Positions 1 through 64,000 of a stretch of DNA of 64,000 nt are shown piece by piece. This DNA comes from Phycisphaeraceae bacterium (GTDB lineage: Bacteria > Planctomycetota > Phycisphaerae > Phycisphaerales > UBA1924). The translations under genes were made by a program, and so were the position numbers. The DNA lies in contig JAHBWV010000001.1 in assembly GCA_019636845.1 (NCBI GenBank), positions 992,001-1,056,000 on the forward strand. The letters are read 5' to 3'. Positions within the stretch are counted from its first letter, which is position 1, and every line of letters starts with the position of its first letter. The notes beneath the pieces are model-generated. The model was not told the DNA's origin. It did no database searches and worked only from the letters and a program-made list of their open reading frames with translations.

Positions 1-21
1 TTCTGCGACCATGTTACCCAT

Positions 22-63
22 GTCACCCAACTTTTGCACGCGGTAGGTCACGCGAAAGGTGAC
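22..63. repeat. GTGAC/GTCAC motif cluster at the left side of the element
   Basis: Three copies of the pentamer GTGAC or its complement lie at 22-26, 47-51 and 59-63. The last two face each other across seven bases as an inverted pair. Similar motifs flank the integrase start at 4771-4787. They could be recombinase arm sites or Rep iterons; a five-base motif is short, so chance is possible. Confidence 0.3.
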
Positions 64-289
64 GAAACCGCGATCGAAAAACAAGGACTTACGTTCGACC
101 TCCGGGCTGGTTGCCAACCGAGTGCGAGCCTTGCAGCTCCGACTCGCGAGTGGCTCCCTTCTGGAGCAGGCCCGCCCATTGCCCGTCGCCAGAGCGATGC
201 GGGCGATGGGCCGGGACTGCGATCGTTCGTCGCCTGACTCGGGGCGGGATCGACGGCGCAGAATTGTTCCGAAAAACGGAACCGACGAG
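64..289. other. Non-coding stretch, nothing recognised
   Basis: The start of the window up to the first gene is 325 bases long. Apart from the GTGAC cluster (22-63) and a possible promoter (290-317) I see no gene or RNA here. Open frames in this stretch are short and have no family resemblance. Confidence 0.5.
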
Positions 290-317
290 TTGCGGAAAGC
301 GGAACCCATGGTATGAT
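290..317 (+). promoter_or_regulatory. Candidate promoter for a leaderless transcript
   Basis: A TTGCGG hexamer at 290-295 and a TATGAT hexamer at 312-317 are separated by 16 bases. The ATG of the next gene begins only 8 bases after the -10 box, so a transcript from here would have almost no 5' leader. Prediction from consensus matching only. Confidence 0.35.
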
Positions 318-325
318 CTGCAACA

Positions 326-799
326 ATGGTCGAGTTCCCCGAGTTGCCGTATGGGCGCGTGCCAAATGAGTGGCTCGGATCACATGCCCCGATTGAAGTG
401 ATTGCGGGAACTCGTTGGATAGTGGAACGGGGAACGGTTCACTCCTTCCGGCACTGGCTGGACGAACTGCACCGGGCGAACCCGGGAGATCTGATTCCGA
501 TGCAGTGGGCACCACAGTACATCGGTGCTTCACGCCCGGGCATTCGCAAGCGGGCGCTTGCGGGGCGATTGACGGTGTTCACGTTCGCGATTGTCCAGCC
601 AAAGAAGAAGCTGCTCGGCAAGGTCGAGTATCGAGAGAGCAGAGAGACTTTCGACTATCTGTTGAAGAGCGAGTGCGAAGCATGGAGAGACCTGTTGTTT
701 GAGCAGCGCGAGGACGAGAGGGCGGCTTTCTTTGCCGTTCGCGAAGGTCGCGAGCGGGAGCTGCCCAAGGGGCACAGGAAGGTGGGTAAGAGATCATGA
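326..799 (+). CDS. Hypothetical protein of the integrated element (157 aa)
   Basis: I do not recognise this protein. It is 157 residues, basic in its C-terminal third, with no membrane segment, signal peptide or metal-binding cluster visible. The C-terminal half is rich in charged residues (Arg, Glu, Lys) and probably helical. The ATG at 326 directly follows a candidate promoter and has no obvious ribosome binding site. Its stop codon overlaps the start of the next small gene (ATGA at 796-799), so the two are probably co-translated. Context suggests an accessory or replication-related function in the element, but nothing in the sequence proves it. Confidence 0.6.
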   Translation: MVEFPELPYGRVPNEWLGSHAPIEVIAGTRWIVERGTVHSFRHWLDELHRANPGDLIPMQWAPQYIGASRPGIRKRALAGRLTVFTFAIVQPKKKLLGKVEYRESRETFDYLLKSECEAWRDLLFEQREDERAAFFAVREGRERELPKGHRKVGKRS

Positions 800-981
800 A
801 GGAGCCAGAGATTCGAGTCGTCGATTGCGGTCGATACGGAGTCGCCCTTGCGTGGGTGAGGCCGGGACGGGAGCCGAGCATTCGAGAAGTCGAGACGATC
901 GATAAGACCGGGGGCATTCGGACGATCAAGCCGCATGCTGCATTGGTCGAGATGGTGAAGCGGGCACTGCGTAAGGCCTGA
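796..981 (+). CDS. Small hypothetical protein (61 aa)
   Basis: A 61-residue basic protein whose ATG overlaps the stop of the preceding gene by four bases. It has no recognisable domain. The short beta-rich first half followed by a basic helix could fit a small DNA-associated protein, but this is speculation. It lies 99 bases upstream of the Rep gene on the same strand. Confidence 0.5.
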   Translation: MKEPEIRVVDCGRYGVALAWVRPGREPSIREVETIDKTGGIRTIKPHAALVEMVKRALRKA

Positions 982-1080
982 TCGCCAACACAATTCGGCC
1001 CGAACGCCAGCCGCCCCCGATGGGGTACGCCAGCCATGGGCCTCCAACCGGCGCAATGAGCGCCAGTCAGGAGTGCTTTC

Positions 1081-2154
1081 ATGGCTGTAGTTGTTTCTGG
1101 ATCGGACGGGTTGGGCGGCGCGGACGGCGACGAGACGCAAGCCGGGCCCCGCAGCGAAGCGCGGGGCGGCGGCGGCTCGCCGCCGCCTTTGCTTGAACAC
1201 TCTCAGAACGTTGTGACGGGAGAGGGGGAGAGGGAATACGAAGTCAGTTCCTGCGGTTGTGACTGCTGGTACTGCCCTGACTGCTGCAAGCGGAAGGGGT
1301 ACAACCTGCGGGCCGAGCTCGTCCCGATCCTGACGACGTTCCGTGGGCTGATGATGCTCACGCTGACGATCGACCCGGAGCTCTTCCCGACGGCGAGAGA
1401 CGCGTACCTGTACCTGCGGAAGCAGCGGGGGATCTCGCGGCTCATGCGCGAGCTGGACGGCCTGGGGCACCTGCACTCGCGGCGGTACTTCTACGTCGTT
1501 GAATTCCAGCAGCGGACCGAGCAAGCCCACTTCCACGTCCTGGTCGATGCGTCCCACATCCCGAAAGCGGCGATCGACGCGGCCTGGTCGCGGCTGCGGC
1601 CTCGATGGGCTGGTCCGGTCTCCATCAATCGACCGGCGTTCGGCATGACCCGCTTCTCGGTCGGCACCTTCGCGGGAGGGGCGTTGCACGCGGCTCGATA
1701 TGCGACGAAGTACCTCGTGAAGACCCCAGAGCATGGTTGGCCTGCGTGGGTGATGGGCATGGGGAAGGACCGGCGAGTGCCTCGGTATCAGACGAGCCGC
1801 GGGTTCTGGCAGCGGGACACGGTGCCATCGACTCCGACGGGGAAGACGCGTGAGGCACTGCCAAGGACCTACGCCGATCGCCTGGCCGAGTGCGGCATGT
1901 TCTCAAACCTGTTCGGCCTGACGGAGCGGATCGACCACGAGACCGGCGAGGTGCAGCGGGAGCGGGCATGGCTGGCGCGGCTCGGGCTGTCTGAGGACAG
2001 ATTGCGAGAGCTGCTCCCGGATGCTCGGGCAGGACGGCTGCGGATGACGCTGCGGGCCGGGAGCGTCGGGGCGTGCATCGACGCGTTGCGGCTGGCGGTG
2101 GGCGAGCCGATCCGCGTGATCAGCGGCCTGGGCGTCGCGGGAGCGCGGCCATGA
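1081..2154 (+). CDS. Rolling-circle replication initiator, HUH endonuclease (Rep)
   Basis: Proteins of this type nick one strand at the origin and stay covalently bound through a tyrosine. Visible motifs: a Cys cluster CGCDCWYCPDCC near residues 58-69 (probable metal-binding finger), the strand motif LTLTID at 93-98, the metal-binding HUH motif HFH at 150-152, and two possible catalytic YxxK motifs at 207-210 and 211-214. Length (357 aa) is usual for plasmid or phage Reps. The ATG at 1081 has AGGAG seven bases upstream. The stop overlaps the HTH gene that follows (ATGA). The presence of Rep suggests the element replicates as a circle at some stage or derives from a rolling-circle plasmid. Confidence 0.8.
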   Translation: MAVVVSGSDGLGGADGDETQAGPRSEARGGGGSPPPLLEHSQNVVTGEGEREYEVSSCGCDCWYCPDCCKRKGYNLRAELVPILTTFRGLMMLTLTIDPELFPTARDAYLYLRKQRGISRLMRELDGLGHLHSRRYFYVVEFQQRTEQAHFHVLVDASHIPKAAIDAAWSRLRPRWAGPVSINRPAFGMTRFSVGTFAGGALHAARYATKYLVKTPEHGWPAWVMGMGKDRRVPRYQTSRGFWQRDTVPSTPTGKTREALPRTYADRLAECGMFSNLFGLTERIDHETGEVQRERAWLARLGLSEDRLRELLPDARAGRLRMTLRAGSVGACIDALRLAVGEPIRVISGLGVAGARP

Positions 2155-2357
2155 AGCGCAAGCAACAACCGGAAGGGCCGCCGGTGTACCTGTCGCCCAA
2201 TGAACTCGCAGAACGTTGGCGGTGCGCCCGGTCGAGCGTGGACCGGATCGCCAAGCGTGCGGGCCTGCATCGCGTCTGCCTCGGGGGCGGAATCCGCGGC
2301 ATGGTCCGGTACTTGAGAGAGGAGGTGGAGCGCTTCGAACAGTCCCGGTTGGTGTGA
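2151..2357 (+). CDS. HTH (MerR/excisionase-like) DNA-binding protein
   Basis: A 68-residue protein with the layout of an HTH_17/excisionase fold: a leading 'YLSPNELAERW' segment, a recognition helix around 'CARSSVDRIAK', and a short wing with 'GGIRGMVRYLREEVERF'. Such proteins bind att sites and direct a tyrosine recombinase toward excision, or act as small repressors. The start is set by the four-base overlap with the Rep stop codon at 2151-2154, arguing for translational coupling with Rep. The integrase of the same element is on the opposite strand at 3543-4721. Confidence 0.75.
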   Translation: MKRKQQPEGPPVYLSPNELAERWRCARSSVDRIAKRAGLHRVCLGGGIRGMVRYLREEVERFEQSRLV

Positions 2358-2443
2358 CAGCCAGCCGACACATCTCTACCCCGCAGCCGCCCTGGGAATC
2401 GCAAGTCCGCCCGGGGCGGTCGCGTGCGCGCGTCGTCCTCGAT

Positions 2444-3475
2444 CTACATGCCTCCCATTGGCGGTTTCACAGAATTCGGACCGACGGTCAAGAAGGATGT
2501 TGAGCCGCTATCGCCACCATCGTCCTTTGAATACCCGGTGGGGCGTGGCGAGAAGATGCAATCAGCTGCCTTGTTGAGCACAATATCGCTGTTGGATGGA
2601 TCGTGTGCAGCCTTGACGATTGCTGTGTACGTCGCAAGAGCATTCTGCCTGTGCTTATTCACTACAGCGTTGTGGCGGTGTGCAAGGTAGTTCTTGGAAC
2701 AAAGGACGAGCATGAAAAATATCGTCCCGAAGATCAGGGCCTTGCTTACGGTGAGTTGAATCGTCTGAAACGAATTCACTGGAGCGATCCATTGCCATTT
2801 ATGCAAGAACAAGGTCGAAAGCGCGTAGAGGCCCAGCAGACCCGTCATGACGACTGTGGCTTTCAGCCACTTCGCAGCGGCCGTGTTGTGTGAATCTCCT
2901 TCTTGCTTGAAGTGGAAAGCTTGCTGGGACACTCCTTGTTCAGCTGCTACTTTCTTGATCGCATCGAGAGTGGCGTCTGCTTCTTTCCTAGATGCATCGA
3001 GCTGCTGTTTTATGGCCTCGGCTTCATCCTTGACGCTTTGGTTCACTGACCGTGCTTCACGGCCAAGCTTCTCGAAATCAGTTGAACGCCGAACAGAGTA
3101 TGAGATGGTCTCGGCTAGTGTCTCGAATGCTGGGTCATAAGCGTCATAGAGCTCTTGGATCAGAGCGTCTCTTCGAGCCTTGCCCTGCTCGGGGTTGAAC
3201 TTCGAGATCGCTTCAAACTGGTTGAAATTGCTGTCTGCTTGTGCTCGGATTCGATCGAGCCGTTGGATGGATAGCGACTCTAATACATCGACTGACAGTT
3301 GGTTATACAAGGCAATGAGTCTCGAAGCTGGCTCAATGGCGTCCTTGAAGTTGAGTAGGCCACCCAGATCATCGGTGCGAGGCAGCTTCGCTGCATCAAA
3401 TTGCTGCACGCGTACAAGCGAATTCTTCGCGGTCGTCAATGACTGTGTACGTCGTGTTTCGTTGGCATCAGGCAT
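2444..3475 (-). CDS. Coiled-coil membrane protein of unknown function (probable cargo gene)
   Basis: The first ~200 of 343 residues are strongly helical and charged, with a likely coiled coil at about 140-180. Two membrane segments follow at about 205-226 and 243-261, then a cytoplasmic tail with 'VVNKHRQNALATY' near 271-283 and 'IFSPRPTGY' near 307-315. From memory, this tail resembles a type seen in uncharacterised proteins of genomic islands; that is not verified. Base composition is clearly lower in GC than its neighbours, which suggests separate acquisition. It lies just downstream of the integrase on the same strand. A membrane effector of a phage-defence or element-maintenance function is possible, but no catalytic domain is visible. 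Confidence 0.7.
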   Translation of the reverse strand: MPDANETRRTQSLTTAKNSLVRVQQFDAAKLPRTDDLGGLLNFKDAIEPASRLIALYNQLSVDVLESLSIQRLDRIRAQADSNFNQFEAISKFNPEQGKARRDALIQELYDAYDPAFETLAETISYSVRRSTDFEKLGREARSVNQSVKDEAEAIKQQLDASRKEADATLDAIKKVAAEQGVSQQAFHFKQEGDSHNTAAAKWLKATVVMTGLLGLYALSTLFLHKWQWIAPVNSFQTIQLTVSKALIFGTIFFMLVLCSKNYLAHRHNAVVNKHRQNALATYTAIVKAAHDPSNSDIVLNKAADCIFSPRPTGYSKDDGGDSGSTSFLTVGPNSVKPPMGGM

Positions 3476-3542
3476 CGAGTAAACCCCTATGTGTGGACCA
3501 AGTGTTTGCGATAATACGGCGCACTGAGTGGCCGAAAGGGCG

Positions 3543-4721
3543 CTAGTGCCGACCGGACAGGTTCGGAGGGAGAGGTGGGCCGAACTCTACCACTGCCCCC
3601 ATGGCCTCCGGAACCATCGCCGCGTAGTGCCTGCGGCAGATCTCAGGGCTATTCCCCATCAGCGTGGCGATCTGGAAGAGACTGACGCCGCGTTGGGCCA
3701 GGTGGCTGCCGAACGTGTGACGGAAGTCGAGGCAGGTCCAGGGGAGGCCCGCGTCGGCATTGGCCTTCGCGAGCGTCTGAGAGAAGTTGTCGACGTTCCA
3801 TCGGCATCCCTGCGGGCTCGGAAAGAGCCACCCGCCATCCGAGCGGCGAGGCGTCCAAGTGTCGAGTTCGCGGCGAAGGTCGCGGCTGATTGGAATGGCG
3901 CGGTTCTTCCGGGTCTTGGGCTGCCAGCTTTCGCCGCCGACCGTTTTCGCGCGAACGCGAAGCAGGCCGTTGGGTGACTGTGACGAGCCGCCAGCCCGAT
4001 CCTCGACCTGGAGCCACAGCAACTCCTCGCGGCGGACGCCGGCGTAGATGAGCGTCGCGACCATGGCCCGAAGCAGCGGGCGGGACGAAAGGGACTTGAA
4101 CTGCTCGGCGATCTGTTCAAGCGTCAGGTATCGGATCTCGGGGGCCGACTCGCGGTACCGGGCGACCTTCGCGGCTGGGTTGCGATCCAGGGGCAGACGG
4201 ACGAGATCGGTCTCCATCGCCCAGTTGAAGACCTTCGCGATGACCTCTCGGTATCGGTTGGCGGTCTTGGGCGCCAGTCCTCGGGCCTTGACGCGATCGG
4301 CGATGAACTCGGAGATCGTCGAGGTGCTGATCTCCTCGAAGCAAGGGGCACCGAGCGGCCAGAGTCGCTTGCGGCGATCGTCGGGCCTCCTGAGAGCCTG
4401 GCACTTCCTGGCCCGCGTGCTGTCGAGCTCGAGGGCTGGGCAGCATTCGCCGAATGCCTCGCGGAGATACGAGGTGTCCCGCCGCCAGGAGCGTTCGTGG
4501 CGGTGGGCTTTCATGTGCTCGATGTACGCCGCGACGACCTCGCCGATGGGCGTTCGAGTCGGGAGTGGGCAGTCGATGCCTCGGAGCTTTGCAGACTCGA
4601 ACTGGCGGAGCTTCTCCTTGGCGATCTGGAGAGAATCGGTGCCGAGACTCCTGCGGCGCTTGATTGAACCCTCGTACCACTGGACGTGAAACGTGTCGCC
4701 TCGCTTGATCAGGCTCGCCAT
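3543..4721 (-). CDS. Tyrosine recombinase (phage-type integrase)
   Basis: Site-specific recombinase expected to insert and excise the element. The N-terminal half (about 1-170) holds the arm and core DNA-binding regions; the catalytic domain is about 195-370. Visible: Arg I at 230 (YAGVRREEL), the Lys strand at about 269-277 (PKTRKNRAIPI), Arg II at 334 (LDFRHTFGSHL), and Tyr nucleophile at 366 (RRHYAAM). The usual His three residues before Arg II is Leu331, and the usual His/Trp after 'LMG' is Asn357. The ATG at 4721 has AGGAGG seven bases upstream. The gene points away from the tRNA and starts 131 bases from its 3' end, the normal arrangement for a tRNA-targeting integrase. Confidence 0.9.
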   Translation of the reverse strand: MASLIKRGDTFHVQWYEGSIKRRRSLGTDSLQIAKEKLRQFESAKLRGIDCPLPTRTPIGEVVAAYIEHMKAHRHERSWRRDTSYLREAFGECCPALELDSTRARKCQALRRPDDRRKRLWPLGAPCFEEISTSTISEFIADRVKARGLAPKTANRYREVIAKVFNWAMETDLVRLPLDRNPAAKVARYRESAPEIRYLTLEQIAEQFKSLSSRPLLRAMVATLIYAGVRREELLWLQVEDRAGGSSQSPNGLLRVRAKTVGGESWQPKTRKNRAIPISRDLRRELDTWTPRRSDGGWLFPSPQGCRWNVDNFSQTLAKANADAGLPWTCLDFRHTFGSHLAQRGVSLFQIATLMGNSPEICRRHYAAMVPEAMGAVVEFGPPLPPNLSGRH

Positions 4722-4770
4722 GGCGTGCCTCCTGCGTTGGGCGAGTCCTTGTCCTGTTCGAGCGGCGCGG

Positions 4771-4787
4771 GTGACGTTTTAGGTGAC
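4771..4787. repeat. Direct pair of GTGAC motifs upstream of the integrase
   Basis: GTGACG occurs at 4771-4776 and again at 4783-4788, separated by six bases, between the integrase start and the tRNA. The same pentamer clusters at 22-63. A role as recombinase arm sites or an integrase operator is possible but untested. Confidence 0.3.
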
Positions 4788-4805
4788 GCGGGGCCGTTCG
4801 GGCAA

Positions 4806-4840
4806 AGAAAAAGGGACTCGCGATATCTCGCAAGTCCCTA
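4806..4840 (-). terminator. Rho-independent terminator of the initiator tRNA
   Basis: On the minus strand, just after the tRNA, a hairpin pairs 4812-4823 with 4828-4839 (one mismatch, four-base loop), followed by a run of five T. It sits 13 bases beyond the tRNA 3' end. Its retention next to the tRNA means that, if the element recombined within the tRNA, the terminator is on the element side. Confidence 0.75.
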
Positions 4841-4852
4841 TCACTAAAGAAG

Positions 4853-4926
<74 letters not shown>

Positions 4927-5086
4927 ATCGTGGGGCGATGTTAGGGAGCCATCGGCGGATGGTCAACGCATTGAAGCGATGTGAGGCGGAAATTGGCTTT
5001 TTGCCGCGGAAAGAGGGCGGTTGTGTGGCACGGACGCTGGGCAGCTTGGGTGGGGCGGGGGCGTAGAGCGCGGGATGCGATGTGGA

Positions 5087-6595
5087 TCACGCGAAGAGTT
5101 CGTGGATGACACGCCCGTGAACGTCGGTGAGGCGGAAGTCGCGTCCCTGGAATCGGTACGTGAGCTTCTCGTGGTTGAGGCCGAGCGCGTGCAGCATCGT
5201 GGCCTGAAGGTCGTGGATGTGGACGGGGTCTTTGGTGATGCGGTAGCCGAGTTCATCGGTCTCGCCGTGGACGTGTCCTTTCTTCAGTCCAGCGCCAGCC
5301 ATCCAGATGGTGAAGCAGTGGGGGTGGTGGTCGCGGCCGAGGAACTTGGAGCCGGCACGCTCCTCGTTCATTGCGGTTCGGCCGAACTCTCCGGACCAGA
5401 CGACGAGTGTGTCTTCGAGCATGCCGCGTTGCTTGAGGTCGAGTACGAGAGCGGCGGCGGCCTGATCGGTCTGGCGACACTTGATCGGGAGTTGGGTGAT
5501 GATGTCGTCGCCGGGGTGTGTGCCGTGGACATCCCAGCCGTGGTCGAAGAGTTGGACGTAGCGGACGCCCCGCTCGAGCATGCGTCGGGCGAGGATGCAG
5601 TTTCGTGCGAAGCTGGGAGTGGCGGGATCGGCACCGTACATGCTGAGAATGTGGCTTGGTTCTGCTGAGATGTCCATCACTTCGGGGACGGATACCTGCA
5701 TGCGGAATGCGAGTTCGTACTGTTCGACGCGGCTGAGTGTCTCTGGGTCGTTGTGCGATGCGTGGCGGGCGCGGTTCAGGTTGCCGAGGAGGTCGAGGGC
5801 CTCGCGGCGGGTGGGGCGGTCAACGCCCTTTGGGTTGTTGACGTAGAGGATCGGCTCGCCTTCGGAGCGGCACTGGCAGCCCTGGTAGACGGAAGGGAGG
5901 AAACCGCTTCCCCAGACGGACTTGCCTGAGGAGGGGTTTGAGCCGCCGGAGAGGAGTACCACGAAGCCGGGGAGGTTCTGATTCTCAGAGCCGAGGCCGT
6001 AAACGGCCCATGAGCCGATGGAGGGTCGTCCGAGGCGGGGTGAGCCGGTGTAGAGAAAGAGTTCCGCTGGTGCATGGTTGAATTGATCGGTGTGCATGGA
6101 GCGGATGAGCGTGACTTCGTCGGCGATGGAGGCGAAACTGGGGAGGAGTTGGGAGCACCACATGCCGGACTTGCCGACTCTTGCGAAGCGGTAGGGCGAC
6201 CCGAGGATCTTCGGATGGCCCTTGATGAAGGCGAAGCGTTCTTTCTCGAGAAGTGATTCGGGGCAGAGTTGGCCGTCGAGTTCGTTGAGGCGCGGCTTGT
6301 AGTCGAAGAGATCCTGCTGGGGAGGTGAGCCGGACATGTGCATGTAGACGATGCGCTTTGCCTTCGGCGCGAAGTGGGGGAGGTGTGAGGTGAAGAGGTC
6401 TGCCGGCAATGGCTCTGGCGTGCCGGTCGAGGCGTTCACGCGAGATGTGTTGCCCAGGAGCGATGCGAGCGCGATGAGCCCGACGCCGTTCTTGAGCTCA
6501 CCGAAGAAGTGGCGGCGTGTGACGTCGCGTGCTTCGGTGAGTCGGGATGGAGTAAGGTGAGGGTCTGGGCGCGGGTTGGAGGGGTTGGATGGCAC
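5087..6595 (-). CDS. DUF1501 family exported protein (sulfatase-like fold)
   Basis: DUF1501 proteins are abundant in planctomycetes and resemble the alkaline phosphatase/sulfatase superfamily; their substrates are unknown. Here a twin-arginine-type signal is visible: Arg27-Arg28 in 'TRRHFFGELKNG', followed by a hydrophobic stretch to about residue 48. Typical DUF1501 segments include 'SGSPPQQDLFDYKP', 'QLFDHGWDVHGTHPGDD', 'LVVWSGEFGRTAMNE' and 'GRDHHPHCFTIWMAG'. Length 502 aa is normal for the family. It starts with GTG six bases after the stop of the PSD1 gene, so the two form an operon, an arrangement repeated many times in planctomycete genomes. Confidence 0.9.
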   Translation of the reverse strand: MPSNPSNPRPDPHLTPSRLTEARDVTRRHFFGELKNGVGLIALASLLGNTSRVNASTGTPEPLPADLFTSHLPHFAPKAKRIVYMHMSGSPPQQDLFDYKPRLNELDGQLCPESLLEKERFAFIKGHPKILGSPYRFARVGKSGMWCSQLLPSFASIADEVTLIRSMHTDQFNHAPAELFLYTGSPRLGRPSIGSWAVYGLGSENQNLPGFVVLLSGGSNPSSGKSVWGSGFLPSVYQGCQCRSEGEPILYVNNPKGVDRPTRREALDLLGNLNRARHASHNDPETLSRVEQYELAFRMQVSVPEVMDISAEPSHILSMYGADPATPSFARNCILARRMLERGVRYVQLFDHGWDVHGTHPGDDIITQLPIKCRQTDQAAAALVLDLKQRGMLEDTLVVWSGEFGRTAMNEERAGSKFLGRDHHPHCFTIWMAGAGLKKGHVHGETDELGYRITKDPVHIHDLQATMLHALGLNHEKLTYRFQGRDFRLTDVHGRVIHELFA

Positions 6596-6601
6596 GCGGT
6601 G

Positions 6602-9016
6602 TCACTCTTTGGTGAGGGCTTCGTCGAGGTTGAGGATGACGGACGCGAGAACGCTCCACGACGCGGCTTCGGACGGCGGGATATCCGGGTCGAGTGGGCC
6701 AAGCGGGTCGGTCGCGGCGGCGAGGGCGTCATCGGGGCTGTCGGTGTAGCGAGTGCGAAGGAAGGCGAGAGAATGGAGCATGGCCGCGAGTTCATCGGCG
6801 GTAGGCGGGCGACTGAGGACGCGCTGCATGATGAAGGCGGCGCGTGAGGTGTCGTCCTCGTGGGCGTGGATGGCGAGGCGGGCGAGAGCCTGCGACGCTT
6901 CCACAAACTGCGGATCGTTGAGCGTGACCATGGCCTGGAGCGGCGTGTTGGTTCGGATGCGGCGTGAGATGCATACTTCGCGGCTCGGGGCGTCGAATGT
7001 GGTCATGGCCGGATGGGGCACGGTGCGTCGGATGAAGGTGTAGAGACTTCGTCTGTGGGCGTCTTCGCCGGTGCTCTGGTTCCATCGATCGCCGCTGTAG
7101 ATCATGATCCAGAGCCCCTCGGGTTGGTAGGGGAAGACCGAGGGGCCATACATCTTTGTGGAGAGCAGACCAGAAGCGGCGAGCGCTTGGTCGCGGATGG
7201 TTTCCGCGTCGAGTCGAATGCGAGGTCCGCGGGAAAGCCGCAGGTTCGCTGGATCGTCGGCGTATGAACCTCGTGATGAGACAGAGGACTGTCGGTATGT
7301 GGACGATGTCACAAGCTCTCGGAGAAGGCGTTTGAAGTCCCATGGCTCTGGTGAGGTGTTGTCGGAGTAGGTGCCATCGCGGAAAAGGATCGCGAGTGAG
7401 TCGAGGAGTTCGGAGTGAGTGGGCCATGCGCCCTGTGTGCCGAAGTCTTCCAGTGTCGTGACAAGCCCCTCGCCCCAGATCTGCTCCCAGACACGATTGA
7501 CGATGACGCGAGCGGTGAGTGGATTGTCTGGGTCGAAGAGCCACTCGGCGAGTTCCAGGCGGTTCGATGGATTCGACTCGCTCACATCCGAGAGCATCGC
7601 CGGAACGCCTGGTTGTACAGCTTCCTGCGGCGCGAGGTGACTTCCACCGGAGAGGCGGTGTGTCGTGCGGCGCTGGTCTGCCTGGAGCTCTCGCATGATG
7701 GGGATCTTGATCACGGCATTCTGGAGGTCGCCGAGCTGCTTTCGCTGCTCCGCGAGCTGTGGTTCAAGGTCCTTTGCGAGCGCCGGTTCGGCTTCGACCG
7801 CGGATTGAAGGCGTGTGATCTCTGCGTTGAGCACTTCGATCTTGCTGCGTTGGTCATCCTCGGGGAGGGGCAGGACGGGCGACTCGACGGGGTACCGGTC
7901 CGCATCTTCGGTGTTGTTGAAAATGGCGGCGAAGGCGAAGTAGTCGGTATGGGTGATCGGATCGTACTTGTGGGTGTGGCACTGGGCGCAGGCCATGGTG
8001 AGCCCCTGCCAGATCTCCATGGTGGTGTTGGCGCGGTCGATGACGGCCGCCGTGCGGTACTCTTCGTCGTCTGTGCCGCCCTCGTCGTTGGTCATTGTGT
8101 TGCGGTGGAAGGCGGTGGCGATGAGGTCGTCGGTGGTGGGCGAGGGGAGGAGATCTCCGGCGAGCTGGAGGAGTGAGAAGCGGTCGAAGGGGATGTTGTT
8201 GTTGAGGGCGCGGATGACCCAGTCCCGATAGGGCCAGATGGTGCGTCGATCGTCTTTCTCGTAGCCCTTGGTGTCGGCATAGCGTGCGAGATCGAGCCAC
8301 CAACGCGCCCATTTTTCGCCAAAGCGAGGGGAGGCGAGGAGTCGGTCAACAACGCGTTCGAAGGCGTCCGGCGAGGCGTCGTTGACGAAAGCAACCGTCT
8401 CTTCGGGCGTGGGCGGGAGCCCGATGAGGTCGAGTGAGACGCGCCGGATCAGTGTGTGGCGATCGGCTTCGGGGGAGGGTTCGAGTCCTGCATCTGTGAG
8501 CGAGGCGAGGACCCAGTGGTCGAGCGGACGGCGTGGCCACGCGGGGTTCGGAGTGGGAGGTGGGTCTGTTCGGACCGGCGGCACAAAGGACCAGTGCTCG
8601 CTCCATGAGACACCCTCCGAGATCCATCTTCGGAGGACCGCGATCTGGTGGTCGGTGAGTCCGTGTGTGGAGACTTCGGGCGGCGGCATTCGCTCAGATT
8701 CGTCGGGAGTCTCTATCCGTCGGATCAGCAGACTCGCGTCGGGGTTTCCAACTCGTATGGCTTCGAGCACGCCATCGCGTGTGTCGAGCCGGAGTCCCGC
8801 CTGGCGAGTCTGTTCGTCAGGTCCGTGGCACTTGAAGCAGTTGTTCGAGAGGATGGGACGGACATCGCGACTGAAGAGAAGCGGGCTTGATGGGGCTTGA
8901 ACAGTCGGTTCATCCGCGTGTCCACAGTGAGTGATGGGGCATGTGATCAGAAGGGCGACGACAGGGAGTGCGAGTCGTCGCATGGCTCGGGCGAGGGTGC
9001 GGACAGTGTCGACCAT
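6602..9016 (-). CDS. PSD1 (DUF1549/DUF1553) protein with planctomycete cytochrome c domain
   Basis: An exported multidomain protein of about 804 aa. A signal peptide covers roughly residues 1-33. A planctomycete-type cytochrome c motif with one CxxCH haem site is at 60-64 (NCFKCHGPDEQ). DUF1549 follows at about 160-370 (RVSLDLIGLPPTPEE, WARWWLDLARYADTKGYE). DUF1553 occupies about 480-760 (NPLTARVIVNRVWEQIWG, FKRLLRELVTSSTYRQ). Between them lies a short coiled coil (near EITRLQSAVEAEPALAK). I chose the ATG at 9016 because it begins a standard signal peptide; a TTG at 9052 or the ATG at 8983 are alternatives. It is co-transcribed with the DUF1501 gene. Its role is unknown. Confidence 0.88.
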   Translation of the reverse strand: MVDTVRTLARAMRRLALPVVALLITCPITHCGHADEPTVQAPSSPLLFSRDVRPILSNNCFKCHGPDEQTRQAGLRLDTRDGVLEAIRVGNPDASLLIRRIETPDESERMPPPEVSTHGLTDHQIAVLRRWISEGVSWSEHWSFVPPVRTDPPPTPNPAWPRRPLDHWVLASLTDAGLEPSPEADRHTLIRRVSLDLIGLPPTPEETVAFVNDASPDAFERVVDRLLASPRFGEKWARWWLDLARYADTKGYEKDDRRTIWPYRDWVIRALNNNIPFDRFSLLQLAGDLLPSPTTDDLIATAFHRNTMTNDEGGTDDEEYRTAAVIDRANTTMEIWQGLTMACAQCHTHKYDPITHTDYFAFAAIFNNTEDADRYPVESPVLPLPEDDQRSKIEVLNAEITRLQSAVEAEPALAKDLEPQLAEQRKQLGDLQNAVIKIPIMRELQADQRRTTHRLSGGSHLAPQEAVQPGVPAMLSDVSESNPSNRLELAEWLFDPDNPLTARVIVNRVWEQIWGEGLVTTLEDFGTQGAWPTHSELLDSLAILFRDGTYSDNTSPEPWDFKRLLRELVTSSTYRQSSVSSRGSYADDPANLRLSRGPRIRLDAETIRDQALAASGLLSTKMYGPSVFPYQPEGLWIMIYSGDRWNQSTGEDAHRRSLYTFIRRTVPHPAMTTFDAPSREVCISRRIRTNTPLQAMVTLNDPQFVEASQALARLAIHAHEDDTSRAAFIMQRVLSRPPTADELAAMLHSLAFLRTRYTDSPDDALAAATDPLGPLDPDIPPSEAASWSVLASVILNLDEALTKE

Positions 9017-9107
9017 GCAAAGTAGTGTAACGAATGGGTGATTTTCAACCAATCCCTGTGTGAGCCGGGGCTATGCGGCCTGAGGCGTTCACTGGTATTC
9101 TGCGAAG

Positions 9108-10169
9108 ATGATCAAGCGACGCGAGTTCATTCGGGCGACGGTCGGATTGGCGGCGGCGGGGGCAGGCACAACCCTGTTCGCTCCTTCGGTTCGGGCGTGG
9201 GACAAGTCAGGATTGCGACACCCGGTTCTTGGGAATCCGCTCGGCGACGGGGCGCACTCCTACGAGTGCATACACGATTGGCTGATGCCGCCCAAGGAGC
9301 TGCTGTGGGGCGATACGCATGGTCTTGCGCAGGACGCTGCTGGCAGGATCTATGTGGCGCACACGGTGAACGCTGAGAGCCAGCGGTCGCAGGCGGTCGC
9401 GGTGTTCTCGCCTGAGGGCGAGTTTCTTGATGCGTGGGGCGATGAGTTCAGGGGTGGAGCGCACGGTCTGGATGTGCGTGAGGAGGGGGGCACGGAGTAT
9501 CTGTATCACTGCGACACGGCGCGGCGGCTGGTCGTGAAGACGGATCTGAGAGGTGAAGTTGTCTGGCAGGCGGATTGCCCGATGGAATCGGGGAAGTATG
9601 AGTCGCGGGAGAAGTGGTGCCCGACAAACGTGGCGTTCCTCCCCGGCGGAGACTTCTTGGTCGGCGACGGATATGGCTCGTCGTATGTGCACAGGTACTC
9701 AGCAGACGGGAAGTACATTTCAACCCCGATCGGACCTGGGAAGGAGCCGGGGCAGGTGCTGTGTCCGCATGGGTTGTTGGTTGATGACCGGATCGCGACG
9801 CGTGGGCAGGGTCCGACGCTGCTGGTGGCGGATCGCTCGAATCGCAGGATCCAGCGGTTCACGCTGGATGGAGAGCATATCGAGTTTGTGACTGATGGGA
9901 TCCGTATGCCGTGCCACTTCAAGACGCGGGGAGAGCTGCTGCTGGTGCCGGATCTTGAGAGTGTGGTGACGCTTATTGGGATCGATGGAAAGCCGGTGGT
10001 GCATCTGGGCGATGGGCACCCGTCGGGGCTGCGCGGCAAGCCACGCGAGGCGTTTGTCGATGGGAAGTTCATTCACCCGCACACGGCGATTTTCTTGCAG
10101 AACGGCGACATCCTGGTTGCGGAGTGGGTCCCGAACGGGCGTGTGACGCTGCTGCGTCGGGTGGGATAA
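9108..10169 (+). CDS. Exported six-bladed beta-propeller (NHL-type) protein
   Basis: A twin-arginine signal is visible at the N-terminus: Arg4-Arg5 in 'KRREFIRATVG', then a hydrophobic stretch and 'SVRA' before the likely cleavage site. The mature part shows repeated propeller-blade motifs such as 'HGLAQDAAGRIYVAHTV', 'GAHGLDVREEGG', 'VAFLPGGDFLVGDGYGS', 'LLVADRSNRRIQRFTLDG' and 'FLQNGDILVAEW'. This suggests a six-bladed NHL/SMP-30-like fold, possibly a carbohydrate-binding or lyase-like protein. It is transcribed divergently from the PSD1/DUF1501 operon and lies 27 bases before the DUF2231/cytochrome gene, so it probably shares an operon with it. Confidence 0.8.
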   Translation: MIKRREFIRATVGLAAAGAGTTLFAPSVRAWDKSGLRHPVLGNPLGDGAHSYECIHDWLMPPKELLWGDTHGLAQDAAGRIYVAHTVNAESQRSQAVAVFSPEGEFLDAWGDEFRGGAHGLDVREEGGTEYLYHCDTARRLVVKTDLRGEVVWQADCPMESGKYESREKWCPTNVAFLPGGDFLVGDGYGSSYVHRYSADGKYISTPIGPGKEPGQVLCPHGLLVDDRIATRGQGPTLLVADRSNRRIQRFTLDGEHIEFVTDGIRMPCHFKTRGELLLVPDLESVVTLIGIDGKPVVHLGDGHPSGLRGKPREAFVDGKFIHPHTAIFLQNGDILVAEWVPNGRVTLLRRVG

Positions 10170-10196
10170 GAAAGGGCAACGACGAGGGAGTACCGA

Positions 10197-12176
10197 ATGA
10201 AGGCACGGATTGATCCTCGTTTGTTTGGTCTGGTCGGCGTGACGACGCTGATTGTCGCTGGGATCGCCGCGGCACAGAGTGCCGCAACTGCAGCGGGTGC
10301 CGGGCCTCGGACGATTGATACGCTGCTTCGGATCGGCGGTCGTCTGCATCCGATGCTGGTTCACTTCCCGATCGCGATGGTGCTGGTTGCTGCTGGAATC
10401 GAGATTGGGCGAGCGATCGTGAGGCGACCGACACCGGCGCGAACATCGATCAACATGCTAGCTATTGGCGTGCTCGCAGCGTCTGCGGCGATTGCGAGCG
10501 GCTGGCTGAACGGCGACTATGAGAACCATTCCAGCCATGCCGAGACGTTGGAGTTGCATCGATGGGTGGGAATCGGGGGTGGGGCGGGTGTGCTGCTCGC
10601 ATTTGTGGCTGGATTGGCTGCTTCCAAGTCGAGGCGTGCGATCTTGGCGTTTCGGTTCCTCCTCTTGGCGGCGGCTGGAGCGATCGGCTTTGCGGGGCAT
10701 CTCGGCGGGATCATGGTGTACGGCGAGGGGTACTTGCTTGCGCCGCTCAAGATGGGTGCTGAGCCCCCGAGGAGCAAGCCACCAAGAGACGATGTGACGC
10801 GCGCACCGCTGGAAGGGAGTGCGGGCGGGGCGGTCACTGCGGGCCCGGTGTCATTCGACCGGGACGTGCTGCCGATCTTTGAGGCGCGATGTGTTGAATG
10901 TCACGGTCCTTCGCGTGCTCGCGCTTCGCTTCGACTTGATTCGCTTGAGCGAGCACTGGACGCGGAGCCGTGGGTGCTGAGCATCGCCGAGCCAGAGCGG
11001 AGCGACCTGATCGCCAGGGTGAAGATGAGCCAGAGCGAAGATGGCGCGATGCCTCCGAAGGGTGAGCGACTGGCAGCGACTGAGATTGCGTTGATCGAGG
11101 CGTGGATCGCCTCTCTCGCTGGGGATGGGAACATTGAAGGGGCGGGGGTCGGTGGGGGACTTCCAACACCGGTCTTGAGCGATTCTGAAGGGGATTCGGA
11201 GCCCGTCGAGGACAGCCCTTCATCTCAGCATCCGGGCACACAGGCGTGGTCAGAGGATCAGGTCAGCGCATTGCGGTCGTTGCGGTCGTTGCGGTCACGC
11301 GGAGCAAGGATTGAGCCCGTCTCGGTTGAGTCGGAGCTCCTCGACGCGAACCTGTCATTGATGTCACCTGCGTGCGATGGCGATGCGTTCGCGACACTCG
11401 GTCCGATCCTTGGTCGTGTTGAGCGGCTGAATCTATCTGGCTCTGCTCTGACAAGCGGAGATCTTGCCGCGATCGCTGGTGCGGAGTCGCTGCGTTCGCT
11501 CGCTCTCGACCGAACCGGGATCGATGACTCTGTGGCCGGGTTGCTCGCTTCGTTGCCGAAGCTCGAGACCTTGGTTGTGACAGGTACGCGGTTCGGAGAC
11601 TCAGGTCTGCAAGTGCTGTCGGGGTCGGCAACACTCCGCAGGGTATATGCCGCGGATTCGCGTGTGACAGATGAGGGAGTCTCATCGGTGTCAGCGGCGT
11701 TTGAGGTGACGCTTGGCGCGCCGGAAAGAGGCACCATGGTTTATCTCGTGCGTCACGCCGAGAAGGAGACGGAGGGCGCGGACCCCGGCTTGACGGAGGC
11801 GGGACTTGCGCGTGCGGGGGCATTGGCAGCGGCATTGCTCGGAGAGCCAATCGATGCGGTGTATGTCACGCAGTTTGCTCGGACGCAACAGACGGCCAAG
11901 CCGCTCTCGGATCGGGCGGGCGTGCGCCAGACCGTCATCGAAGCAGGTGCTGACATCGCGGCGCACGCCTCTGAAGTCGCCTCGGCGGTTCGTCGCGGCA
12001 CGCGAGGCCGCGCGGTCTTGGTTGCCGGCCATAGCAACACGATTCCTGAGATCGTGCGGGCTCTCGGCGTGAACGACGCCATCGTGATCGACGACAGCCA
12101 GTACGGTGATCTGTTTGTCGTGGAACTCCGGCCGGACGGGGCGAGATTGGTCGATCGGCGCCGTTTCGGGGCCTGA
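10197..12176 (+). CDS. DUF2231 membrane domain - cytochrome c - LRR - histidine phosphatase fusion
   Basis: Four parts in one 659-residue reading frame. (1) An N-terminal hydrophobic segment (about 8-27), then a DUF2231 membrane domain (about 40-180) with the typical 'HPMLVHFPIAM' at 51-61. (2) A planctomycete-type cytochrome c domain with CxxCH at 232-236 (RCVECHGPSRA). (3) Leucine-rich-like repeats at about 400-500 (LRSLALDRTGI, LETLVVTGTRF, LRRVYAADSRV). (4) A SixA/phosphoglycerate-mutase-like histidine phosphatase at 514-659, with RHAEK (catalytic His520) and a second 'AGHSNT' His near 612. The first three parts form a combination I recall from planctomycetes; adding the phosphatase is unusual. 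An ATG with a purine-rich AAAGAGG upstream begins the phosphatase at 11736, so it might also be made separately. GAGGGAG precedes the ATG at 10197. Confidence 0.82.
   Translation: MKARIDPRLFGLVGVTTLIVAGIAAAQSAATAAGAGPRTIDTLLRIGGRLHPMLVHFPIAMVLVAAGIEIGRAIVRRPTPARTSINMLAIGVLAASAAIASGWLNGDYENHSSHAETLELHRWVGIGGGAGVLLAFVAGLAASKSRRAILAFRFLLLAAAGAIGFAGHLGGIMVYGEGYLLAPLKMGAEPPRSKPPRDDVTRAPLEGSAGGAVTAGPVSFDRDVLPIFEARCVECHGPSRARASLRLDSLERALDAEPWVLSIAEPERSDLIARVKMSQSEDGAMPPKGERLAATEIALIEAWIASLAGDGNIEGAGVGGGLPTPVLSDSEGDSEPVEDSPSSQHPGTQAWSEDQVSALRSLRSLRSRGARIEPVSVESELLDANLSLMSPACDGDAFATLGPILGRVERLNLSGSALTSGDLAAIAGAESLRSLALDRTGIDDSVAGLLASLPKLETLVVTGTRFGDSGLQVLSGSATLRRVYAADSRVTDEGVSSVSAAFEVTLGAPERGTMVYLVRHAEKETEGADPGLTEAGLARAGALAAALLGEPIDAVYVTQFARTQQTAKPLSDRAGVRQTVIEAGADIAAHASEVASAVRRGTRGRAVLVAGHSNTIPEIVRALGVNDAIVIDDSQYGDLFVVELRPDGARLVDRRRFGA
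11271..11297 (+). repeat. Three tandem copies of a 9-base unit inside the fusion gene
   Basis: TTGCGGTCG is repeated three times in a row (the last copy ends in A). In frame it encodes Leu-Arg-Ser three times, at the linker just before the leucine-rich part. Such repeats can change copy number by slippage without breaking the frame. Confidence 0.7.
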
Positions 12177-12206
12177 GCGGGCGTGTAAACGATGTGTCAG
12201 CTTTGA

Positions 12207-14750
12207 ATGTGCAGGGTGGCGGGGCGGACCGACGATACCAAACGGATGCCCGAAACGACTCCTGTTGTCGGTGTGCCGAAGAGCCACAACTCTGGTGCGA
12301 GCGCGAACATGCCGAGCGGCTCGGTGACGCGCGCTCAGATCGTCGCGATCGGGCAGTCCGATCGGCCGTGGGAGTTTGTCGGGCTGGCGCATCGGGCGCT
12401 AGCGGCGCACCCTTTGGATGCCGGGGTTCGGTTTCTTCTCGCGACGAACTACGCGAAGCTCGGGCTTCGGACCGCGGCGTCCGAGCAGATCGCACACCTG
12501 CCATCCGAAGTCGTCAACGACCCGGCGGTCATGTCGGTTCGGGCTGCGATTGAGCGGCTGGCGGATGATCGTGTCGGCGTGGATGAGCGTGAAGCGATCC
12601 TACGAGGCAATGTCGAGGCGATTATTGAGCGGGGTGCGCTCGGCGCGATGCATACGGACATGGTCCAGATCTGGCGCGAGGCGAGTGTGGGGATCGAGTG
12701 CTTCCGGACGCTCAGCGGCGGCGTTCTCTCTCGCGTGTGTGATCCGGCAGAGAGGGCGAACGCTGGAGGAGGGTGGCTGCGGTTCGCGAATGAGGTGCCT
12801 CCGGCGCGATCCCAGAGCACAAAGTCCGAAGGAGATCCCGTGGTTACGGCGTGGCCTCGGCCCGTCACGATCGAGGGATTCAATCCGTGGGTTTTGCGGC
12901 ACGTGGCTGATGGGCTTGCGCGATTGGACTCGGGGTATTGGGCGCGCATCAACGTGTTGGAATCGGACTTTCAGGCGTTCGTGCGAGCATTGTCGGTCTG
13001 TGACATCCGCGAAGTGCTCGGGCAGACGCGCGTGCATCTGTTCGTTGGCGAGGATGCTGTGGTTCGGTTCCGAGCGGATCTGGAGGCCCGGAACGGGACG
13101 CAGATTCTTGGTCCCGTGATCGTGTGCCGGGGGTGCGGCACGGGAGGAACGCCGGTTGTTGAGAATGTGGTTCGTGATGCCGTCATCGCGCAGAAGGCAG
13201 AGGAGACGCGGCTCGTCGGCGAGTTTGATCGTGATGTCTCTGTGCGGACGACGGCTGCGTGGCGAGAGCGATACGCATCTGCGCTTAGAAGAACGGGCAC
13301 ACCTCTGCGGCTGCTCGTGGCGACGTGCAGGTACACGACCTTTGTCAAACACTCAGCTCTCGACATTGCCGAGGCGATGCGTGATGCGGGGCATGAGGCG
13401 GAGGTCTTGGTTGAGCCGGATGAGTCGTCGCTGCTCTCGACGGTTGGATATCTGCGGAAGATCCGCGAGTTTGCGCCCGACATGGTGCTGGTGATCAATC
13501 GCACGCGAACGAACCTGAAGGGGATGATCCCAGCGGGGATTCCGATGGTGTGCTGGATCCAGGATGCGATGGCGGAGATCTATGACGATCAGGTGGGCGG
13601 GGCGCAGGGAGAGATGGACTTTCTGGTGGGGCACACAAACCACGACCTGTTCGCGAAGTTCGGGTACCCACGCGAGCGGAGTCTGATGCTTCCGGTGGTG
13701 GCGTCGGAGCGAAAGTTCCGCACGGAGCCGGCAGACGCTTCGTCGAGAGAGGCGTTCGTTTGTGACGTGGCGTATGTAAGCCACCACAGCGAGACACCGG
13801 ATCGGTTGCACGAGCGGGTGGCGGCGATGGCGGGGGATCTTGCGGTGGCGGCGACGCTTGAGGCGTTACGGCCTCGGGTACGCGATGCGGTGGCGAAGGC
13901 AGCGGAGATTCCGCTCCAGTCGACGCTTCGGCAGATCACGGAGGAGGCGGCGCGGCACGTGATCGGACGCGACGCGGACCCGCGCGTGCTCACACGCATT
14001 TGCAATCAGTACACGCTGCCTCTCGCGGATCGGTTGTTGCGGCACGAGACGCTGCGATGGGCCGCGTCGATCTGTGAGCGGCGGGGTTGGCGACTGATGA
14101 TTCACGGGCGCGGGTGGGATGGGCACGAGGCGTTCGCGAGGTACGCGGCACGCCCGATCGAGCATGGAGATGAGTTGCGAGCTTCGTATCAGGCGGCGGG
14201 GGCGCATCTGCACGTGTCGGTGCACTGGCCGTTCCATCAGCGAGTGATGGAGTGCGCGTTGTCGGGTGGGATGCCGCTGTGCCGCGCGAAATGGGACGAC
14301 CTTGCGATGCTGCACGGGTTTACGGCTATGCGGCTGGCGGATGCGGGTGTTGCGCACGCGTGCCGCGTGGGCGAGCCAAAGATGCATCTGTACGCCGTGG
14401 CGGATCATCCTGAGGCGATGCGGATGGTTGGGCTCTGGCAGCGAATGGGTGATGAGCGGGGGAACCGGCCGAACATTCCGACGACGGATGCGCTGCTGGA
14501 TGCGGCGCGACTGGCGTGGGAGCAGATGCCGCGGGAGAGGGATGTGGCATGGATGCTCGGCGATCCGAGCGAGACGATGTATAGGAATGAGATGGAGTTG
14601 GAGGGGGCGCTCGAGCGGGCGATCACGAGGCCACGATGGCGTGAGAGCGCGTCGGCTGGAATCGCGGGACGGGTGCGGAAGCAGTTCACGTATCGCGTGG
14701 CGATCGAGCGGATCATCGCTCTTGTAAGCGGGTCGCTTGGCGTGGCGTGA
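12207..14750 (+). CDS. Large glycosyltransferase, CgeB-like C-terminal half
   Basis: An 847-residue protein. The first part (to about 120) looks like helical repeats ('LAHRALAAHPLDAGVRFLL'), the middle (about 130-350) is unrecognised, and the glycosyltransferase part starts near 'RLLVATCRYTTFVKHSALD'. The C-terminal region has the CgeB/Glyco_trans_1_2 style segment 'LHVSVHWPFHQRVMECALSG', where the GT-B sugar-nucleotide pocket normally lies, preceded by 'WRLMIHGRGWDG'. Substrates are unknown. The start could be the ATG at 12207 or the one at 12246; neither has a clear ribosome binding site. It is the first gene of the surface-glycan cluster and ends six bases from the convergent methyltransferase gene. 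Confidence 0.75.
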   Translation: MCRVAGRTDDTKRMPETTPVVGVPKSHNSGASANMPSGSVTRAQIVAIGQSDRPWEFVGLAHRALAAHPLDAGVRFLLATNYAKLGLRTAASEQIAHLPSEVVNDPAVMSVRAAIERLADDRVGVDEREAILRGNVEAIIERGALGAMHTDMVQIWREASVGIECFRTLSGGVLSRVCDPAERANAGGGWLRFANEVPPARSQSTKSEGDPVVTAWPRPVTIEGFNPWVLRHVADGLARLDSGYWARINVLESDFQAFVRALSVCDIREVLGQTRVHLFVGEDAVVRFRADLEARNGTQILGPVIVCRGCGTGGTPVVENVVRDAVIAQKAEETRLVGEFDRDVSVRTTAAWRERYASALRRTGTPLRLLVATCRYTTFVKHSALDIAEAMRDAGHEAEVLVEPDESSLLSTVGYLRKIREFAPDMVLVINRTRTNLKGMIPAGIPMVCWIQDAMAEIYDDQVGGAQGEMDFLVGHTNHDLFAKFGYPRERSLMLPVVASERKFRTEPADASSREAFVCDVAYVSHHSETPDRLHERVAAMAGDLAVAATLEALRPRVRDAVAKAAEIPLQSTLRQITEEAARHVIGRDADPRVLTRICNQYTLPLADRLLRHETLRWAASICERRGWRLMIHGRGWDGHEAFARYAARPIEHGDELRASYQAAGAHLHVSVHWPFHQRVMECALSGGMPLCRAKWDDLAMLHGFTAMRLADAGVAHACRVGEPKMHLYAVADHPEAMRMVGLWQRMGDERGNRPNIPTTDALLDAARLAWEQMPRERDVAWMLGDPSETMYRNEMELEGALERAITRPRWRESASAGIAGRVRKQFTYRVAIERIIALVSGSLGVA

Positions 14751-14756
14751 CAGTTG

Positions 14757-15860
14757 CTACTTGCGGGGTGTCGCGACGGCGATGAGATACTCGGGTGATT
14801 CGCCTGGCTCGATGGGGCGGATTCCTGCGGCGGGCTCCGCGGCGGCGGGCTCGGTGCGGGCCCACTGTCCGTGCCACTGGATGTCTGTGAATCGGGTGTC
14901 GAGGAGTTCGCCGAGCGATTGCTGGGTGAAGGTGTGGACGTGGTGCTTGGTGAGCCCCGCGTTGTTTGGCGTGCTGAGCACGAGCGTGCCGCGTGGCTTC
15001 AGGATTCGGGCAAACTCTTCGATGAGGCCCTTGGCGTCCTGGATGTGCTCGATGGTCTCGAAGCTGACGCCGACGTCAAATGAGCTCGCGGGAAGGCCGG
15101 TTGCGGTCGCGCTGGCGCACATGAACCTGGTGTTGGGTGAGCCGAAGCGGCGCGTGGCGTAGTCGGTTGCGCGGGGCTCGATGTCGATGCCTGTGACGCT
15201 CGCGGCCCGACCTTGGATAGAGAGGAGTGAAGAGCCGTAGCCGGTGCCGCACGCGGCGTCGACGACGTGGCGGCCGGCGACGTAGCGCGCGGCGAACTCG
15301 TAGCGGCGGAGGTGGAGCTCGGTGCGTTCGGGCGGGAGCATGGGGAGGGTGGCGTCGTGGCGTTCGTCGCGATTCTCGGCGAGCCAGCGTGCGTCGGTTT
15401 CGGTGAGTCCCCAGCGGGTGATGAGGCGGGCGTAGATGTCGGCGGGGGATGGGCGCGCGGGGGCGGGTTCGCTGTAGATGCGGAGGAGGGGGATGCCGCG
15501 GAGGGCGGGGTTGCGGGTGGCGCGTTCGTAGATTTCGGATTCGTAGGTGTCGGAGCTGATGACGATTGCGTGGATGGAGCCGGGCGGATGGAGCGTGAGA
15601 TCGTGGGGACGGATGACAGGGACGCCACGCAGGGCGGGGACGCGGGGTGAATCGTCGAGGATGGCGACGACACGGACATCGTGCCATTGCCATGGCTGGC
15701 GGATGATGGGGAGCGTGTGGCGGCCCGCGCCATAGAGGGCGATTCGTCGGTAGTTGCGGGCTTCGCAGAGGGCGGCGGTGCGCTCAATGAGCATCTGGCA
15801 AAGCGTCTGGATCTCGCCGGCCTGTGGTGCGGAATCGGTGTGCAGTGCAGTCGTAGGCAT
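14757..15860 (-). CDS. SAM methyltransferase with N-terminal GAGRHT module
   Basis: Two domains. Residues about 37-130 form a Rossmann-like module: 'IALYGAGRHT' (40-49), an acidic pair after a strand (AILDD, 66-70), 'GVPVI' (79-83), and 'IVISSD' (99-104). Residues about 185-330 are a class I SAM-dependent methyltransferase with motif I 'VVDAACGTGYG' (199-209), acidic motif II 'GIDIEP' (224-229) and 'FARILKPRGTLVLSTPNN' (283-300). The N-terminal module recurs in three neighbours (17483-18505, 18609-21527 and 21609-23219). It probably methylates a sugar or glycan intermediate made by this cluster. It is convergent with the preceding glycosyltransferase and divergent from the next methyltransferase. 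Confidence 0.82.
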   Translation of the reverse strand: MPTTALHTDSAPQAGEIQTLCQMLIERTAALCEARNYRRIALYGAGRHTLPIIRQPWQWHDVRVVAILDDSPRVPALRGVPVIRPHDLTLHPPGSIHAIVISSDTYESEIYERATRNPALRGIPLLRIYSEPAPARPSPADIYARLITRWGLTETDARWLAENRDERHDATLPMLPPERTELHLRRYEFAARYVAGRHVVDAACGTGYGSSLLSIQGRAASVTGIDIEPRATDYATRRFGSPNTRFMCASATATGLPASSFDVGVSFETIEHIQDAKGLIEEFARILKPRGTLVLSTPNNAGLTKHHVHTFTQQSLGELLDTRFTDIQWHGQWARTEPAAAEPAAGIRPIEPGESPEYLIAVATPRK

Positions 15861-15956
15861 ATCCGTTCATCGGCTTGTGGGGTGCATGTGACCCGCGATT
15901 ATGCGAATCCTGAGGGTTCGGCCGATAGGAATGGGCCTAGCCATGGAGGTCCCGCC

Positions 15957-16538
15957 TTGCCGACCGACTATCAGGACATCTATGACCACGTCATCTCGTC
16001 GGAACCCCGGTACAACGCCGCCGAGAACTCCCCCGGATACGCCGCCTGCCTGATGTGGAGCGATCGCATTCGTGCTGCCGGAGGTCCTGCGTTGGATGTG
16101 GGGTGTGGTGTCGGCTTTGTAGTTCAGTTGTTGTCGGGGAACATCTTCGGGCTTGATTCTTATGGAACTGATATCAGCCGCGTGGCCGTCGAGCGTGCCG
16201 CAGCACGGACGTCAGCGGATCGTGTGCGTCTGATGGAAGGGGAGAAGATCCCGTTCGCTGACGGGCAGTTTGGCCTTGTGACGTGCTTTGATGTCCTGGA
16301 GCACATCGACGAGTCGGATGTTGTTGGTATGCGTGATGAACTCCGGCGTGTGCTGAGACCCGGCGGCCTGCTTTTCTGCACGGCTTCATGCCGTCCTGCT
16401 GGGATGGTGGATCATCATGGCGAGAACCTGCACCGCACCGTACGCGGCCCGGAGTGGTGGGCGGAGCGATTCAGTCCGGAGGAGTACCTGGTTCGGCGTG
16501 CACATTCTGATGTCGTCATGTGGTGGCGGAAGCCGTGA
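15957..16538 (+). CDS. Small SAM-dependent methyltransferase
   Basis: A class I methyltransferase of 193 aa with motif I 'ALDVGCGVGFVVQLL', an acidic end of strand two at 'YGTDIS', 'FDVLEHIDESD' (motif IV region) and 'LRRVLRPGGLLFC'. The frame is open far upstream, but that extension would run antisense through the neighbouring gene. I placed the start at the TTG at 15957 because GGAGG lies seven bases upstream and the protein then begins at the conserved fold. Its 3' end overlaps the convergent sulfotransferase gene by 23 bases. Likely a glycan- or small-molecule-modifying enzyme of the cluster. Confidence 0.75.
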   Translation: MPTDYQDIYDHVISSEPRYNAAENSPGYAACLMWSDRIRAAGGPALDVGCGVGFVVQLLSGNIFGLDSYGTDISRVAVERAAARTSADRVRLMEGEKIPFADGQFGLVTCFDVLEHIDESDVVGMRDELRRVLRPGGLLFCTASCRPAGMVDHHGENLHRTVRGPEWWAERFSPEEYLVRRAHSDVVMWWRKP

Positions 16539-17454
16539 TGGATCGCTCGTAGCCGAGCAATTCGAGGAGCGAGCCGGCGCGTGAATCGAATGCGGCGATC
16601 TGCTCATTGGTAAGCCATGACTGCCAATCACCCGCGACGCCCTTGCGGAAGAAACTGGTCGGATCTTCCTGGCCTGTGTTGCGGCCACCCGAGAGCATAC
16701 GAAATGACGCTGATTCGACGCATTGTTCGGCGTGGGCTGGGTCGGCCCCGATGAACCGGAGCACGGCTTCCGCGGTCTCGAACGGCGATGTCAGCAACTG
16801 TTCATACTTCACGGTCAGCGCGCTTTCAAAGATTGCCGTTGCTTGAAGGCCGGATGTCGCGGATTCGATCCAGAGCTCGGTGAAGAACTCGAAGGGTTGA
16901 GCGAGAACACGCCGGTTGCTGAGCGAGTCACGAATCTCGGTCGCTCTCTCGTGAGTGGCGGTTCGCAGCTGCAGATTTGACCAATGAGCCGCGCCGGAGA
17001 CGATGACGTCGCGTCCGTCGCGTACGAGGTTAATGAGTTTGAGGTCGGGGTTGTAGCGGTGGAGCTGTTCGACGGCGTGCAGGCCGGTGCTGAGATAGGG
17101 CGTGAACTTCTCGCCGTAGATGGGCTTGCCGGAGGCGCCGCGGGCGGTCATTGCGACGGCGTCGATGACATTGTGGAGGAGCGACTGGTAGAAGGCGGGG
17201 GTGTCCTGAGCGGGGACGGGTGGGTGGTAGTGGCGGGCGAGGTTTTGAACGTAGGACTCGACGGTGAGATTCGGGCCGCTCGGATTGTCCTTGTCGAAGT
17301 AGCGGCCGAAGAGGCGTGATTCGGAGCAGTGGACTTGGGGGTGAGCGGAGAGGAGGCGCTGCATCCAGGTGGTGCCGGACTTGGCGGAGGCAAGGACGAT
17401 GTAGTCGATGCCGCGTGAGCGGGGCGTGGGAGATGGATGGGGATGCGGCGTCAT
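16516..17454 (-). CDS. Sulfotransferase family protein
   Basis: Transfers sulfate from PAPS to a hydroxyl or amine. The 5'-phosphosulfate binding loop is visible at about 22-30 (ASAKSGTTW), the hallmark of the Sulfotransfer_1/3 families. A region resembling the 3'-phosphate site follows at 'INLVRDGRDVIVSGAAHW'. C-terminal 'FFRKGVAGDWQSWLTNEQI' is also typical of the family. The start at 17454 gives a 312-residue protein; the open frame continues upstream but only as a shadow of the next gene. Lying inside a glycosyltransferase/methyltransferase cluster, it probably sulfates the glycan, which would be unusual for most bacteria but fits planctomycetes. Confidence 0.88.
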   Translation of the reverse strand: MTPHPHPSPTPRSRGIDYIVLASAKSGTTWMQRLLSAHPQVHCSESRLFGRYFDKDNPSGPNLTVESYVQNLARHYHPPVPAQDTPAFYQSLLHNVIDAVAMTARGASGKPIYGEKFTPYLSTGLHAVEQLHRYNPDLKLINLVRDGRDVIVSGAAHWSNLQLRTATHERATEIRDSLSNRRVLAQPFEFFTELWIESATSGLQATAIFESALTVKYEQLLTSPFETAEAVLRFIGADPAHAEQCVESASFRMLSGGRNTGQEDPTSFFRKGVAGDWQSWLTNEQIAAFDSRAGSLLELLGYERSITASATT

Positions 17455-17482
17455 GTCTCGGGGCTTTGAGTGCGTGCGTTTC

Positions 17483-18505
17483 TCAGGGCTTCTCGAAGCG
17501 AGCGAGGAAGGCCCAGCCGATTTCGGGGCCAACCTGCTCGATCCTGAGACCCAGCGACTTGGCGCTGACGCGGAGCTGGTCCATGGAGTTGTAGAACATG
17601 ATGCCGTACTTGCCATCCATGTCGGGGCGGTGCTGCTCGCGCCAGATCTGCATGGCACGGTCGTTCCACGTGACGAAGTGGATGAGGGCCTTGCCGCCGG
17701 GCTTCAGGACGCGCGTGATGGATTCGAGGAACTGATGGACGAGGTCGGCTTTGAAGTGGACGAAGACGTCCATCGAGTAGACGAGGTCAACGGAGCCATC
17801 GGGGATGCCGCCGAGCTTGGCTTTCTCGTCGTGATGGAGCGAGAGTTTGCCGAGGTGCTTGCTGAAACGGTGCTCGATGGCTTCGTAGAGAAGGCGTGCG
17901 GCGTAGTCCACAGCGTGGTACTTGCCGGCTTTCTCGATGACGTGCTGGGTCCAGAGGCCGGTGCCGCTGCCGATCTCGCAGACCGTCATGCCGGGCTTGA
18001 CGTGCTGCATGAGCGGTTCGAGGAGCGAGGACCACGCGACAGGGTTGGCGGGGGGATACTCGCGGTCGTAGAGCGGATTGAGGCCGCGTGAGGTGGCGAT
18101 GGAGTATTCGTACTGCTCGATGAGCGTGCCGTCCCATCCTTTGTCGACGAAGGGCTTGGGATAGGCCAGTAGGTAGACGCCGGCTTCGCGGAGGCGGCCG
18201 CGGTTTGCCCAGATCTTGTCGAAGTTGGGGCCTGCGGCGGTGATGATCACGCCTTTAACGCCCTTGGCGAGGGCGTCGCCGAGTTCGAGGACCGGGAGCC
18301 CGGCCCAGGTCTTGCCGATCTTCTTTGAGTCGTCGTCGATGATGCCTGCGAGGACGCCCTGGGGGGCGTGCATGAGCGGGCAGAGTCGCTGGACGAGGTC
18401 GCCTGCACCGTAGAGGGCGATCGGGGTGCTGCCCATGGTAACCATGCGCTGAACGAGCTCTTCGAACTGGCCGTGGTCGATGGGGAGTTGCGGCTTCTGG
18501 CTCAT
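17483..18505 (-). CDS. SAM methyltransferase with N-terminal GAG-type Rossmann module
   Basis: The N-terminal module (about 28-117) carries 'IALYGAGDL' (29-37), 'AGIIDDDSKKIG' (53-64), 'GLPVL' (69-73) and 'GVIITAAG' (85-92). It is a divergent copy of the module in the neighbouring proteins. The C-terminal domain (about 165-310) is a class I methyltransferase with 'TVCEIGSGTGLWTQHV' (174-189), 'YHAVDYA' (196-202), 'LVYSMDVFVHF' (241-251) and 'ITRVLKPGGKALIHF' (263-277). GGAGG sits six bases before the ATG at 18505. It lies 28 bases upstream of the sulfotransferase on the same strand, so the two likely form an operon and act on the same product. Confidence 0.82.
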   Translation of the reverse strand: MSQKPQLPIDHGQFEELVQRMVTMGSTPIALYGAGDLVQRLCPLMHAPQGVLAGIIDDDSKKIGKTWAGLPVLELGDALAKGVKGVIITAAGPNFDKIWANRGRLREAGVYLLAYPKPFVDKGWDGTLIEQYEYSIATSRGLNPLYDREYPPANPVAWSSLLEPLMQHVKPGMTVCEIGSGTGLWTQHVIEKAGKYHAVDYAARLLYEAIEHRFSKHLGKLSLHHDEKAKLGGIPDGSVDLVYSMDVFVHFKADLVHQFLESITRVLKPGGKALIHFVTWNDRAMQIWREQHRPDMDGKYGIMFYNSMDQLRVSAKSLGLRIEQVGPEIGWAFLARFEKP

Positions 18506-18608
18506 GGGTGTCCTCCGGATGGCGGCGCAAGGATGGCTCGCGGGCCTGATGCCACTTATCGGCCTGTCCGGAGGGGGTTATTGAGCCCGGCACAAGTAGT
18601 GGATGAGA

Positions 18609-21527
18609 TTATCGGGAGTTGGTGGCGATCTCCGCGGCACTGGAGCTGTTGGGGTGTTCCCTCAGTCGATCGCAGAGAGGTGCTGTGCTGTAGACGCGGA
18701 TGACTTCAATGCCCGCCTCGCGGAAAGGAGCGGCGTTCTTCCAGAGCTGGTCCTCGAACACGTCGCTGGAGAGGACAATGGCATCGGGGTTGAGTTCACC
18801 AAGGGCGGCTGCGGGTGAGACGATGGGCAGCCCGAAGAGGCGAGCGTGAGCGGGCGGCTTGTCGTCGATGAAGCCAACGAAGGGCCAGACGGGCCAGCGG
18901 CCGTCGATAAAGAGGGCGTGGCGATCGCGGGTGTGGCGGCCCGCGCCGTAGATGGCGATGCGCCGGCGGCCGCGGTGGATGGCGTCGAGAACGGCGCGAT
19001 GCAGGTGGGCTTCGTGCGGCGTGGGCACGAGCATGGGCGAAAGTGCGACGCCGAGGCCGGAGGCACGCCAAGTCGCGACTTCCTCGGGCGTGGGAGAGGG
19101 ATCGAGAGCGCGGACGAGGACGGCGTCGCACGCGAGCCCGTCGATGGGGGCGGGGCGGCCTCGCGCGATGCGCTTGTATCCGGCATCGCGGAGGGCTTGC
19201 AGGCAGTATGCGTCGGCGGCGGCGGGATCATCGTTCCAGGGCTTCAGCCATTGCCACGGTTCCATGATGCGGAGCGCGGCGTCGGATGGTGTTCGATCAA
19301 GGGGCTCGGCGAGCGCGGCGTCAAAGACAGCGCAGTACTTCGATGCAACCGTGTCGAGGCCGATGGTGGAGCGGACGCGTTCCCAGGCGCGGCGACCCAT
19401 GTGGTTGAGCATTGAGCCGCCGGCGTTGCGATCGCGCCAGAGCGCGGCGAGCCGCTCGGACATCTGATCGACTGCGCCGATGGGGACAACGACGCCTGAT
19501 TCACCGTCGGTGAGCCATTCATCGACGCCGCTGCGGACCTTGGTGACCGCAGGGACGACGCCCGCGCCCATGGCTTCGAGCATGGTGACGCTTGTACCCT
19601 CGAACTCGCTGAGGAGAACGCTGATGTCCATGGTGGGGAGGAAGCACTCGACCCATGCGGGATCGCGTCGGCCGTGGATGCGGACGACCCCGTGGGTGAG
19701 GGCGCGTTCTGAGAGTTTCGCGGTCCAGGCGGCCATGTCGTGGCCATCGCCGATCATGTGCAGTTCGTAGGAGACCTTGCGGGCTTCGAGGGCGTCGATG
19801 AGGAGGAGGAAGTCGCTGATCCGTTTCTGGATCTCGACCATGCGCCCGATGTAGGCGAGTTTGAGCGGTCCGGGCGCGGACTGAGGGCGGGGTTCTGCGG
19901 CGACGGGCACGCCGTAGACGATGCGGTGGATGGGGCGGGCGTACTTCTTTGCAAGGGGGGCGAGCCACGACTCGCATGCCGCGCTCACGGCGACTGCGGC
20001 GCACCAGCGTGAGTATGTTGCGGCGAGGTCTCGGTAGTAGGGTTCATCGGAGTGGGCGATCGCGATCGAGCGGACGCCCTCGTATGTGAGGCGCGTGGCG
20101 GCCATGTGGCAGATGTCGCCGTAGTTGGGCAGCACGATATCGGGTTCCATGCGGCGGAGGGATTCGACCAGCGTTTCGAGTCGTTCGGTCGGGTCTGCCA
20201 TCGGGTCAAGCACGCAGAGTGAGGTGAGACCATCGGGATCGATGTCGAAGTCGCCGAAGAGGTTGCCGGAGGGATTGTCGGCCTTGGTCACCACGATGAG
20301 GGTGCGGACGTCATAACCGAAGTTGTGTGTTGCACACGAACGCGCGAGGCGCAAGGCCCAGCTCATGACGCCGCCGACGGGCGAGCCGTCACAGGCGACG
20401 CAGTTCACGACACGCTTCTTGCCCTGAACGCGAGGGATGCGAGCCGGTAGGGAGGTGACTGCGGGGACTTCAGGAGGGGACACGCGCGGGACACGCTTTC
20501 CGGTATTGAGGTCTGCGAGCAGATCGGCAAACACATCGGCCGCGGGCGTGTCGGGCGTGGCGACGGAGCCGTGCTGGAGCGTAAGGTCCCGGGCTTGTGC
20601 CTGGAAGAGTTCTGGTGTTGGTGCGAGAACGCTTTCGAGCAGGGTCGCGAGGCCGTTGGTGGGATCGAGTTGCGGCGAGGACTTGGAGGACGAGGGTGGC
20701 GCGGGTGCCGGAGGAGTCGGGGAGAGTGACGCGGAGGCGACGGCAGCCGAAGGGTCGTTGCGCCAGACCCAGGGGGTGCGCTGCCAGAGGGGTCCGGGGT
20801 GGGGGTGGATCAGCATCGTGGGGCGACCGGCGGCCATGGACTCGAGCGCGAGCGTGGAAGGAGTGGTGAGGACTGCGGAGGCGTCGGAGAAGCAGTCGCG
20901 GAGGGTTCGGGTGTCGTTGAGGACGCCGAGGTCGATCTCCAAGCCCCCGGTGAGGCGCCAGATGGGGCGGAGGTTGCTGCGGCACAGTTCCTGCTGGAGG
21001 AGCAGCAACGCGGCCAGCAGCCGCGAACGCTCTTCGGCGTTGAAGGCCGGTCTATTGGCAGTAGCGATGAGGACAGCTGGTCTTGTATCGAGGCAGGGAG
21101 GGGGGATCGGGGCAGGGAACGTGGCGTCTATACGCGGGAGACCTGTGGCGACGGCGTCGTTGCCCCATGATCTCAAGAGGGCTTCATCCATCGGGCCGGC
21201 GCAGGCGACGATCTGGGCGAGGGCAGGACGAAGAAAGTTCTTCTCCGCAAAGGGGTTATGGAAGGTGTTGCGATACTCCAGCACACCGTCCATGAGCAGG
21301 ACAGAGGTCGCGCCGGAGAGATGAGCTTCTCGCAAGGCCCATCGGGAGAGTGGGGACTGGGTCTCTTTCACGACCACGACACTGGGTGTATGGAGGCGGA
21401 GAAGTTCTGTGTTGGCTGGGGTGAGGAAAGCTGTCGCGTGTCCACGCGCTCGGAGGGCCTCAGCGACACCAGGAAAGTGGTCGGTGGTGGTCGGATCCTG
21501 CACGATCACGATGGGGGGATAGGCCAT
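18609..21527 (-). CDS. Three-domain glycosyltransferase with C-terminal GAGRHT module
   Basis: 972 residues. Region 1 (about 1-330) resembles a GT-B or CDP-glycerol transferase-like fold ('IVQDPTTTDHFPGVAEALR', 'AVATGLPRIDATFP', 'ALESMAAGRPTMLIHPHPG') and is followed by a Pro/Ser-rich linker. Region 2 (about 375-760) is a GT4 glycosyltransferase ('LAYIGRMVEIQKRISDFLL', 'LLSEFEGTSVTMLEAMGAG'). Region 3 (856-972) is the GAGRHT module ('IAIYGAGRHT', 'GFIDDKPP', 'LFGLPIV', 'IVLSSDVFEDQLW', 'EVIRVYS'). It may add two sugars or use region 1 for acceptor recognition. It is divergent from the gene at 21609, which ends in the same module. Confidence 0.8.
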   Translation of the reverse strand: MAYPPIVIVQDPTTTDHFPGVAEALRARGHATAFLTPANTELLRLHTPSVVVVKETQSPLSRWALREAHLSGATSVLLMDGVLEYRNTFHNPFAEKNFLRPALAQIVACAGPMDEALLRSWGNDAVATGLPRIDATFPAPIPPPCLDTRPAVLIATANRPAFNAEERSRLLAALLLLQQELCRSNLRPIWRLTGGLEIDLGVLNDTRTLRDCFSDASAVLTTPSTLALESMAAGRPTMLIHPHPGPLWQRTPWVWRNDPSAAVASASLSPTPPAPAPPSSSKSSPQLDPTNGLATLLESVLAPTPELFQAQARDLTLQHGSVATPDTPAADVFADLLADLNTGKRVPRVSPPEVPAVTSLPARIPRVQGKKRVVNCVACDGSPVGGVMSWALRLARSCATHNFGYDVRTLIVVTKADNPSGNLFGDFDIDPDGLTSLCVLDPMADPTERLETLVESLRRMEPDIVLPNYGDICHMAATRLTYEGVRSIAIAHSDEPYYRDLAATYSRWCAAVAVSAACESWLAPLAKKYARPIHRIVYGVPVAAEPRPQSAPGPLKLAYIGRMVEIQKRISDFLLLIDALEARKVSYELHMIGDGHDMAAWTAKLSERALTHGVVRIHGRRDPAWVECFLPTMDISVLLSEFEGTSVTMLEAMGAGVVPAVTKVRSGVDEWLTDGESGVVVPIGAVDQMSERLAALWRDRNAGGSMLNHMGRRAWERVRSTIGLDTVASKYCAVFDAALAEPLDRTPSDAALRIMEPWQWLKPWNDDPAAADAYCLQALRDAGYKRIARGRPAPIDGLACDAVLVRALDPSPTPEEVATWRASGLGVALSPMLVPTPHEAHLHRAVLDAIHRGRRRIAIYGAGRHTRDRHALFIDGRWPVWPFVGFIDDKPPAHARLFGLPIVSPAAALGELNPDAIVLSSDVFEDQLWKNAAPFREAGIEVIRVYSTAPLCDRLREHPNSSSAAEIATNSR

Positions 21528-21608
21528 AGGTCAATCATCGACCGACCTTGATGTCAAGCGGGAAAGACTGTTTCTCCCCCCTTCCGAAGGCCGACGAACC
21601 TAGACATC

Positions 21609-23219
21609 ATGGCGATTTCTACGGTGACATCGGCGACGGCCAAGATGCATGTTCCAGCTGCGGCTTCTGCTGCGAAAGCATTGAACCCGGTATTGATCAG
21701 TCTGCCCCACGGTCTCGATCTCGGGGGCGTGACCACATGGGCGGTTCGGTTGGCCAACGGGCTTGCAGAGCGTGGCCGCGAGGTCGCGATGCTGGTCCAT
21801 CCGAGAGGCGAGGGGCAGCCGGCGGCGGTGGTGGAGTTGCACCGAAAGGTGAGGCGGATTGAGCCCAGCGGCTGGCCGTCGATGCATCACATCGAGGGCG
21901 ACCTCTCGCCGTTCCTTCCAGCGTACCGCGATGCGGTCCGTCAGATGTCGGATGAGACGGGCGCGCCGGTCGTTCTGATGCCGAACATCCTGGGTGACTC
22001 GTACGGATTGGCTGCGGCGCTTTCGCTGACAGACTTTGATCGTGTACGGGTGCTCGGTTGGCAGCACACGGATTCAGACTACGACACGGGACTTCTGCTC
22101 AGGTTCGAGCCGATCATCTCGAAGTATGTCGCGATCGACGAGCGGGCAATTTGTGTCCTGGGTGCCAAGCTGCCTCATCGTCGTGGCGACATCACGACGG
22201 TGCGCCACGGCGTCCGCGTACCGTATCTGCCGCCCGAGAGGCGAGAACCGATCGAAGGGCGCCCGGTGCGGGTTGTGTACACGGGTCGGATCGAACACTT
22301 CCAGAAGCGAGTGCTCTCATTCGCGTATCTCTCTGACGAGCTGACACGTCGTGGCGTTGATCATGAGATCGTGGTGGTTGGCGATGGGCCAGCAGCTGCG
22401 GAGTTCGATGCGATGATCGCCTCGCGACCGAAGGTGGTGAGGAAAGGGCTGGCGGGCACGAAGGAAGTCGAGGGGTGGTTGAAGTGGGGGGATGCGTTCG
22501 TGCTGGGGTCACGGTTTGAGGGGCTGTGCATCAGCCGCATCGAGGCGATGGCGCACGGGTGTGTGCCCTTGGTGACAAATGTGAACTCGGGCGCAGCGAC
22601 TGGGATCGAGCCGGGAGTGAGCGGGCTGATTGTCGATGCGCAGCCGGGCGATGACGAGAAGGCGGTGGGTGTTGCGCTCGCAGACGCCGTGCGGCGGTTC
22701 ATCGGGAGCGATCGGAACGCCATGGCAATCGCGGCGTGGAACGCCGCACTCTCGCAGTTCAGTATCGACGAGCACGTGGAGGGCGTTTCGAAGGTGCTGG
22801 ATGAGATCGGGCGGAGCCCGGCGCGGCCGTGGCGAGCGTCTTGGCCGTGCGCGTTCAGTTTCTCACCCAACTCGCCGGGATGCTCAGGGACGGTGCCGTC
22901 GCACGGGCCGCGGCGGATGAAGGAGGTGCTGGAGTTGCTCGCGGGCCGGAAAGTTGCGATTCATGGGGCGGGGCGTCACACGATCGAGCTGGCGGGGGTT
23001 CTTTCGGAATCGGCGGCGACAATCGTGGCGATCACGGATGACAACCGTGATCGTTGGGGTAAGCCGTTTCTGGGTTGGCAGGTCTGGGAGCCGGCGCGCC
23101 TTGCAGCAACAGGCGCGACAGACGTCGTGATCTCGTCTTGGCTGCACTCAGAGACGATCTGGGGTCGCCGCGGTGTGTACGAGTCGCAGGGACTCCGAGT
23201 GCACCGGCTGTATGAGTGA
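21609..23219 (+). CDS. GT4 glycosyltransferase with C-terminal GAGRHT module
   Basis: 536 residues. The GT4 part (about 15-400) shows 'HGLDLGGVTTWAVRLANGL' near the N-terminus, the central 'VVYTGRIEHFQKRVLSFAYL', and the nucleotide-sugar region 'VLGSRFEGLCISRIEAMAHG' with the EX7E-like pattern. The C-terminal 89 residues (448-536) are the recurring module: 'VAIHGAGRHTIEL', 'AITDDNRDRWG', 'DVVISSWLHSETIW' and 'RVHRLYE'. Between them is a short variable linker. The ATG at 21609 is 81 bases from the divergent glycosyltransferase gene, so both may be controlled from one intergenic region. Confidence 0.82.
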   Translation: MAISTVTSATAKMHVPAAASAAKALNPVLISLPHGLDLGGVTTWAVRLANGLAERGREVAMLVHPRGEGQPAAVVELHRKVRRIEPSGWPSMHHIEGDLSPFLPAYRDAVRQMSDETGAPVVLMPNILGDSYGLAAALSLTDFDRVRVLGWQHTDSDYDTGLLLRFEPIISKYVAIDERAICVLGAKLPHRRGDITTVRHGVRVPYLPPERREPIEGRPVRVVYTGRIEHFQKRVLSFAYLSDELTRRGVDHEIVVVGDGPAAAEFDAMIASRPKVVRKGLAGTKEVEGWLKWGDAFVLGSRFEGLCISRIEAMAHGCVPLVTNVNSGAATGIEPGVSGLIVDAQPGDDEKAVGVALADAVRRFIGSDRNAMAIAAWNAALSQFSIDEHVEGVSKVLDEIGRSPARPWRASWPCAFSFSPNSPGCSGTVPSHGPRRMKEVLELLAGRKVAIHGAGRHTIELAGVLSESAATIVAITDDNRDRWGKPFLGWQVWEPARLAATGATDVVISSWLHSETIWGRRGVYESQGLRVHRLYE

Positions 23220-23244
23220 GTGCCGGACCAGATCGTCGAGCGAA

Positions 23245-23330
23245 TGCCGGAGACAGGAATCGAACCTGCACGGGGTGTGAGCCCCAACGGATTTTGAATC
23301 CGTCGCGTCTGCCAGTTCCGCCACTCCGGC
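23245..23330 (-). tRNA. tRNA-Leu (anticodon CAA)
   Basis: An 86-base class II tRNA with a perfect seven-pair acceptor stem (GCCGGAG/CTCCGGC), anticodon CAA in the loop, a long variable arm and the TTCGATTC T-loop. Discriminator base A; the CCA end is not encoded. It lies between the glycan cluster and a secreted dockerin-type protein, with no sign of an inserted element. Confidence 0.93.
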
Positions 23331-23397
23331 TGTTGGGTGGTGAACAGGGCAGATCATTGGCGCGTTCTTTCAACGAGTCAGGGTGGTCGGGTGCGAG

Positions 23398-24975
23398 TTA
23401 CTCGCAACCCCGCCCGAACGCGTCGAGGAAATCAAGGAAGTCCAGAACATCCACAAGGGTGTCGCCGTTGAAGTCGGCGTCGAATCCGCTCGGCGTGCAT
23501 GGGGCGGGCTGCGACTCGCACTGGCCGAAGGCGTCGAGGAAGTCGAGGAAGTCGAGCACGTCGGACTCGCCGTCCTGATTGAAGTCGGCGGGGCAACGCG
23601 AATCGGTGACTTCCCCGAGAAGCGTGACGAACAGGGTGGGCTGGTCTGGTGCATCGGAGGTGATGACGATCGTTCCGGACTTCAAGCCCGGGGTCGATGT
23701 GTCCATCGTGATCGTGTGGAAGTTCGCCCCCCCTCCTGCGTCCTCGGAGAATGAGCCCCCAGGTGCGGAGAAACCAGCGGAAGCGGCGAGCGAGTAATTC
23801 AGAGTGTTGATGCCCGAGGCGGACCACTTCGCGACGTCACCGCTGTTGGTGACGGTCAGGGTTGCATCGGCCATGGTGTTGATGCCGACCGATCCGAAGT
23901 CGATCGTGGTGTTTGCTTCGATCTCGGCGGGGAGCAGCAGATTGAGCACCACGGGCAGGTGACCCGCGCCATTGGCACAGTTGATCAGCGCCTGAGCGAT
24001 GGCCGGGCCGACCATCGTGTTCCCAACGGCCTTGAGTGTCGTGTCGAAGCTTGTGCCGTCGTTCCCCCATGCACGGTACGAGTGATTGGGGTCGTTCCAG
24101 GTTGTCGTGCTGTACGGGATCGCCGGGTTGCCCTGGTAGGTCAGGCCGACACCATCGATCAATGTGGCTGAGAGCAGGATCTGGTCGTGACGATCGTCCA
24201 TGCCGCCTGCGCCGATGGGATCCTGTGTGTGGACGATTCGGAATGCGCCGTTGTTGTTCCAGGATCCTGGGGTTGCGATGGGATCGAAGAAACGCCCGCT
24301 GTTGTTGGCTTGAGAGCCGATGAGTTCTTGGTAGGCCGCTTGGCTGGATGTCTGGATGTTGAAGTCTCCGCCGACGAGGAATCGGTACCCTGCGGGGAGT
24401 GCGCTGCCGGGTCCGTTCGTGTTGATGCCTTCGGCGTTGTCGCGGATTCGCTGGGCTTCAACCAGGCGCCGGCTCTGGTCGGTGGACGCGGATCCGGCTT
24501 TCATGTGGACGCTATACGCACCGATCGTGGCTTGCGTGGATGAGTATCCGACCGGCCGAAAGTCGTACCTGATCGTGTGGCGTGGCTGATTGCTGCTAGA
24601 GGATGAGCCGACGGCGATCACGGTCTGGCCGAGGAAAGTCACGCGCGACGAACGGTAGAAGAAGGCCGAGTCTGTGTCCGGGCCGTCTATGAAGGTTGCT
24701 CCGACCCAATCACCAGGCGAGCCGGGGGCGGTATTCAGAGCGTTGGCGAATGACACAACTGCCGTCGCGGAGAGAAACTCCTGGCAGATAAGGACATCGG
24801 GATTGAGAGTGCGTCCCTCGAAGATGCCGTAGACGGAGGTCTGAATGTCGGCAACGCGTCCACCGCTGTAGTTTGAGATGTTCCATGCCGCGACACGGAG
24901 CTGAGCTTCGGAGCTGAACGTGGAAAGTGCGACAACGAGGCCTGCGACGGGCGCGGCGATTCTGCTGCTTGGCAT
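23398..24975 (-). CDS. Secreted endonuclease/exonuclease/phosphatase-fold protein with dockerin-like repeats
   Basis: 525 residues with an N-terminal hydrophobic signal. Residues about 25-335 match the EEP (exo/endonuclease/phosphatase) fold: 'LRVAAWNISNYSGG', 'DVLICQEF' (acidic metal ligand), 'RFLVGGDFNIQTSS', 'MDDRHDQILLS' and 'GAGHLPVVLNLLLP'. A beta-sandwich 'IDFGSVGINTMADATLTVTN' region follows (about 350-440), possibly an immunoglobulin-like choice-of-anchor domain. The last ~60 residues hold two calcium-binding dockerin-like repeats, 'DFNQDGESDVLDFLDFLDAF' and 'DFNGDTLVDVLDFLDFLDAF'. Probably a secreted, surface-held phosphodiesterase or nuclease; the substrate cannot be told. Confidence 0.8.
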   Translation of the reverse strand: MPSSRIAAPVAGLVVALSTFSSEAQLRVAAWNISNYSGGRVADIQTSVYGIFEGRTLNPDVLICQEFLSATAVVSFANALNTAPGSPGDWVGATFIDGPDTDSAFFYRSSRVTFLGQTVIAVGSSSSSNQPRHTIRYDFRPVGYSSTQATIGAYSVHMKAGSASTDQSRRLVEAQRIRDNAEGINTNGPGSALPAGYRFLVGGDFNIQTSSQAAYQELIGSQANNSGRFFDPIATPGSWNNNGAFRIVHTQDPIGAGGMDDRHDQILLSATLIDGVGLTYQGNPAIPYSTTTWNDPNHSYRAWGNDGTSFDTTLKAVGNTMVGPAIAQALINCANGAGHLPVVLNLLLPAEIEANTTIDFGSVGINTMADATLTVTNSGDVAKWSASGINTLNYSLAASAGFSAPGGSFSEDAGGGANFHTITMDTSTPGLKSGTIVITSDAPDQPTLFVTLLGEVTDSRCPADFNQDGESDVLDFLDFLDAFGQCESQPAPCTPSGFDADFNGDTLVDVLDFLDFLDAFGRGCE

Positions 24976-25281
24976 GGCGATCGATCTCTCTGCTGCTCGG
25001 TGTGCGGACGATTGGACGCGGCCCCCGACGTGCTCTAGATGATAGAGGGTTAGCGGGAGAAGGGTCGCGGCAATTGCTTTCTTGGCAGGATCTTGTGATC
25101 TCTGCGGTTTGAAGAGGGGAGGTTGGCTTGTCTGTTCCCGAACGGGAAGCGATCGTGGACGGCGGATGGCCGATGTCTACACTTGCAGTCTACCCACAGC
25201 CCGGCCCAATGGGGGCCGCGCGATCGGTCCGAGAACCACGGTCGGCGCCCTGGCGTCGTCGTTGAGCGTGCGAGGGATCAC
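24976..25281. other. Intergenic region between divergent genes
   Basis: This 306-base gap separates the dockerin-type nuclease gene (leftward) from trigger factor (rightward) and should hold both promoters. The trigger-factor frame is open upstream to 25123, but that extension has no resemblance to the family. I see no convincing small gene or RNA. Confidence 0.5.
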
Positions 25282-26658
25282 ATGTCGAGCGGAGTTGCCG
25301 AGCAAACCAACAAGGTCATGATTTCCGACGCCGGCCCGAGCCGCAAGAAGATCTCGATCGAGATCCCCGCGGAGGTTGTGACGGATCGGATCAAGCAGGC
25401 GATGTCGATGGCGGCCGCGAGCGCGGAGCTGCCTGGTTTCCGTCGCGGCCGCGTTCCGCAGCAGCTCATCGAGAAGAAGTTCGGCGCGGGGATTCGCCAG
25501 GATGCGAAGCAGCAGCTTGTTTCGGAGGCCTATGGCCAGGCGGTCGAGGCGCACAAGCTGCAGGTGATCGGCGATCCGACCAGTCAGACACTCGGGAAAC
25601 TGGAGCTTGTCTCTGGTCAGGCTTTCGCGTTTGAGATCGAGGTCGAGATCCTGCCTGAGTTCGATCTGCCCTCGCTGGATGGGATCTCTGTGAAGAAGCC
25701 GGTTGTGAACGTTACCGATGAGATCATCGAGAAGCAGCTCGAGACGTACCGGATCAACGAGGGCACGCTTGAGTCGCGCGAGGTTCCTGAGGCCGGCGAC
25801 TATGTGACCGGCCACGCGATCATGAAGTCTGAGGCCGACGGCACGACGTTCTACGACCTGAACGGCGCGGTGGTGCAGATTCCCGCCGATGACAAGAACG
25901 GTCGCGGCATGATCCTCGGCGTGATGGTCGAGGACTTTGGCAAGCAGTTTGGCCTGCCCAAGGCCGGTGAGACGGCGACGATCCGTGTTGTCGGTCCCGA
26001 GAACCACGAGGTCGAGGCGCTCCGCGGCTTGAATGTGGTCATCACATTCACTGTCTCTCGTGTGGATCGGATCGTGCCTGCGACCACCGACTATCTGGTG
26101 CAGATGTACGGGCTTGAGAGCGAGCAGCAGCTTCGCGAGCAGACTCGTCTGTCGGCAGAGGGTCAGTTGCGAGTTCGGCAGCAGTCTGTGCTGCGGGCAC
26201 AGATCTCGAAGTATCTCGATGAGAACACGAAGATCGATCTGCCCGAGCGTCTGACGGCGCAACAGGCGGCCCGGACGCTCGAGCGTCGAAGGATGGAACT
26301 GATGTACCGTGGGGTGAGCCCCCAGGACATCGAGATGCACATGGCCGAGTTGCGTGAGGACGCAAACAAGGCCGCCCGTCGAGAGCTTCGCTTGGCGTTT
26401 ATCCTGAACAAGGCCGCAGAGCATCTGAAGGTCGGTGTGAATGAGGGCGAGGTCAACTCGTACATTGTTCAAATGGCTCAGTCGCAGGGTGCGAGACCTG
26501 ATCAGCTGCGCCAGCAGTTGATCCAGAACAATCAGATCGGCGGCATCGTTCAGACTGTCAGGGAGCACAAGACGCTCGATGCGATCCTCGCGAAGGCGAG
26601 CGTCACAGAGATGGATTCTGAAGAGTACAACGCGCTGGCGCGAAGCGGTCAGATCTGA
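25282..26658 (+). CDS. tig: Trigger factor, ribosome-associated chaperone
   Basis: Trigger factor binds at the ribosome exit tunnel and holds new chains. The ribosome-docking signature 'GFRRGRVP' is at 52-59 in the N-terminal domain. The middle part (about 165-255) corresponds to the FKBP-type prolyl isomerase domain, but it is degenerate compared with enterobacterial forms, so isomerase activity is uncertain. The rest is the helical C-terminal cradle ('YLVQMYGLESEQQLREQ', 'AEHLKVGVNEGEV'). 458 aa is normal for the family. The ATG at 25282 follows GAGGG; the upstream open extension is ignored. A terminator follows at 26699. Unlike in many bacteria, clpP and clpX do not follow. Confidence 0.93.
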   Translation: MSSGVAEQTNKVMISDAGPSRKKISIEIPAEVVTDRIKQAMSMAAASAELPGFRRGRVPQQLIEKKFGAGIRQDAKQQLVSEAYGQAVEAHKLQVIGDPTSQTLGKLELVSGQAFAFEIEVEILPEFDLPSLDGISVKKPVVNVTDEIIEKQLETYRINEGTLESREVPEAGDYVTGHAIMKSEADGTTFYDLNGAVVQIPADDKNGRGMILGVMVEDFGKQFGLPKAGETATIRVVGPENHEVEALRGLNVVITFTVSRVDRIVPATTDYLVQMYGLESEQQLREQTRLSAEGQLRVRQQSVLRAQISKYLDENTKIDLPERLTAQQAARTLERRRMELMYRGVSPQDIEMHMAELREDANKAARRELRLAFILNKAAEHLKVGVNEGEVNSYIVQMAQSQGARPDQLRQQLIQNNQIGGIVQTVREHKTLDAILAKASVTEMDSEEYNALARSGQI

Positions 26659-26698
26659 GATGCTGCCCCGCGGCTCGTGATCGTGGCAATGAAGTAGG

Positions 26699-26729
26699 AA
26701 GAGGCCCCGTCCAGTGCGGGGCCTCTTTC
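26699..26729 (+). terminator. Rho-independent terminator after trigger factor
   Basis: Perfect nine-pair GC-rich stem, 26701-26709 with 26717-26725, loop of seven, then CTTTC. It lies between two convergent genes and may serve both. Confidence 0.75.
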
Positions 26730-26773
26730 ATTGGTACTGGTGTGGCATCGCTGTCGAACAGACGCGGTGGTGC

Positions 26774-27148
26774 TCAGCCGAGTCGAGGGTCATCCTGTGG
26801 GGATGCCTCTTCCGATGTGTCGAACGATTGCTCGCTGTCGTCCGGATATCCGGGCAGAGATGCGAGCTTGAAACTGATTGAGCCGCACGACGGGCAGGTT
26901 CGGCCGTGCTCGCCCGCTTGGACGTCGTGCATGTCATGGCCGCACGAGTAGCACGTCTCAGTGTTGAGGCGGTTCGTCATGGTTGAAACGGTGGCGACGA
27001 CGATTGCGACCGCAACACCGACAACCGGCCACGCAGGAAGGGCCATCCACGACACGGCGGCAATCCCTGCCAGGGTGATCCCGAGGAGCCATGCCAGCAC
27101 ACGGAGTCGGAGTTTGTGGATATAGGTCAGGCGTCTCTCATCATCCAT
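26774..27148 (-). CDS. Small membrane protein with C-terminal zinc ribbon
   Basis: A 124-residue protein with two close membrane segments in its N-terminal half ('LAWLLGITLAGIAAVSW' and 'PVVGVAVAIVVATVS') and a zinc ribbon with two CxxC knuckles ('CYSCGHDM' and 'CPSCGSISF'). The tail is acidic. I chose the ATG at 27148 because GGAG lies nine bases upstream; another ATG at 27157 has no suitable spacing. It is not assigned to a named family. It lies downstream of the zinc-ribbon/PH-like membrane protein on the same strand and may share its operon. Confidence 0.65.
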   Translation of the reverse strand: MDDERRLTYIHKLRLRVLAWLLGITLAGIAAVSWMALPAWPVVGVAVAIVVATVSTMTNRLNTETCYSCGHDMHDVQAGEHGRTCPSCGSISFKLASLPGYPDDSEQSFDTSEEASPQDDPRLG

Positions 27149-27286
27149 GATCGACATCTCCGGCACGTGGTTCGAGCGTCGCGATGGTATTCGCCATTGG
27201 GTGCATCTGGCTCTGGGGACGTGCCGCAAGGTGCTATGTGCCCTCTTTCGGTGATCGGTAGCCGCCGGCCTGAGAACAGCACGGGG

Positions 27287-27940
27287 TCAGAGCGGGCGGT
27301 AGAGATCGATGATCTTCCTGATCTCTTGGGGATTCGGGGCATCACGCATAACGATCTCAACGGCGTCCTGCCCGGCACTCGAGATGCCGATGGTGCCTAC
27401 TTTCAGGACCCGTTGGAGGAATGTCTGCGAGATCTGGAGGTTGCGGATGTCGTCGTGGACGACCTCGGTCGTCGCCTTGCTGAGGAGCCCGCGGCGCAGG
27501 ACAGATCGCTTGGTCGTAATCTCCATCGTCTCGCTGAGAGAGAGGACTTTCCAGACGCCAAGGGCGCCAAGAGCACCGAGGCAGGCCACGAGCGACGCCA
27601 CGAGCCATGTCGTGGAGCCCTTCACGAGGCCGAGGTAGATGGCTCCAACCAGTCCGGCCAGAACAAGCGTCCAGAGGCCGACGATCGCGACAGGATGGGC
27701 CCGAATAACGGCAGGTCGAATCAATCGCACACGCTGCTCGGGGCCGGAATCGGGTGGATATCCGGCGGCTGCGGCTCGGTCAACACTGGGGCGCGGAGCG
27801 GTTTCGCGCGAATCGGGTGCGGAGGCACGCTTTGGGATCACGTTGATGTCGCCGCAGTGGGGGCATGCGATCTTCGAGCCGGCGAGCGAGTCCTCCACTG
27901 AGAGAAGACGCTCGCACTTGTCGCAGGTGACGGTGATCAT
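27287..27940 (-). CDS. Zinc-ribbon, two-TM, bacterial PH-like membrane protein
   Basis: 217 residues. A zinc ribbon at the N-terminus (Cys6, Cys9, Cys26, Cys29), a low-complexity linker, two membrane segments ('VAIVGLWTLVLAGLVGAIYL' and 'LVASLVACLGALGALGVW'), then a bacterial PH-like (bPH2/YdbS) domain: 'MEITTKRSVLRRGLLSKATT', 'EVVHDDIRNLQISQTFLQRV', 'VGTIGISSAG'. Such proteins sit in the inner membrane with the PH-like domain facing the cytoplasm; their ligand is unknown. The ATG at 27940 follows AGGAGG by four to five bases. It is divergent from the glycosyltransferase at 28006. Confidence 0.78.
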   Translation of the reverse strand: MITVTCDKCERLLSVEDSLAGSKIACPHCGDINVIPKRASAPDSRETAPRPSVDRAAAAGYPPDSGPEQRVRLIRPAVIRAHPVAIVGLWTLVLAGLVGAIYLGLVKGSTTWLVASLVACLGALGALGVWKVLSLSETMEITTKRSVLRRGLLSKATTEVVHDDIRNLQISQTFLQRVLKVGTIGISSAGQDAVEIVMRDAPNPQEIRKIIDLYRPL

Positions 27941-28005
27941 GGGGCCTCCTTGCTTCGCGTCCGGCTCCACTGCACGAGAGAACCAACAGGTTATACTCGA
28001 AGGCA

Positions 28006-29682
28006 ATGCGTGTAGTCTTGGTCAACTGGGCAAGAGTATGGGATGGAGCCGGGATCGGCGGTGGGGTAAATGGGTACGCGCAGGCGCTGGCGCTCGAATT
28101 GAGCGACCTCGGGCACGAGGTGTGGTGGATCTGCTCCGGTCAGACGTATATTGCGGGCGAGCCGTTGCATGTGCGTCGGCAGGAAGACTGGCTCGGCGTT
28201 CGAGTGCTCGAGATCATCAACTCTCCGGTGATGGCTCCGTCGATCGTCCAGTTCAAGGACCCGGGTGCCGAGATGTCGTCGCCGGAACTCGAAGCCCTGT
28301 TCACGAGGATCATCGGGTGGATCGAGCCGGATGTCGTTCACTTTCACAACGTCGAGGGGCTGAGCGCAGGATGTGTGAAGGCGGCGTCGGGGGTCGGGCG
28401 GCAGCAATCACGGACGGCTGTTGTTTACAGTCTGCATAACTACCACACGATCTGCCCGCAGGTGTACCTCTTGCAGGGGCATCGACACGTCTGCCACAAC
28501 GCGGAGGGGGGTGCTGCATGCGCGAGGTGCGTGCAATCTCCCGACCCCGCGGAGACCCGTCGTCAACGTGAAGCTGAATGGCTGCCCACCAAGGCCGAAC
28601 GCCCGACACTCCGAGCGATCGGAGAGGAGATTCGCTCGTTCGTTGTCCGAAACAATGCGTCAGATCGTGCTCCGGGGCGTGTGGTTCAGGGGCAAGGCGA
28701 TCTCATCGCTCCGATGGGACTTGATCCGAACACCGACAAGCGAGGTCGCACGGCCCGGGTGCTCGCTGAGCGGGAGCAGCAGAAGAATCCTTCGCCGACA
28801 CTGCGAGTGCTGAGCAACGAGATCACTCCAGATCCTTCGATCGAGTCGCCTGTGAATGAATACGGGCATCGACGCCGGGCGATGATCGATGCGTTGAATT
28901 CGTGTGATGCGGTGCTGGCAGTGTCCGACTTCGTGTCGTCGAAGTTCCTGAGCATGGGTGTGCGGAGCGAGATCCTGCGTACGCAGCACATCGGGACGAC
29001 GCTCAACCGCGTCGTTGCCCGGCGTCGTTCGCTCGCGTTTGCGCCTCCACCTTTCGACCCGGTTCGTCCGCGCCCGATTCGGATGACGTTCATGGGCGTG
29101 AATCATTGGTACAAGGGCCTGCCCTTCTTTCTCGACACGCTCGAGACGCTCGACCCAGAGACACTCGCGGCTTTCCATTTGTCGATCTTCGCTCAGGGAG
29201 CGGACCAGACCGAATGGATGGTGCGGCGATTGGAGCCGCGACTTGCGGGCGTGAGGATCCAATACGGCTACGACCAGGCGGATATTCCCTGGATACTCGG
29301 CGGCGCGGACCTTGGGCTGGTTCCGAGTGTCTGGTGGGACAACGCGCCGCAGACCGTCTTTGAGTTCTTCGCCTGCTCGGTGCCGGTTCTCGCCTCTGCG
29401 GTAGGCGGCATTCCCGACTTTGTGAAGCATGGCGTGAATGGCATGTTGTTCCGTTCAAACGACAGAGATGATCTCGCTGCAAAGCTTCGCTTGCTCGCTG
29501 CGGATCGCTCGATTCTGTCGTCCTTGCGTGCGAATGTTCGGCCGCCGAAGGACATCGGTGAGCATGCGAGAGAGTTGGTCGGCGTCTACGCTGAGTGTGT
29601 CCGCATTCGCGGACGTGATCCGATCGATGCGATTCGCGAGCGGGACGTTCCGCCAATGTCAAGCCCCGGAGTCACGAGTTGA
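28006..29682 (+). CDS. GT4 glycosyltransferase with Cys-rich insertion (first of three-gene operon)
   Basis: 558 residues, GT-B fold. N-terminus 'RVVLVNWARVWDGAGIGGG' fits the acceptor domain. Around residue 144 is a segment with 'HNYHTICPQVYLL' followed by a further 'CHNAEGGAACARC', probably a metal-binding knuckle. A long poorly conserved insertion (about 185-290) follows. The donor half begins near 'MTFMGVNHWYKGLPFFLDTL', and the nucleotide-sugar site is 'VPSVWWDNAPQTVFEFFACS'. It is a clear paralog of the third gene (31331-33100). Its stop lies 54 bases before the chosen start of the GT2 gene, though a TTG at 29679 would overlap it. Confidence 0.83.
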   Translation: MRVVLVNWARVWDGAGIGGGVNGYAQALALELSDLGHEVWWICSGQTYIAGEPLHVRRQEDWLGVRVLEIINSPVMAPSIVQFKDPGAEMSSPELEALFTRIIGWIEPDVVHFHNVEGLSAGCVKAASGVGRQQSRTAVVYSLHNYHTICPQVYLLQGHRHVCHNAEGGAACARCVQSPDPAETRRQREAEWLPTKAERPTLRAIGEEIRSFVVRNNASDRAPGRVVQGQGDLIAPMGLDPNTDKRGRTARVLAEREQQKNPSPTLRVLSNEITPDPSIESPVNEYGHRRRAMIDALNSCDAVLAVSDFVSSKFLSMGVRSEILRTQHIGTTLNRVVARRRSLAFAPPPFDPVRPRPIRMTFMGVNHWYKGLPFFLDTLETLDPETLAAFHLSIFAQGADQTEWMVRRLEPRLAGVRIQYGYDQADIPWILGGADLGLVPSVWWDNAPQTVFEFFACSVPVLASAVGGIPDFVKHGVNGMLFRSNDRDDLAAKLRLLAADRSILSSLRANVRPPKDIGEHARELVGVYAECVRIRGRDPIDAIRERDVPPMSSPGVTS

Positions 29683-29735
29683 CGATACTGACGACATTGC
29701 GTGGGCATCTTCGTGAGCCGCTCGAGGAAGCTGCG

Positions 29736-31334
29736 ATGACGCGTGTCGCCGCGATTATCGTGACATGGAATCGAAAGGAACTGGTCTCGGCGGTGCTGGA
29801 GGCCTTGTCGCGACAGTCGATCGGCGCCGGTGTGATCGATCTCGTCGTCGTGGACAACAACTCGACAGATGGGACACTCGATCGGCTTGTGGAGCGGTGG
29901 TCTCCGGACGTAATCGTTGATAATCCAACGCCGCACGCGCACCAGCCGTGTTTCCGACCACGCTCGCAGCGGGCCGGACCGAATCAAGGAGGGTTCAGGT
30001 CGCTCACGATCGTGCGGAACTCAGAGAATCTCGGCGGGTGTGGCGGGTTCAATACAGGGTTCGAGTACATCGCCCACGCCCTCGACACAGACGAAGCGAG
30101 GCGACAAGGGCTCGCGCCCGATTATGTCTGGCTGGTGGACGATGACATCGACATCGCGCCCGACACGCTCGATCGGTTGGTATCGACGATGAGGTCGGAT
30201 ACTTCGATCGGGCTCGTCGGTTCACGGACGATGGATTACAACGCGCGCGAGGAGACGATCGAGACGACGATTTACTTCGACCCGAGCACCGGGTTCATGG
30301 GCGATCACCCCGCTCCCGGGCACAGGCTGTACGACTCCCATGCCAGGTGGGTCGAGCGCGTGGGAGGTCCGAAGGGCAGGCGCGAGTACAGCGGCGTTCG
30401 TGACGTGGACATCGTTTCTGCTTGTTCGATGCTCGCTCGCTGGGCCGCGGTGCGCGAGATTGGTTTCTGGGACTACAGGTACTTCATCTATTGTGATGAT
30501 GCGGACTGGTGTCTGCGATTCGCAAGGGCCGGGTATCGCATCGTCTGCGATCTGGACGCGGTGATCTACCACACACCATGGCACCACAAGCTCACGCCCG
30601 CTCGCCTGTACTACGCACAACGGAACATTCTGTGGGTCATCCAGAAGGTGATCGAGCCGGAGCGTTCGCGACGTGTGCTTGAGATGCGAGTACGTGGACT
30701 CATGCGCGATGCACTGAGAGCCGCAATGAATCGACGCCTCTTCCACGCGGAGATCATCCGCAGGAGCGTCGAAGACGCGGCCGTGGGCAGGGTCGGCAAG
30801 CTCGACGAGCAGGGGCCGAGATCCGAGCCGATCATCGACGCGTTCGCTCGCCTCGGACTCTTGTCGGGTACGCCGCGGGTTGCCGTTATGTGCGGATCAC
30901 CCGACTCATTGGAGTCGTCCGCCAAACTCCGCGCGGCAGTACATCCAGCCGGGAGCGGGATTCAGTGGATCGAGATCGTGCGGAACGACATTCCGGGCCA
31001 CGACCACCCTGCCCCGCCAGGTGTCAAGCGGATCGTGTACTCCGGCCGGCGTCGCTCGAAGCTGCGCCGGCAGATGTCTCTGCTTTTCCGTCCTGTGCGA
31101 GCTGCGGTGGTCTTTGATCAGACGAACGACTTCCCGCTGCTCGGCGGTGAACACAATCTGCATATCGACAGGAAGAACCCCGGTGTCGTGCAGGTTGAAG
31201 AGGATGGCGCGGCGGCGCGATGTGAGTTCCTCTCGAAATGGCTTGGAACTCGCCTGAGGGCTATCCGATGGTGCCGCACCGGCGTTCCCCCGGCGCATGA
31301 ATCCCGACCCGTACCCATCGAGAGTTGTGCATGA
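29736..31334 (+). CDS. GT2 glycosyltransferase with unknown C-terminal domain
   Basis: A family 2 (GT-A) transferase. Its start reads 'VAAIIVTWNRKELVSAVLEAL'; 'VVDNNSTDGTLDRLV' forms the UDP site; 'WLVDDDIDIAP' carries the DxD-type metal motif; and 'CDDADWCLRFARAGYRIV' is the catalytic-base region. This pattern matches the GlfT2/rhamnosyl-galactosyl transferase type. Residues after about 340 form a separate domain ('VAVMCGSPDSLESSAKLRA', 'AAVVFDQTNDFPLLGGEHN') that I do not recognise. I chose the ATG at 29736 (GAGGA eight bases upstream) over the TTG at 29679. Its stop overlaps the next gene start (ATGA at 31331), so translation is coupled. Confidence 0.82.
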   Translation: MTRVAAIIVTWNRKELVSAVLEALSRQSIGAGVIDLVVVDNNSTDGTLDRLVERWSPDVIVDNPTPHAHQPCFRPRSQRAGPNQGGFRSLTIVRNSENLGGCGGFNTGFEYIAHALDTDEARRQGLAPDYVWLVDDDIDIAPDTLDRLVSTMRSDTSIGLVGSRTMDYNAREETIETTIYFDPSTGFMGDHPAPGHRLYDSHARWVERVGGPKGRREYSGVRDVDIVSACSMLARWAAVREIGFWDYRYFIYCDDADWCLRFARAGYRIVCDLDAVIYHTPWHHKLTPARLYYAQRNILWVIQKVIEPERSRRVLEMRVRGLMRDALRAAMNRRLFHAEIIRRSVEDAAVGRVGKLDEQGPRSEPIIDAFARLGLLSGTPRVAVMCGSPDSLESSAKLRAAVHPAGSGIQWIEIVRNDIPGHDHPAPPGVKRIVYSGRRRSKLRRQMSLLFRPVRAAVVFDQTNDFPLLGGEHNLHIDRKNPGVVQVEEDGAAARCEFLSKWLGTRLRAIRWCRTGVPPAHESRPVPIESCA

Positions 31335-33100
31335 AGCCGGGCGTGCATCACGAGACTGTGGATCAGCGCCACGAGCGGCCATTGAACTGGCCTGTCGCAG
31401 AGCGTCCGCTGCGCATCGCGATGCTCGGATGGGCGCGTCTGTCATTCCAGGCCCGCGAGGGATCCGGGTACAACCTCTCTGCGTCGGAGCTCGCGGCTGG
31501 CCTCGCGCAGATGGGACACCATGTCTTCTATCTTCGATCGGGCATGGACTATTCGCTCCGCCCCGGGACCTACGTCAAGCGATTCGAGTCGTGGCGTGGT
31601 GTCGAATGCTTTGACCTCTTCAACGCGCCGAATCTCTCGCCTGCTGCGGCAAACTTCGGGCGACTTGCGACAGAGCTGGCATGCCCGGTGCAGTCGCGTG
31701 TGGTGCTCGCTTGGCTTGCACAGATCGACGCCGAGGTTGTCCATGTCCATTCGCTCGAGGGGTATCCGCTCGATCTGATCGGCGCGATGAGGCAGGCGGG
31801 ATATGCCGTTGTTGTCACTCCCCATAACTACTGGTATGCGTGCCCCCAGGTTGATCTCTTGCACAAAGAGCGCGAGGTCTGCATGGACTTCGACGGAGGG
31901 CGGCGGTGTGCTGGATGTCTCTCACCTGAGGCGGGTGATCGCGTGCTCGCACGCCGAAAGCGAGAGCAGACGATGGTCCGCCTGTTCGGGCTTGCGCCGT
32001 ACCAGAGCGCGCGGCAGGTCTGGCTGTTCTTCAAGAAGCATGCGACGCGATCTGGTCGAGCGAAGCGTCCGATCAAGCGGGACCCGCCGCCGCTTGATCC
32101 GGAGATCGGCATGGGGTTCGATGTCGGTGATCCCGCGGCGCACGCCGGAACCATTGAACACAATCTGCGGCTTGATGAGAACGACAAGATCGTCTCGCTT
32201 GGGCGTTCGCCCCTCGATCAGAACGAGCGATTCCTGGCAGGGGAGCATCATCTCGTGGTGTTGAATGAGTTCGGCGAGCGGCGGTCGGCCGGCATCGATG
32301 CGCTGAATCAGGCGAACATTGTCATTCCACCGAGCCGCTTCGTGTTGAACACATTCCTTCGCATGGGTATGCGTCCCGAGATAGGTCGCCATGTTCGCCT
32401 CGGACAGGTCCATTTCGACCAGTTGCACCGTCTGGTCAAGCGTTCGCCGTTTTACCGCGTGCGGCCGTGGTCGCCGGAGTCAGAACGCCCGCTGCGATTC
32501 GCGTTCCACGGGACCGTCAGGAACAACAAAGGGCTTGAGATCCTTGCGAGCGCGATCCCGCTGCTGTCGAAGCAGGTCAGGCAGCGATGCCACTTTCAGA
32601 TTCGTGCTTCGGGGTGGGACTGGACGTTCCGCAAACGCCTGAGTCATTATCCGGAGGTGCAGTTCTGCGGCGGGTACGACATGCTGCAACTATTGGCCTC
32701 TGTCGGCGAGTACGACGTAGGAATCCTGCCTCATGTGTGGTTCGAGAACTCGCCGCTTGTCCTGCTCGAGCATCTTCACGCAGGGAAGTTCGTCGTCGCC
32801 TCCCGGCTCGGAGGTCCGCCGGAGTGGATCAACGAGGGGAAGAACGGGATGCTCTTCCCGGCTGGAGATCCGGAGGCGCTCGCGGCATGTATCACGCGAT
32901 TGGTCGGCGGTGAGGTTGCTGTCCCGAGCCCTGAGGAGATCCACCGAGCCAGCGTGCTGCGCTCATACCCGGATCATGTGCGAGAGGTCTCTGGGATCTA
33001 CGCGGAAGCACTCGGGGCAAGCGCGGGACAACCCAAGAGCAACAGCACAGATGGAAACTCTGATGCCGGGTTGCACCGAAACGCGTATGGAGCGGTCTGA
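31331..33100 (+). CDS. GT4 glycosyltransferase, paralog of the first gene in the operon
   Basis: 589 residues, GT-B fold. It shares with the gene at 28006 the 'HNYWYACPQVDLL' segment (from residue 165), the following Cys pair 'RRCAGCLSPEAG', a long insertion, and 'NEFGERRSAGIDALNQ' before the donor domain. The donor half has 'FHGTVRNNKGLEILASAI', 'LPHVWFENSPLVLLEHLHAG' and 'GGPPEWINEGKNGMLFPAGD'. The start is set by the ATGA overlap with the GT2 gene; a TTG six bases upstream is possible. The pair of paralogs around one GT2 suggests that consecutive sugars of a repeat unit are added by related enzymes. Confidence 0.83.
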   Translation: MKPGVHHETVDQRHERPLNWPVAERPLRIAMLGWARLSFQAREGSGYNLSASELAAGLAQMGHHVFYLRSGMDYSLRPGTYVKRFESWRGVECFDLFNAPNLSPAAANFGRLATELACPVQSRVVLAWLAQIDAEVVHVHSLEGYPLDLIGAMRQAGYAVVVTPHNYWYACPQVDLLHKEREVCMDFDGGRRCAGCLSPEAGDRVLARRKREQTMVRLFGLAPYQSARQVWLFFKKHATRSGRAKRPIKRDPPPLDPEIGMGFDVGDPAAHAGTIEHNLRLDENDKIVSLGRSPLDQNERFLAGEHHLVVLNEFGERRSAGIDALNQANIVIPPSRFVLNTFLRMGMRPEIGRHVRLGQVHFDQLHRLVKRSPFYRVRPWSPESERPLRFAFHGTVRNNKGLEILASAIPLLSKQVRQRCHFQIRASGWDWTFRKRLSHYPEVQFCGGYDMLQLLASVGEYDVGILPHVWFENSPLVLLEHLHAGKFVVASRLGGPPEWINEGKNGMLFPAGDPEALAACITRLVGGEVAVPSPEEIHRASVLRSYPDHVREVSGIYAEALGASAGQPKSNSTDGNSDAGLHRNAYGAV

Positions 33101-33116
33101 CTCGAGCCTGCGCCCT

Positions 33117-34148
33117 TCAGTACGCCCCGAAGTCCTCAAAGAAATCGAGGAAATCGAGGATGTCGACCTCGCAGTCGGAGTTGTAGTCTGCGAACGGATC
33201 GCCGGCTCCGAACGCCCCGAAGAAATCAAGGAAGTCGAGGATGTCAACGATTGTGTCGCCATTGACGTCCGGTCGCACACCGATCCGCACCTCGATATCG
33301 AGGGACACTCGCAGCAGAGGATTCGTTGACGTCTTCGGGTCTTCCTTGGTGTAGAACCGTGGGTAGAGCCCGCCGCTACCGCCTCCGGGGCCACCAGCGG
33401 CGGGTTCGAGAGATGTGATCGCAAGGTGCAGTCGCCCTGTGCTGAGAGACCTTGCGAAGTACGCGCGTGTGGTCGGGTCACACAGGTCGACCTCGAAGGT
33501 GAGGGTGGTGTCGAGCGGGACAAGACTGCCCGGCATGACCTGATCGGTGGTTCCAATGGCCATGGCGGCAGGATTGAGTCGCTCGCGAACCTGATTGGAG
33601 ACGTCGGTCGCGTTTCCTGACAGATCGAATGTCGCTGCGAACGCATCTCGCCACTTCTCAGCGGGACCCGGGTCGGGCGAACCGGTCGAGAAGGAAGAGA
33701 ACTCGTTCCATGTCAATGCGGAAGCGCTGTTGCGGTAGCCAACGCCGAAGAGCTCAACCGGGCGCCCTGCATCGGTGTCGGCGATGTAGTCGGGGTCTGT
33801 TGTTGGGTAATACGACGCGGTGGGGTCTGGGGTGCCGTCGTAGCGCCAGACAAGGTTGTTCGCGACGGTCGCGCGAACGGTGACCCTCTGGATGTGGTAT
33901 TCGGTCTCCTCAAGTCCGGAGGGAATGACAGCGTTGGTTTCCCACGTGACGAGCATCTGCGAGTCACGGTCATCGAAGCCGGGCTCGAGGATGGCTCCGA
34001 ACGTGGGTGCTGAGATCTCAAAGCCGCTCGAGAAGTTGAACGGGTACATCCAGCGGTCGCCGGAGGCGGGTGCCGCGTACTGGATGGGCTGGGCGATCGC
34101 ACGAGGTACGAGGCCGGCGAGTGCTACGAGCGTCAGGATTGCCCTCAT
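33117..34148 (-). CDS. Secreted protein with C-terminal dockerin-like repeats
   Basis: 343 residues with a clear signal peptide (about 1-19, ending 'RAIA'). The body (about 20-285) is a beta-rich domain I do not recognise, with a Gly-rich patch 'AAGGPGGGSGGLYP'. The C-terminus carries two calcium-binding dockerin-like repeats, 'DVNGDTIVDILDFLDFFGAF' and 'DYNSDCEVDILDFLDFFEDF', the pattern also seen in the gene at 23398-24975. A palindrome that resembles a Fur box lies inside the promoter (34197-34229), so this gene may respond to iron or another metal. The repeats suggest surface attachment or assembly, but no cohesin partner is present in the window. Confidence 0.75.
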   Translation of the reverse strand: MRAILTLVALAGLVPRAIAQPIQYAAPASGDRWMYPFNFSSGFEISAPTFGAILEPGFDDRDSQMLVTWETNAVIPSGLEETEYHIQRVTVRATVANNLVWRYDGTPDPTASYYPTTDPDYIADTDAGRPVELFGVGYRNSASALTWNEFSSFSTGSPDPGPAEKWRDAFAATFDLSGNATDVSNQVRERLNPAAMAIGTTDQVMPGSLVPLDTTLTFEVDLCDPTTRAYFARSLSTGRLHLAITSLEPAAGGPGGGSGGLYPRFYTKEDPKTSTNPLLRVSLDIEVRIGVRPDVNGDTIVDILDFLDFFGAFGAGDPFADYNSDCEVDILDFLDFFEDFGAY

Positions 34149-34196
34149 GTTTCCGCCCTTTCAAAGTGCCGAGTTGACGAAGCCACCACAAGTCGG

Positions 34197-34229
34197 ATAA
34201 TAATTGCGACTGAGTCTCAGTCGCGTCAA
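34197..34229 (-). promoter_or_regulatory. Promoter with a Fur-box-like palindrome
   Basis: A perfect inverted repeat, GCGACTGAG-T-CTCAGTCGC (34206-34224), fills the spacer between a TTGACG -35 box (complement of 34224-34229) and an AT-rich -10 region (AATTAT or TATTAT, complement of 34197-34205). A repressor bound here would block the promoter. The TGAGTCTCA core resembles Fur-family operators. This is consensus reading, not a tested site. Confidence 0.5.
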
Positions 34230-34332
34230 GTTTGACTTCTCCAACCAGCCGGAAAAAATCTCGCCTTACAGGAACGCGGCACTGGCTCTTGAAAGCCGCA
34301 CACCGGCGGATTAAAGGATACGATAGTCTTCA

Positions 34333-35259
34333 ATGAGTCGCGCAGCACACAGCATACCGCGAGACATGACTCGGCAGCGGAGGTGTCCGCTGCGCTCTGT
34401 TGCTGAGGCGTTTACGCTGGTTGAAGTGCTGGTCGTGATCGCGGTGCTGGCGTTGCTGATCGGGATCCTTTTGCCGGCGTTGGGGAAGGCGAGAGGTGCG
34501 GCCCGTTCAACCCGCGAGTTGGCGGCTTCGCAGCAACTCATGATCGCGTATTTCGCCTACGCGGATGACCACCGGGGAGCTCTGATTCCCGGCCTTGTGC
34601 CGCTGGATTGGGTCTCGGTCACTGGCGGGATGCAGGTCACGGATGCGTCGGGCGAGCGGATCACGGGACCCGAGGCGCGACGTTGGCCGTGGCGGCTTGC
34701 TCCCTACCTCGACTTCAATTTCCGCGGCATGTACATGTCAGACGATCTGCTGACCGCCTTGCGGGCGGATACCTCGGCACCATCGCACACCTACTTCGTC
34801 TCACTTTTCCCCTCTCTAGGGCTCAACGCGGAGTTTCTGGGTGGGAGCGAGTTCGGGTTCAACCCGGCATTTCGTGCCATATACGGAAAGTACCACATCG
34901 AGCGACTGGATCAGGCACAGCGGCCTGACATGCTCGTGACGTTTGCGACGGCCAAGACGCAGGACTTCTGGTACACCAACTGGGATGCAAGGGAGAAACA
35001 CGGGTGGTACGAGGTGCTCGCGCCGCGTTTCCCCGCGCCTGGTTCGGACTCGACGGGGCGGCTCTGGGCGAGCGTGTACGATCCGAACGCACCGGATCCT
35101 CGTCGTAACTCAGGATTTGTACACTTCCGCCACGACAAGAAGGCGATCGTGTCCCATCTGGACGGGCATGCCCAGACCCATTCGTGGGATTCGCTGCAGG
35201 ACATGCGCCGCTGGGCTTCCCAGGCCAAGAGCGATGACTGGACGCTCCCGAAGCGGTAG
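34333..35259 (+). CDS. Prepilin-like (type II/IV pseudopilin) protein with H-X9-DG motif
   Basis: 308 residues. The prepilin cleavage/methylation motif is 'EAFTLVEVLVVIAVLALLIG': the methylated Phe would be residue 27 and the conserved Glu5 residue 31, though the usual Gly before the cleavage is Ala. A long helix follows to about residue 75. Near the C-terminus is the 'HDKKAIVSHLDG' segment, a match to the H-X9-DG processing-associated motif common in planctomycetes. The middle part is unrecognised. Proteins of this type are very numerous in planctomycetes and probably form pseudopilus-like surface structures. Confidence 0.8.
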   Translation: MSRAAHSIPRDMTRQRRCPLRSVAEAFTLVEVLVVIAVLALLIGILLPALGKARGAARSTRELAASQQLMIAYFAYADDHRGALIPGLVPLDWVSVTGGMQVTDASGERITGPEARRWPWRLAPYLDFNFRGMYMSDDLLTALRADTSAPSHTYFVSLFPSLGLNAEFLGGSEFGFNPAFRAIYGKYHIERLDQAQRPDMLVTFATAKTQDFWYTNWDAREKHGWYEVLAPRFPAPGSDSTGRLWASVYDPNAPDPRRNSGFVHFRHDKKAIVSHLDGHAQTHSWDSLQDMRRWASQAKSDDWTLPKR

Positions 35260-35339
35260 GGGCGCTCCTCACCTGTCACGACCTGTCACGTCGAAATCGT
35301 TCTGAATCGGCAACGAATCACTCGACAGGAGCACGTGTC

Positions 35340-35843
35340 GTGTGCATTGCCATCATTTTCAGCGTGTGCCCAGCCAAGAACGCCGACCGCCTCCGACAGG
35401 TCTTCCTGCGCGCAATGTCCGCGACCGGAGCGACGATTGCTGATCGCCGCTCGGAACTCATTGACAACGGCGACGATGGGTTCTATTTCGTCGTGTGGGG
35501 AAGTGATGCGCTCGATTGCCACGTATACCCCTTTCCGGTGCTGCCCGAGCTTCTCGCGCTCCCGGCACACGCACGCCATCACCCGGCACTCATGGCCATC
35601 AACCGCGAGTCGTACGCCTGCTTCACGATCGAACCATCACCCTTTCTTGGTCCACTTGACGAGATCCAGTTCAAGCGGGTCGCCCTCGCCGTCGCAGACT
35701 TGATCGATGACTCGGCTCTCGCGATTCTCGATCTCATGGGACGACGACTGGCACGAGTCGAGGCCCTGACGATTGAACGTCTTCGCTCCAATGACCCTGG
35801 CTCTGCCTTCTGTGACGCAATCACGCTTCCGCGCCATGCCTGA
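35340..35843 (+). CDS. Hypothetical protein (167 aa)
   Basis: Unrecognised. The protein has alternating strands and helices and no signal peptide, membrane segment or metal cluster. It begins at GTG with AGGAG eight bases upstream, which supports it being real. Its codon use is like that of its neighbours. It lies 77 bases before the tyrosyl-tRNA synthetase start and might be co-transcribed with it, but nothing links their functions. Confidence 0.55.
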   Translation: MCIAIIFSVCPAKNADRLRQVFLRAMSATGATIADRRSELIDNGDDGFYFVVWGSDALDCHVYPFPVLPELLALPAHARHHPALMAINRESYACFTIEPSPFLGPLDEIQFKRVALAVADLIDDSALAILDLMGRRLARVEALTIERLRSNDPGSAFCDAITLPRHA

Positions 35844-35920
35844 CCTTGGCATCCCTCCGCGTTCCTCTGCTCCCTGCGCGACCTCTGCGTTCTCTTGGCA
35901 CCATTCCTACCCTCCCGCCT

Positions 35921-37321
35921 ATGCCCAGCGATCTCATCGCCGAACTCAAATGGCGCGGCCTTTTCCACCAGTGCACGGATGAGGCGGGGCTGCACGCGCA
36001 CCTGTCTTCGGGCGTGCGGCGGGGGTACGTGGGGTACGACCCCACGGCAGATTCCCTGACCATCGGCAACCTGGTCACGATCATGCTTCTGCGCCACCTG
36101 CAGAACGCGGGGCACCAGCCGGTGGTGGTGTCGGGCGGGGGGACGGGCCTGATCGGGGATCCTTCGGGGAAGTCGGCGGAGCGCACGCTGATGACGGAGG
36201 AGATCGTCCGCGCCAATGTTGAGGGCCAGCGCCGGATCTTCGGGCGTCTGCTGGACTTTGACGCCCGAACGAAGAACCACGCGCTGATCACCAATAACAT
36301 GGATTGGCTGGGGAAGATCTCGTTCCTGGAGGCGCTCCGCGACATCGGGAAGCACTTCTCCGTCAACGAGATGATCAAGCGCGACTCGGTGCGGGACCGG
36401 CTCAACAACCGCGAGCAGGGCATCTCGTACACCGAGTTCAGCTATGTACTGCTCCAGGCGTACGACTTCCTTCATTTGCAACGACGTTGCGGGGTCACGC
36501 TGCAGATGGGCGGCAGCGACCAGTGGGGCAACATCGTTTCTGGTGTGGAGTTGGTTTTCAAAGATCGTTTGCTGGAGTACCTCTTTGATTCAGCCTTCGC
36601 TATCGGAACGAAGGGCGAGGCTCTGCGGATTGGTCCGCCGGAATCTGACGAGGAGATACGCCGCAGAGTTGCAGCCAAGCCCGAATATCAAGCCTTCGGC
36701 CTCACCGCTCCTCTCGTCACGAAGGCGGATGGAACGAAGTTCGGCAAGACCGAATCGGGTGCGATCTGGCTCACCGCCGACCGCACCTCCCCCTACGCCT
36801 ACTACCAGTTCTGGCTGAACTGCGCCGATGCGGATGTCTCGAGGTTTCTCCGCATTTTCACGCTCCTCCCACGCGAGGAAGTGGAGCGGATTGAAGCTGA
36901 GCACGCGAAGGACCCCGGCCAGCGGGTCGCGCAGCGGACACTCGCGCGCGAGGCGACAACGCTGCTCCACGGCAAGACCGAGATGGAGCACGCCGAGTCC
37001 GCGGCAAAGGCCCTCTTCTCCGGCGATGTCGCGTCACTCCCTGAGAAACTCCTCGAAGAGGTTCTCGCGTCCGCGCCGTCGAGCTTGCACAACAAGACGC
37101 TACTCTCCGGCGAGGGCGTAGCGCTGGTTGACTTGCTGGTCGAGACAGGCCTTGCATCGAGCAAGCGGGAGTCACGCGAGTTCCTGGGCAACGGGGCGGT
37201 CTCGGTGAATGGTCGCAAGGCCTCGGCTGATGAGCGACTGACCGCATCGCATCTCCTGCACGGCAGAATCGCCGTTCTTCAACGCGGAAAGAAGGCACGT
37301 CACGTGACGCGATGGGAGTGA
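35921..37321 (+). CDS. tyrS: Tyrosyl-tRNA synthetase
   Basis: Attaches tyrosine to tRNA-Tyr. The ATP-binding HIGH motif is present in altered form, 'ADSLTIGN' (TIGN at 47-50), and the KMSKS loop as 'DGTKFGKT'. Other family segments include 'DPSGKSAERTLM', 'LLQAYDFLHLQRRCGV' and 'QMGGSDQWGNIVSG'. A C-terminal S4 RNA-binding domain occupies the last ~65 residues ('KRESREFLGNGAVSVNGRK'). 466 aa including S4 is usual for bacterial TyrS. The start is the ATG at 35921, where the protein begins like other TyrS; the open frame reaches further upstream without family support. Confidence 0.93.
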   Translation: MPSDLIAELKWRGLFHQCTDEAGLHAHLSSGVRRGYVGYDPTADSLTIGNLVTIMLLRHLQNAGHQPVVVSGGGTGLIGDPSGKSAERTLMTEEIVRANVEGQRRIFGRLLDFDARTKNHALITNNMDWLGKISFLEALRDIGKHFSVNEMIKRDSVRDRLNNREQGISYTEFSYVLLQAYDFLHLQRRCGVTLQMGGSDQWGNIVSGVELVFKDRLLEYLFDSAFAIGTKGEALRIGPPESDEEIRRRVAAKPEYQAFGLTAPLVTKADGTKFGKTESGAIWLTADRTSPYAYYQFWLNCADADVSRFLRIFTLLPREEVERIEAEHAKDPGQRVAQRTLAREATTLLHGKTEMEHAESAAKALFSGDVASLPEKLLEEVLASAPSSLHNKTLLSGEGVALVDLLVETGLASSKRESREFLGNGAVSVNGRKASADERLTASHLLHGRIAVLQRGKKARHVTRWE

Positions 37322-37379
37322 AGTGAGAATTGGATGAGACTCCTGTGTACGGGGCGTCGGTAAGCATGAAAGGCGGCGT

Positions 37380-38222
37380 GTGCAGAGCGGCAATCGGAGT
37401 TTGATATGCGTCGGGATTGCCGCGCTTTTGGTCGGGCCGATGGTCTCGGTCATTGCGGGTGGTTTGCAACTGCCGGATGGCGCGGCTGGCGCGACCGCGC
37501 TGACGAGCGGCGACAGGGTGCTTGGTGGCGGATTGTTACTCGTGGCGCTCTCGATCATCACGGCGAGTGGCACGCTGGCGGCCCGGATTTCAGGGGCGAG
37601 GACAGGCGCCCTGTGTGCGGGCATTATGGCGATGTGGATCGCCTTGAGGCAGGGAAGCCCCGAAGGCGTGATCCTCCACGCACGGAGTGGCGAACCGCTG
37701 ATCTGGCTCGCGATCGAATCGACGATTGTCGGAGTCTGTATGCCGTTGCTCCTTTGGATTCTCTATCGTGCGTCGGATCGGAACGAGGACTCGGGGGGAT
37801 CGGGAGGGAATGGCCGTTCGGTTTCAACCATTGGAGCAGTCGGTGCGGGGGCCGCGGCTGGATTGCTCGGTGTACAGCTGTTCGGGGTCGAGTCCTTGAA
37901 GGGGCAGACGATCTTCGCGGCGTTTGTTTCGGCTATTCTGGCGGGTGCGGCCTCGCGGCTCGTCGTTTCCGCACACGAGGATGTGGCCATTCGACGGGCG
38001 ACGATCGCCGCGATGGGCGGAGTCGCGCTCCTTGCCCTTGCAGGTCCGCTCGCGGCGATGGCGGCCCATGGTCGAGAGGTTGTGGAGGCGGCCTTTGCTG
38101 GGCGGATGATCCGCGTGGCGAACCCCGCGCCCCTTGATTGGCTCGCGGGGGGGCTGTTGGGGGTGCCGATCGGCGTGTGGTGGGCATCGGCGATGATGCC
38201 TCCCGACCGGACTGAACGGTGA
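37380..38222 (+). CDS. Hypothetical polytopic membrane protein
   Basis: 280 residues with about seven hydrophobic stretches, for example 'LICVGIAALLVGPMVSVIAG', 'LGGGLLLVALSIITASGTLA', 'AGAAAGLLGVQLFGV', 'IFAAFVSAILAGAASRLVV' and 'AMGGVALLALAGPLAAMAA'. A polar linker (about 130-150) splits it in two halves. I do not recognise a family. It begins at GTG with AAAGG upstream, 58 bases after tyrS. It may be an uncharacterised planctomycete inner-membrane protein. Confidence 0.6.
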   Translation: MQSGNRSLICVGIAALLVGPMVSVIAGGLQLPDGAAGATALTSGDRVLGGGLLLVALSIITASGTLAARISGARTGALCAGIMAMWIALRQGSPEGVILHARSGEPLIWLAIESTIVGVCMPLLLWILYRASDRNEDSGGSGGNGRSVSTIGAVGAGAAAGLLGVQLFGVESLKGQTIFAAFVSAILAGAASRLVVSAHEDVAIRRATIAAMGGVALLALAGPLAAMAAHGREVVEAAFAGRMIRVANPAPLDWLAGGLLGVPIGVWWASAMMPPDRTER

Positions 38223-38376
38223 TGGTGACGTTCAGGGGATTCAGACGTCTGCTGGATGAGTGCCGTGGTTCGCTTGTGACACCACGGGATCAAGCGCATC
38301 GAATCTAAAAGGGACTTGGGTTCGATACAACCCGTGATTCCGGCCTTGCGAGCGCTAACCTAGGACATACCTTGAG

Positions 38377-39231
38377 ATGACTGGAACGACGGCCATGGCG
38401 AAGCGGAAAAGTGTGAAGCGGACTGCGGGAATGCCGGACGTGCAGTCGCTCGCGGACAGCCGCAAGGTCGCGATCGATCGTGTCGGCGTGAAGGACATCA
38501 CCTACCCGATCACATTGCGGACACCCGATGGCGGGGAGCAATCGACTGTCGCTTCGATCAATATGTACGTTTCGCTTCCTCACCACCAGAAGGGGACGCA
38601 CATGTCCCGATTCTTAGAGGTGTTGAACGAGCAAACGGGCGAGCCGCTCAGTCCGGATCGGATTCCGGAGGTTGCGAGGGCGATTTCTCGTCGGCTGCAT
38701 GCCGCGGAGGCCCACTTCGAGGCCCGGTTCACCTACTTCATCAAGAAGAAGGCGCCTGTGAGCGGCGCGACCGGTTTGATGGATTATCAGGTCACGTTCG
38801 AGTGCACGGCGAACGGCGAGACGGACTTTGTGATCGGTGTCGCGGCTCCGGCAACGAGTCTATGTCCGTGTTCCAAGGAGATCAGTGTCTACGGAGCGCA
38901 TAACCAGCGGTGCCGCGTCGAGGCGAAAGTGCGGGTCAAGGGGATGCTGTGGATCGAGGAGCTGGTCGAGATTCTCGAGGGTGCTGCCTCACATCCGGTC
39001 TACGCGGTGCTCAAGAGGCCAGACGAGAAGTTCGTGACGGAGCGTGCATACGAGAATCCGAAGTTCGTTGAGGACATTGTGCGGGATCTCGCTCTTGCCC
39101 TCGAGCGCGAGAAGCGGATCGTATGGTTCCAGATCAACTCCGAGAACTTCGAGTCCATCCACAACCACAATGCCTATGCCCAGGTGACGCGAGACAAGCG
39201 TCGCAAACCGAAGGGGCGATCGAACGGGTAA
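38377..39231 (+). CDS. folE2: GTP cyclohydrolase FolE2 (type IB)
   Basis: Converts GTP to dihydroneopterin triphosphate, the first step of folate (and, in some bacteria, queuosine) synthesis, as an alternative to zinc-dependent FolE. The family is clear from 'GMPDVQSLADSRKVAIDRVG' near the N-terminus, 'MYVSLPHHQKGTHMSRFL', the active-site 'SLCPCSKEIS' (Cys163 and Cys165 region), 'GAHNQRC' and 'NFESIHNHNAYA'. Length 284 aa is typical. The ATG at 38377 or the one at 38395 could be the start. FolE2 uses metals other than zinc, so in many bacteria it is the zinc-starvation form; no regulator site is evident here. Confidence 0.93.
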   Translation: MTGTTAMAKRKSVKRTAGMPDVQSLADSRKVAIDRVGVKDITYPITLRTPDGGEQSTVASINMYVSLPHHQKGTHMSRFLEVLNEQTGEPLSPDRIPEVARAISRRLHAAEAHFEARFTYFIKKKAPVSGATGLMDYQVTFECTANGETDFVIGVAAPATSLCPCSKEISVYGAHNQRCRVEAKVRVKGMLWIEELVEILEGAASHPVYAVLKRPDEKFVTERAYENPKFVEDIVRDLALALEREKRIVWFQINSENFESIHNHNAYAQVTRDKRRKPKGRSNG

Positions 39232-39385
39232 GGCGTCAAGGCGTGCCGAGCCCAGACATAGTGCTGAGTACGTCCCCGGCGGAGGATCTCACCGGGGGCG
39301 TGGAGTCACGGGTGCTGGAAGTGTGGCGGGTCGGGGCCGATGCCCGATCTACCATGGCTGTGGGTCGACCCACGGAAGGGCAGCC

Positions 39386-41722
39386 ATGGCCAGGTCAGTG
39401 CGTCAGTCAAGGCGTTTCGTGATCAGGATGCTGGTGATCGCTGCGGCGGTCGGCACCGGTGGCGCACTGTTGCTAGGGCAACTCTGGCGGTTGACCGTGC
39501 TCGAGGGCGAGGCTCTGCTTGCGGATGCCGACCGCCGTCTGACGCGTGTGGTCTGGCTACCCACCACACGGGGACGCATTCTTGATCGCAAGGGGCGGGT
39601 GCTTGCTGAGGACCGTCCGGCATTTGATCTGACCATTGATTACAGCGTTCTGGCGGGTGAATGGGCGGTCAAGCGTGCGGGTCGATACGCGCGCCAGGTA
39701 CACGCGGCACAGTGGGGGCGGCTCTCGGGAGACGAGCGGGGACAGCTCATTGACCGCTATATCCCGGCATATGCGGCGCACGTGGAGAGCATGTGGTCGA
39801 GCATCGCGCTGACATCGGGCGTGTCGGGCGAGACACTCATGCGACGCCAAGATGAGATTCTCGATCGGGTCGCGAGGACTCACCGTGTGATCTCCTCGGC
39901 TCGGAAGCAGCAGTTGCTGGATGCGGCTCTTGCGAGGGGTGAGGAGATCACGACCGAGGTTGAACGCCGCGTTGGACAGGTGGCCGGACAGGCCATACGT
40001 GAGCAGCGGGATCAGCACGTGATCGTGCCTCGGATGTCGGAGGCCGCGGCGTTCGAGATGATGCGGGTAGTGGGAGAACTCATGCGGTTGCATCCGGGCG
40101 GGTCTGGGAGTCCTGCCGATGAGGTTGAGCGGCTTCCCGGTGTGTCGGTCGTCGACGCCGGTGCGCGTGAGTATCCGCTTGAAAGGATCGAGGTTGAGGT
40201 CGATCTTTCGACTCTGCCGGGTCCGCTGAAGCGGTCGGAGGTTCGTCGTGTTCAGGTCGATGGTGTGGGTGTCCATGTCGTCGGTTCGATGCGTGACAAC
40301 CTGTTCAAAGAAGATGCGGAGCGAAGGGCTGCCGCGCTCCGGAGCAACGAGACGATTCGTGCCGCGGCTCTGGGACCCGGTGGCATCGACCGTGGCGAGT
40401 ATCGAGCTGGGGATGCGGTCGGGCGGGGCGGTATCGAAGAGTCGCGCGAGCTGTTGCTGCGTGGTTTGCGCGGCGTGGTGACGAGCCGCATCGACACTGA
40501 AGAGCGGGTCATCGCGCCGCCCAGCCAGGGGCGCGATGTGTCGTTGGCGATCGATATCCAGCTTCAGGCGAGGATCCAGGCGATCATGGATCCGTCGGTC
40601 GGCTTGGCGATCGCGCAGCCCTGGCATGGTGATGAGAATCCGACGGTGCCTGTCGGGACGCATCTCCACGGGGCGGTGGTCGTGCTTGATGTCGACACCG
40701 GAGACGTGTTGTCGATGGTCTCGACACCGACGTATACGCGGGCGCGGATGCGTGAGGATCCCGGGTCGATCTTCCGTGATCCGATCGGTGTCTCATGGTT
40801 GAACCGGTGCATCGCAAGACCGTATCCGCCCGGATCGATCGTCAAGGCGTTTGTGTATGTGGGCGCGGTCACGCGCGGGAATCTCGGCATCTCCCAGCGC
40901 ATCTCCTGCACCGGACATCTGCTCGCTGGAAAGCCGGACATGTACCGGTGCTGGATCTACAAGCGGTTCGGCTCGACCCACGACGCCTCGCTCGGTCACG
41001 CACCCTCTGGCCGCGAAGCATTGGCGGTTTCGTGCAATATCTTTTTCTATACGCTTGGACAGCGCCTTGGCGCTGACGGGATTCGCTGGGTGTACAAGGC
41101 ATTCGGCCTAGGTACACCCTTTGGCCTTGGAGTTGGTCAGGAGTTCAACGGATTCCTTGGGATCAACGGGGATGAGTCGAACATCCAGATCGGCGACGCC
41201 ATCTTCATGGGCATGGGGCAGGGGCCGGTCGCATGGACACCTATGCACGCCGCTCACAGTTACGCGATTCTCGCTCGGTCGGGAGTGGTGATTCCGCCCC
41301 GCATCGTGCTCGGAGAGACGGCATCGCCCGTGGAGATCGACGTGGACCAACGAGCGATCGAGGAGGCGTTGCTCGGACTGGACGGATCTGTGAACGCGTC
41401 GAATGGTACTGGACACTCGATCGCGTTCGAGAATGGTCGGGAGAAGATATTCAATGTTCCCGGTGTAACTGTGTGGGGAAAGACAGGGACCGCCGACGCC
41501 CCCGCGATCACGGTTGATCCCGATGGAGGTGGTCCTGAGCGCGCGGTGACGCTTCGCAGCGGCGATCACTCCTGGTTTGTGGTGATGGCTGCCCCGAAGG
41601 GCGAGGAGCGTCCGAGGTATGTGGTAGCGGTCTTGATGGAGTATGCCGGATCGGGGGGAAAGGTCTCCGGCCCGATTGCCAACCAGGTTCTGCACGCGCT
41701 GAGAGCCGAGGGGTATTTGTAA
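39386..41722 (+). CDS. Penicillin-binding protein 2-type transpeptidase
   Basis: A class B PBP that cross-links peptidoglycan during cell elongation. An N-terminal membrane anchor lies at about 11-33. The pedestal region starts with 'TTRGRILDRKGRVLAEDRPA'. The three transpeptidase motifs are present: S484-x-x-K (PPGSIVK), SxN at 549-551 (VSCN), and KTG near 699-701 (VWGKTGTAD). The start at 39386 has GGAAGGG six bases before it. At 778 aa it is longer than the usual ~600-650, due mostly to a large segment (about 90-400) before the catalytic domain. The rodA-like gene follows one base later, so they are co-expressed and probably act as one complex. Confidence 0.9.
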   Translation: MARSVRQSRRFVIRMLVIAAAVGTGGALLLGQLWRLTVLEGEALLADADRRLTRVVWLPTTRGRILDRKGRVLAEDRPAFDLTIDYSVLAGEWAVKRAGRYARQVHAAQWGRLSGDERGQLIDRYIPAYAAHVESMWSSIALTSGVSGETLMRRQDEILDRVARTHRVISSARKQQLLDAALARGEEITTEVERRVGQVAGQAIREQRDQHVIVPRMSEAAAFEMMRVVGELMRLHPGGSGSPADEVERLPGVSVVDAGAREYPLERIEVEVDLSTLPGPLKRSEVRRVQVDGVGVHVVGSMRDNLFKEDAERRAAALRSNETIRAAALGPGGIDRGEYRAGDAVGRGGIEESRELLLRGLRGVVTSRIDTEERVIAPPSQGRDVSLAIDIQLQARIQAIMDPSVGLAIAQPWHGDENPTVPVGTHLHGAVVVLDVDTGDVLSMVSTPTYTRARMREDPGSIFRDPIGVSWLNRCIARPYPPGSIVKAFVYVGAVTRGNLGISQRISCTGHLLAGKPDMYRCWIYKRFGSTHDASLGHAPSGREALAVSCNIFFYTLGQRLGADGIRWVYKAFGLGTPFGLGVGQEFNGFLGINGDESNIQIGDAIFMGMGQGPVAWTPMHAAHSYAILARSGVVIPPRIVLGETASPVEIDVDQRAIEEALLGLDGSVNASNGTGHSIAFENGREKIFNVPGVTVWGKTGTADAPAITVDPDGGGPERAVTLRSGDHSWFVVMAAPKGEERPRYVVAVLMEYAGSGGKVSGPIANQVLHALRAEGYL

Positions 41723-41723
41723 G

Positions 41724-42944
41724 TTGCTGCGAGGTCTGATCCTGCCACCGACGCACGCGACAGGTCCCAGGCGGGCGGGACTTCGAGTCGTCAATTTTGG
41801 GTGGCTGTGCGTGCTCGCTGGTTTGGCATTGTCGCTGCTCGGACTCGACGCGATAGACATCGGAGAGCGGCTGGCACCCGGTCCGGGAGATCCGATCGGA
41901 CCGATCGAGCAAAAGCAGACGATCTTCCTGTTTGTGGGACTTCTCGCGGGCGGATGTATAGCCCTGCCCTCGTACAGGTTCTTCGCAGTCTTGGCGTGGC
42001 CCGCCTACTTTGTCGCGATTGCTCTGCTGATATTCCTGCTTCTGCCCTTTGTACCAGAGTCGATCGTAAAGCCCCGCAACGGCGCGAGGGGGTGGATCGA
42101 TCTTGGCTTCGTCGATCTGCAGCCAGCCGAATTCGCAAAGGTCGCGTATGTCCTTACCGTAGCGGCTTATCTTCGGACTCGGCGCAACCATCGGACATTC
42201 ATCGGGCTGGCCGTGCCGGGAATCATCACGTTTGTGCCGGTTGCGCTGCTTACCAGGCAGCCCGATCTTGGCACTGCGGCCCTCTTTATTCCCTCGCTGT
42301 TCGCGATGCTCGTCATCGCCGGGGCGAAGATAAGGCACCTTACACTGATCGTGGCGATCGCGATGATGGCGGCTCCGACCGTCTATCCGCTGCTGGAGCC
42401 CCACCAGAAGCAGAGAATCGTCGGGTACGTCGGGCAATTGCGTGGGGATCGATCCACGGCGAGCGACATTAACTTTCAGGCATTCACCGCTCAGGCGCTG
42501 GTCGGTGCGGGCGGATTGCACGGGCAGCCGGAACCGCGTGCGCGCGCACTCGTCCATTACAACCGCTTGCCCGAACGCCACAATGACATGATCTACTCGG
42601 TGATTGTGTGCAGGCACGGCCAACGAGGTGGCACGCTTGCGTTGGGGCTGTACGGGGTGTGGCTGCTCGGCGCGGGCCTGACCGCATGGATGAGCAGGGA
42701 CGGCTTTGCCCGGGTCATGATCTGCGGCGTTATGGGCTTCCTCGCGGCACAGGTCTTCGTGAACGTCGGGATGAACATCGGGCTTCTGCCCATTATCGGG
42801 ATCACGCTGCCGTTCGTGTCGTATGGCGGATCGAGCATGCTGACGACGTGGCTGATGACCGGGTTGGTGCTGAACGTAGGGCTCCACAGGGCCCCGTCGG
42901 TTCGCGGCCGCGGATCCGGCTACCCTGATGGTGATGACGAATAG
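41724..42944 (+). CDS. rodA: RodA/FtsW/SpoVE family SEDS glycosyltransferase
   Basis: A polytopic membrane protein (406 aa, about ten membrane segments) that polymerises peptidoglycan strands. Family segments: 'PRNGARGWIDLGFVDLQPAEFAK', read as 'GARGWIDLG' plus 'QPAEFAKVAYVL', 'LTRQPDLGTAALFIP', 'PERHNDMIYSVI' and the final 'GITLPFVSYGGSSMLTTWL'. It starts with TTG, one base after the PBP2 stop, and its 3' end overlaps rsmG by 17 bases. Together with the upstream PBP2 it forms the elongation pair, so RodA is a better guess than FtsW. Confidence 0.9.
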   Translation: MLRGLILPPTHATGPRRAGLRVVNFGWLCVLAGLALSLLGLDAIDIGERLAPGPGDPIGPIEQKQTIFLFVGLLAGGCIALPSYRFFAVLAWPAYFVAIALLIFLLLPFVPESIVKPRNGARGWIDLGFVDLQPAEFAKVAYVLTVAAYLRTRRNHRTFIGLAVPGIITFVPVALLTRQPDLGTAALFIPSLFAMLVIAGAKIRHLTLIVAIAMMAAPTVYPLLEPHQKQRIVGYVGQLRGDRSTASDINFQAFTAQALVGAGGLHGQPEPRARALVHYNRLPERHNDMIYSVIVCRHGQRGGTLALGLYGVWLLGAGLTAWMSRDGFARVMICGVMGFLAAQVFVNVGMNIGLLPIIGITLPFVSYGGSSMLTTWLMTGLVLNVGLHRAPSVRGRGSGYPDGDDE

Positions 42945-43680
42945 TCCCAAGCAGGATCAGGGAACAGGACCGCTCTCGCCGCCGATGGAGTTTCTCAGCG
43001 CGTGCGGCGAGCTGGGCATCGAGTTCGAAGCCGGTGATGTCGGCAGATTGGGTGAATACCTGCGTCTGATGCTCGAAGCGAATCGGACGATGAACCTGAC
43101 GGCGATCACAGACCCGACGCTGGGATGGATCCGGCACATCCAGGATTCGCTGACGCTGATGCCGTTGCTGGCGGATCTTCCGCCCGGGGCGAGAGTGATC
43201 GATGTGGGGTCGGGCGGTGGGTGTCCAGGTGTTCCGCTTGCTGTGGCGATGCCCCATCTCTCGTTTGCGCTGCTTGAGGCGACAGGAAAGAAGGCCGCGT
43301 TCCTTGAGTCGGTCGCTTCGACAATCGACCTTCAGAATGTGACGGTCTTGAATGGTCGAGCGGAGACCTTCGCGGCGTTCAAGTCTCCGCACCGGGAGGC
43401 ATACGACGTTGCGGTCGCGAGGGCCGTGGGGCCGCTGGCCGTGGTTGCCGAGTTGACCGTGCCGTTCGTCAAAATGGGCGGTAGAGCGTTGCTGATCAAG
43501 GGGCAGAAGGCGGACGCGGAACTCGACGCCGCGGCCGGTGCTCTGCGGGCGTTGAACGCGGTGCATGCCGGAACGGTGGACACGCCGACGGGACGCATCG
43601 TGGTGCTGGAGAAGCGGGTCGCTACCCCCAGGACGTACCCGAGACGCGACGGGGAGCCGAAGCGGGTGCCCCTACGCTGA
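42928..43680 (+). CDS. rsmG: 16S rRNA (guanine527-N7)-methyltransferase RsmG
   Basis: Methylates N7 of G527 in 16S rRNA. The fold's SAM motif is 'VIDVGSGGGCPGVPLAVAMP', with the family's 'NLTAITDPTLGWIRHIQDSL' upstream and 'VAVARAVGPLAVVAELTVPF' downstream. 250 aa is a little longer than usual. The ATG at 42928 lies inside the last codons of rodA, and a second in-frame ATG at 42934 could be the true start. Such overlap suggests translational coupling with the cell-wall genes. A helicase gene follows six bases after its stop. Confidence 0.9.
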   Translation: MVMTNSPKQDQGTGPLSPPMEFLSACGELGIEFEAGDVGRLGEYLRLMLEANRTMNLTAITDPTLGWIRHIQDSLTLMPLLADLPPGARVIDVGSGGGCPGVPLAVAMPHLSFALLEATGKKAAFLESVASTIDLQNVTVLNGRAETFAAFKSPHREAYDVAVARAVGPLAVVAELTVPFVKMGGRALLIKGQKADAELDAAAGALRALNAVHAGTVDTPTGRIVVLEKRVATPRTYPRRDGEPKRVPLR

Positions 43681-43686
43681 ATCTCG

Positions 43687-45831
43687 ATGCTCACTTCACG
43701 CGAGATCCTGAGTGACAACGGGCCGATCTCGGCCGCCCTTGGTGGGCGGTTTGAGGCACGCGATGAGCAGATCCGCATGGCGGTTGCCGTTGAGCGTGCG
43801 ATGGAGCAGGGTACGCACCTCGTGGTGGAAGCCGGAACGGGCGTCGGGAAGAGCTACGCGTACCTTGTGCCGGCGATCCGTCGTGCAATCCAGAAGAAGC
43901 AGCGCGTGGTGATCGCGACTCACACGATCTCGCTCCAGGAACAGCTGATGGAGAAGGACATCCCGCTGCTTCTTGGCACGCTTGACGTAGATGAGCAGCG
44001 AGGATGGGGACCAGAGTCTGATGTCAAGGCGGTGCTCGTCAAGGGCCGCGGGAACTACGTCAGCGTGCGTCGGCTTCGGCTGGCATCGGAGAGACAAGAC
44101 AGATTGTTCTCGGATGCGGCGGCGAAGCGATCTCTGCATGTGATCGAAGACTGGGCGTATGAGACCGCTGACGGCTCTCTGTCTTCGCTGCCGCCGCTTG
44201 AGCGTCCCGGCGTGTGGGACAAGGTCCAGTCCGACTCTGCGAACTGCATGGGTCGGCGTTGCCCGACATACGACCGCTGCTTCTACCAGTCGGCTCGTCG
44301 CGAGATGGACGAAGCCAACATCCTTGTGTGCAATCACGCCCTGTTTTTCAGCGATCTGGCGCTGCGTGCAGAGGGCGTCGGCTTTCTACCGGAGTATCAC
44401 CATGTGGTTCTTGACGAGGCGCACACGGCCGAGGAGGTTGCCAGCGAGCACTTCGGGCTGCATCTGACAGAGGGGCGTGTGATGCACCTGCTCACTACGC
44501 TCTACCAGCGGCGTTCCGGCAAGGGCTATCTGCCGCAACTTGGGCTTCAGTCTGACGATGCGGGTGCTATCGACCGCGCGGTGCATCTGGTCCTTGAGGC
44601 GGAGACATCCTGTCGCGCCTTCTTCGCCGAACTTCTTGCCCTTGTGCAATCCGGTAAGCTGAAAAACGGGCGAATTCGGTCGCCCGATCTGATCGACAAT
44701 CCGCTCACACCGGCAATGAACGCTCTGGCTCTTCGCCTGAAGCAACTGCGAGAGACTATCAAGAATGAACCAGATCGCTTCGAGTTGAACGCGTACATCG
44801 AGCGAGCGGATCGGATGGCAAAGGAGTGCCGCGCACTCGTCTCGCAGTCTCAGCCGGGGTGCGCTTACTGGATTGATGCGTCTTCGGGTGATGGTGAGGA
44901 GAGCGAGTTCGCCTCGATCCGTCGGGTTGGGCTCTCGTGCTCTCCGATCGATGTGGGTCCGCTGCTGAAGGAGCGGTTGTTCGATGCGGGTCACTCGGTC
45001 ATCCTGACAAGCGCGACGCTCTCGACCCGGTCTGTCGCTCGAGACGCGCCGTATGAGCATGTCGAGGCGGCCTTTGCACACACGCTCACGCGGCTCGGCT
45101 GCGAGGGCGCGGAACTCATCCAACTCGGCAGCCCCTTCGATTACGCCCGACAGGTCGAGCTTGTTATCGATCGGGCGACCCCGGCTCCCAAGGTGTGGAC
45201 GCAGAAGAACGGCCGCCACAGTGAACGCACCAAGGCCATAAAAGAGTACACGGACGCCCTCGCGGATCGCGTGCTGCTCCATGTGAAAGAGTCTCAGGGT
45301 GGGGCGTTCGTGCTCTTCACCTCGTTCTCGACTCTCTTTGCCGTCGGCGAGCGTCTGGCTGCTCCGCTTGCCGAGGAAGGGCTTCCGCTGCTTGTACAAG
45401 GCAAGGATGGATCAAGGTCAGATATCCTGAGACGCTTCCGCCAGGATGAGCGAAGCGTTCTGCTCGGAGCGGCATCGTTCTGGCAGGGAGTCGATGTCCA
45501 GGGACGCGGACTTCGGAACGTCATCATCACGCGACTTCCGTTCGATCCTCCTGATCGCCCTCTGGTCGAAGCACGGATGGAGCGGATCGCTTCCAAGGGT
45601 GGAGATCCCTTCAGGGAGGATTCGATCCCGAGGGCCTTGATCCGATTCAAGCAGGGCTTCGGTCGCCTTATCCGCTCCAGGAAGGATCGTGGGCGCGTCG
45701 TGGTGCTCGATTCAAGGATCGCATCGTCCGTCTACGGTCGACTCTTTGTGGCGGCGTTGCCCGAGGGCGTGCCGATCAGGGTCATCGAACCCGGCAGGCG
45801 ATCCCCTCGCGAAGAGATGTACGATGATTGA
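43687..45831 (+). CDS. DinG/XPD-like ATP-dependent DNA helicase (superfamily 2)
   Basis: 714 residues. Walker A 'EAGTGVGKS' at 48-56, motif Ia 'ATHTISLQEQL', DEAH box 'HVVLDEAHTAEE' around 235-245, and late motifs 'LLGAASFWQGVDVQGRG' and 'ALIRFKQGFGRLIRS' (motifs V and VI). The iron-sulfur region has Cys187, Cys192 and Cys198, but the position of the first Cys ligand ('GRGNYVS') is Ser126, so the cluster may be absent or held differently. Related enzymes unwind DNA with 5'-3' polarity and act on replication-repair intermediates. It lies six bases downstream of rsmG in the same operon. Confidence 0.88.
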   Translation: MLTSREILSDNGPISAALGGRFEARDEQIRMAVAVERAMEQGTHLVVEAGTGVGKSYAYLVPAIRRAIQKKQRVVIATHTISLQEQLMEKDIPLLLGTLDVDEQRGWGPESDVKAVLVKGRGNYVSVRRLRLASERQDRLFSDAAAKRSLHVIEDWAYETADGSLSSLPPLERPGVWDKVQSDSANCMGRRCPTYDRCFYQSARREMDEANILVCNHALFFSDLALRAEGVGFLPEYHHVVLDEAHTAEEVASEHFGLHLTEGRVMHLLTTLYQRRSGKGYLPQLGLQSDDAGAIDRAVHLVLEAETSCRAFFAELLALVQSGKLKNGRIRSPDLIDNPLTPAMNALALRLKQLRETIKNEPDRFELNAYIERADRMAKECRALVSQSQPGCAYWIDASSGDGEESEFASIRRVGLSCSPIDVGPLLKERLFDAGHSVILTSATLSTRSVARDAPYEHVEAAFAHTLTRLGCEGAELIQLGSPFDYARQVELVIDRATPAPKVWTQKNGRHSERTKAIKEYTDALADRVLLHVKESQGGAFVLFTSFSTLFAVGERLAAPLAEEGLPLLVQGKDGSRSDILRRFRQDERSVLLGAASFWQGVDVQGRGLRNVIITRLPFDPPDRPLVEARMERIASKGGDPFREDSIPRALIRFKQGFGRLIRSRKDRGRVVVLDSRIASSVYGRLFVAALPEGVPIRVIEPGRRSPREEMYDD

Positions 45832-45839
45832 TCGTAACC

Positions 45840-45845
45840 TATAAT
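45840..45845 (+). promoter_or_regulatory. Candidate -10 box before the phosphomutase gene
   Basis: A perfect TATAAT lies just after the helicase stop codon, about 107 bases before the start of the phosphomutase. I see no good -35 hexamer at the normal distance. It may start an independent transcript for the phosphomutase. Confidence 0.35.
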
Positions 45846-45952
45846 GGGTATATTTGGGACTTTCGCTCTCGATCGCGCTACCCTTGGCACCTGATACGGG
45901 TCGCCGGGTGCTCTCTTTGGGCGTTCGGAGGCGCGTTCTCTTGGAGCACTAC

Positions 45953-47386
45953 ATGCTGGGACGCATCTTCAAGGCGTACGACGTTCGAGGCACATATCCC
46001 GACCTATTGAACGATCAGATGGCATGGCAGATCGGATTCGGTGTAGCGAAGTTCTTGCTGAGCGAGGCGAAGGCCGCGGGGGAAACGACGCCGATGATGC
46101 GCAACATCATCGTCGGTCGGGATATGCGCACATCCAGCCCGTCACTTTCGAAAGAGCTGATCTCGGGCATCAATACCTTCGGCGCGGATGTGATCGATGT
46201 CGGTCTCGTTGACACCCCGTTCGTGTATTTCGCGATCAATCATCTTGATTGCGCTGGTGGCGTGATGGTAACGGCGAGCCATAACCCGCCCCAGTACAAC
46301 GGGTTCAAGGTCTCGAAGCGGAAGGCGAAGCCAGCAGGGGAATCTACCGGCTTGGGCGAGGTGCGCAAGCATGCAGCGATGGTCGAGCGTGCTGCCGCAC
46401 TCAATGCGAGCGGCGGACAGACTGGGCGGGTCGAGAAACGGGACCTTTGGGCCGCGTACACACAGCATGTGCTCGGCTTTCTCGACCTGCACGGCAGGAA
46501 GATCAAGGTTGTCGTGGATGCCAGCAACGGCATGGCCGGCACGATGTGTCCCAAGATCTTTGGAAAGAACGGGTCGAGCGTTCCGGGTCTGACGATCGTC
46601 GAGCTCAACTTTGAGAACTCGAAGGGCCAGTTTGTTCACGAGCCGAATCCGTTGGTAGCGGCCAACCTGAAGCAACTTCAAGAGTCAGTCGTCAAGGAGA
46701 AGGCAGACCTGGGTATCTGCTTCGACGGCGATGCCGATCGCTGTGTCGTGGTGGACGAGAAGGGGAGCATCGTCGGGTGCGATCATCTGACCGCGGTGCT
46801 TGCAAGGCAGTTCCTGGCCGAGACGCCGGGAGCGGCCGTCGTCTATGACCTGCGATCCACCAAGGCGGTCGAAGAGGACATTCGGGCTGCCGGCGGCAAG
46901 CCGCTGAGAGGTAGAGTCGGGCATGTTTTCATGAAGGCGCTTCTCGCGGAGAGTCGCGGCGTGTTCGGCGGGGAGCTCTCCGGCCACTTTTACTTTCGCG
47001 ACAACTTCAACGCCGACTCCGGGGCGATCGCGATGGCGACCGTGTTGTCCGTGCTCGCAAAGAGCGGGAAGAAGATGAGCGATCTGATCAAGCCGGTCGC
47101 GCGTTACGTGCAATCGGGCGAGATCAACTTCGAGATCGAGGATAAGGACGGCGCACTCGCGAAACTGAAGCAGACGTATGGTCCCGGCACCGCGGCGAAC
47201 GCGTCGATCGACGATCTCGACGGCGTGACCATCGACTGCTTCTCCACGAAGGGCTGGTGGTGCAACGTCAGGAAGAGCAATACCGAGCCGCTGCTCCGCC
47301 TGAACGCCGAAGCGAAGAGCCAGTCAACACTCGATAGGATCATCGCGGAGCTGGCCCCGTTACTCGGAAAGCGTGTCGACCATTGA
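45953..47386 (+). CDS. Phosphomannomutase/phosphoglucomutase
   Basis: Interconverts hexose 1- and 6-phosphates, feeding GDP-mannose or UDP-glucose synthesis. All four family sites are visible: the phosphoserine loop 'VTASHNPPQYNG' (Ser109), the metal site 'CFDGDADRC' (Asp258, 260, 262), the sugar-specificity loop 'GELSGHFYFRDNF', and the phosphate-binding loop 'VRKSNTEPLLRLNAEA'. 477 aa fits the ManB/AlgC group. The start is the ATG at 45953 with TTGGAG upstream; the open frame continues further up without similarity. It is likely a supplier of activated sugars for the glycan clusters elsewhere in the window. Confidence 0.92.
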   Translation: MLGRIFKAYDVRGTYPDLLNDQMAWQIGFGVAKFLLSEAKAAGETTPMMRNIIVGRDMRTSSPSLSKELISGINTFGADVIDVGLVDTPFVYFAINHLDCAGGVMVTASHNPPQYNGFKVSKRKAKPAGESTGLGEVRKHAAMVERAAALNASGGQTGRVEKRDLWAAYTQHVLGFLDLHGRKIKVVVDASNGMAGTMCPKIFGKNGSSVPGLTIVELNFENSKGQFVHEPNPLVAANLKQLQESVVKEKADLGICFDGDADRCVVVDEKGSIVGCDHLTAVLARQFLAETPGAAVVYDLRSTKAVEEDIRAAGGKPLRGRVGHVFMKALLAESRGVFGGELSGHFYFRDNFNADSGAIAMATVLSVLAKSGKKMSDLIKPVARYVQSGEINFEIEDKDGALAKLKQTYGPGTAANASIDDLDGVTIDCFSTKGWWCNVRKSNTEPLLRLNAEAKSQSTLDRIIAELAPLLGKRVDH

Positions 47387-47452
47387 CGCCCGGCTCGTAG
47401 ATCTGTTCGTTGTTGGTGGAACATCTCCTTCTGATCGGAGTAGGCGCCCGCG

Positions 47453-49018
47453 ATGAACACAAGCACTTTTTTCGATCACTGGCGCATCGCCGAGAATCCG
47501 TTTCGAGGCGAGGAAGCCAGAAGCGACACCGTCTTCGCGAAACTTGCCGGCGCCTCCTCGGGCACGAGTGGCTCCGGAGGTGCTGCGGGCGCGGCACTCG
47601 TCGGTTCGCACGCCGTTCACTCGGACTTCGAGAAGATCGTCGGAGAACTGACGCGTCCCTCGTCGTCCATCGTGTTCGGAGAGAAGGGGAGTGGAAAGAC
47701 CGCGATCCGCATGCAGCTTGCCGAACGTGTGGCTCGCCACAACCAGAACTCGCCCTCGCAACGCGTGTTTCTTGTTCCTTACGACGAGTTGAACGCAACG
47801 CTCGATCGCCTGCACACACGTGCCGGAGGGAAGGACTCTCTCAGGACTTTGCAGCAGATCCGTCTCGTGGATCACATCGACGCGATCATCTCGAGCGCAG
47901 TGACCCGTCTGGTTGACCGGCTGACCGGTCTTGGACCGTCGAGAGTAGAGAGCGACTTGCAGAAAGCGTTTCGGCGCCTGCCGAAGCTGGCACGGAATGA
48001 CGCTCTGATTCTTCAGGCCGTGTACGACTCGTCCGACCTTGCGACGGACAGGACGCGTCGGGTCGCGAAGCTGGCGCGGGTCTTTCCCCCTCGTGACGCG
48101 CTGGCTTGGGCTCTTGCGGTCGCGATCGGGTGGTTGCCGCTCGGTGCTGTTGTTGCCTGGTTTCTGATCGAGCCGCCCGAGACGCAGCTCTGGGAGACCG
48201 TTCTTCCCGGAGTGGGCATCGCGTGCGCCGCACTCTATGTTGGGATTCTCGTAGGGCGTTTCGTTTGGCGACCGCTCTCGGTTGCGCGTTTAGCCCATCG
48301 GCTCGGTCGGCAGATCAGGACGCTCGGGCGGTCTGATTCGTCGCTGACACGATCCTTGTCCCAGTTGAGGGCACAAGATCGAGCTCCGTCGCGGCTCCCG
48401 GTCACCGATTCTGACGAGCAGCGATACGCGATGCTCGATCGGTTGCGAGGTGTACTCGCAGGGCTCGGGTATCCTGGAGTCATCGTTGTGATCGACCGCG
48501 TGGATGAGCCCACGCTTATTGCCGGAGATGCCGAGAAGATGAGGGCGTTCGTCTGGCCGATGCTGAACAACAAGTTCCTGCAGCAAGAGGGGCTCGGCGT
48601 CAAGATGCTGTTGCCGATAGAGCTGCGGCACGCGTTGTTCCGCGAGTCGAGCGCGTTTTTCCAAGAGGCCCGACTCGATAAGCAGTCACTCGTGGAGCGT
48701 CTGAGCTGGACCGGTCCGATGCTGTACGACCTCTGCGATGCGAGATTGCGAGTTTGCCTTGCACCAGATGCTCCGGGCATAGCGTTGCTCGATTTGTTCG
48801 CAGAGGATGTCACTCGTCAGGACCTGATCGATGCACTCGATCAGATGCACCAGCCCAGAGACGCCTTCAAGTTTCTGTACCGCTGCATCAGCGAGCATTG
48901 CTCGAACGTCACGACAGAGCAGGGGCAGTGGCGGATCCCGCGTCTGGTTCTTGAGACCGTCCGCAAGCAGGAGTCGGAGCGGGTTCAAGGGCTTTATCGG
49001 GGCATCCGGCCCGCCTGA
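47453..49018 (+). CDS. Membrane-anchored P-loop NTPase of unknown function
   Basis: 521 residues. Walker A 'GEKGSGKT' at 76-83 and a Walker B-like 'VIVVIDRVDEP' near 345-355, split by two membrane segments ('LAWALAVAIGWLPLGAVVAW' and 'VLPGVGIACAALYVGILVG', about 215-275). The N-terminus 'HWRIAENPFRGEEA' resembles the start of other AAA/STAND-type ATPases with the 'xxNPF' pattern. Layout (P-loop, two central membrane helices, Walker B) is like KAP-type NTPases, but I cannot confirm the family. It follows the phosphomutase by 66 bases and is followed by a 352-base gap. Role unknown. Confidence 0.75.
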   Translation: MNTSTFFDHWRIAENPFRGEEARSDTVFAKLAGASSGTSGSGGAAGAALVGSHAVHSDFEKIVGELTRPSSSIVFGEKGSGKTAIRMQLAERVARHNQNSPSQRVFLVPYDELNATLDRLHTRAGGKDSLRTLQQIRLVDHIDAIISSAVTRLVDRLTGLGPSRVESDLQKAFRRLPKLARNDALILQAVYDSSDLATDRTRRVAKLARVFPPRDALAWALAVAIGWLPLGAVVAWFLIEPPETQLWETVLPGVGIACAALYVGILVGRFVWRPLSVARLAHRLGRQIRTLGRSDSSLTRSLSQLRAQDRAPSRLPVTDSDEQRYAMLDRLRGVLAGLGYPGVIVVIDRVDEPTLIAGDAEKMRAFVWPMLNNKFLQQEGLGVKMLLPIELRHALFRESSAFFQEARLDKQSLVERLSWTGPMLYDLCDARLRVCLAPDAPGIALLDLFAEDVTRQDLIDALDQMHQPRDAFKFLYRCISEHCSNVTTEQGQWRIPRLVLETVRKQESERVQGLYRGIRPA

Positions 49019-49370
49019 ACACGGGCTCAAAGACCTTCATTGATTGTCGCTCGCGCTGATTCGGGAACCGACGCATTCTTGCCGTATGGCGGACAGGCAT
49101 CGCGGTCGCATGACGCTCCATTCTGAGCGGCATGGCTTCTGCCAGCATTCGCCTCGCTTCACTCTCGTGGCAGGCGACCATCACGCCCATGGTGATCAGG
49201 TGCAGGTCTTGCTCAATGGTCGTGTGGTGAACCCGGACAACGATCGAAACGCTGCCGGAAGGTCGGTCTCTTCTCACTGTGAATGGTGTGCGAGTGCTCA
49301 TCGATCTCAAGCAGCCCGGCGGGGAGTCGACCACTCTCAGTGACGAGCATCACGATGACGAACTGAATCA
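49019..49370. other. 352-base gap without a convincing gene
   Basis: No frame here has both a supported start and family resemblance. One plus-strand frame is open after a stop at 49228-49230 and reads 'EGRSLLTVNGVRVLIDLKQP', which looks protein-like but has no usable start codon. It may be a decayed gene fragment or chance. Confidence 0.4.
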
Positions 49371-50273
49371 TCAACGCGCCGGATACTTCCACTCAACACC
49401 GGGCTTGTACCCGATTGCGGTGTAGAGCTGCTCGCGTGTCTGCATCTCACCAAGCAGCTGCTCAACGCTCCCTGTCTCCCGAAGTGTCGCGAGCCCGCGG
49501 CTCACAGCACCCATCGCGACCCGCAGCATTGAAACGGGGTAGATGACGATCGAGTAACCGATCTCACCAAACCGTTTCAACGGAATAACCGGTGTCTTGC
49601 CGAACTCCGTCATGTTCGCGAGGAGGAAGTATCGCATGCCCGGCTCGACCTTGCTTCGAAGGAGCGAGGCAAAGCGGGCAAATTCATCTTCACTCGCAAG
49701 GCCCTCTGGAAAAATCATGTCCGCGCCGGCATGCAGATACGCCGCGGCACGCTCCACTGCGGCATCGAAACCATCGACGCCACGCGCGTCGGTTCGAGCA
49801 CAGATAATAAAAGATGGATCCGGAGACTCTCCGGCGGTCTCAGCTGCTGCTCGGATCTTTTCGCACGCGTGTTCGAGCGGCACGAGCTTCTTCCCGTCGA
49901 GGTGTCCGCATCGCTTGGGAAAGACCTGATCCTCGATATGCAGCCCGGCCGCTCCGGCACGCTGATACTCGACGACTGTCCGACGAACCATCTCCGACTC
50001 GCCGAACCCGGTGTCGGCATCGGCGATGAGGGGCAGGCCACTGGCACGGTACGACTCATGGATCGCACGGACGAAATGATCGAGTGTCAGGATTCCGACA
50101 TCGGGGACGCCTGCGGCCACGCTCGTAGCTGCGCCGGAGATATACGCAGCTTGGAATCCGGCATCACGGATGGCCAGCGCACACAGTGCGTTGAACGCTC
50201 CCGGAGCCGCGACGACTCCACGGGACATCAGTTCACGCAGTCTGGCCCCGGGAGACATGGTTGCTGTGTCCAT
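49371..50273 (-). CDS. prpB: Methylisocitrate lyase-like protein (PrpB, isocitrate lyase/PEP mutase family)
   Basis: PrpB splits 2-methylisocitrate to pyruvate and succinate in the methylcitrate cycle. Visible: 'GAFNALCALAIRDAGFQAAY', the metal site 'LIADADTGFG' (Asp85, Asp87), the catalytic 'KRCGH' at 120-124, 'ICARTDARGVDGFDAAVERA' and 'LLANMTEFGKTP'. 300 aa is normal for PrpB. Other members of the superfamily (such as oxaloacetate or carboxyphosphonoenolpyruvate enzymes) are similar, but KRCGH and 'TEFGKTP' favour PrpB. Neither prpC nor prpD is in the window, so the pathway context is missing. It is divergent from the M28 peptidase. Confidence 0.87.
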   Translation of the reverse strand: MDTATMSPGARLRELMSRGVVAAPGAFNALCALAIRDAGFQAAYISGAATSVAAGVPDVGILTLDHFVRAIHESYRASGLPLIADADTGFGESEMVRRTVVEYQRAGAAGLHIEDQVFPKRCGHLDGKKLVPLEHACEKIRAAAETAGESPDPSFIICARTDARGVDGFDAAVERAAAYLHAGADMIFPEGLASEDEFARFASLLRSKVEPGMRYFLLANMTEFGKTPVIPLKRFGEIGYSIVIYPVSMLRVAMGAVSRGLATLRETGSVEQLLGEMQTREQLYTAIGYKPGVEWKYPAR

Positions 50274-50351
50274 GGACCATCATAGTGGCGGCGCTCTGAG
50301 CTGGCATCTCGGGGCATCGCGGCGACCTTCGAGTGCGGGTAGACTGCTGAC

Positions 50352-51689
50352 ATGAGACGAACTCTACATGGTGTGATGTGCTTGTCGGCGGCATTGATGG
50401 TGCGAGTTCCTGCTGCGGGAGCGGTCGTGCCGGCACCACGGGCCACCGATGCGATGGCCCGAATTACCCCTGAGGGCGTTCGTCACGCGGTTGAGATGCT
50501 CGCGTCCTTTGGCACACGTCACACGCTGAGCGATGCGGTCTCCGAGACACGCGGCATCGGGGCGGCGCGGCGTTGGATACGAGGAGAACTCGAGGGAGTC
50601 CAGCCGCCCGGTCGACTGAGGGTGTTTGATGAGACCTTTGTCGCGCCGAGGGGTCCACGTATCGATGTGCCGACGGAATTGGTCAATGTGATCGCGGTCC
50701 TGCCGGGATCAATGCCTGAGGCGGCCAACCGAAGGTACTACGTGGTCGGTCACTACGACAGCCGCGCGAGCGATCAGATGAACCGAGAGATCGACGCGCC
50801 CGGTGCGAATGATGACGCCTCGGGTGTTGCAGTTGTGATCGAGTGTGCAAGGGCTCTCGCCTCAGAACGGCTGGATGCCACCATCGTCTTCCTTGCGACA
50901 CCCGGTGAGGAACAGGGGTTGCTCGGAGCGCACTACCGGGCATCACGTGCAAAGTCAGATGATGAAGACATCCGCGCGGTTCTGAACAATGACATCGTCG
51001 GTGATCCGATGGGGGAGCCGGGTCTGATCCGGGTCTTCAGCGAGGGCATCCCTCGGAATGCGACTGCGGAAGAACTCGCGCGGATTCGGGGGCTCTCAGC
51101 CGAGAGTGACGGCGGAAGCAGGCAGCTTGCTCGCTATGCGGAAGAAGTGGCGGCGATCGAGTCATGTGCAGTGAGACCGATGATGGTCTTCAGGCCAGAC
51201 CGATTCCTCCGTGGCGGGGATCATTCAGCGTTCAATGAGCGGGGATTCAGCGCGGTCCGATTCACGGTCGTACACGAGGACTATGACCGGCAGCACCAAG
51301 ACGTGCGAGAAGAACGGGGGCGTCGGTACGGGGACACCGCTGAGCACGTGGATTGGGAGTACCTGGCGGGCGTGGCGAGATTGAACGCGGCTGTCCTTCT
51401 GCATCTTGCAAACGCTCCATCGACACCCGCGAATGTGCGGATCGTGACCGCGCAATTGGAACGATCGACTACCCTGCGCTGGCAGGCTAGTCCTGAGCCG
51501 GACGTTGCGGGGTACAGGGTCGTGTGGCGCGACACAACCGAGCCGAGATGGACACACTCCGCGGATGTCGGGAACGTCACAGAGGTGACGCTGCCTCTGA
51601 ACAAGGACAATGTCTTCATTGGTGTCAGGGCGTACGACAACGATGGCTACCAGAGTCCTGTCGGCTTTGCGGGCGAAGCTCGGGACTGA
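50352..51689 (+). CDS. Secreted M28-family zinc peptidase with C-terminal fibronectin-like domain
   Basis: An exported aminopeptidase-type enzyme (445 aa) with a signal peptide at about 1-24. The two-zinc site residues are visible: His134/Asp136 in 'VVGHYDSRASD', Asp in 'GANDDASGVAVV' (about 154-155), Glu pair in 'TPGEEQGLLGAHY' (186-187), Asp in 'LNNDIVGDP' (214) and a His in 'RGGDHSAFNERGFSAVR'. After about 360 a fibronectin type III-like beta domain follows ('TTLRWQASPEPDVAGYRVVW', 'VTLPLNKDNVFIGVRAYDND'). Probably degrades extracellular peptides for nutrition. It is divergent from the PrpB gene. Confidence 0.88.
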   Translation: MRRTLHGVMCLSAALMVRVPAAGAVVPAPRATDAMARITPEGVRHAVEMLASFGTRHTLSDAVSETRGIGAARRWIRGELEGVQPPGRLRVFDETFVAPRGPRIDVPTELVNVIAVLPGSMPEAANRRYYVVGHYDSRASDQMNREIDAPGANDDASGVAVVIECARALASERLDATIVFLATPGEEQGLLGAHYRASRAKSDDEDIRAVLNNDIVGDPMGEPGLIRVFSEGIPRNATAEELARIRGLSAESDGGSRQLARYAEEVAAIESCAVRPMMVFRPDRFLRGGDHSAFNERGFSAVRFTVVHEDYDRQHQDVREERGRRYGDTAEHVDWEYLAGVARLNAAVLLHLANAPSTPANVRIVTAQLERSTTLRWQASPEPDVAGYRVVWRDTTEPRWTHSADVGNVTEVTLPLNKDNVFIGVRAYDNDGYQSPVGFAGEARD

Positions 51690-51733
51690 TGGCGGGAGTT
51701 GGGAAACCGGGCCCCATTCGATGAGCATCGTGC

Positions 51734-52885
51734 TTACACGATGGACTTCTTCAGGAGTTCGGCCTTGTCTGTTCGCTCCCATGCAAACAGAGCACCCTGC
51801 GGCTGGCGACCGAAGTGCCCGTGGCGAGCTGTGGGTCTATAGATCGGCGCGCGCAGGCCGAGCGTGTCGATGATGCCGCGAGGAGTCAGCGGGAAGACCT
51901 CACGAACGGCTCTTGCGATCTTTTCCTCGTCGGCCTTTGCGGTCCCCTGGCAGTCGATGAACACGCTTGTAGGTTCGGCGACCCCGATCGCGTACGAGAC
52001 CTGAACCTCGCATACGTCGGCGAGGCCCGCCGCGACGACGTTCTTTGCGATATAGCGGCACATGTAAGCCGCGGAGCGATCCACTTTCGTCGGGTCTTTG
52101 CCGCTGAAGGCGCCGCCGCCGTGCCGTCCGCGACCGCCGTACGTATCGACGATGATCTTGCGTCCAGTGAGCCCGCAATCTCCGTGCGGACCGCCGATCT
52201 CGAAGCGGCCTGTGGGGTTCACGTGACATGTGACGCCAGGGTTCCACCACTCGCCGAGCACGGGTTTAAAGACATGCTCGATGATCTGCTTCTTGAGATC
52301 TGCCTGACGATCATTCCACGTTCTATCGTGCTGGGTGGAAAGCACAAGTGTATCGACACGCACGGGGCGCTGTCCGTTGTATTCGATCGTGACCTGGCTC
52401 TTCGCGTCGGGGCGGAGCCCCGGGATGAGGCGTTCGCGGCGCACATGGGCCTGCTGCTCAACCAGCCGGTGGGCGAGCTGGATCGGAAGCGGCATAAGTT
52501 CCGGCGTCTCGCGGCAGGCAAACCCGAACATCATTCCCTGATCGCCCGCCCCGTCTCGATCTACGCCCATGGCGATATCGGGCGACTGCCTCTTGATGGA
52601 TGAGAGCACGGCGCACGACTCGTAATCGAACGCCATGTCACCAGAGGTGTACCCGATCTCGCGGATCGTCTCGCGTACAACATCGGGGATCTCGACATAT
52701 GCCCGCGTGGTCACTTCACCCGCGACGACCACCATTCCGGTAGAGACCATCGTTTCGCACGCGACTCGGGAGTACGGATCCTCGCTGAGCATGGCGTCGA
52801 GAATCGCGTCGGAGATCTGGTCCGCGACCTTATCGGGGTGGCCCATAGAGACGGATTCTGAGGTGAAGAGGTGGGACCTGCCCAT
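51734..52885 (-). CDS. metK: S-adenosylmethionine synthase
   Basis: Makes S-adenosylmethionine from methionine and ATP, the methyl donor for the several methyltransferases in this window. The family signature '[19 protein letters not shown]' lies at 13-31; other segments are '[14 protein letters not shown]', '[20 protein letters not shown]', '[18 protein letters not shown]' and the 'SYAIGVAEP' C-terminal part. 383 aa is usual. The ATG at 52885 follows AAGGAG by six bases; the longer open frame upstream has no similarity. I looked for a SAM-type riboswitch in the short leader and saw none. Confidence 0.95.
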
Positions 52886-52990
52886 GGGTGCTCCTTGAGG
52901 GGTCGAGTTGTGAGTGCCGAGGTCTGGTGTCGTCCGACTTCCGATCCTAGAGAGGCGAGCGAAACCGGGCAAACGGAACGTGCTCTCACA

Positions 52991-53824
52991 TCATTTCTGC
53001 GGACAAGGTCTGGAGAGCTGGTGTTCAAGGATCTTGGCCGCCTGTTCCCAAAGGGCATGGTCGAATCGGTTGACCTCACGGATCATCGGAGCAGCGTCTG
53101 AGCCCTCGGCGTCGCCGGGAGGGCTGGCCGGGATATCCGCTGCGAACCCAGCGGAATCGGTCGTGGTTCTATTGAGGTGCTTCACTGGATGTGCCTGCCA
53201 GCCCATCCGATCGCAGAGCATCGCGTGGAACTCGCCCAGCCGTTCGGTCGTTCCAACGAACTGGATGGATGACAGCCGCTCGTACGCAACCTCGAACATC
53301 TGCAGTGTGACTGTGCCAAATGGTGTTCCCTGCCGCCCGACGGAGGCGAGCGTCCGTGTCATGTCATTGTCGAGTTCGGGTGTCATGCGACGGCGGACGC
53401 AGTCACCCAGCGAGAGCCCGCCCTGGGCGACCACGCCGTGGAATCGGTGACGCGGGGTTTGGCATACGTACCGGTGCCACGAACGAAGGCGAGCGACCGG
53501 CTCGCGAAGCAAGGTGATGTATGAGTACGGCCCCGGGATGTGCTCGTGGACCCCGTACAGCATGTGTCCCTCGACGAGCCCCAGCAACGCCCTTTCCTGC
53601 GGCTTCATGGCCAGCAGAGGGGTGTGGTCATGGTTCATGAGTTTGATAGAGGGTCGCGGGGAGATGGAAGCGAGCAGCGTGGCGCGGAGACTTGTGCCTC
53701 CGGTCTTGGGGAGGTGAAGGAAAATCAGCGTTCCGTGGCCAGAGGGCATCGCCGGGAGCGTAGGGTGACGTCGGGCGTCATACTCTTGGCCCATGGCCCG
53801 AAAGGCATCGACCAGACCATCCAT
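52991..53824 (-). CDS. Sulfotransferase family protein (second in the window)
   Basis: 277 residues with the 5'-phosphosulfate loop 'LHLPKTGGTSLR' (36-47) and a 3'-phosphate segment 'LLREPVARLRSWHRY' near 105-119, a layout like the Sulfotransfer_2 (heparan/chondroitin sulfotransferase) family. Downstream motifs include 'FVGTTERLGEFHAML'. The target is probably a glycan or glycolipid. The start is the ATG at 53824 with GGAG four bases upstream; it overlaps the divergent purM start by 32 bases. Alternative starts at 53794 and 53749 avoid or shorten this overlap. Confidence 0.85.
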   Translation of the reverse strand: MDGLVDAFRAMGQEYDARRHPTLPAMPSGHGTLIFLHLPKTGGTSLRATLLASISPRPSIKLMNHDHTPLLAMKPQERALLGLVEGHMLYGVHEHIPGPYSYITLLREPVARLRSWHRYVCQTPRHRFHGVVAQGGLSLGDCVRRRMTPELDNDMTRTLASVGRQGTPFGTVTLQMFEVAYERLSSIQFVGTTERLGEFHAMLCDRMGWQAHPVKHLNRTTTDSAGFAADIPASPPGDAEGSDAAPMIREVNRFDHALWEQAAKILEHQLSRPCPQK

Positions 53825-54947
53825 TCACTCCAAGACGCGTGCGGACGTCGCTTCGGACGTTTCCCAGCGATCCCTCACCTACGCGGACGCGGGGGTGGAC
53901 CTCGATACATACGACCAGTTCATCGATACGGTCGATTCGGTGCTCAAGCGGACGCACGGGCCGAGGGTGATTCAGAACCCGGGGGGATTCGCTGGTCTCT
54001 TCCGGCTCGATTACAACGAGAAGCTCTTCAAGCGGAACTACAAGGATCCGGTGCTCGTCGCGTGCACGGACGGCGTAGGCACGAAGGTCTCGCTCGCTTC
54101 GAAGGCAAGGATCTTTGATGGGCTGGGGATTGATCTGGTGGCGATGAGCGTCAACGACCTCATCGTGCAGGGTGCTGAGCCGCTGATCTTTCTGGATTAC
54201 ATCGCGGTCGAGAAGGTAGACAAGAGGGTGCTGGGCACGCTTCTCAAGAGTGTTGCCGAGGGGTGCAGGATCGCTGGATGCGCACTGATCGGTGGGGAGA
54301 CCGCGGAGATGCCGGGCGTGTACCGCTCTGGTGAGCTCGACATGGCGGGCTTTGCCGTGGGCGTTGTGGAATTGAGGCGGGCGATGAACCCGCTCCGTGT
54401 CTTGCCCGGAGATGTTGTTCTTGGGCTTGCCTCCAGCGGCGTTCACTCCAACGGATACTCGCTCGTGCGCAAGGTCGTCGATCACGCGGGCCTCGAGCTG
54501 GACCGTGTCTATCCGGAGCTTGAAGGTCCAAAGGGCGAGGACAAGGGCAAGACGCTGGCTCAGGTGCTGCTGACGCCGACGAGGATCTACGCCGATTCAA
54601 TTGTTCGGACGATGCGTCAGTATAGAGTGAAACAGGTCGTCTCCGGCATGGCACACATCACCGGGGGCGGATTGGCCGACAATCTCGTCAGGGCGCTGAG
54701 CGACAAGGTCGATGCCAAGATTGATGCTGGCTCATGGCCGACGCTGCCGGTCTTCCGCTTCCTCCAGAAGCATGGCAATATCGCAGAAGCTGAGATGCGC
54801 CGTGTCTTCAACATGGGGATCGGATACTGCGTGATCGTGAAGCCAACTTTCGCGGGGGCGGTTGCCGAGCGCCTCGCGAAATGTGGTGAGAAGGTGTACA
54901 CGATCGGTAAGATCGTGAAGGGGACGGGTAAGGTATCGGTGGTGTGA
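53793..54947 (+). CDS. purM: Phosphoribosylformylglycinamidine cyclo-ligase (AIR synthetase)
   Basis: Fifth step of purine synthesis: closes the imidazole ring to make 5-aminoimidazole ribotide using ATP. Family segments: 'YADAGVDLDTYDQFIDTVDS', 'VLVACTDGVGTKVSLA', 'DLVAMSVNDLIVQGAEPLIF', 'LIGGETAEMPGVYRSGELDM', 'GLASSGVHSNGYSLVRK' and 'HITGGGLADNLVRALSD'. 384 aa is slightly longer than the E. coli enzyme owing to an extra N-terminal stretch (about 1-28) of basic and polar residues. The ATG at 53793 overlaps the start region of the divergent sulfotransferase. Confidence 0.95.
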   Translation: MARKASTRPSIHSKTRADVASDVSQRSLTYADAGVDLDTYDQFIDTVDSVLKRTHGPRVIQNPGGFAGLFRLDYNEKLFKRNYKDPVLVACTDGVGTKVSLASKARIFDGLGIDLVAMSVNDLIVQGAEPLIFLDYIAVEKVDKRVLGTLLKSVAEGCRIAGCALIGGETAEMPGVYRSGELDMAGFAVGVVELRRAMNPLRVLPGDVVLGLASSGVHSNGYSLVRKVVDHAGLELDRVYPELEGPKGEDKGKTLAQVLLTPTRIYADSIVRTMRQYRVKQVVSGMAHITGGGLADNLVRALSDKVDAKIDAGSWPTLPVFRFLQKHGNIAEAEMRRVFNMGIGYCVIVKPTFAGAVAERLAKCGEKVYTIGKIVKGTGKVSVV

Positions 54948-54965
54948 TCCGAGCTCGCTCGGAAG

Positions 54966-56009
54966 TCACTCCGCGATCAGATCGTACCTCTCCGGCAGCC
55001 GCGGGACGATCACGATCACGATTCGCTTCCCGATCTTGCCCTCAGGGTCGGAGAGGGCAGATGTGAGCATGGCTTCGCCGACTGATGGAATGGAGCCGGC
55101 GAAGGGGCCGACGCGTGTTGCCTCGGCGATGTTCTGCTCTCGCTCGCGAGCCGCGGCTGAGCGTTCTGCGCGTTCGGAGACCTTCGTCCAGTCCGTCACA
55201 GGCGACTCGGGCACGATGAGGTATGCGACGCGGCCGTCTGCCGACCATCCGGCGCGCAGCCGCGTGAACACGAGTCCGTCATCTTCGATCGACCAAGATT
55301 GGGACTCGAGTGCTGCGAGTTCGCGGCGTCTGGTCGCACTCGGTTCGACATGTTGCGGCACGAGTTCGACGCGGATTGTGGGCGTACCGTCGCCACTCGG
55401 CGCGGTCCAGCACCTGGCAAGCAGCCTTAGGCGTCCACCGTCGAGCACAAGCCGCCCGCCCTCGCCGGAATCAAGCTGTATCGCGCGGCGTCCGTTGAAG
55501 TCGGGTCCTGAGACAACCTGCGTCCAGGTCGGGAGCAATCCGAGCCACTGGGTGTGCCCGACAGTTCCGGCATCGAGTCGTGACTTGACCGCGCCAAGGT
55601 CATCGATCGGTACACGCAGAACGCGCAACCCATTGGTCCACCAGAGCGAGCGAGTCTGTTCGCTCAAATCGTGCGAAGCGACCGGCGATGCCGTGTCGCT
55701 CCTTGCAGTTTGCGTCTCCAATTGGGGACCAGCGGGTCGTCCGGTATCCGCCCCCCGTCTTTCTGCATACTTCGCCAGGCCTGCGCCGATGAGGGACTCT
55801 GGGTCATCGACGACCCACCACTGAATCTCTAATCCGGACTGGTTGCCGACAACGCCGATGGAGAGCGTTCGATCGGGCTGGTCGGATGTGGCACCCGAGG
55901 CCCGAGATGCGGCAACCCTATCGCCCGCACTGTTGCCGGAGGTTGGTGAATAAGTGGCGCATGAGATCGGGATGCACGTAGAAAGCGTAAGCCACAGAGC
56001 GGCGAGCAT
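54966..56009 (-). CDS. Hypothetical exported protein, possible lipoprotein
   Basis: The N-terminus after the ATG at 56009 reads 'MLAALWLTLSTCIPISCATY', a hydrophobic signal ending in a lipobox-like 'PISC'. The mature part is beta-rich and contains 'WWVVDDPESLIGAGLAKYAE', 'QWLGLLPTWTQVVSGPDFNG' and 'SGEGGRLVLDGGRLRLLAR'. No family recognised. The start is uncertain: the frame is open to 56138 with an ATG at 56111, and none of the candidates has a clear ribosome binding site. It follows the giant AsmA-like gene on the same strand, so it may be in an operon with it and share an envelope role. Confidence 0.6.
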   Translation of the reverse strand: MLAALWLTLSTCIPISCATYSPTSGNSAGDRVAASRASGATSDQPDRTLSIGVVGNQSGLEIQWWVVDDPESLIGAGLAKYAERRGADTGRPAGPQLETQTARSDTASPVASHDLSEQTRSLWWTNGLRVLRVPIDDLGAVKSRLDAGTVGHTQWLGLLPTWTQVVSGPDFNGRRAIQLDSGEGGRLVLDGGRLRLLARCWTAPSGDGTPTIRVELVPQHVEPSATRRRELAALESQSWSIEDDGLVFTRLRAGWSADGRVAYLIVPESPVTDWTKVSERAERSAAAREREQNIAEATRVGPFAGSIPSVGEAMLTSALSDPEGKIGKRIVIVIVPRLPERYDLIAE

Positions 56010-56176
56010 GCGTCCGAGTCTGATCGCAGATCTCTCATGAGCGTGCGCATCATCGCGATGCGGTGGGCATCGATGGCAATAGCCCGTCAGATGTCGGGGT
56101 AAAGGGTGCATGGATCCGAACCATCGTATCCGCGTCACGGCGCGGTTCTGCAGGTGGCTCCGTGCCTTGTAGAGTA

Positions 56177-59100
56177 TCAGTTATCGCTCTGCATCGCTTC
56201 GGCCCTGGAGAGATCTTTGATCCTGTCACCCGCTCGCCGGATTCGATCCTGAGAGGAGTACGCGCGTTGGCGGATCCTCTGCATTTCTCTTGCCTGCTCG
56301 GATGCGGAGCCATCGATCAGCCGCTTGAGGAGGCCCCGCGCGCTGGCGAACTGTTCGAGCGACACATCCGGACTTGTGAGGGTGCCGCCGACGCTCACGC
56401 TGATGAGTTCGTTGCGAATCGCCTCAAAGACAGAGGACACAATCGGCAACTGACGAGCGCCGCGCGAGACAACCCGTAGGTCCAGCTCGGTCTTGGGCCA
56501 CGACATCGTGCCATACCCGAACAGCTCGACCGTCGGCGAGAAAACGGACATCTCTTCAAAGGTAAGCCGTCCCTGCGAGAGATGGAATGATGAGAGCGCG
56601 AGATCGAGTCGCTCTCTCGATGGGACTTGCAGGTTTGCGACTTGCAGAATAGGAAGCAGTAGGGGGTAGGAGAGCACCTCACCGCCGGAGATCGCCATCT
56701 CGCCGCGGCCGGTCTGCGACTGCGTCTGGCCGAGAACACCCTCGACCGTGAGCTCGCCGTCGAGCAGGCCTCGAGAGCCATCCGGAGCGACTGGTGGAGA
56801 GCCGTTCGATCCTGAGGTGAGGTCGGCGAGGACACTTGCGAAGCGAGCGCCGGCGACTCGCATCGACGCGAAGTACCTTCGCTGGTCTGGCTGACGAGGA
56901 TCCGGACCTACGGTGGCGCGGCCGGAGAAGCGCCCGCCGTGCGTCGAGCCGGTGATCAAAGGGGCGATGATCGTTGGGTCATTTGCGTCGCTCGCGACCC
57001 TGAGTCTTGCCTCGGTGACAAGAAGGTTCGCCACGCGGAGGCTGCTGGCGATCATGCCCACGTCGAAACTCGTCGAATTCGGCTCAGATCGTGCGGTGAA
57101 CTCGATGATGCCAGACAGGTCTGTAATCCGAGGTCCGACCTGCATCGATGCACGGTCAACAACGACGGTGCCGTGGGCCGCGAAGCGAGATGCGTTCGGG
57201 CCTGGAGCGACCTCAGCACGTACATTTAGTTCGCCGATGCGGATCCCGCCCTCAACTGAGAACTCGGAGTCCCGGGCCAGATCGTGGAGCTGATTCGGGA
57301 GCATGGCGTACAGGTCGGACCCTTTCGCGGTTGTCCAGCCGCTGATGCCGAGGTCGAGAACCGGATTTGTTTCGCTGTCCAACGTCCATGAGCCGTTCAG
57401 CAGGAGCGAGGTGCCCTCTGCGTTCAGCGTGAGCCGTCTGACCTCGCCGCCGCTTGGTGAGAACACGAGCGATCCGTCCACGCTCGGGAAGCTCATGCGG
57501 TGCCCGTGACGCGTGACCGAGAAGAACCGGGGGCGAATCGTACCCCAGGCACCGAGTCGTGTGGTGTCAGAGGGGATCGGACGCAGTTCCAGATCGAGAT
57601 CGAAGCGGCCATCGGGCTCGTGATTCTTGTAGAGGTCATCGATCACGGCGCCAAATCTCATCTGCACGAGATCGCGGATCACCTGGTGTCCCAGTGGAGC
57701 ATCACTCCAGACAATGCTCAATCCGGCGCTGTGCGAGACACGAGCGGCGTCTTCCATGTCGAAAGAGAACGTGCCGTTTGCCTCGATTCGTCCTATCGGA
57801 TGATCATCGTGATCTACCGCCGCGACGAATCGGTCGAAGTGAATCGAGATGTCCGAGCGGCCGGTTGCCTCTTCGGATTCGGATTGCCGAGAATGCAGCG
57901 TCACGCTACCTTCGGGCACGGAAAGCGTATTGCGACCGCCGAACGCATCCAGAGCCAGGTCAACCGGATCGCTGAGGGTGAGCTCGACATTTGAGACGCC
58001 TTCGTTGCTCCGGATACGCAGGGTCGCATCGAGGAGTCCCGAGGGACGATGCGTACCGCGGAGAGAGGAGAGCCGGTTTGCGATATCGGGGGAGAATTCT
58101 CTGATCAGATGCTCGATGCGAGCGGATGTGTCGAGGTGAGAGACAAGCACATCGAGCTCGTACGGACTCGACGGCAGGGTGGGAGAGGACGTAAAGCGAG
58201 CGGTCGCCCTTCCTGCGGGCCGTTGCAGGTCAGGCGAAGACGTTGGCGAGCTAAAGAGATCCGCGGCGATCGAGGCATCGATGGACTCATCGGTCAGGTG
58301 AAGCTCACCGTTCAGTTCTGCCAGTGTGATCGACGTATCCGCTTCAGAGCCGCCCGACGGCGTAGCGTAGAGCGATGATGCGCTTGCTCGGACGTCGTAT
58401 CCGAGTTCAACCTTACCCGTCGCGTCTGGTGCTACTTTCGGGGTGATCCGAGCAACAACATCGATAGTGCCTTCGAGGTTGAGGGCTCTCAAGGACGCTT
58501 CCAGCGTCGGCCGGTGTGGGTCCCCTGTGGTATCCGGTGGCCTGCGATCGGGAATCGAGTTGATGAGCAAGTCATCGACGGGTATGCCCTGAGCCGCGAT
58601 ATCAACTCGCGGGATGAAGCTCTGGGTTCCGTCTGGGGTGAAGAGGTCGACGGTGGCGTCGATACGCGCGTTGCCGCCTCTGAGTGATGTATAGGTGCCT
58701 CCCACAAACGTAGCGGTCTTGTCGTTGATACGCAGCGCGACATCAGAGCCAACGATTGGAAGCGGAAACGCCTCGGGAAGGATGTGCAGTGTGGCGAAGC
58801 GGACATCGACTTGCGTGCTCCAGGGTCTCAACGGACCGACCGGCCTCGTCACACGAATGTCCACAACGGCGCGTCCACCCGGTTCGAGCAGCGGCCGTTC
58901 GTCAAGCACCCTCTGAAGGGCGGCAATTCGCGCAGAAGTCGCTTCCGATCGCTCGGGCAACGCCGAGAGGGAGCGAAGCTCGTCCTGCACACGTGCGGCT
59001 TGCCGCGGATCAAGCACCAAGCCGGCTCTGACGATCTCCGTGTATCGCTGCTGATTGAAGAGCGCCGTCACAATCTCGCGCCGATCAGAACCGAGGGCTT

Positions 59101-60562
59101 TCTCAAGAGTGGCATCCACGGGCACGTTCTCGACATGCACGCGAATATCGACACCCGCCTCCTCATTGATCGGCGAGATGTAGCCGGTTGCCACGAGTTG
59201 TGCGCCGCTCGGAGCAACGCCCGCGATCTTCAAGAGTTCGATGTGCTCGTCATCGAAACGGACGGAGCCGCTCATCTGTTCGAACTGGTACGGGAAGTCC
59301 ACATATGCCGCGACGCCGTCTCTGAAATCCAGCGTTCCAGAGACACGAATCGGTGAAGCCCCGGCAGGTGTCGGAGCATCTCTTGTGATGCGTACGCGCG
59401 AGCTGACCGTCGCAGTGGGATTCGAGAAAGAGGCAAGTCTCTCTTGAACGATCAAGGGAGCAAACGGGAGGAGATCGGGGCGATTGGTGACATGGAAGCC
59501 CTCCGTGGCGAGATCGCAGGTAAACGCGGCGTCCGCATTTGGACCGGCGTAGTCGAGTCTGACCGTCCAGGGCAGATCTGCGAGCGTACCGCGCAGGTCA
59601 GCACGGATCTTCTCACCGCTGACCAGGATGATCCCAGCGACGCCGCTCATGCGCAGTGTGGCCGCGCTGTCCGGATCATCGACCAGGATCTCGGTGAGAT
59701 TCATGGCAATGCCACTCAGCCGGATCTCGGCCTCTACCTTGCCGGTTGCGAATGTGTATTCGAACTTCCTCACCTGTAGTCTGCCCGCCAGGTTGAGTCG
59801 TTCGAGCTGGGTGCGAACCGCCGTAGGGAGCGTCGATGGTCGGAGTGAAGCGAGCGAGAGATTGCCAGGTTCGATCGTGACGGAGTCAGCGTCGATGCGC
59901 CCAGTAATGAACTGTCCGGGGATTCCGATGATCGGCCCATCCGGAGCCAGCTGAGCAACACGGATCGTTGAGGCGTTCGATGGCGATGCGGGATCCGGTA
60001 TGACGGAAGCGTCGAAGTGGATGACGCTCAGAGGGAAGTAGTCTGCACCCGCGTGCTCACCAATCTCCAGGGCGGCATCGTCAATGACGATTGTCGGCAG
60101 AGGGCCTGCGGATGTTCCTGACGGACGGAAGAGCGTCAAGCCCGAAACGTTCAGGGTCTGAGTATCCGCCGACTGTGACAGGCGGATCCGCGGCTCGTGG
60201 AGTGTGATGTTCCGGACTCGGTTCGAGGTGAAAAGTTCCCGCCACTTGAACTCGATCTCGACCTTGGGGACTTCGACGAATGTCGCAGCCGGGCCGCTCA
60301 CGCCGGGCGCTTTGGCACGGACGTTCTCAACGGTGAGTGTGCCGTTGGCGCGGATCGTCGCGTGTCCGATGTCTATATCGGCACCTGTCAGATTTGACAG
60401 GACCGGCACAACAATCCACGCGGTCAGGGGCGATTGCGTCAGCAGCAGGAAACAGAGCACCGGCAGGGCAACAACTGCGGCGAGCACGAGTGATCGCCGC
60501 GCCCTGCGGCGTCGGCGGGGCTCTTTTGCGGGTGGAGTCGTGGTGCTGTTCGACCCGTGCAT
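56177..60562 (-). CDS. Very large AsmA/TamB-like envelope protein
   Basis: About 1461 residues. After a basic, Arg-rich cytoplasmic tail there is one membrane segment (about 25-50), then an AsmA-like N-terminal start ('LSNLTGADIDIGHATIRANG', 'VPKVEIEFKWRELF'). Repeated beta-helical segments follow, for example 'ILLVSGEKIRADLRGTLADL' and 'MSGSVRFDDEHIELLKIAGV'. The C-terminus carries an AsmA_2-type block ('LTFEEMSVFSPTVELFGYGT', 'ISVSVGGTLTSPDVSLEQFA'). Proteins of this class form long lipid-transfer or assembly tubes spanning the periplasm. The ATG at 60562 is the most probable start (59 bases from radA, divergent); the frame is open further only as a shadow of radA. Confidence 0.8.
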   Translation of the reverse strand: MHGSNSTTTPPAKEPRRRRRARRSLVLAAVVALPVLCFLLLTQSPLTAWIVVPVLSNLTGADIDIGHATIRANGTLTVENVRAKAPGVSGPAATFVEVPKVEIEFKWRELFTSNRVRNITLHEPRIRLSQSADTQTLNVSGLTLFRPSGTSAGPLPTIVIDDAALEIGEHAGADYFPLSVIHFDASVIPDPASPSNASTIRVAQLAPDGPIIGIPGQFITGRIDADSVTIEPGNLSLASLRPSTLPTAVRTQLERLNLAGRLQVRKFEYTFATGKVEAEIRLSGIAMNLTEILVDDPDSAATLRMSGVAGIILVSGEKIRADLRGTLADLPWTVRLDYAGPNADAAFTCDLATEGFHVTNRPDLLPFAPLIVQERLASFSNPTATVSSRVRITRDAPTPAGASPIRVSGTLDFRDGVAAYVDFPYQFEQMSGSVRFDDEHIELLKIAGVAPSGAQLVATGYISPINEEAGVDIRVHVENVPVDATLEKALGSDRREIVTALFNQQRYTEIVRAGLVLDPRQAARVQDELRSLSALPERSEATSARIAALQRVLDERPLLEPGGRAVVDIRVTRPVGPLRPWSTQVDVRFATLHILPEAFPLPIVGSDVALRINDKTATFVGGTYTSLRGGNARIDATVDLFTPDGTQSFIPRVDIAAQGIPVDDLLINSIPDRRPPDTTGDPHRPTLEASLRALNLEGTIDVVARITPKVAPDATGKVELGYDVRASASSLYATPSGGSEADTSITLAELNGELHLTDESIDASIAADLFSSPTSSPDLQRPAGRATARFTSSPTLPSSPYELDVLVSHLDTSARIEHLIREFSPDIANRLSSLRGTHRPSGLLDATLRIRSNEGVSNVELTLSDPVDLALDAFGGRNTLSVPEGSVTLHSRQSESEEATGRSDISIHFDRFVAAVDHDDHPIGRIEANGTFSFDMEDAARVSHSAGLSIVWSDAPLGHQVIRDLVQMRFGAVIDDLYKNHEPDGRFDLDLELRPIPSDTTRLGAWGTIRPRFFSVTRHGHRMSFPSVDGSLVFSPSGGEVRRLTLNAEGTSLLLNGSWTLDSETNPVLDLGISGWTTAKGSDLYAMLPNQLHDLARDSEFSVEGGIRIGELNVRAEVAPGPNASRFAAHGTVVVDRASMQVGPRITDLSGIIEFTARSEPNSTSFDVGMIASSLRVANLLVTEARLRVASDANDPTIIAPLITGSTHGGRFSGRATVGPDPRQPDQRRYFASMRVAGARFASVLADLTSGSNGSPPVAPDGSRGLLDGELTVEGVLGQTQSQTGRGEMAISGGEVLSYPLLLPILQVANLQVPSRERLDLALSSFHLSQGRLTFEEMSVFSPTVELFGYGTMSWPKTELDLRVVSRGARQLPIVSSVFEAIRNELISVSVGGTLTSPDVSLEQFASARGLLKRLIDGSASEQAREMQRIRQRAYSSQDRIRRAGDRIKDLSRAEAMQSDN

Positions 60563-60621
60563 AGGCGTGCATGGTAGAGACCGGATGTCCGCCGCGAGTT
60601 TGGGGTGGCTAACCTGAGCGC

Positions 60622-62055
60622 ATGGCCAAGTCGCGAGAGGTCTACGTCTGCGCTTCATGCGGTGCCGCACACCCCCGCTGGATAGGGAAGTGCTCCGACT
60701 GCGGAGCATGGGACTCGCTGGAAAGGCGAGCGAGGGATGCGGCCAGCGAGAAGGACCCTCAACGCGGTCTTGTCGAGGCATGGAGCTCCGTCGGATCAGA
60801 GCATACCGCTGACAGCCCCGTTTCGGGCGATCAGAGTGCGGGGGCGGTTCCGATCTCTGAAGCTGGCCGCGGAGCTGAGACTGTGCGTATCGCAAGTGGG
60901 ATTGGAGAGTTGGACCGGGTGCTCGGTGGTGGGCTGGTTGAGGGGAGTGTCGTGTTGCTCGGCGGAGAGCCCGGCATAGGCAAGTCGACCCTGCTTCTGC
61001 AGGGTGCGGCCTCCTGGGCAAGCCATGGGGCTCGTGTCCTCTATGTGTCGAGTGAGGAATCGGCGGAGCAGGTACGTTCAAGAGCCGAGCGTCTTGGCGC
61101 TGCGGACGAGAAGGAGCTCTATGTTCTTGCGGATACCAATCTTGCCCGGATCGTCGAGCAGGCCAGGCGGATCGTGCCCGGCGTCATGGTGATCGATTCA
61201 GCACAGATGATCTACAAGTCTGACATCCCGGCGGGTCCGGGGAGCGTGACCCAGCTGCGACGATGTGTTGCGGATCTCGTCTATCTGGCGAAAGCGTCGG
61301 GGATCGCGGTTGTGCTTGTCGGACATGTAACCAAGGAGGGGACGCTGGCAGGCCCGCGGATCGTCGAGCATCTGGTGGATGTCGTCCTGAACTTCGAGGG
61401 AGACAGGTACCACGCGCACCGAATCGTGCGGGCCGTAAAGAACCGGTACGGGACCACGATGGAGCTTGGTATATTTGAGATGACCGGATCAGGCCTTCGC
61501 GAGGCGCCCGAAGGTGCGGGCGTCGCGGCGGTGCAGGGGAACGAAGGTGCGGGCCCGCGTCCTGGCAGCGTGGTGTGTCCGATCGTTCAGGGATCTCGTT
61601 GTGTCCTCGTAGAGGTCCAGGCGCTCACGGCGACGGGGTTCCTCGGTGCCGCGAAACGCAAGTCGAGCGGGCTCGATTCCAATCGACTTGCGATGCTGAT
61701 CGCCGTGTTGGAGCAGCACGCGGGCATGCGCCTCGCAGACATGGACGTATTCGCGAGCAGTGTCGGAGGGCTTCGGGTCGTAGAGCCCGCGAGTGACCTC
61801 GCGCTTCTCTTGGCGATTGCGGGTGCGCACCGCAGACGCTCGACGCCGCCACGCACCGCCGCGATCGGTGAGGTAGGGCTCGGGGGCGAGGTCCGCCCTG
61901 TTACGCAGATCGAGCAACGCGTTCGAGAGTCGGCCCGACTCGGGTACACGCGGATGCTTGTTCCCGAACCGAATCGAGCACAGGCCACAGCCACTGGCAT
62001 CGACGCGATTGGCGTCCGGAACATCGATCAGGCGATCGAGATCCTCGGCTCATGA
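60622..62055 (+). CDS. radA: DNA repair protein RadA (Sms)
   Basis: RadA is a RecA-like, DnaB-type branch-migration helicase used in recombination repair. Visible: a four-Cys zinc finger at the N-terminus (Cys10, Cys13, Cys24, Cys27), Walker A 'GEPGIGKS' at 115-122, 'YVSSEESAEQVRSRAERLG', the RadA-specific 'AVKNRYGTT' motif, and a C-terminal Lon-like domain ('SVGGLRVVEPASDLALLLAI', 'GEVGLGGEVRPVTQIEQRV'). 477 aa is normal. It is divergent from the AsmA-like gene and followed by a strong terminator. Confidence 0.94.
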   Translation: MAKSREVYVCASCGAAHPRWIGKCSDCGAWDSLERRARDAASEKDPQRGLVEAWSSVGSEHTADSPVSGDQSAGAVPISEAGRGAETVRIASGIGELDRVLGGGLVEGSVVLLGGEPGIGKSTLLLQGAASWASHGARVLYVSSEESAEQVRSRAERLGAADEKELYVLADTNLARIVEQARRIVPGVMVIDSAQMIYKSDIPAGPGSVTQLRRCVADLVYLAKASGIAVVLVGHVTKEGTLAGPRIVEHLVDVVLNFEGDRYHAHRIVRAVKNRYGTTMELGIFEMTGSGLREAPEGAGVAAVQGNEGAGPRPGSVVCPIVQGSRCVLVEVQALTATGFLGAAKRKSSGLDSNRLAMLIAVLEQHAGMRLADMDVFASSVGGLRVVEPASDLALLLAIAGAHRRRSTPPRTAAIGEVGLGGEVRPVTQIEQRVRESARLGYTRMLVPEPNRAQATATGIDAIGVRNIDQAIEILGS

Positions 62056-62098
62056 ACCGGAGAAGAACGCCGCGGTCGGGCGAATCCACAGGAGAGTA

Positions 62099-62136
62099 AA
62101 GAGGCCCCGAGGAACGTCTGTTCCTCGGGGCCTCTT
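62099..62136. terminator. Bidirectional rho-independent terminator
   Basis: A 14-pair perfect stem (62101-62114 with 62121-62134), six-base loop, with A residues on the left and T on the right. It separates the convergent radA and the secreted-protein gene and can terminate both. Confidence 0.85.
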
Positions 62137-62163
62137 GGTGCTATGACGAGGTGAGGCGAGGGC

Positions 62164-63915
62164 TCAGAAGCGGGGCTTCGAGCCGTCACCATCGTCCATG
62201 GGATCGCCCATGTCGCCTTGCATCTGCTTCTGGATGTCTGCCACAGTGGTGATCACGTCCATGGGAACGAACAGCCGCCCAGAGGCCGCTCCGCCGCTTG
62301 TGGACATCGACATTCCGACCGGGGGCAGATTGTCCTTGACCGCGAACTCCATGGGCATGCCCATCATCGCGGCGAAACCCGCCGCAGTCTTGATGATCTC
62401 GCCGACACCGAGGTACATCTCGGCCGAGCGATCGGATGGAAGCTGAGTAGCCGTTGCGGCGAGCGTCTTGTCGGCACCGAGTCCGTTGCCATCGCTAGCG
62501 ACCTGAAGAGACTTCTCAAGCAGCATCGAGTTTTTGGAGAGTGTTTGCACGACGCCGTTCTTGCTCGGCGCGAGGTAGCCCGAGGGGCCGGCTGTCGGTC
62601 CCCAGATCATGAACATCGCCTGCATCCCCTGCTGGGCCATCATGGCATTGGGGTCGTTGGGATCGACGGACATACGCACGGCCCAGGAATCGACAGGGGT
62701 GCCGCCGATCGTGGTGTCGGCCTGCTTGTAGGTTGTGGCGAGTTTCATCCCATTCGCGCTGGTGTTGTTCATCTTGGCCATGACGTCCTTCGTCGTGGCG
62801 AGAAGGCCCGGGGCGTCGTTCGTCTGGTGGAAAACGACGGAGTTCGCGAACAGGCCACCGCCCATCAGCGCGGGTGATGTTCCGAGGACGAAGGACATCG
62901 CGTTCAGCTTGTCCATCATCTCCGCGCCCGGCAGGAAGGACGACCCCTGCGCCTGCATGGCGTTCATCGCGGTGAGCATGTTCTTCATCGCGGGGCTTGA
63001 GATGTCAGCGCTCATCGCGAAGAGGTAGGGCACGTTGGGCAATCTCGTGAGCGGCTTCATTGAGTCGCCCTTGACCTGCAGCGCCTTGAACGCATCGGTG
63101 CCCTCCTTGAACTGTGCGCCGAAGTCCATGGCAACTCCTGCAGCGGAGAGAGTCGTGCCCATGATCGCGAGATCGCCCTGAGACGTCAGGATGTTGGCGA
63201 TGGTCTCGATCATGGCGGAGGTCTGCTTCATCTGGTCGCCTTGCGGCCCGGCCATCATGGCCACCATCTCCATCTGCTGCTTCATCTGCGCCATGCCCTG
63301 ATCGATCATGGGCTTGAGCTTGGCGAGGTCTGCGAATACCAGAAGGTCGGCGGTCTCTGCGAGGGCAGAACCATTTGAGCCGAGGCGCTTCGAGTGGGCG
63401 GCTCCCTTTCCGGGCTTGCCGTCGAATGATGCCAGAAGCTCGGCGGTTGGGGCCATCGCGACAAAGCCGCCACCGATGTCACGCAGATAAGCGGGGTTTC
63501 CGTCAAAGTCTGCGGTGTAGGTGTCGCCGCTCGCACTGGCACCGATGCCCGTGAAGAACTGCTTGGCATCTTTGACGGGAATGACGGCCACCATCGGGGG
63601 CTGATCCGCGTCAAAGTCGAGCTCGCTGCCGACGAAAGCCGCGGCGACAGAACCCTCGGCGTTCATGCCGGGTATGGCGAGGATCATGCCGATGGGCCCG
63701 CTCGCGAGGGCTTCCTTCAGCGGTGGGAGCTTGTTTCCCATTTGGTCCAGATCGGCCTTGAGCTCGCTGACACTACGGATTGAGATCACGGCGAGGGCGT
63801 CTGTCGGGAGACGATCGATCGCACCGGGCAGTCCGGCGAGTGCCGGGAGCGCGACTGTCAGCGGAACTGCGAAGGCCACAAGCGAGCGAGCCAGACGTGA
63901 CGTGTTGAAAGCCAT
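62164..63915 (-). CDS. Secreted hypothetical protein (583 aa)
   Basis: A signal peptide at about 1-27 ends 'PALAG'. The mature protein opens with 'LPTDALAVISIRSVSELKAD', a start shared with uncharacterised planctomycete secreted proteins of the DUF3352-like kind, in which a strand-helix unit is repeated. It contains a Met/Gln-rich helix near 215-235 ('MAQMKQQMEMVAMMAG') and ends in an acidic tail. No enzyme motif is visible. It is likely periplasmic. The start at 63915 is well supported by the signal peptide; the gene's upstream region extends to the end of the window. Confidence 0.7.
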   Translation of the reverse strand: MAFNTSRLARSLVAFAVPLTVALPALAGLPGAIDRLPTDALAVISIRSVSELKADLDQMGNKLPPLKEALASGPIGMILAIPGMNAEGSVAAAFVGSELDFDADQPPMVAVIPVKDAKQFFTGIGASASGDTYTADFDGNPAYLRDIGGGFVAMAPTAELLASFDGKPGKGAAHSKRLGSNGSALAETADLLVFADLAKLKPMIDQGMAQMKQQMEMVAMMAGPQGDQMKQTSAMIETIANILTSQGDLAIMGTTLSAAGVAMDFGAQFKEGTDAFKALQVKGDSMKPLTRLPNVPYLFAMSADISSPAMKNMLTAMNAMQAQGSSFLPGAEMMDKLNAMSFVLGTSPALMGGGLFANSVVFHQTNDAPGLLATTKDVMAKMNNTSANGMKLATTYKQADTTIGGTPVDSWAVRMSVDPNDPNAMMAQQGMQAMFMIWGPTAGPSGYLAPSKNGVVQTLSKNSMLLEKSLQVASDGNGLGADKTLAATATQLPSDRSAEMYLGVGEIIKTAAGFAAMMGMPMEFAVKDNLPPVGMSMSTSGGAASGRLFVPMDVITTVADIQKQMQGDMGDPMDDGDGSKPRF

Positions 63916-64000
63916 GAACGTTGCCTCTTGGGTTGGGGGGCGTCACCCTCCGGTGGTGGCGACCCTGTCAATGAGTGTGTTCGGAGTGTCCGATTCCCGA

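Follow-up and report, generated by a model that had tools for sequence, protein, structure and literature searches.

Four neighbouring proteins from a glycan cluster of a Phycisphaeraceae bacterium carry a similar segment, which raises the question of what one module contributes to two methyltransferases and two glycosyltransferases. The cluster was analyzed in a window of 64,000 nucleotides, to which all coordinates refer unless a locus is named. An earlier note, made from the letters of this window, had related the segment to the N-terminal domain of PglD and had proposed a ligand-binding or docking module that brings enzymes of one pathway to the same nucleotide sugar or carrier.

The module comprises about 90-95 residues. 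Copy 1 (15459-15761, minus strand; GAGRHT ... LDD ... VISSD ... RIY) is N-terminal in a class-I methyltransferase of 367 aa (14757-15860, minus strand; Methyltransf_11), and copy 2 (18146-18439, minus strand; GAGDLV ... IDDD ... ITAAG) is N-terminal in a methyltransferase of 340 aa (17483-18505, minus strand; Methyltransf_11/25). In the 972-aa ORF 18609-21527 (minus strand), a part without Pfam match is followed by a GT4 glycosyltransferase domain with an E-x7-E motif and by copy 3 at the C-terminus (18675-18977, minus strand). Copy 4 (22935-23216, plus strand), which was used for structure prediction, is C-terminal in a GT4 glycosyltransferase of 536 aa (21609-23219, plus strand), where E-x7-E is also present. 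All four ORFs of the earlier note were found, with module limits agreeing within a few residues, and the enzyme types, two methyltransferases with Methyltransf_11 and two GT4 enzymes, were verified with Pfam. The same holds for the motif order GAGxHT - DD - G-x-PV - hhSS - hY and for the RhY ending in three of the four copies. Copy 2 is indeed the most divergent, with GAGDLV replacing GAGRHT and ITAAG replacing ISSD; its protein has a relative with 91% identity over the whole length in another locus (L107).

The segments of the four proteins are homologous. Local-alignment scores compared with 500 shuffles resulted in pairwise Z values of 18.0, 13.1, 11.9, 10.2, 7.4 and 4.9. The lowest value belongs to the pair of methyltransferase copies, which are nevertheless homologous because both glycosyltransferase copies link them. 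A genome search with one copy as query yielded the remaining ones at E = 3e-9, 8e-5 and 1e-3, and exactly four copies were detected in the 3.67-Mb genome with the module profile.

According to the Pfam annotation of the window, three of the seven cluster enzymes have no module: a sulfotransferase (16516-17658, minus strand), of which a module-bearing counterpart exists in a relative (L068), a Methyltransf_11 methyltransferase (15681-16538, plus strand), and a TPR-like and GT-B-like glycosyltransferase with weak Pfam matches (12207-14750, plus strand). No sugar-nucleotide synthesis genes were seen among the neighbours scanned. A few kb downstream (28006-33100) lies another series of glycosyltransferases (GT4, GT2, GT4), with the module in none of them. 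Elsewhere in the window, a rolling-circle replication-type protein (PF23343, PHROG 3419) adjoins a phage-type integrase (1081-2154 and 3543-4721), which may represent a small replicon that integrated, or what is left of one.

The AF2 model of copy 4 is Rossmann-like (pLDDT 91.6). Its best Foldseek match is 3nkl, a domain of the CapD-N/CoA_binding_3 type (E 1.8e-5, TM 0.72), directly followed by NAD-binding Rex and amine dehydrogenase domains; VioB, PerB and the FkbM methyltransferase 2py6 were matched as well. Sequence profile searches against the PDB also gave 3nkl (7e-7 and 1.2e-7) and, with weaker scores of which several are insignificant alone, perosamine N-acetyltransferase, 2py6, VioB, WbaP and KijD1. 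The full-length model of the divergent methyltransferase (17483-18505) is poor (pLDDT 54.8, 5 rows) and was left out of the fold search; the strand and helix order of its module agrees. In the viral fold library nothing was found at E <= 0.001.

None of the Pfam and NCBIfam models exceeded its cut-off for the modules of the window. The best sub-threshold Pfam match is PglD_N (PF17836; E 0.02-0.07); CoA_binding and Methyltransf_14 match less well. Copy 1 scores 14.1 bits against PglD_N (E 0.073) and stays below the curated cut-off of 23.4 bits, which is passed by related copies in L040 (26.7 bits), L063 (30.1 bits) and L110 (29.3 bits). CoA_binding_3 (PF13727) was not matched by any window copy. 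In other Planctomycetota, matches of the module profile lie within the CoA_binding_3/PglD_N part of CapD-type dehydratases and of WbaP-type transferases, overlapping PF13727 in L093, L099 and L100. Due to these profile matches, the predicted fold and the overlap in other Planctomycetota, the module is placed in the PglD_N/CoA_binding_3 superfamily, with which it shares the Rossmann-like fold, a GxG loop after strand 1 and an Asp pair after strand 2. The relation to PglD claimed before is thereby upheld: the predicted fold is nearest to CapD-N, and PglD-type domains are also matched. Judged by sequence and model, the module appears to form a subfamily of its own, not catalogued so far, with the signature GAGxHT - DD - SS - E - RhY.

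CoA_binding_3, found as the N-terminal or DUF domain in CapD/PglF dehydratases and in WbaP-type phosphoglycosyl transferases, resembles the module in its fold, in the GAG loop and DD, and as an accessory to glycan enzymes; in WbaP it responds to uridine nucleotides. In contrast, the module has GAGxHT where 3nkl has GAGSAG, and its fusion partners are GT4, methyltransferase, sulfotransferase and other enzymes. PglD_N, the N-terminal, NDP-sugar-binding domain of the sugar N-acyltransferases PglD, NeuD, PerB and VioB, likewise has a GxGxH loop and, following strand 2, an acidic pair (DD, DN or DA), whereas the module has an additional conserved SS...E...RLY, is often C-terminal and is without the left-handed beta-helix acyltransferase, which is absent from the window proteins (partners Methyltransf_11 and GT4). 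Methyltransf_14 (PF08484), the C-terminal domain of NDP-hexose C-methyltransferases such as KijD1 (5t64), is similar in its weak profile match and its fusion to SAM methyltransferases, and true members are borderline hits of the profile (L072, L073). Among the window copies, however, the best E value for it is 0.17, no zinc-binding Methyltransf_13 was detected in the window proteins, and the domain order of the window methyltransferases differs. The N-terminal region of the solved FkbM methyltransferase 2py6 matches the module by fold and weakly by sequence, and FkbM-module fusions occur in relatives and in Paenibacillus (L111), but 2py6 belongs to a methyltransferase family other than those of the window enzymes. 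We know of no reported function for this N-terminal domain.

A profile search of related planctomycete genomes, as suggested in the earlier note, detected the module in 38 of 61 genomes, including 31 of 37 of the same family. In the phylum-wide search, scores above 60 bits are confined to this family; the other matches score 30-49 bits, ordinary CapD/WbaP domains among them. The partners comprise GT4, GT2, Methyltransf_11/25, FkbM, Methyltransf_24, TylF, GDSL hydrolase, sulfotransferase, Capsule_synth, hexapeptide acyltransferase, C-methyltransferase, besides several groups that no Pfam model matches. Among the partners, hexapeptide acyltransferase and C-methyltransferase represent ordinary PglD and Methyltransf_14 proteins at the profile edge. 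The module is therefore not the domain of a single enzyme family, the case that would have spoken against the earlier proposal, and across the family its partners include no fewer than ten types of glycan-modifying enzyme. In 60 of 81 cases the copy ends within 40 residues of the end of its ORF. It is carried by 30 of 44 GT4, 7 of 12 GT2 and 4 of 6 FkbM ORFs of the fetched loci, fractions that are upper bounds since the loci were picked for containing the module. Some ORFs have two copies, in tandem or alternating with GT4 domains (L063:4181-8635, L066:4838-9616, L040:7596-9839, L042:9647-11626). One group without Pfam match (fam1; L053:9455-10705, L047:4395-5594 and seven others) always has the module at the C-terminus and contains a stretch, GGDDM.PDP, that resembles a GT-A-type metal-binding motif.

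A whole-protein query returned three related loci only. Outside the phylum, related domains occur in the Paenibacillus FkbM-like enzyme and on an Azospirillum oryzae plasmid (L110), where the protein adjoins radical SAM, carbamoyltransferase and GNAT genes. As tblastn against plasmids and phages gave few matches, the spread beyond Planctomycetota is sampled only. In another planctomycete, a winged-helix protein is fused to a related module with FDSD replacing DD (L084:1018-1773 and L112), and its gene shares a small contig with flagellin and methyltransferase genes. This neighbourhood prompted the idea of a flagellin-glycosylation island, which is unsupported because flagellins are mostly distant from module loci (1.6 Mb in the genome studied here, and mostly far away among those listed for relatives).

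The conserved residues point to a ligand site. Over 81 copies, conservation amounts to 99% for G11, 96% for G13, 84% for H15, 80% for T16, 99% for D35, 95% for D36, and 85% each for S67 and Y93. Mapped on the model, the conserved residues all directly follow strands 1, 2, 4 and 5, and the ends of such strands are the usual ligand edge of the sheet. The DD pair aligns in two queries with chain positions 40 and 41 of 7l7y, a comparison that assumes the chain numbering to be that of the paper, in which the uracil is held by Asp41 of Pcryo_0637, with Asp40 close to the ribose (PMC8040287). At the second position of the pair, the UDP-sugar enzymes seen have D, VioB (TDP) has N and PerB (GDP) has A, a pattern that, in this small sample, suggests uridine. 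It is from the Asp pair that we infer binding of an NDP or NDP-sugar. In WbaP, the DUF is stabilised by UMP, UDP and UTP, UMP inhibits the enzyme with an IC50 of 4.1 uM, and the authors assign a nucleotide-sensing and dimerising role to this domain (PMC10942596).

The module is thus read, with a probability of roughly 0.6, as an accessory domain that binds a uridine nucleotide or UDP-sugar and either presents NDP-sugars to its catalytic partner or senses UDP/UMP; the choice between presentation and sensing is speculative. The ligand would lie in the predicted crevice of GAGxHT, DD and SS. For the methyltransferases, as for the fusions of relatives with sulfotransferase and acyl-modifying enzymes, presentation is the simpler idea: the module may grip the NDP end of the sugar nucleotide, in the way of the PglD-type N-terminal domain, while the catalytic domain modifies the sugar. 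For the GT4 enzymes, whose E-x7-E motif is intact, sensing is simpler: here the module would add another nucleotide site, either detecting UDP/UMP or passing the donor on, along the lines proposed for WbaP. The winged-helix fusion of L084, in which the domain is used away from catalysis, fits a sensing role.

Several points speak against uridine nucleotide binding. The fold alone is also compatible with NAD binding, a serine that in Pcryo_0637 touches ribose and phosphate is probably replaced by a glycine in the module, and a second site is not obviously needed where a GT4 enzyme already binds its donor elsewhere. In the review of the WbaP paper, one referee pointed out that UMP might inhibit by competition at the active site (PMC10942596). 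The lack of sugar-nucleotide synthesis genes among the scanned neighbours also counts against it. Of the earlier proposal, the idea of a shared ligand-binding module stands, given the relation to PglD, the conservation in the ligand crevice and the several enzyme families; attachment to the same nucleotide sugar or carrier, or mutual docking, is unsupported in view of these missing genes, the three module-free cluster enzymes and the grouping of copies described below.

The strongest alternative, still unlikely, is a docking module whose copies pair as homo- or heterodimers and keep the enzymes of a pathway together, the nucleotide site being vestigial or structural. For 59 of 78 copies another copy is found within 15 kb, compared with 1.5 expected under random gene placement, a null that ignores that glycan genes cluster anyway. 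The two-copy ORFs fit docking too, as does the WbaP DUF, which makes most dimer contacts of that enzyme (PMC10942596). However, the most conserved positions sit at the ligand edge, and in related loci, too, enzymes of module-bearing clusters are often without a module. On a module tree with few columns and many weak forks, 14 changes of partner type were counted (37.8 after shuffling) and 46 changes of locus (44.1 after shuffling). The copies thus seem to group by enzyme type and not by genome, which argues that the modules travelled with their enzymes, were not homogenised within a locus, and show no sign of co-adapted pairs.

Clearly less probable is a structural relic, a folding or stabilising appendage without ligand that was spread by fusion: the GT4 catalytic motifs are intact by themselves and the module is missing from many related enzymes of the same loci, but 81 copies that otherwise diverge retain the glycines and the Asp pair at 95-99%. 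A redox-sensing or catalytic domain for NAD(P) or another dinucleotide, as in Rex, is very improbable despite the Foldseek ranks of Rex and the amine dehydrogenases, as the Rex-type GxGxxG is absent from the window copies (GAGRHT or GAGDLV instead; GxGxHT as the general loop), the domain has just ~95 residues and sequence profiles favour the CapD-N/PglD-N group.

The module is mostly explained by a known superfamily; unusual is the breadth of its fusions within one bacterial family, for which no describing paper could be found in the open-licence literature. Its signature GAGxHT - DD - SS - RhY flags glycan-modifying enzymes without Pfam domain, such as fam1. Domains of this kind have now been encountered on phosphoglycosyl transferases, dehydratases, acyltransferases, methyltransferases, glycosyltransferases and a sulfotransferase. 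A bolder idea, possible but rather doubtful, is that in this family one nucleotide-reading module sits on most kinds of surface-glycan enzyme, from transferases to methyl-, sulfo- and acyl-modifying enzymes, and that a single pool of a nucleotide or nucleotide sugar thereby tunes or feeds the entire assembly line. If uridine nucleotides are read everywhere, the domain would serve bacterial glycan assembly as a general element of control or substrate handling, and the unexplained conservation of the N-terminal domain of WbaP and PglF would be one case of a wider rule.

Follow-up and report, generated by a model that had tools for sequence, protein, structure and literature searches.

A palindrome shared by a dockerin-tagged secreted protein gene and a divergent pseudopilin gene of Phycisphaerales very probably serves an iron-sensing repressor as its DNA switch

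We analyzed a 64-kb stretch of DNA (C1:992001-1056000, referred to here as the window) of a 3.67-Mb genome that is 95% complete. Near its middle, a gene for a dockerin-tagged secreted protein and a divergent pseudopilin gene share one promoter region, which holds a perfect palindrome (Table 1). The palindrome lies upstream of both genes, 57 bases from the start of the secreted protein on the minus strand and 108 bases from the start of the prepilin-like protein on the plus strand.

Table 1. Genes, predicted promoter elements and palindrome at the locus (window positions).
Feature	Position	Strand	Remark
Secreted protein, 343 aa	33117..34148	-	Signal-like N-terminus, CBM96-like beta-sandwich (about 20-290), C-terminal GC-type dockerin repeats
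-35 hexamer TTGACG, predicted pseudopilin promoter	34174..34179	+	Consensus promoter scan
-10 hexamer GATAAT, predicted pseudopilin promoter	34196..34201	+	Consensus promoter scan; 16-bp spacer
-10 hexamer AATTAT, predicted dockerin-gene promoter	34200..34205	-	Consensus promoter scan; 18-bp spacer
17-mer TTGCGACTGAGTCTCAG, 7-1-7 site	34204..34220	+	26.0 bits on the de novo feoB-upstream motif
Perfect 9-1-9 palindrome GCGACTGAGTCTCAGTCGC	34206..34224	.	Proposed Fur-type operator
-35 hexamer TTGACG, predicted dockerin-gene promoter	34224..34229	-	Consensus promoter scan
Divergent prepilin-like protein, 308 aa	34333..35259	+	N_methyl motif; conserved neighbor

No Pfam or NCBIfam family covered the N-terminal 290 residues of the secreted protein, and among the best 60 of 209 matches in a PDB profile search only the dockerin/EF-hand part was matched. 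Its AlphaFold2 model (22 sequences, mean pLDDT 88.2) is a beta-sandwich with the CBM96 fold: the best match was 8wab, a module that binds chondroitin sulfate (Z 13.0 over 168 residues, rmsd 3.6), the second was 7vbo, the alginate-binding CBM96 (Z 11.9 over 167 residues, rmsd 3.3), and the third-best fell well below them (Z 8.5). Judged from the modeled fold, the protein is probably sugar-binding. The DNRLRE model NF033679 gave no sequence match to the window protein or its 22 homologues. The GC-type dockerin model NF041540 scored 22.1 bits on the window protein, under its cut-off of 29, and matched 12 of the 22 homologues at E ≤ 0.01. The pseudopilin carries the N-terminal methylation motif PF07963 (21.9 bits vs. 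a cut-off of 21.2); in its model (mean pLDDT 86.2) a long helix at the N-terminus is joined to a globular part, for which no PDB match was obtained at E ≤ 0.001, and the fold thus gives no clue to function.

A preliminary description of this DNA had reported a 19-base palindrome with nine-base arms and a one-base center, and we confirmed it as perfect. GCGACTGAGTCTCAGTCGC is the sole perfect palindrome with arms of at least 9 bases and a center of 0-1 base in the whole window; with up to three mismatches allowed, the same position gave the one window match, vs. a mean of 0.02 in shuffles. The half-sites TGCGACT-G-AGTCTCA (34205-34219) have the inverted-repeat geometry of a Fur box, whether read as 7-1-7 or 9-1-9. 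The palindrome is unchanged in three other genomes of the same genus, where the orthologous proteins are 71-93% identical. Its likeness to Fur sites had been argued from the core TGAGTCTCA. This is a weak argument, that 9-mer being expected 0.53 times in the window by chance, and we rejected the core alone as evidence; the case for Fur rests on the comparative evidence given below.

A consensus promoter scan returned three promoter-like sites in the shared region vs. 0.1 in shuffles, the third being a plus-strand match at 34232. The -10 elements of the two promoters in Table 1 overlap by two bases (34200-34201), and the palindrome covers the expected start point of the predicted pseudopilin promoter. 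The preliminary description had overlooked this divergent promoter and the sharing of the operator with the pseudopilin gene. Operator and promoters thus overlap as in a Fur box, the promoters being predicted ones. The palindrome had been said to fill the promoter spacer of the dockerin gene exactly: it does occupy the minus-strand spacer, approximately, since 19 bp are set in 18 bp and base 34224 is common to the palindrome and the -35 hexamer. If the promoter ended at 34197, as first proposed, its -10 would be TATTAT and its spacer, at 21 bp, too long.

Taking up to 750 bases of DNA ahead of the FeoB domain from each of 30 relatives, we searched de novo for any 17-base palindromic motif; the window site was withheld to avoid circularity. 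The best model, TTGAGACTCAGTCTCAA, reached at least 14.5 bits at 26 of the 30 feoB loci and was missing from four, which places the motif, found independently, at core iron genes, as is expected of a Fur box. The window site scored 26.0 bits on this model. The sole other window match at 12 bits or more scored 12.8 (at 45281), and 1.69 Mb of reversed control sequence held nine matches of at least 12 bits. The pattern taken from the window locus occurs, at three mismatches or fewer, at 24 of the 30 feoB loci.

The window's own genome was scanned with the 17-mer pattern TTGMGACTNAGTCKCAA, allowing up to two mismatches, and seven forward matches were found vs. three for the reversed control. Two of the seven overlap, leaving six places. 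One is the window palindrome itself; the others precede feoAB (C1:1072580), a heme oxygenase gene followed by a ferritin-like gene (C1:3046557), a DUF454 gene (C1:2349499), ctaA for heme A synthase (C1:2738673), and a PEP-CTERM-like secreted gene adjoining clpS. At these sites FeoB, Heme_oxygenase, DUF454 and COX15-CtaA were confirmed by Pfam, and clpS, katA, feoA and the ferritin-like gene were named by reading translations. The scan for the palindrome before iron genes that had been suggested at the outset thus located it at feoAB, heme oxygenase, DUF454 and ctaA; its absence from such genes, named in advance as the outcome that would count against Fur, was not observed, and the motif emerged de novo upstream of feoB of relatives too. 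Only the feoB set is independent, because the heme oxygenase, ctaA and DUF454 sites came from a pattern based on the window locus and its orthologues.

At no more than one mismatch, 62 sites were found in 34 of 41 genomes, and none in the reversed control. For 54 of them a recognized gene follows within 700 bases; the other eight are unassigned. Fifteen of the 62 precede feoB (feoAB). Fourteen belong to the window gene pair (9), a distant version of the pair (2) or the pseudopilin alone (3); among the nine, the site in G016 has the secreted gene alone beside it. The PEP-CTERM-like family accounts for seven sites, heme oxygenase for six, DUF454 for four, a phosphonate-type binding protein for three and DUF6662 for two, and ctaA, fur and an Fe-type binding protein have one each. 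This tally is descriptive rather than a blind test, as its reference proteins were taken partly from the same sites.

The PEP-CTERM-like family is a second secreted family with the same box, represented in the window's own genome upstream of clpS (contig C2; L207:2280-2951). Its tail scores below the model cut-offs, and the family has no Pfam match. The phosphonate-type substrate-binding protein follows a box in three genomes (L185, L195, L197), a hint that the phosphonate label may be wrong and the ABC transporter in question iron-related. A cysteine-desulfurase-like gene, named from its translation, lies 66 bases from a box in G025 (L160:3083-4321), possibly an iron-sulfur link.

Of the 41 genomes, 22 encode a relative that matches the secreted protein over nearly its full length. 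Using a matrix trained on 39 sites with the window gene pair excluded, we found a box within 300 bases upstream of 15 of these 22 orthologues, with shuffles reaching the score in 0 of 300 cases each; the box is absent from the same 300 bases of the other seven. The search was extended to 254 relatives in named genomes, of which 80 were kept and one was dropped for too little upstream DNA. The resulting 79 loci partly overlap with the 41-genome set. They are called Phycisphaerales loci for short: the titles that name a group give Phycisphaerae/Phycisphaerales or Planctomycetota, with a few Planctomycetaceae/Planctomycetia, and the exceptions are two loci from MAGs labelled cyanobacterial and a few whose label is just "bacterium."

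The divergent pseudopilin is found in 76 of the 79 loci, and the other three hold less than 400 bases upstream. One or two boxes lie between the genes in 51 loci. Two boxes are present in 22 of them, spaced by 41-43 bp in 20 (L213, L222, L235, L236, L241, and others); this is about four helical turns, which suggests that a pair of repressor dimers binds to the same face of the helix. To control the placement relative to the best predicted promoters, flanks were shuffled and boxes kept. Among the 51 box-bearing loci, the box is located at -19 ± 3 of the predicted secreted-gene promoter in 23 (shuffle mean 3.0) and at -2 to +7 of the predicted pseudopilin promoter in 21 (shuffle mean 4.6). Both placements together occur in 16, whereas 100 flank shuffles gave 0.63 ± 0.70 and never more than 3. 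The secreted gene and the pseudopilin gene of G016 are on separate contigs, neither of them near a contig end, and both retain a box, that of the pseudopilin being weaker, which suggests that each gene of the pair is regulated in its own right.

Control is not universal, because 28 of the 79 loci and 7 of the 22 orthologues are without a box. A de novo search of the box-less relatives suggested another palindrome, ACAGGAAT.ATTCCTGT, clear in a few loci (L014, L229, L019, L282); in the form of about ACAGGAATnATTCCTGT it occupies the same intergenic place in these four and in L249, and the regulator may have been replaced there. A 19-base de novo run on the box-less relatives returned a motif in the pseudopilin coding sequence instead. 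Two genomes of another family (G031 and G035) have a different secreted protein in the same divergent position, with the box between the genes. Alignment of this partner with the window protein by hhalign (probability 81.6 over 82 columns) is only suggestive of homology; NF033679 matched the order-level partner of G035 at 4.9e-7 and 29.9 bits, below the cut-off of 34.

The site, its conservation, the motif common to iron genes and the overlap with predicted promoters are properties of the sequences themselves, and on these grounds an iron-sensing repressor very probably uses the palindrome as its switch. That it is the operator of a FUR-family protein as such we regard as nearly certain; that this protein is an iron Fur and not a PerR-, Irr- or Zur-like paralogue is likely. 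The genome holds three FUR-family genes above the Pfam cut-off. A box in the promoter of the L003-type gene, the paralogue nearest to PerR and Irr, occurs at only 2 of 30 loci, one of them strong, so autoregulation does not single out the binder. If a PerR-, Irr- or Zur-like paralogue were the regulator, the signal would be peroxide, heme or another metal, and there are observations in favor of this: PerR and Irr are the best models for the L003-type protein (though all far below cut-offs), its gene has a strong box upstream in G004, and the DUF454 box is closely preceded by the end of a catalase gene. We consider this alternative improbable, as that box sits downstream of the catalase stop codon and the regulon is mostly feoAB, heme oxygenase and heme A synthase, i.e., an iron/heme set. 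An intrinsic terminator or RNA hairpin is hardly credible. On the minus strand the palindrome does have a terminator-like score (8 pairs, loop of 3, AT-rich tail), but 0.4 such terminators per 300 bases are expected by chance in shuffles; the promoter scan, which sets it between the hexamers of a promoter and ahead of both divergent genes, and the feoB-upstream motif, the same DNA word at similar distances before feoAB, led us to reject this reading. Short sequences may be palindromic by chance, but a chance palindrome or functionless relic is just as implausible given the perfect conservation in three other genomes of the genus, the motif in 51 of 79 loci and the empty reversed control in 41 genomes.

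We favor, with a probability of roughly 0.8, an interpretation in which an iron-responsive repressor of the FUR family controls both genes through the palindrome, an operator of the clade-specific form TTGMGACTNAGTCKCAA. We infer the identity of the repressor, the metal and the direction of control. With iron, the repressor would occupy the -35/-10 spacer of the predicted dockerin-protein promoter and would cover the point where transcription from the divergent pseudopilin promoter, which overlaps the first, is expected to begin, such that one site shuts both genes. At low iron it would leave, and both proteins would be made alongside feoAB, heme oxygenase, ctaA and the second secreted (PEP-CTERM-like) protein. 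What follows downstream is suggested more faintly: surface polysaccharide binding or iron scavenging. Adhesion to the cell surface or matrix under iron limitation would be as natural a role for a CBM-like protein as iron acquisition. No TonB plug domain was detected in 24 of the 41 genomes, the window's own (G000) included. This makes an alternative surface route attractive and proves nothing, the window's own genome being 95% complete. One speculative and rather unlikely extension is that the pair forms a Phycisphaerales surface iron-foraging system replacing TonB-dependent uptake, in which the dockerin-displayed CBM96-like protein would hold acidic polysaccharide with its bound iron, the dedicated pseudopilin would present or release it, one Fur operator would switch both, and iron would enter via the Feo and heme oxygenase routes.

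Among the titles and abstracts that searches of the open-access literature returned, none describes a Fur box or Fur regulon for Planctomycetota, and the letters of the motif were absent from the open-access full texts searched. As far as this literature shows, the iron link of the secreted and pilus-like pair has not been reported before. Iron in planctomycetes is touched on in connection with the growth of Gemmata with E. coli filtrate (PMC6851166). The present analysis provides a defined operator word and a first target set. Two conserved secreted/pilus-like families without an earlier functional hint now have one, iron, and the gene pair makes the question of surface iron gathering without a TonB plug domain directly testable.

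The classical E. coli Fur box is the 19-bp sequence GATAATGATAATCATTATC, also described by a 7-1-7 model. The box described here resembles it as a 9-1-9 inverted repeat with 7-1-7 heptamers, in its promoter overlap and in the feo and heme genes downstream, whereas it matches the E. coli consensus at just 10 of 19 positions and the heptamer TGMGACT is G+C-richer than TGATAAT. The best fold matches of the secreted protein are CBM96/DNRLRE modules (7VBO, 8WAB), from which it differs by large insertions, the dockerin tail and the missing NF033679 match; a structural calcium ion is reported for CBM96 (PMC9971899). Legionella IrsA, by its available description, is likewise a secreted protein under iron/Fur-type regulation and affects low-iron growth and biofilm (PMC11705809); it differs in being about 15 kDa and exported by type II secretion, and the same description reports no CBM fold or dockerin. 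ZepA of Anabaena is an exported beta-sandwich protein under the FUR-family repressor Zur, its palindromic sites overlap or sit just downstream of predicted promoters, and related sites are reported in the PVC superphylum (PMC10957091). The pair has in common with ZepA an exported beta-sandwich, FUR-family control and a palindrome at the promoter; ZepA is described with zinc/Zur, a PEP-CTERM tail and a conserved histidine site, whereas here we find iron-type sites, a dockerin tail, a CBM96-like fold and a divergent pseudopilin.
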